From positions 144,675 to 155,071 of the forward strand of contig MU631633.1 of assembly GCA_026770615.1 (NCBI GenBank): a stretch of DNA of 10,397 nt, written 5' to 3'. This stretch comes from Pavlovales sp. CCMP2436 (lineage: Eukaryota; Haptophyta; Pavlovophyceae; Pavlovales). Positions 1 through 10,397 of the stretch are shown in pieces. Both the position numbers and the translations under genes were made by a program. Under the pieces are notes generated by a model. That model saw only the letters and a list, made by a program, of their open reading frames with translations. It was not told the DNA's origin and did no database searches. Position 1 is the first letter of the stretch, and every line of letters starts with the position of its first letter.

Positions 1-172
1 AGATAATACACAGAGCACAGATGTCAAGTTCACAAAGTAATAGAAGAGCATGTAAAGATAATACACAGTCTAATAGCCATGATTATTATAGTCATCGTAA
101 TCGAAATCGTTCTTGTAATGATAATATAATTGCAATCACAATCATAATATCATAATAATATTGTAACTATAG

Positions 173-214
173 GCCGCGCGGGCCGCAGAGGTGCAGACAC
201 GGCGGGAAGCGCGG
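173..214 (+). CDS. Helicase exon 1 in window: motif VI
   Basis: Encodes GRAGRRGADTAGSA after completing a codon begun in an upstream exon outside the window. GRAGRRG is helicase motif VI, whose arginines contact ATP in superfamily 2 helicases. It is preceded by an acceptor (ctatag at 172) and ends in phase 1 before GTATTG at 215. The sequence left of it (1-172) is AT-rich intron with no coding signal; a 13-nt direct repeat lies at 1-13 and 56-68. Confidence 0.8.
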
Positions 215-3200
215 GTATTGTTTTAATTTCGTCTTTCTTCTGGTTTTGTCTTGTTTCTTCTCTTTTGTTTTGTCTTTCTTCTTCTGTTTGTCCCCGACTT
301 GCAGTCCTTACAGAGGTGCAGACACGGCACGCAATGCAGATGTGCTCCTTTCTTCTTCTTTCTTCTTTCTTCTTCTCGTTTCTTCTTCAGGGGGGAGGGG
401 GGAGACGCAGACACGGCGGGCAGCGCAAGTGTGTTCTTTTTTCTTCTTGTTTCTTCTTTCTCCGCGTTCTACTTTTTTTAGCTTTTTGGTATTTTGTTGT
501 CTAGGGTTGCCGCGTGATGCCCCATCCCCCCCCCCCAATACACACACACATAACACCTAACCCCTCCCCTAGTGCTCCTTCTCGACGGCCCTTCGATCGG
601 CGAAGGCCTCCTACCGCCCGACTTATCTCTTCTTCTCTTTCTTATTTTATTTTATTAGGGTTGTCTCAAGATGACCCCCCGCCCGCACCCACCCCACCCC
701 TCCCCACCCCCACCCCCTCTTACCCCTTAGTGCTTCTTCTCGACGGCTCTTCGATCGGCGAAGGCCTCCCGCCGCCAGACGCGCCTGCCCTCGCAGCGTT
801 GTTCGCGCTCAGGTAAAAAGCTTAAAATCTGAAGAAAAAAAGGAAGAAAAAAATGTAATCAGCTCGAACAGACGCGCCTGCACTCGCAGCGTTGTTCGCG
901 CTGAGGTCAATAGCAGAAATCATAAGGAAAAATCAAAAATCAAAATATAATGTAATCTATATATATATGTGTTTGTGTGTGTATATATACATAATCAGCT
1001 TAAACAGGCGCGCCTGCACTCGCAGCGTTGTTCGCGCTGAGGTCCAAATAATCAACAACAACAACAACTTTTCATGCTGTAGTCATCATCACACCTATAT
1101 TCATTGTCAAGATCATTATCATCACAATCCTCAATCGTTTTTTGTTCTTGGTATCTCACTGCAGATGTCATGAAAGCCACCTCCCTCACCGCCTAGTGCG
1201 TTTGCGGGTGTGTTGAAGGGTCATACTAAGTAGCTAACTGATAATGTGGGGCTGAGCCGCTCGCCCTGCAGCCGACACTCATTGCCATCTTAAATCTCAT
1301 CACAATCCTCAATATTTAATTATGATTAGTATTCTTCTTCTTCTTCTTCTTGGTATAATTATAATATAGGGCTAATAATTATGATGATGATATAGGGCTG
1401 AGCCGCTCGGCCCCCAGCCGACATTGGCGTGGCCCGCTTTGCTCAGCTCTGTGCGTGGCGGCGGTGATGGGAACGCTGGGGGTAAACAATTATATATATA
1501 TATATATTATCATGTTTTTTGGTTGTTATTTGGGCTGTTAGTAGTTGATGGCGTGGCCCGCTCTGCTCAGTTCAGTGCGGGGCGGCGGTGATGGGAAGAC
1601 TGGTTTTTTTTTTTTATGTCACGCTTTTTTGCGTTTTGGTTTTTGTTGTTGTTCTTAGTAGTAGTAGCAGCAGCAGCAGCAGTAGTCGTAGTATACATAT
1701 GAAGTTAGTACTGGTACGCGTATCTCTTGTTCCTGTATATACTAATCCTGATAATTGAATACTAGGCGAGTCTCACGGGCACGCAGCTGGCGGTGGTGGC
1801 CCGGGGGAGGCGGCTGGGGCAAAGGTGCGTTATTTCTCTAATCACTATATCAAGTATATGTAATATAATCTTATCGAGCATATAGATAAGACATCTCGGT
1901 ATATTAGTGACACGCCAATCCAACCCTAGCCTCACTGATGGAGCCGGGATCCTGTTCTTTGTCTTGCCGGCAAGGGATTAACATAAGCGATTTTTGATTC
2001 CGAATAACTGTAAACTGGTTTTTAACCAGAACGGTTTTGTTATTTTCCTAGCAACCAAGACCTGGCTCCAACAGTTACCTAGCCTTTAGAACTCAAACTC
2101 AGCCCTGAGATCTAATCCCAACACAAATTCTAACTGTATTAAATAAATTCACATTTGCTCCCGCTAGTGAGCTGGCTGTGTAAATATCTATAAAAACGTC
2201 CGGCCCCGTAAATGGTCTCCCAGTCTCCCAGTGGTGCAGCAACACACTGTTAATCTAGGACCGCTTCCGAACACACAGATAGCGTCAAGCTCTGCAAATT
2301 TGATTGCAAAGTAAATTGTATGAACTGGGATATCGCACCAGCAGCTCCCTCTGCATATCGCATAGAATCCATTAGCAGAATTTGGATCTGCAATCGGACA
2401 CTGAATTCATTTCGAAGGTGCTTTCGTTGTCAAGTTAGCTGATTTCTGCGAATTTAAGTGTATGAACAAACTTGCGTGGCGTTGGTCGCTGAGTCCGGAT
2501 CAGGATAAATTGATAGGTATTGGCATTCTTACACTAGTCAGTTCCAATTTGTTGTCGACAAAAAGGTGCTCTTGCTAGCGAGTTGGCTGAGCTCTGCGCG
2601 GCTGCGTTTCCTGCGCGAGGAAAGGAAACCCTTTCGTTGCAGCTTCGTGAGCTGGAGTGTGTATGAGAGGACATCAACTCACATCAAGTCCAAAACTAAC
2701 GTCACAGGTGCTCTCACTCGCGAGCTGGCTAAGCTCCGCGCGTCTGCGCTCTCTGCGCGAGGAGGAGGTGCGTCATCAACCCCACAACCCCCCCACAACT
2801 CCAGCACAGCTCCAACACAACCTCCCCGCAACCCACCACAACCCCAGCACACATCCACCCCTCGTCCAATACCTACCCCATCCACCCATCCACCCATAAT
2901 AAAATAACATAAATGTGTCTACAGGAAATCCTTTCTTCGCAGCTTAGCAAACTCGAAGTGAGGCTCGAAAAAAGGCGCCAAGCTCAAGCGCGGGCTCGCG
3001 CAGGGGAAGTCGCAAAGGCAGGGCAGGTGCAGGCAGCCATGCCTGGTGCTGGCGCGCAGGCGAGAGGCGTTGCTCTCGACTCGCCAGGCGTCCTGGGCAC
3101 TTTTTCTGAGGCGTCCGGGCAGTGGGATGAGGCGTTCCGCACTCGGCGCGAGCTGTGGCGTCTCACGTTGCGCTTCGAAGCAGCGGTACTGAACATTCTG

Positions 3201-3635
3201 AAAAAAAATGGAAATAAATATAAGAAGTACTGCTGATTATAATCATTAATATTGAGTACTATATTCATTAAGTGCTCTGTTTGTACTGTGGCTTCTCACG
3301 TTGCGCTTCGAAGCAGCGGTACTTTTGATATCTGTCATTGTTGCTATCTAACACTCAGAGATATTATATGTTCAATGTGTTGTTGCTATTACTATTCATA
3401 TGATTGTTGTTTTAAAGCGATTACTGTTATTGTTGTTAGTACTATTAATAGTATTGCTATTATTTAACCTTTTTTTATAAATTATCATAATGATCTAATT
3501 CTTATTCGTATTATTCAAACTATTAATAGTTGTGATTTACTGCTATTCTTATTAGGTGCGCTTGCACTGCTAATAGTTATTAGTATTGTTGTTGTTATTC
3601 TCTCATTATCAGTTGCGCTCGCACTGCTAATACTA

Positions 3636-3666
<31 letters not shown>

Positions 3667-6600
3667 TCATCATCATCTTTATTTGTAGGTGCGCTCGCAT
3701 TGCGCGTCTTTCCTACAGCCCGGCCGCCTCGTTCGGCTGCGGCTGCCTGCGAGACTCGCTAAGGTATTTATTTTTTTCTTGGTGCATGTTAAGTATGTAT
3801 TGGTATTAATAAAAAAAATTGTATTATAGGGTAAGCGTAAAATAAAAAAATGATCATCATACTCATAATTGTAAGCATAGTTAAATTATTCCGCTTGAGT
3901 TGTCGTTTTATTAACAACAACAACACCACCAGTAACAGTAACAGCAATAGTTCTCATGCTAATACTCAAACGCATATTTATAACAATACCACCAAATAAT
4001 AATAAAGGCCTCGGTCTCTGCGGGTGCGGGTGCAGCTGCGGTGGAGGCTGCGGAGCAAGAGGCGGGAGTTGCGAACGGCGAGGAGGTAAGGGCTGTTAAT
4101 TATCGTCCCCCTTTTTCCCCTTTTTTTCTATTACTAGTTCGTGTGTCTGATTGTGTGTACTCGCTCTGTCCGCATCCAGTGCCTTTCCACACTACTCGTC
4201 CTCACCCCCCCCCTCCCCCCCCCCCCCCCCCCCCCTCCTCAGGTCTGGGCCGTCTTGCTCAAGGCACGCAGCCCGAATCCGCGCGTGCCGGCTGAGGAGG
4301 CGCGCCGCACCATCGCCGCTGCCGCCGCAGCGGCCGCCGCCACAGCAGGCGCGCTGCCCTCGCTCCCGCCGACTGCGCTAGGCAAGGCGGCGCAAGTAGC
4401 GGCTGGGGCGGACGGCGGCGCGTTTCTCGACATCGCGCTCGTACTCGCCGCCAAGCCCAGCGCGGGCGTAGGAGGAGTGGGCGGGGCCGCAGACGCCGGC
4501 GGTGGCCGTGGCCGTGGTGGAGGCCGCGGCGGTGGCGGCGGGCGGGGCGCGGCGGGCCCGGCGCCGCTCGAGGTTGTCCGGGTTGCGTGGAGTGCGCTCA
4601 CCGGCCTCTCGCCCGTCCGGCTGTGGCTGCTGCCCGATTTGCAGCGCGCCCCCGCGCGCGCCGCCCTTGCGCAGTCTTTGTCCGCCACATCTCGCCGGTT
4701 CGGAGGAGCACCGCCTTTGCTCGACCCGGTCGCGGACATGGGCGCGAGGCTGGAGCTGCCTGCGCTCCCGGACTCGAAGCTCAGCCTCGCCGGACTGGTA
4801 GGGCGCATCGAGGCGTTGGAAAGGCGGCTCTTCGAGCTCCCGCCATACGCTACCCTGGATTCGACCCCCCCCAGGGATTCTTCCTCCCCGAGCTTCTCGC
4901 ACGAGCCACAGCCGTCTGCAGCGCAGGCACCCGCGGGCACCCGCGCGCTTGAGAGTCGGCAGGCGGACAGGGTGCTCCTCGACGAAACCGGGCTCTCCCT
5001 CGCCTTCGAGGCGGCGCGCGTGCGCGCAAGGCTGGCCAGCTCGGCAAGGGGGCGCGTGGCCCTGCTCGCCCAGGGCGGGCGGACGCAGGGGCCGCGAAAG
5101 TCGGGCGCGGCCGCAGCACCCGCGATGACGCGCGTGCTGCGCACGCTGGGGCTTCTCACGCCAGTGGCTGGATCGGTGGCTGCCGGCGGACCTGCGGGCG
5201 TCGTTGGCACAGTCGCCGCCACTAGCACCGCATGTGGGAGCTCAGCGCAGCAGCAGGTCGGGCAGGGCCGGTCTACGCAGCAGCTGCTGCTGACTGCAAA
5301 GGGGCGGGCTGCGTGCGAGTTCAACACGGCCGACGGGCTGCTCTGCGCCGAGCTGCTACTCGGCGGAGGCTTCGCGCGCTCGGCTCCAGGCGAGCCACAG
5401 GCAGGCGGCAGCTCGGCAGGCGGGGCGGCGGCAGGCCAGGGCGGTGGCTCGCTGCTGAGTGTGCCCGAGGCCTGCGCCGTGCTCGCCACACTCGCGAACG
5501 CAGAGGGCCCGCAGCCGCGCGCGCCACCAACCTCGGAGGTACTTTTTTTCTTTTTTCTTTTTATAATAGTTGTTTTAACGCCTCACCACTTGCAGCCCCT
5601 GTCGGGGGCGTAGGTATTCGCTAGCTCAATTTGCTGCCGCTCTCCACTGCCTGCAAGCCACTGCCTGCTCTCGCCCTGGTAATAGTCTCGGAGGTATAAT
5701 GATCGAAATGAAATATGGAAAGAACGTTAAAAATCGAACGATACAAGATATTGATTTGTATAATATTTGTATATTACTCAAGGTATTAGCTAGCCCACTT
5801 TGCTGCCGTTCTCCACTGCATGCGAGCCACTGCCTGCTCTCGCCCTGATAATAGTGCTAAGAGGAAGTCGCTTCTAGCTCTATTGTAATCTTGCTAATGG
5901 GAAGCTAAGTAGCCCTATTGTGGCATCGCAGGCAGGAGCTACCCTACCCCATTCTTGCCATGGCGTGCTCTAACTCTGACTGCCTGGCCCTCTATTTTGC
6001 CTTCTGCCTCGCAGCGCGCGGCGGAGCTGGGCGCCAAAATGTCGGCCAAGAAAGCTTCGGCCTCGCGCGAGAGCGCCACCGAGTTGCCGGCCGAGCTGCG
6101 GTCGCTGCACGCGCGCGTCCTCGCCGCCGCGTCTGGCGTGCTCGCCGCGTGCGGCGAGTGTGTGTTCGGCTGCGACGAGGAGGCGTACGTGGGCGCACTA
6201 TCCGCGGCGCCGATGGCCGCGGCGCGAGCGTGGGCGGCGGGCAGCAGGTGCGTCTCGTGGTTGGCTCGCTAGGCGTGTTACACACCTTACCGTGTAACGC
6301 ACGCTTCTAACATCCGTCTTTTCTAACGCCCGTGTGTGGCCACGCGCAGATTCGGCGAGGCAGCGGCGCTGAGCGACGAGATGGTGGGCATGCTCATCCG
6401 CACCCTGCGCTCGGTCGGCGAGCTGGCGGCCGAGTTCGCGAGAGCCGCGGCCGCACTGGGCGACGAAACGTTGGTCCGTGCCCCACCGCCTTTGGGCCTG
6501 GCTGCCTGCCAATCTTGAAGCTGCTTCTCTAAGCGGCTGCCTACTTATTTCGTACATCCCCGCGTGCCAACCGTCCCCTTTCATCTGCCCCGACCGTCCC

Positions 6601-6845
6601 CTTCTCTCTGCCGGCAGGTGGCTCTCTTCGAGCGCTGTACCGAGGCGGTCCAGCGCGGCCTCGTGTGCGCGCCCTCGCTCTACATTCCGGGCGAGGGCGA
6701 GTTTGACGACGACGAGGAGGACACCCGGGCGGCGAACGAAAAGAAGAAGCGCAGCGCCCCCGCCGAGCCCATGCAGCAGCCCGCCTCTGCTAAGAGGGCG
6801 CGCGTCGAGATACCGGCGGCCGAGACGCTGCCTGACGACGACTGA
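173..6845 (+). CDS. MTR4: Ski2/Mtr4-family DExH-box RNA helicase, 3' part of gene, 12 exons
   Basis: Partial at the 5' side. Proposed join: 173-214, 731-812, 1396-1481, 1766-1824, 2708-2767, 2925-3185, 3689-3763, 4008-4085, 4243-5538, 6015-6247, 6350-6473, 6618-6845. All introns are GT-AG and all phases agree, giving 873 codons and a TGA stop. Seen in order: motif VI GRAGRRG (residues 1-7), a charged helical arch segment, FLQPGRLVRL (about 204-213), LLDPVADM (about 406), RIEALERRLFELP (about 435), VLRTLGLL (about 545), AKGRAACEF (about 599), the DSHCT end GDETLVALFERC...PSLYI, then an acidic tail with KKKR and KRAR. Family knowledge: these ATP-driven 3'-5' helicases feed RNA to the exosome. 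The FLQPGRLV arch motif and the NLS-like tail favour nuclear Mtr4 over cytoplasmic Ski2, but this is an inference. Odd points: the usual RLTYNM-type motif after motif VI is not recognisable, and exon 9 carries Ala- and Gly/Arg-rich inserts. Confidence 0.86.
215..730 (+). repeat. Intron 1 with echoes of exon 1 (3' end) and exon 2 (5' end)
   Basis: A 516-nt intron, mostly T/C-rich polypyrimidine with CTT/TTC runs, and poly-C at 526-537. Two partial copies of the end of exon 1 (AGAGGTGCAGACACGG... pattern) lie at about 312-338 and 401-430. A copy of the start of exon 2, with its own AG acceptor, lies at 571-622. The intron sequence before that copy (gggttg...ccccc) also resembles that before the real exon, so the unit of about 155 nt looks tandemly duplicated. 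The apparent ORFs here are composition artefacts. Confidence 0.75.
731..812 (+). CDS. Helicase exon 2: end of RecA2 domain
   Basis: Joins in phase 1 to exon 1 to read GSA-VLLLDGSSIGEG, which fits the strand and loop that follow motif VI in Ski2/Mtr4 proteins. It continues with a proline-rich turn and APALAALFAL. It starts after a pyrimidine-rich acceptor ending ttag (730) and ends in phase 2 before GTAAAA (813). Partial copies of its 5' end lie upstream (573-622) and two copies of its 3' end lie downstream (869-905, 1005-1041). Confidence 0.75.
776..1041 (+). repeat. Tandem triplication of exon 2 end plus donor
   Basis: Three units start at 776 (real exon end), 869 and 1005. Each begins with a 37-nt sequence ending in AG followed by GT. 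The two downstream copies share two differences from the exon, both at synonymous third positions, so one was probably copied from the other. Intron sequence ending aatcagct(c/t)(g/a)aa is also repeated between units. An AT/GT microsatellite expands the second unit. Confidence 0.88.
1250..1280 (+). repeat. Echo of exon 3 start
   Basis: A copy of the first roughly 30 nt of exon 3 (gctgagccgctcg...cagccgacac) within intron 2, 146 nt upstream of the real exon. The base before the copy is not an AG acceptor, so it should not splice. The rest of intron 2 (1042-1395) has AT-rich sequence, a TTC repeat (1333-1350) and no other coding signal. Confidence 0.8.
1396..1481 (+). CDS. Helicase exon 3: segment after the RecA2 core
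   Basis: Reads R-AEPLGPQPTLAWPALLSSVRGGG and a glycine-rich end when joined in phase 2 to exon 2. Its position matches the family segment that normally contains a QFRLTYNMxLNLLR-like helix. The spacing and the final ALLSSVRG fit, but the conserved residues do not, so the protein is divergent here. Acceptor tatag at 1395; donor GTAAAC at 1482, phase 1. A 5' echo lies at 1250-1280 and a 3' echo at 1551-1603. Confidence 0.62.
1551..1603 (+). repeat. Echo of exon 3 end
   Basis: A 53-nt copy of the 3' part of exon 3 (original starts at 1429) in intron 3. In the exon frame the first differences are synonymous (Leu, Ser, Ser, Arg) and only the last two codons change amino acid. It is followed by GT and a T run. 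Flanking microsatellites: AT repeat at 1491-1507 and a GTA/GCA repeat at 1657-1690. Confidence 0.85.
1766..1824 (+). CDS. Helicase exon 4: Gly/Ala/His-rich linker
   Basis: Short exon encoding a glycine-, alanine- and histidine-rich linker between two helical parts. It is supported by acceptor actag (1765), donor GTGCGT (1825), and phases matching both neighbours (in phase 1, out phase 0), rather than by homology. No echo of this exon was found. Confidence 0.5.
1825..2707 (+). repeat. Intron 4, longest intron, with several echoes of exon 5
   Basis: An 883-nt intron of mixed composition with few microsatellites. Diverged copies of the start of exon 5 lie at 2155-2178 (18 of 22 comparable bases identical), 2418-2450 and 2566-2622. 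They become more similar toward the real exon at 2708, as expected for serial duplication of increasing age. Otherwise I see no gene, RNA or element in 1825-2150. Confidence 0.7.
2566..2660 (+). repeat. Intronless fused echo of exons 5 and 6
   Basis: Positions 2566-2624 copy exon 5 and 2625-2660 copy the start of exon 6, directly joined. In the present gene these exons are 157 nt apart. The join falls at the exact splice junction apart from one missing base, which would break the frame. In the exon-5 part, seven of nine changed codons are synonymous. It may be a retrocopied fragment, or a copy predating gain of intron 5. Confidence 0.78.
2708..2767 (+). CDS. Helicase exon 5: first arch helix
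   Basis: Twenty codons, phase 0 on both sides, reading VLSLASWLSSARLRSLREEE. This frame is chosen because a diverged copy at 2566 differs from it almost only at third codon positions in this frame. It corresponds to the family region where a short hydrophobic SF.QF helix leads into the arch coil. Acceptor cacag at 2707, donor GTGCGT at 2768. Confidence 0.62.
2925..3185 (+). CDS. Helicase exon 6: charged arch coil
   Basis: Eighty-seven codons, phase 0 on both sides. It begins EILSSQLSKLEVRLEKRRQ, a charged amphipathic helix typical of the Mtr4/Ski2 arch stalk. An Ala/Gly-rich stretch follows, then a second charged helix ending RELWRLTLRFEAA. Acceptor ctacag at 2924, donor GTACTG at 3186. The 3' end and its donor are duplicated at 3286-3323. 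Confidence 0.7.
3286..3323 (+). repeat. Echo of exon 6 end with donor
   Basis: A 38-nt copy of 3153-3190, differing at one base, including the GTACT donor. It lies 133 nt downstream in intron 6. Because it is nearly identical it is probably the youngest echo in the gene. It forms a decoy 5' splice site. Confidence 0.92.
3554..3688 (+). repeat. Tandem triplicated acceptor region of exon 7
   Basis: Three units: AG plus (g/t)tgcgct(t/c)gcactgcta at 3554-3574 and 3611-3632, then the real acceptor at 3687-3688 and exon 7. The AT-rich intron tails between units are also alike (taatagttatt..., taatactaatt...), the second expanded by an ATT repeat (3636-3665). In both copies the exon sequence runs into TAA after five codons. 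The rest of intron 6 (3324-3550) is AT-rich without a gene. Confidence 0.85.
3689..3763 (+). CDS. Helicase exon 7: arch/KOW entry motif FLQPGRLVRL
   Basis: Twenty-five codons including FLQPGRLVRLRLP. FLQPGRLV is highly characteristic of the Mtr4 arch just before the KOW (fist) domain, which binds structured RNA and adaptor proteins. Acceptor ttgtag at 3688, donor GTATTT at 3764, both phase 0. Two copies of its acceptor plus first codons lie directly upstream (3554-3574, 3611-3632). Confidence 0.8.
4008..4085 (+). CDS. Helicase exon 8: Ala/Glu-rich linker in arch
   Basis: Twenty-six codons, rich in Ala, Glu and Gly, phase 0 at both ends, joining FLQPGRLVRL to VWAVLLK of exon 9. In the family this is a low-conservation acidic loop before the GWGVVVNF-like strand. 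Acceptor taaag at 4007, donor GTAAGG at 4086. No echoes seen in the flanking introns. Confidence 0.65.
4205..4235 (+). repeat. Poly-C tract at exon 9 acceptor
   Basis: Nine C, one T, then 21 C, directly before tcctcag and exon 9. It acts as the polypyrimidine tract of intron 8 (4086-4242). Such a tract is prone to length variation and sequencing error, but it lies outside the exon. Confidence 0.9.
4243..5538 (+). CDS. Helicase exon 9: KOW to first half of DSHCT domain
   Basis: 432 codons without interruption. It starts VWAVLLKAR, matching the family GWGVVVNF strand. An Ala-rich run (about 4315-4345) and a Gly/Arg-rich RGG-like stretch (about 4495-4560) follow and are not typical of the family core. 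Then come LDIALVLAAKPS, LLDPVADM (4717-4740), RIEALERRLFELP (4804 onward), VLRTLGLL (5134), AKGRAACEFNTADGLLCAELL (5296 onward) and LSVPEACAVLATLANAEG, all in family order. It ends in phase 0 before GTACTT. Preceded by a 31-base nearly pure C tract and an acceptor ending ctcag (4242). Confidence 0.88.
5539..6014 (+). repeat. Intron 9 with two diverged echoes of the exon 9 end
   Basis: A 75-nt direct repeat lies at 5612-5686 and 5781-5855. Read in one frame it gives LAQFAAALHCLQATACSRP, similar in pattern to the end of exon 9 (VPEACAVLATLANAEG) and to the family LSxEQxxALLSxL helix. After the first copy, CTCGGAG|GTA (5687-5696) repeats the exon 9 donor exactly. The open frame continuing from exon 9 to TAG at 5611 is intron read-through. 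Confidence 0.6.
6015..6247 (+). CDS. Helicase exon 10: DSHCT domain
   Basis: Joins in phase 0 to exon 9. It reads RAAELGAKMSAKK, then helices LRSLHARVLAAASGVLAACGE and YVGALSAAPMAAARAWAAGS. These match the DSHCT pattern in which a long helix is followed by a segment usually containing a Trp (YxWAxG). Here ARAWAAGS keeps the Trp-Ala-x-Gly pattern. Acceptor tcgcag at 6014, donor GTGCGT at 6248 in phase 2. Confidence 0.82.
6350..6473 (+). CDS. Helicase exon 11: DSHCT domain
   Basis: Phase 2 junction gives R-FGEAAALSDEMVGMLIRTLRSVGELAAEFARAAAALGDETL. It matches the family sequence FxEvcxLtDvfEGslIRxlRrLdELlrQ...aAkaiGnxeL almost position for position. The aa-x-x-iG-x-x-eL ending resembles Mtr4 more than Ski2. 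Acceptor gcgcag at 6349, donor GTCCGT at 6474, phase 0. Confidence 0.85.
6568..6617 (+). repeat. Duplicated polypyrimidine tract at exon 12 acceptor
   Basis: Two adjacent copies of accgtcccctt(t)...ctctgcc, the second ending in the ggcag acceptor of exon 12. This is the same kind of local duplication as the junction echoes, at smaller scale and without exon sequence. Confidence 0.7.
6618..6845 (+). CDS. Helicase exon 12: C-terminus, acidic and NLS-like tail, TGA stop
   Basis: Begins VALFERCTEAVQRGLVCAPSLYI, matching the family terminus (...xRDIVFAASLYL), with several substitutions. Ordinary Mtr4/Ski2 proteins stop at about this point; this one adds about 52 residues. The extension has an acidic cluster (EFDDDEED), a KKKR patch, a KRAR patch and a final DDD. 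The basic patches could be nuclear localisation signals (inference). Acceptor ggcag at 6617; TGA at 6843-6845. Confidence 0.85.
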   Translation: MALFERCTEAVQRGLVCAPSLYIPGEGEFDDDEEDTRAANEKKKRSAPAEPMQQPASAKRARVEIPAAETLPDDD

Positions 6846-7234
6846 CCGCTTGGTCGGCTGCTGAAAAGATGACGCCAAACTTCAGAAGTCGCTCAAGAAT
6901 CGAGGCGGCTGGTCATGCGCCTAGTGGCCCACCTGAGTAGTGCGTGGCCCACGCAGTATATCGGCAACTTCACTACTTAGGCGTCGCCAACAAAGTATCT
7001 CAGTACACCAACCTTGAATTCAGATGGAATCTAAATCTATGCCTGACGGGAAAAAGGCCTGGTTGGCGTTGGTGGACGCATACGAGCTGCTTGAGGAGAT
7101 TGTGGCCGTAGACATGTAGGAAAATCGGCAACTGATTTAAAAACGGTTCTAAATCTAATTTATTTAGCGGCTGTGCAGTGTTCAACAAGCGGAAGTGTTC
7201 ACTAATGGATAAGCACGACGTCAACAGACATTAG

Positions 7235-7262
7235 TCTGGCAGCAGAACTGGTAGAGGTGGAG
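7235..7262 (+). repeat. Echo of the exon-like segment at 7874
   Basis: After acceptor-like acattag, the sequence CTGGCAGCAGAACTGG (LAAEL) parallels catcag plus CTGGCCGCCGAGCTTG (LAAEL) at 7871-7891, with the differences inside LAAEL at third positions. A copied AG plus exon start upstream of an exon is the arrangement seen in the helicase gene. Confidence 0.45.
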
Positions 7263-7440
7263 TTGATGACGAAGTTATAGCAGATGTCACAGACTACCCC
7301 GCGAGTATTCAGCCGTGGTGAACCTCATAAAGACGACTGAACAACTTTTATAACTAGTTTAGTTATTATCAGTATTGAATTATTTCCTCACCATTGTAGT
7401 ATTATTTGTAAAAGCAGCTGGGCTGGATAATCGACCTTTT

Positions 7441-7680
7441 GATGGCGACCGGTGTCGCCATCAGTGTGGGGGTGAGGGCACAGCCCCCACCCTAGTGTGG
7501 GGGTTCAGTGTGAGAGAGGGGCGGCGAGAGGCGGGGGCGGAGCCACCGCTCCTGGGCCCCAGTGTGGGTTGAGATGCGGTGGATACGGCCGAAATGCGAA
7601 AAAAAGGTCCTATTATTTTTTGCCTCCGGCGGGGTGCCGCTGACTGTCTCACACATACCGCGGCTCCTTCGCGGTGCGTT
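7441..7680. repeat. Hairpin-rich GC island with CAGTGTG repeats
   Basis: Successive perfect short hairpins: gatggcgac/gtcgccatc (7441-7462), gtggggg/cccccac (7466-7490), ggagc/gctcc (7539-7552), accgcg/cgcggt (7657-7675). CAGTGTG or TAGTGTG occurs at 7462, 7493, 7506 and 7560, then again at 7784, 7799 and 8300. The ORFs crossing it have no protein-like pattern. It could be part of a non-autonomous mobile element or a structured RNA; no terminal repeats or target duplication are evident. Confidence 0.5.
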
Positions 7681-7873
7681 TCGTACCCGTGGTAGAGGAA
7701 AAGTACGAGGCCACAGTCGAACCCCAGGGCTGTGCGCTGTCATGGCCTCTGTTACTAATATATAACTAATTTGTCACATAGCCCAGTGTGCCAGCCCCAG
7801 TGTGCGGCCGCAGATGGGAGGAGTCGCTAGGTGATTTGTTATAAACCAGCCCGGACTGAAGCAATAACATCAG

Positions 7874-8265
7874 CGCTGGCCGCCGAGCTTGAGCACGCGT
7901 ACCAACGGCTGACAGACGTGGCGAAGCAAATCGCCTCTGTGCCTGAACATTACGTTTAGGCCGATGTCTATTATTGTGTTACTGATCATAATAATAGTAT
8001 GTATCAAAGGCTGGTGTCCGACTGTCCAGGAAATAATAGATCTGAGGAGCGCTGCAACTAAGGCGCCGACGCTAGAAGCGCGGTGTGTGACGCGCGAATT
8101 CGAGCAGGAAGCCGAGAATCTTGGATACGACCACTTCCTAATACCCACCCCGCCCTCCTCAAACTGTGCGCAATCACTCGGGTACATCGCCGCTAAACCT
8201 AGAACCATTCTTTTAATGCGGACCATACATTCAATTTCTAAAAATGATCATCATTATAAATTTAG
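7874..8265 (+). CDS. Exon-like fragments of an unrecognised plus-strand gene
   Basis: Proposed exons 7874-7938 (LAAELEHAYQRLTDVAKQIAS) and 8030-8265 (EIIDLRSAATKAPTLEARC... then REFEQEAENLGYDHF). They join in phase 0 across a 91-nt GT-AG intron; the first follows acceptor catcag. The second runs to a textbook AG|GTAAGT donor at 8265-8271. Composition is charged and helical, like a coiled coil; I recognise no family. The AT-rich last 60 nt before that donor look intronic, so the 3' boundary is weak. The remaining exons would lie under or beyond the minus-strand ORF. It may be a relic. Confidence 0.35.
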
Positions 8266-8278
8266 GTAAGTAGTTACA

Positions 8279-9118
8279 TCAACACTTTCTCGTCGCATGC
8301 AGTGTGGGTCTGCTCATCCCGTCTGTCGTTTTGAGCAAACCCATTAGATACACCACAAGAGCTGTTGAAGCCATGCACGAGCCGCGAAAAAAATTCTCGA
8401 CACCACTCTGAAAGGAATTCTGTGTATTGATAAACGTGAATTTGATATGCACATTTTCAATATTGAGCACCTGTGCCAGCTTCTTTATTGCCGTGTACGA
8501 CTGCGGGTCGTTCTCACGTACAGAACCCGCACTTCCAGGGTCGTACACTAGCGCGCATCGCTCGTTATTTGAAAAATATGCAACAACGACCCCTCTGTGC
8601 TGAATTTTTTCGGTGCCTACGCGCATGTTGAAGAGAAAATACGAAATCCCTATTTTATCCCCATGTGCCTCGCATAAATTCTTGATGTACGTTTCCATCA
8701 ACGGCCTTACACACGCAATGGCCTCGTCCGATAAATCAACTGGACGCATAAAATGAAAGGTTGGATGTCGTTTAACCACATCAGTGAATGTCTCTGGTAA
8801 ATTCAATGTGACGCATAGTTTTAAAGACTTTACTCTATGCTTTTCTTCAATGCTGGTAAAATTTTTGCCTATTGATTTCGCGCTTCTCAAATTTAGCGAC
8901 GCGCCCGGCTTATGTACCAGATACTTCACAAACCCTTCGAAAGTTGCTGCTCGACTTAATGGTCGGGTCGCATCCCAATCTGTGCAAACTGCTTCTGCCC
9001 ACGCCCTACCCAAACGTGTACTTTCAATACCCTCGACGTGCCGGTCGTCGACGGATATCATTTGCTCGTCCTCAAATTTGAGGGTGATGTCGTCTTTCGT
9101 CGCGTCGAGCTCTACCAC
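8279..9118 (-). CDS. C48/adenain-like cysteine protease domain, downstream half of interrupted ORF
   Basis: 280 codons, or 261 codons from the first ATG (9059-9061). The frame is continuous with the ORF at 9170-9637 except for TGA at 9170-9172. Counting from 9118: His174 in QHRGVVVAYF, Asp193 in ALVYDPGS, Gln233/Gln237, and Cys248 in GSCMASTALVVYL. The order His-Asp-Gln-Cys, the roughly 19-residue His-Asp spacing, and a hydrophobic strand before and helix after match Ulp1/adenain-type cysteine proteases, which cleave SUMO or viral precursors. The Gln-Cys spacing (11 or 15) is longer than the usual 6-7, so activity is unproven. Such domains are common in large DNA viruses and some transposons. 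No introns; less GC-rich than the helicase exons. Confidence 0.55.
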   Translation of the reverse strand: MVELDATKDDITLKFEDEQMISVDDRHVEGIESTRLGRAWAEAVCTDWDATRPLSRAATFEGFVKYLVHKPGASLNLRSAKSIGKNFTSIEEKHRVKSLKLCVTLNLPETFTDVVKRHPTFHFMRPVDLSDEAIACVRPLMETYIKNLCEAHGDKIGISYFLFNMRVGTEKIQHRGVVVAYFSNNERCALVYDPGSAGSVRENDPQSYTAIKKLAQVLNIENVHIKFTFINTQNSFQSGVENFFRGSCMASTALVVYLMGLLKTTDGMSRPTLHATRKC

Positions 9119-9169
9119 AAGATCTCCTGATGCGATGGACCACAGGCTGTTTGGCTTCTGCCTTACACG

Positions 9170-9637
9170 TCAAACATCGATGTTAACTTCAACTGCTGTT
9201 TTTCGCAGCCCCGAGTCAAACATATTCGCAAAACAACGCTTAAAAACCAGGTTTTCTCGAGCGCGAGTTGCGACCTCGTTAAGCCAAGCCATGCCTAACA
9301 CGAGCGCATCGTCGTTTGCTCCAAGTTTATACGTTGCAGTTGCATCGGCTTCAATAGTACCGTACCGATTGAGTCTAAGACTAATGAAGTGAATACGTGA
9401 CCGAGCCACGGACAAATTTATCTTTAGGTTATCTCGTCCTTTCATCGTCCACTCTCCCACTAGCTCGATCACCTCTCCTTGCACGTTAACAAATTTCATA
9501 TTCCGAGTCGTATCGGTCTCAAACGAATATAGTTTAAAAATGGTGTCTAACAAAAGCTGACGTGCTTGTGTCTGAGGGACGACGCGCGGTACCAATGCTC
9601 GCAACCTGCGTCTCGCAGTACGGATACGCAAATCCAT
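9170..9637 (-). CDS. Upstream half of the protease-like ORF, unknown domain
   Basis: ATG at 9635-9637, 155 codons, TGA at 9170-9172. It starts with a basic Arg-rich segment (RIRTARRRLRALVPR), followed by alternating beta-like stretches (MKFVNVQGEVIELVGEW, KINLSVARSRIHFISLRL) and VLGMAWLNEVATRARENLVF. I recognise no family. After the TGA the same frame continues without another stop into the protease-like half, so both probably formed one protein of about 450 residues. It is divergent from the F-box gene, with about 200 nt between the starts. Confidence 0.55.
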   Translation of the reverse strand: MDLRIRTARRRLRALVPRVVPQTQARQLLLDTIFKLYSFETDTTRNMKFVNVQGEVIELVGEWTMKGRDNLKINLSVARSRIHFISLRLNRYGTIEADATATYKLGANDDALVLGMAWLNEVATRARENLVFKRCFANMFDSGLRKTAVEVNIDV

Positions 9638-9841
9638 TGTTATTTGTAGTCATTTTTTGTTTTTAATATTTCGCATATGTTCGTTTTTGATGCGACCAGT
9701 GCAGTTCATCCGACGCCGCCGCGACCGCTTGAGCCCGCGCCCGCGCCCGCGCCGCACCTGCTCGTTCGTTCGGCAGCGCTATTTTTAAAAAATACACAAC
9801 AAAAAACGGGAACGAGACGCCCCGACTCTGAACGTGCACCT
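9638..9841. promoter_or_regulatory. Divergent intergenic region between the protease-like ORF and the F-box gene
   Basis: 204 nt between the two divergent ATGs. The part nearest the minus ORF is T-rich. A TATA-like attttaaaaaatac-type sequence lies at about 9780-9795 for the plus direction. The plus reading frame is open back to an ATG at 9677, but that part is proline/alanine low complexity and the F-box follows the ATG at 9842. Promoter role is inferred from layout only. Confidence 0.35.
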
Positions 9842-10189
9842 ATGTTGGCGCTGTCGCACATGAAGGTGACGAACCCATCGTGGCCGAGCTCGGCGTCGCT
9901 TCTACTCAGTCGCATCGACGACGACTCGCTTCGCGCCTTGCTCAAGCACCTCGGCCCGGCCGATTTGCTGTGCGCGCGGCTCGCCTGCAAGGCCTTTCGT
10001 GCGCACTCGAGCCCGCCGCCACCGACGCATTTCAAGGACTTCCTGCGCACGCGCTCGCGGACCGTGTACGCCATTGACAACCTGCAACTCCTGAGCGCCC
10101 ACTACGTATCGGCTGCTTATCCTTCAACCCGTCACATTCTTGACCTAGTCGCATCCATTGGCAACGTGACTCGCGCAACATCGAAATAA
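9842..10189 (+). CDS. F-box protein N-terminus (F-box/ankyrin gene)
   Basis: From ATG 9842 the frame reads MLALSHMKVTNPSWPSS, then LLSRIDDDSLRALLKHL, GPADLLCARLACKAFRAHSS. This is an F-box pattern (LP..ll..il..L...dl......C+.fr) that would recruit Skp1 in an SCF ubiquitin ligase. FLRTRSRTVYAIDNLQLLS follows, typical of the start of F-box/ankyrin proteins in algae and giant viruses. The frame then loses resemblance and ends at TAA 10187-10189, while the ankyrin repeats continue in another frame. The real exon probably ends at about 10100. An alternative start is ATG 9677. Confidence 0.65.
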   Translation: MLALSHMKVTNPSWPSSASLLLSRIDDDSLRALLKHLGPADLLCARLACKAFRAHSSPPPPTHFKDFLRTRSRTVYAIDNLQLLSAHYVSAAYPSTRHILDLVASIGNVTRATSK

Positions 10190-10397
10190 GAGAAAATACC
10201 TGCAATGCTGCGGCCAGCGCGGGTCATCTAGGCGCGCTAACATGGCTGCGCGCTCGAGGCGGCATGTGGAGCCCTTTGACTAGCTGCATGGCGGCATGCA
10301 ATGGGCACCTCGAGGTGCTGCGATACTTGCACGAGCACGGTTGCCCGTGGAATGCGGTCCTCTGTGAAACGGCAGCTAGGAATGGGCAGCTCGAGAC
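10144..10397 (+). CDS. Ankyrin-repeat region (GCPW type), runs off the window
   Basis: Open from 10144 to the window end in the +1 codon frame. It shows NTCNAAASAGHLGALTWLRARGG, then SPLTSCMAACNGHLEVLRYL followed by HEHGCPWN, then AVLCETAARNGQLE. This is two and a half repeats of the GHLEVLRxLxxxGCPW ankyrin type. The frame differs from the F-box ORF. The spacing between LLS and NTCNAAA is about 50 nt more than the repeat register predicts, which fits a short intron. However, none of the GT-AG pairs I tried inside that gap restores the frame, so a frameshift is also possible. Confidence 0.7.

Follow-up and report, generated by a model that had tools for sequence, protein, structure and literature searches.

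In genes with tandemly duplicated or mutually exclusive exons, a copy of an exon lies beside its source, with splice sites conserved and the intron diverged. In the potato RdRp gene, a short tandem duplication across an intron–exon boundary placed a partial exon copy with 3′ splice signals beside the exon, and a new intron arose by way of a cryptic donor that the first copy contains, with exon sequence added (PMC4974935). Local duplication of an exonic AGGT segment can also create an intron, by which extra splice sites are supplied (PMC3443670). Introners fall into families whose members are related and dispersed, some of them bearing TSD or TIR (PMC9860276).

The window analyzed here (10,397 nucleotides of contig MU631633.1 of Pavlovales sp. 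CCMP2436) encodes a helicase whose introns contain partial copies of flanking exon edges, hereafter termed echoes. As with tandemly duplicated exons, the copy adjoins its source, the splice site is conserved, and the intron has diverged; unlike them, the echoes are partial, with one splice site, such that they cannot replace an exon, and none is a complete exon. As in potato RdRp, there is a junction-spanning duplicate, and splicing removes the duplicated exonic sequence; unlike that case, the echoes form no new intron, the old intron absorbs the copy, and there are many in one gene, on both exon sides (PMC4974935). The AGGT duplications share with the echoes the supply of extra splice sites by local duplication and the concealment of the duplicate by splicing, but in the helicase the duplication affects junctions that already exist and makes introns longer, with the echoes inside introns and a message that apparently joins the model's 12 exons (PMC3443670). 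Like introners, the echoes represent sequence repeatedly added to introns across a genome; unlike introners, each echo matches the exon beside it, and dispersed copies are not characteristic of the introns searched (introns 4–8) (PMC9860276). The earlier note knew of no description of such a systematic pattern. For the repeated, multi-gene form, this agrees with the literature searched, in which no such description was found, but the class of event is not new: single junction-spanning events are already published (potato RdRp).

Helicase gene and its intronic echoes

The window encodes an MTR4/SKI2-type helicase in a 12-exon model with a reading frame open throughout; all features below lie on the forward strand of the window. 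The exons, each matched by a public protein, are exon 1 (173..214, with the helicase motif GRAGRRG), exon 2 (731..812), exon 3 (1396..1481), exon 4 (1766..1824, with no echo found on either side), exon 5 (2708..2767), exon 6 (2925..3185), exon 7 (3689..3763, with FLQPGRLVRLRL aligned to MTR4 FLQPGRLVKVK), exon 8 (4008..4085), exon 9 (4243..5538, the MTR4 beta-barrel domain), exon 10 (6015..6247), exon 11 (6350..6473), and exon 12 with the stop codon (6618..6845). The public JGI protein P0121 equals the model at 873/873 residues. Its source, a 4,979-nt contig, is too short to contain the helicase introns and is inferred to be a transcript. The model shares its exon edges with this single intron-less sequence found, from which the echoes are missing; the possibility, raised with the original claim, that RNA would reveal a different exon structure was thus not borne out. 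A home-made gene finder agrees with the model save for the starts of exons 6 and 12, although it was trained partly on the window's own introns, so that this agreement is not independent. A search of IMG/VR for relatives gave 11 pattern matches, of which tblastn confirmed none. The introns are full of simple repeats.

The end of exon 1 has two echoes, at 311..339 (79% identity over 29 exonic nt) and 402..430. The start of exon 2 is echoed at 573..622 (exon positions 1–50, 90%; TAG acceptor retained), and its end at 869..905 (exon positions 46–82, 95%) and 1005..1041 (92%), both with GT retained. Exon 3 has an echo of its start at 1250..1277 (exon positions 1–28, 89%; AG lost) and of its end at 1549..1603 (exon positions 30–84, 89%). 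Exons 2 and 3 each have a nearly common breakpoint (positions 50/46 and 28/30, respectively), with one part of the exon echoed in the intron on either side. A fused echo at 2566..2656 comprises the start of exon 5 (56 nt, 82%) followed directly by the start of exon 6 (32 nt, 75%), without intron 5. The end of exon 6 is echoed at 3286..3318 (97% over 33 exonic nt), where GTACT is retained and is followed by unrelated sequence. Two 15-nt echoes of the exon 7 start, both with AG retained, lie at 3556..3570 and 3613..3627, the latter with a matching intron flank as well (p = 0.002). Exonic portions span 15–56 nt (91 nt for the fused echo), spacings are ~57–230 nt, and larger repeated units include an 84-nt pair at 80% for the end of exon 2 (self-BLAST) and 57-nt units at 72% for exon 7. 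Because identity to the exon is uneven (75–97%), the echoes are not all of one age. Two dispersed repeats are not echoes: one of ~110 nt within intron 4 (2177..2287) and one of 31–46 nt beside the fused echo. Intron 9 contains a direct repeat pair (5612–5686 and 5781–5855; 75 nt, 91%) for which no exon origin was detected.

Each 60-nt exon edge was compared with its flanking intron by Smith–Waterman alignment against 200 dinucleotide shuffles. Eight of 22 edges reached the minimum p of 0.005, all in introns 1, 2, 3, 4, and 6, with scores of 36–80 except in one marginal case, the start of exon 7 against intron 6 (23 vs. a shuffle maximum of 22). New shuffles gave 7/22 at p ≤ 0.005 and 8/22 at p ≤ 0.01. 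Reverse-complement controls scored 8–21 in the first run, and 3/22 edges lay one point above the shuffle maximum (intron 2 acceptor, intron 6 donor, and intron 8 acceptor side); in the repeat run, 0/22 were at p ≤ 0.005 and 3/22 at p ≤ 0.05. Echoes had been claimed for introns 1, 2, 3, 4, 6, and 9; the first five are upheld, but intron 9 (476 nt; edge p of 0.71 and 0.11) is not, and the same test found none in introns 5, 7, 8, 10, and 11 (102–244 nt), which had been described as echo-free.

Self-BLAST of the whole window (low-complexity filter on, E ≤ 0.01) returned 12 pairs, all direct and none inverted, within 186–5855 and at offsets of 89–229 nt. No pair was found inside exon 9 or in 6.0–10.4 kb with the filter on; weak GC-rich families (62–76%) do appear in exon 9 without it. 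After removal of two echo–echo pairs, an exon edge is joined to its own intron in 9 of 10 pairs, which are not fully independent; random placement of tolerated pairs would give 0.48 (P = 0.008). The duplicates are junction-spanning, adjacent, and in the same orientation, although their excess may be partly detection bias because intron-only duplications are harder to detect.

Exon edges and echoes compared

The splice dinucleotide is retained in 13 of 16 exon/echo pairs, a count that includes second copies of an exon edge (AG in 8/9, GT in 5/7). For the next 60 intron bases, by contrast, only 5 of 15 comparisons (14 exon/echo and one echo/echo) show similarity at p ≤ 0.05, the other 10 being non-significant. 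Across the junction, exonic sequence is ~79% identical, splice dinucleotides 91%, and the next four bases 55%, whereas intron bases 11–30 are at 33–38% vs. 30% for mismatched pairs; this profile includes neither the DEAD-box gene described below (L028) nor the echo of the exon 6 start, whose junction registers are not clear. After plain tandem duplication, exon and echo should have more intron sequence in common; similarity as short as this would be in keeping with a diverged template or with introns that turn over very fast. An apparent match of 147 nt (73%) about the start of exon 2 does not exceed dinucleotide shuffles in its intron part (p = 0.88).

Over 15 echoes, there are 80 differences, distributed 14/18/48 at codon positions 1/2/3, of which 47 are synonymous and 33 non-synonymous (with E2end_c1, E7start_c1, and one of the two echoes of the kinase gene L017, the second, omitted as second copies). 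A neutral echo beside an exon evolving at omega 0, 0.1, or 0.3 gives P = 0.011, 0.001, and <0.001, respectively, for the codon differences, and P = 0.018, 0.007, and 0.001 for third positions alone. A model with omega 0.3 for both copies is compatible with the differences (P = 0.43), and one with omega 0.1 for both is rejected (P = 0.0007). Exon and echo thus compare like diverged homologues: exons and splice dinucleotides are alike, introns are unlike, and synonymous differences are in excess.

Other genes and the wider genome

Three genes located on other contigs carry echoes as well: a kinase gene (L017), in which two echoes of 38 nt are spaced 59 nt apart; a DEAD-box gene (L028); and an SNF2-like gene (L030), with three echoes detected by self-BLAST rather than by the edge test, one within an 89-nt, 83% pair that includes ~28 nt of intron. 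The gene finder was used for sampling only; its strand choice is unreliable in GC-rich DNA, and matches were reviewed by eye. Among 39 of its introns at other loci, 5/78 edges were at p ≤ 0.005 (reverse control 0/78); by judgement, these comprise one clear echo (L017), two weak ones (L026 and L027), and two in other repeats (L006 and L022). At L028–L031, tested on both strands, 4/38 edges were at p ≤ 0.01.

In the searchable part of the genome, there is no second, diverged copy of window positions 2925–5538 or of L028:2554-4000; L030:137-1275 is a repeat and so is uninformative on a second haplotype. Exon-derived parts of introns 4–8 (5 of 11 introns searched) have no dispersed relatives, the sole exception being a 112-nt, 76% match on C449 overlapping the echoes of exon 7. 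An introner interpretation finds no support in these introns.

Origin and consequences of the echoes

We consider it somewhat probable (roughly 0.6) that the echoes are debris of short junction-spanning duplications hidden by splicing, many of them perhaps made off a diverged template. By this mechanism, short-range duplications, each of a segment spanning one splice junction, would occur repeatedly. A duplicated segment reaching across the boundary between an exon and the intron next to it would leave the exon complete and add a partial copy; this copy would sit in the enlarged intron and be spliced out, leaving the message unchanged and the event tolerated, whereas duplications confined to the inside of an exon, or taking in all of it, would alter the message and mostly be lost. 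Repetition of such events would yield longer introns and decoy splice sites. Junction-spanning duplication followed by splicing would account for the place of the echoes (at exon edges and on the correct side), for their sense orientation, and for the splice site that they carry. Echo offsets total ~72, 64, 44, and 53% of introns 1, 2, 3, and 6, and subtracting them leaves ~144, 208, 160, and 237 nt; because these lengths fall in the echo-free range (102–244 nt), local duplication as a means of intron growth is supported. More weakly, the differences between exon and echo resemble those between two homologous genes, so that many copies may have been templated by another, diverged form of this locus, for example through out-of-register repair or exchange between diverged homologues. 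Weighing against the explanation as a whole are the 10/15 flanks without significant similarity, the exon 6 echo (hard to reconcile with a plain tandem unit), the failure to find a second, diverged copy of the two regions searched, the uneven echo identity, the possible detection bias, the slightly raised reverse-strand control, and the yield of 5/78 and 4/38 edges at other loci. A more specific version, tentative and rather unlikely, is that exons are the only homology islands between diverged homologous gene copies with introns too different to pair, such that exon breaks repaired out of register from the diverged homologue would leave half-exon scars in the introns on either side and lengthen them; shared breakpoints in exons 2 and 3, the homologue-like profile, and splice-hidden survival would then follow.

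The idea that introns here grow by duplication of junction segments accords with the direct orientation of the copies, their short distance from the exon, and the side on which they lie, but tandem duplication is not the whole story, because the intron beside the splice site is mostly unrecognizable as copied and because exons 2 and 3 are each split at nearly one breakpoint. That neutral tandem duplication by slippage or unequal sister exchange suffices, with no diverged template and with the intron halves erased by very fast indel turnover in AT-rich simple-repeat introns, is in our estimation unlikely. Introns rich in simple repeats and the near-complete or complete units (the L017 echoes, the L030 89-nt pair, the exon 2 end pair, and the exon 7 units) are in keeping with it, yet the 97% identical exon 6 echo lacks intron similarity after 5 nt, 10/15 flanks are not similar, and synonymous differences exceed those that a neutral echo allows. 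The contrast between splice dinucleotides (91%) and the next four bases (55%) also counts against it, although this is partly explained by the functional copy's dinucleotide being unable to change. Assembly error, by which pieces of a second, diverged haplotype were stitched in beside exon edges, would account for the junction profile, the partition of exons 2 and 3 at one breakpoint, and an exon/echo comparison resembling two haplotypes or homologues, for which the fit at omega 0.3 (P = 0.43) speaks. We nevertheless regard it as improbable: omega 0.1 for both sequences is rejected (P = 0.0007), the unmasked runs examined are free of short N gaps (the sole internal N run, of ~1 kb, is in L010), window echoes lie ≤ ~230 nt from their exon and so inside any long read, three-copy arrays occur, and echo identity ranges over 75–97%.

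It is very doubtful that cDNA or transcript-templated repair returned exon pieces near their source. The only echo that crosses an exon–exon junction does join exons 5 and 6 without intron 5 (2566–2656), but this is equally explained by an intron 5 gained after duplication or absent from the template; furthermore, 13/16 echoes carry the intronic splice dinucleotide, which spliced RNA lacks, and echoes are sense-oriented and adjacent. Selection for functional alternative exon edges or poison exons, for which the synonymous excess, the retention of AG (8/9) and GT (5/7), and the echo peptides GTLRYASPHLG and AHRIGQT, which presumably keep consensus-like residues, can be cited, seems highly improbable: acceptor-side echoes are followed by intron rather than by the remainder of the exon, donor-side echoes used as mini-exons of ~25–34 nt would, by eye, shift the frame, and the echoes are not in the single intron-less sequence found.

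If junction copies do accumulate repeatedly, local duplication with splicing as a filter would be a simple route of intron growth. Each event would leave a datable sequence pair and a decoy splice site, and annotation may overlook echoes or take them for exons.

Exon structure of the helicase gene

The window forms the terminal 10.4 kb of contig C319 (genome: 119 Mb, 703 contigs). Between 173 and 6845, on the plus strand, lies the gene for an RNA helicase of MTR4/SKI2 type, represented by its C-terminal two thirds, with a match to the Pfam MTR4 beta-barrel (E=1e-9) and MTR4 as its best solved relative (E=1.4e-18). Twelve exons were placed from reading frame, splice sites, and homology, and the joined frame is open over 873 residues up to the stop. 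A gene finder, the training set of which was partly the window itself, gave nearly the same exons, with different starts for exons 6 and 12. A protein search with the model retrieved a public JGI protein (P0121; 1361 residues, contig of 4,979 nt), residues 489–1361 of which are identical to the model without a single difference (873/873). We infer that its source contig is a transcript, because an intron-containing gene that already spans 6.7 kb within the window would not fit into 4,979 nt. The identity therefore indicates that the message uses the exon edges of the model and lacks the echoes (partial copies of flanking exon edges within introns). Further along the window, two neighboring open frames (296 and 159 aa) lie on the minus strand (8279–9649), neither of them matching Pfam above cut-off, and F-box and ankyrin repeats are encoded in open frames at the contig end (9650–10397).

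Echoes in the helicase introns

The terminal 60 nt at each exon edge were aligned with the neighboring intron and scored against 200 dinucleotide shuffles. Eight of the 22 edges beat all shuffles: both sides of introns 1, 2, and 6, the donor side (exon end) of intron 3, and the acceptor side (exon start) of intron 4; the start of exon 7 in intron 6 exceeds the shuffles by one point only. No edge scored above shuffles in introns 5, 7, 8, 9, 10, and 11. Reversed introns, used as a control, scored 8–21, with three of 22 edges one point over the shuffle maximum; with new shuffles, p≤0.005 was reached in 0/22 and p≤0.05 in 3/22. The earlier note had described echoes in introns 1, 2, 3, 4, 6, and 9, which the edge test bears out for five of the six; intron 9 contains a repeat of its own (75-nt direct repeat, 91%, window 5612–5686 and 5781–5855), for which no exon origin was detected. 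The same test agrees with the description of introns 5, 7, 8, 10, and 11 as echo-free.

Self-BLAST of the window with the low-complexity filter on gave 12 direct pairs and no inverted ones; with two echo–echo pairs left out, nine of the ten that remain connect an exon edge with the intron beside it. For tolerated pairs placed at random, the expected share is 0.48 (P=0.008, the pairs not being fully independent), and for random units of 57–180 nt it is 0.29–0.41. Detection bias may account for part of this excess: duplications confined to an intron lose similarity through decay of both copies, and the low-complexity filter partly hides them.

Donor-side echoes start within the exon and stop at or beyond the junction, and acceptor-side echoes start near the AG and stop within the exon. 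For exon 2, the upstream echo covers positions 1–50 and two downstream echoes positions 46–82; for exon 3, the upstream echo covers positions 1–28 and the downstream echo 30–84. Each looks like an older copy cut at one point, with the complete exon and some intron inserted between. In the intron 4 echo (window 2566–2656), exon 5 runs directly into the start of exon 6, with intron 5 absent. When the offsets between exon edge and echo are subtracted from intron length (intron 1, 125+89+158 from 516; intron 2, 93+136+146 from 583; intron 3, 124 from 284; intron 6, 133+133 from 503), 144, 208, 160, and 237 nt remain, within the span of echo-free introns 5, 7, 8, 10, and 11 (102–244 nt). For intron 4, 741 of 883 nt remain, and a dispersed repeat is also present (~110 nt, window 2177–2287; most other copies are 88–93% identical among 40 scored of 540 candidates). 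Adjoining the end of the fused echo (window 2645–2695), a 31–46-nt sequence recurs at eight other genome sites (87–100% identical), and a stretch of intron 6 that includes the exon 7 echoes (window 3543–3663) has a 112-nt, 76% match to contig C449.

Echoes at other loci

Clear echoes occur in three genes on other contigs. A minus-strand kinase gene in L017, an arbitrary stretch of the genome, has a 900-nt intron in which the start of the following exon is copied twice (38 nt each, CAG included, 59 nt apart); a DEAD-box gene in L028 has a 56-nt copy (80%); and an SNF2-like gene in L030, which we take to be SMARCAL1-like, has three echoes, two on the acceptor side and one on the donor side. Pfam matches of the joined exons cross the junction in L028 and, at 31.6 bits against a cut-off of 31.7, in L017; the Helicase_C match in L030 stops short of it. 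Stretches L028–L031, picked for a helicase domain match with a short open frame irrespective of echoes and tested on both strands, gave p≤0.01 in 4 of 38 edges. An 11-nt echo in L026 is weak (p=0.002), and no echoes were present in L024 and L025, whose tested introns are GC-rich. Among 39 gene-finder introns at other loci, five of 78 edges reached p≤0.005 (reversed edges, 0/78); by our judgment the L017 edge is clear, those of L026 and L027 are weak, and the remaining two lie within other repeats, the L006 edge in a 193-nt tandem pair and the L022 edge in sequence shared with L010. The pattern therefore extends beyond one gene, as an observation on sampled loci rather than a genome-wide rate.

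At L019:5846–6210 and L030:3513–3754, the last 14–24 nt of the upstream exon recur at the intron 3′ end, terminating in AG, as might be expected from intron gain via duplication or via insertion with a long target-site copy. L030 also contains part of a repeat (137–1275; most copies 89–95% identical among 40 scored of 594 candidates) and, like L032 and L033, a MITE-like element of ~170 nt with inverted ends (2431–2604) that exists in several copies. A 532-aa open frame at L017:7805–9400 has a Barrier-to-autointegration-factor domain (E=5e-10). The DEAD-box protein of L024 has its best match in MMETSP1464 (83% identity across 54% of the query), which corresponds to Exanthemachrysis gayraliae RCC1523 (PMC11306096). 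This strain is a pavlovophyte haptophyte, and the source organism of the window may be related to it.

Divergence and origin of the echoes

Codons were compared for 15 echoes (10 in the window, five from other genes). The 80 exon/echo differences fall 14/18/48 on codon positions 1/2/3, and 47 are synonymous. In simulations with branch times taken as equal, a neutral echo and an exon at omega 0, 0.1, and 0.3 predict 36, 34, and 30 synonymous differences (P=0.011, 0.001, and <0.001); with both sequences at omega 0.1 the expected number is 64 (P=0.0007 for a count as low as that observed), and with both at omega 0.3 it is 46, which fits. Across the junctions of 16 exon/echo pairs, second copies counted, identity is ~79% in the exon and 91% at the splice dinucleotide; on the intron side it is 55% at bases 3–6 and 61% at bases 7–10, then 33 and 38%, with 30% in mismatched pairs. 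When the 60 intron bases that follow were aligned with gaps, p≤0.05 was reached in 5/15. In these comparisons exon and echo thus resemble matching exons from two copies of a gene that have diverged. There are three possibilities: intron turnover is extremely fast in this genome, the template for the copies was a diverged version of the locus, or the assembly mixes two haplotypes. A search with window 2925–5538 and L028:2554–4000 found no second copy of either in the searchable part of the genome.

A literature search, with thin coverage of subscription journals, found no description of such a pattern. The studies of Gao and Lynch (2009) and Zhuo (2007) may contain closer precedents. The potato RdRp duplication is a known precedent for junction-spanning duplication (PMC4974935), as is the tandem-duplication route for intron gain (PMC3443670). 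We favor short-range duplications that cross splice junctions and are filtered by splicing, at a probability of roughly 60%. This explanation alone would account for the copies being exon edges, in sense orientation, on the right side, and with a splice site, because any short duplication that reaches the exon from the intron necessarily takes in the junction.
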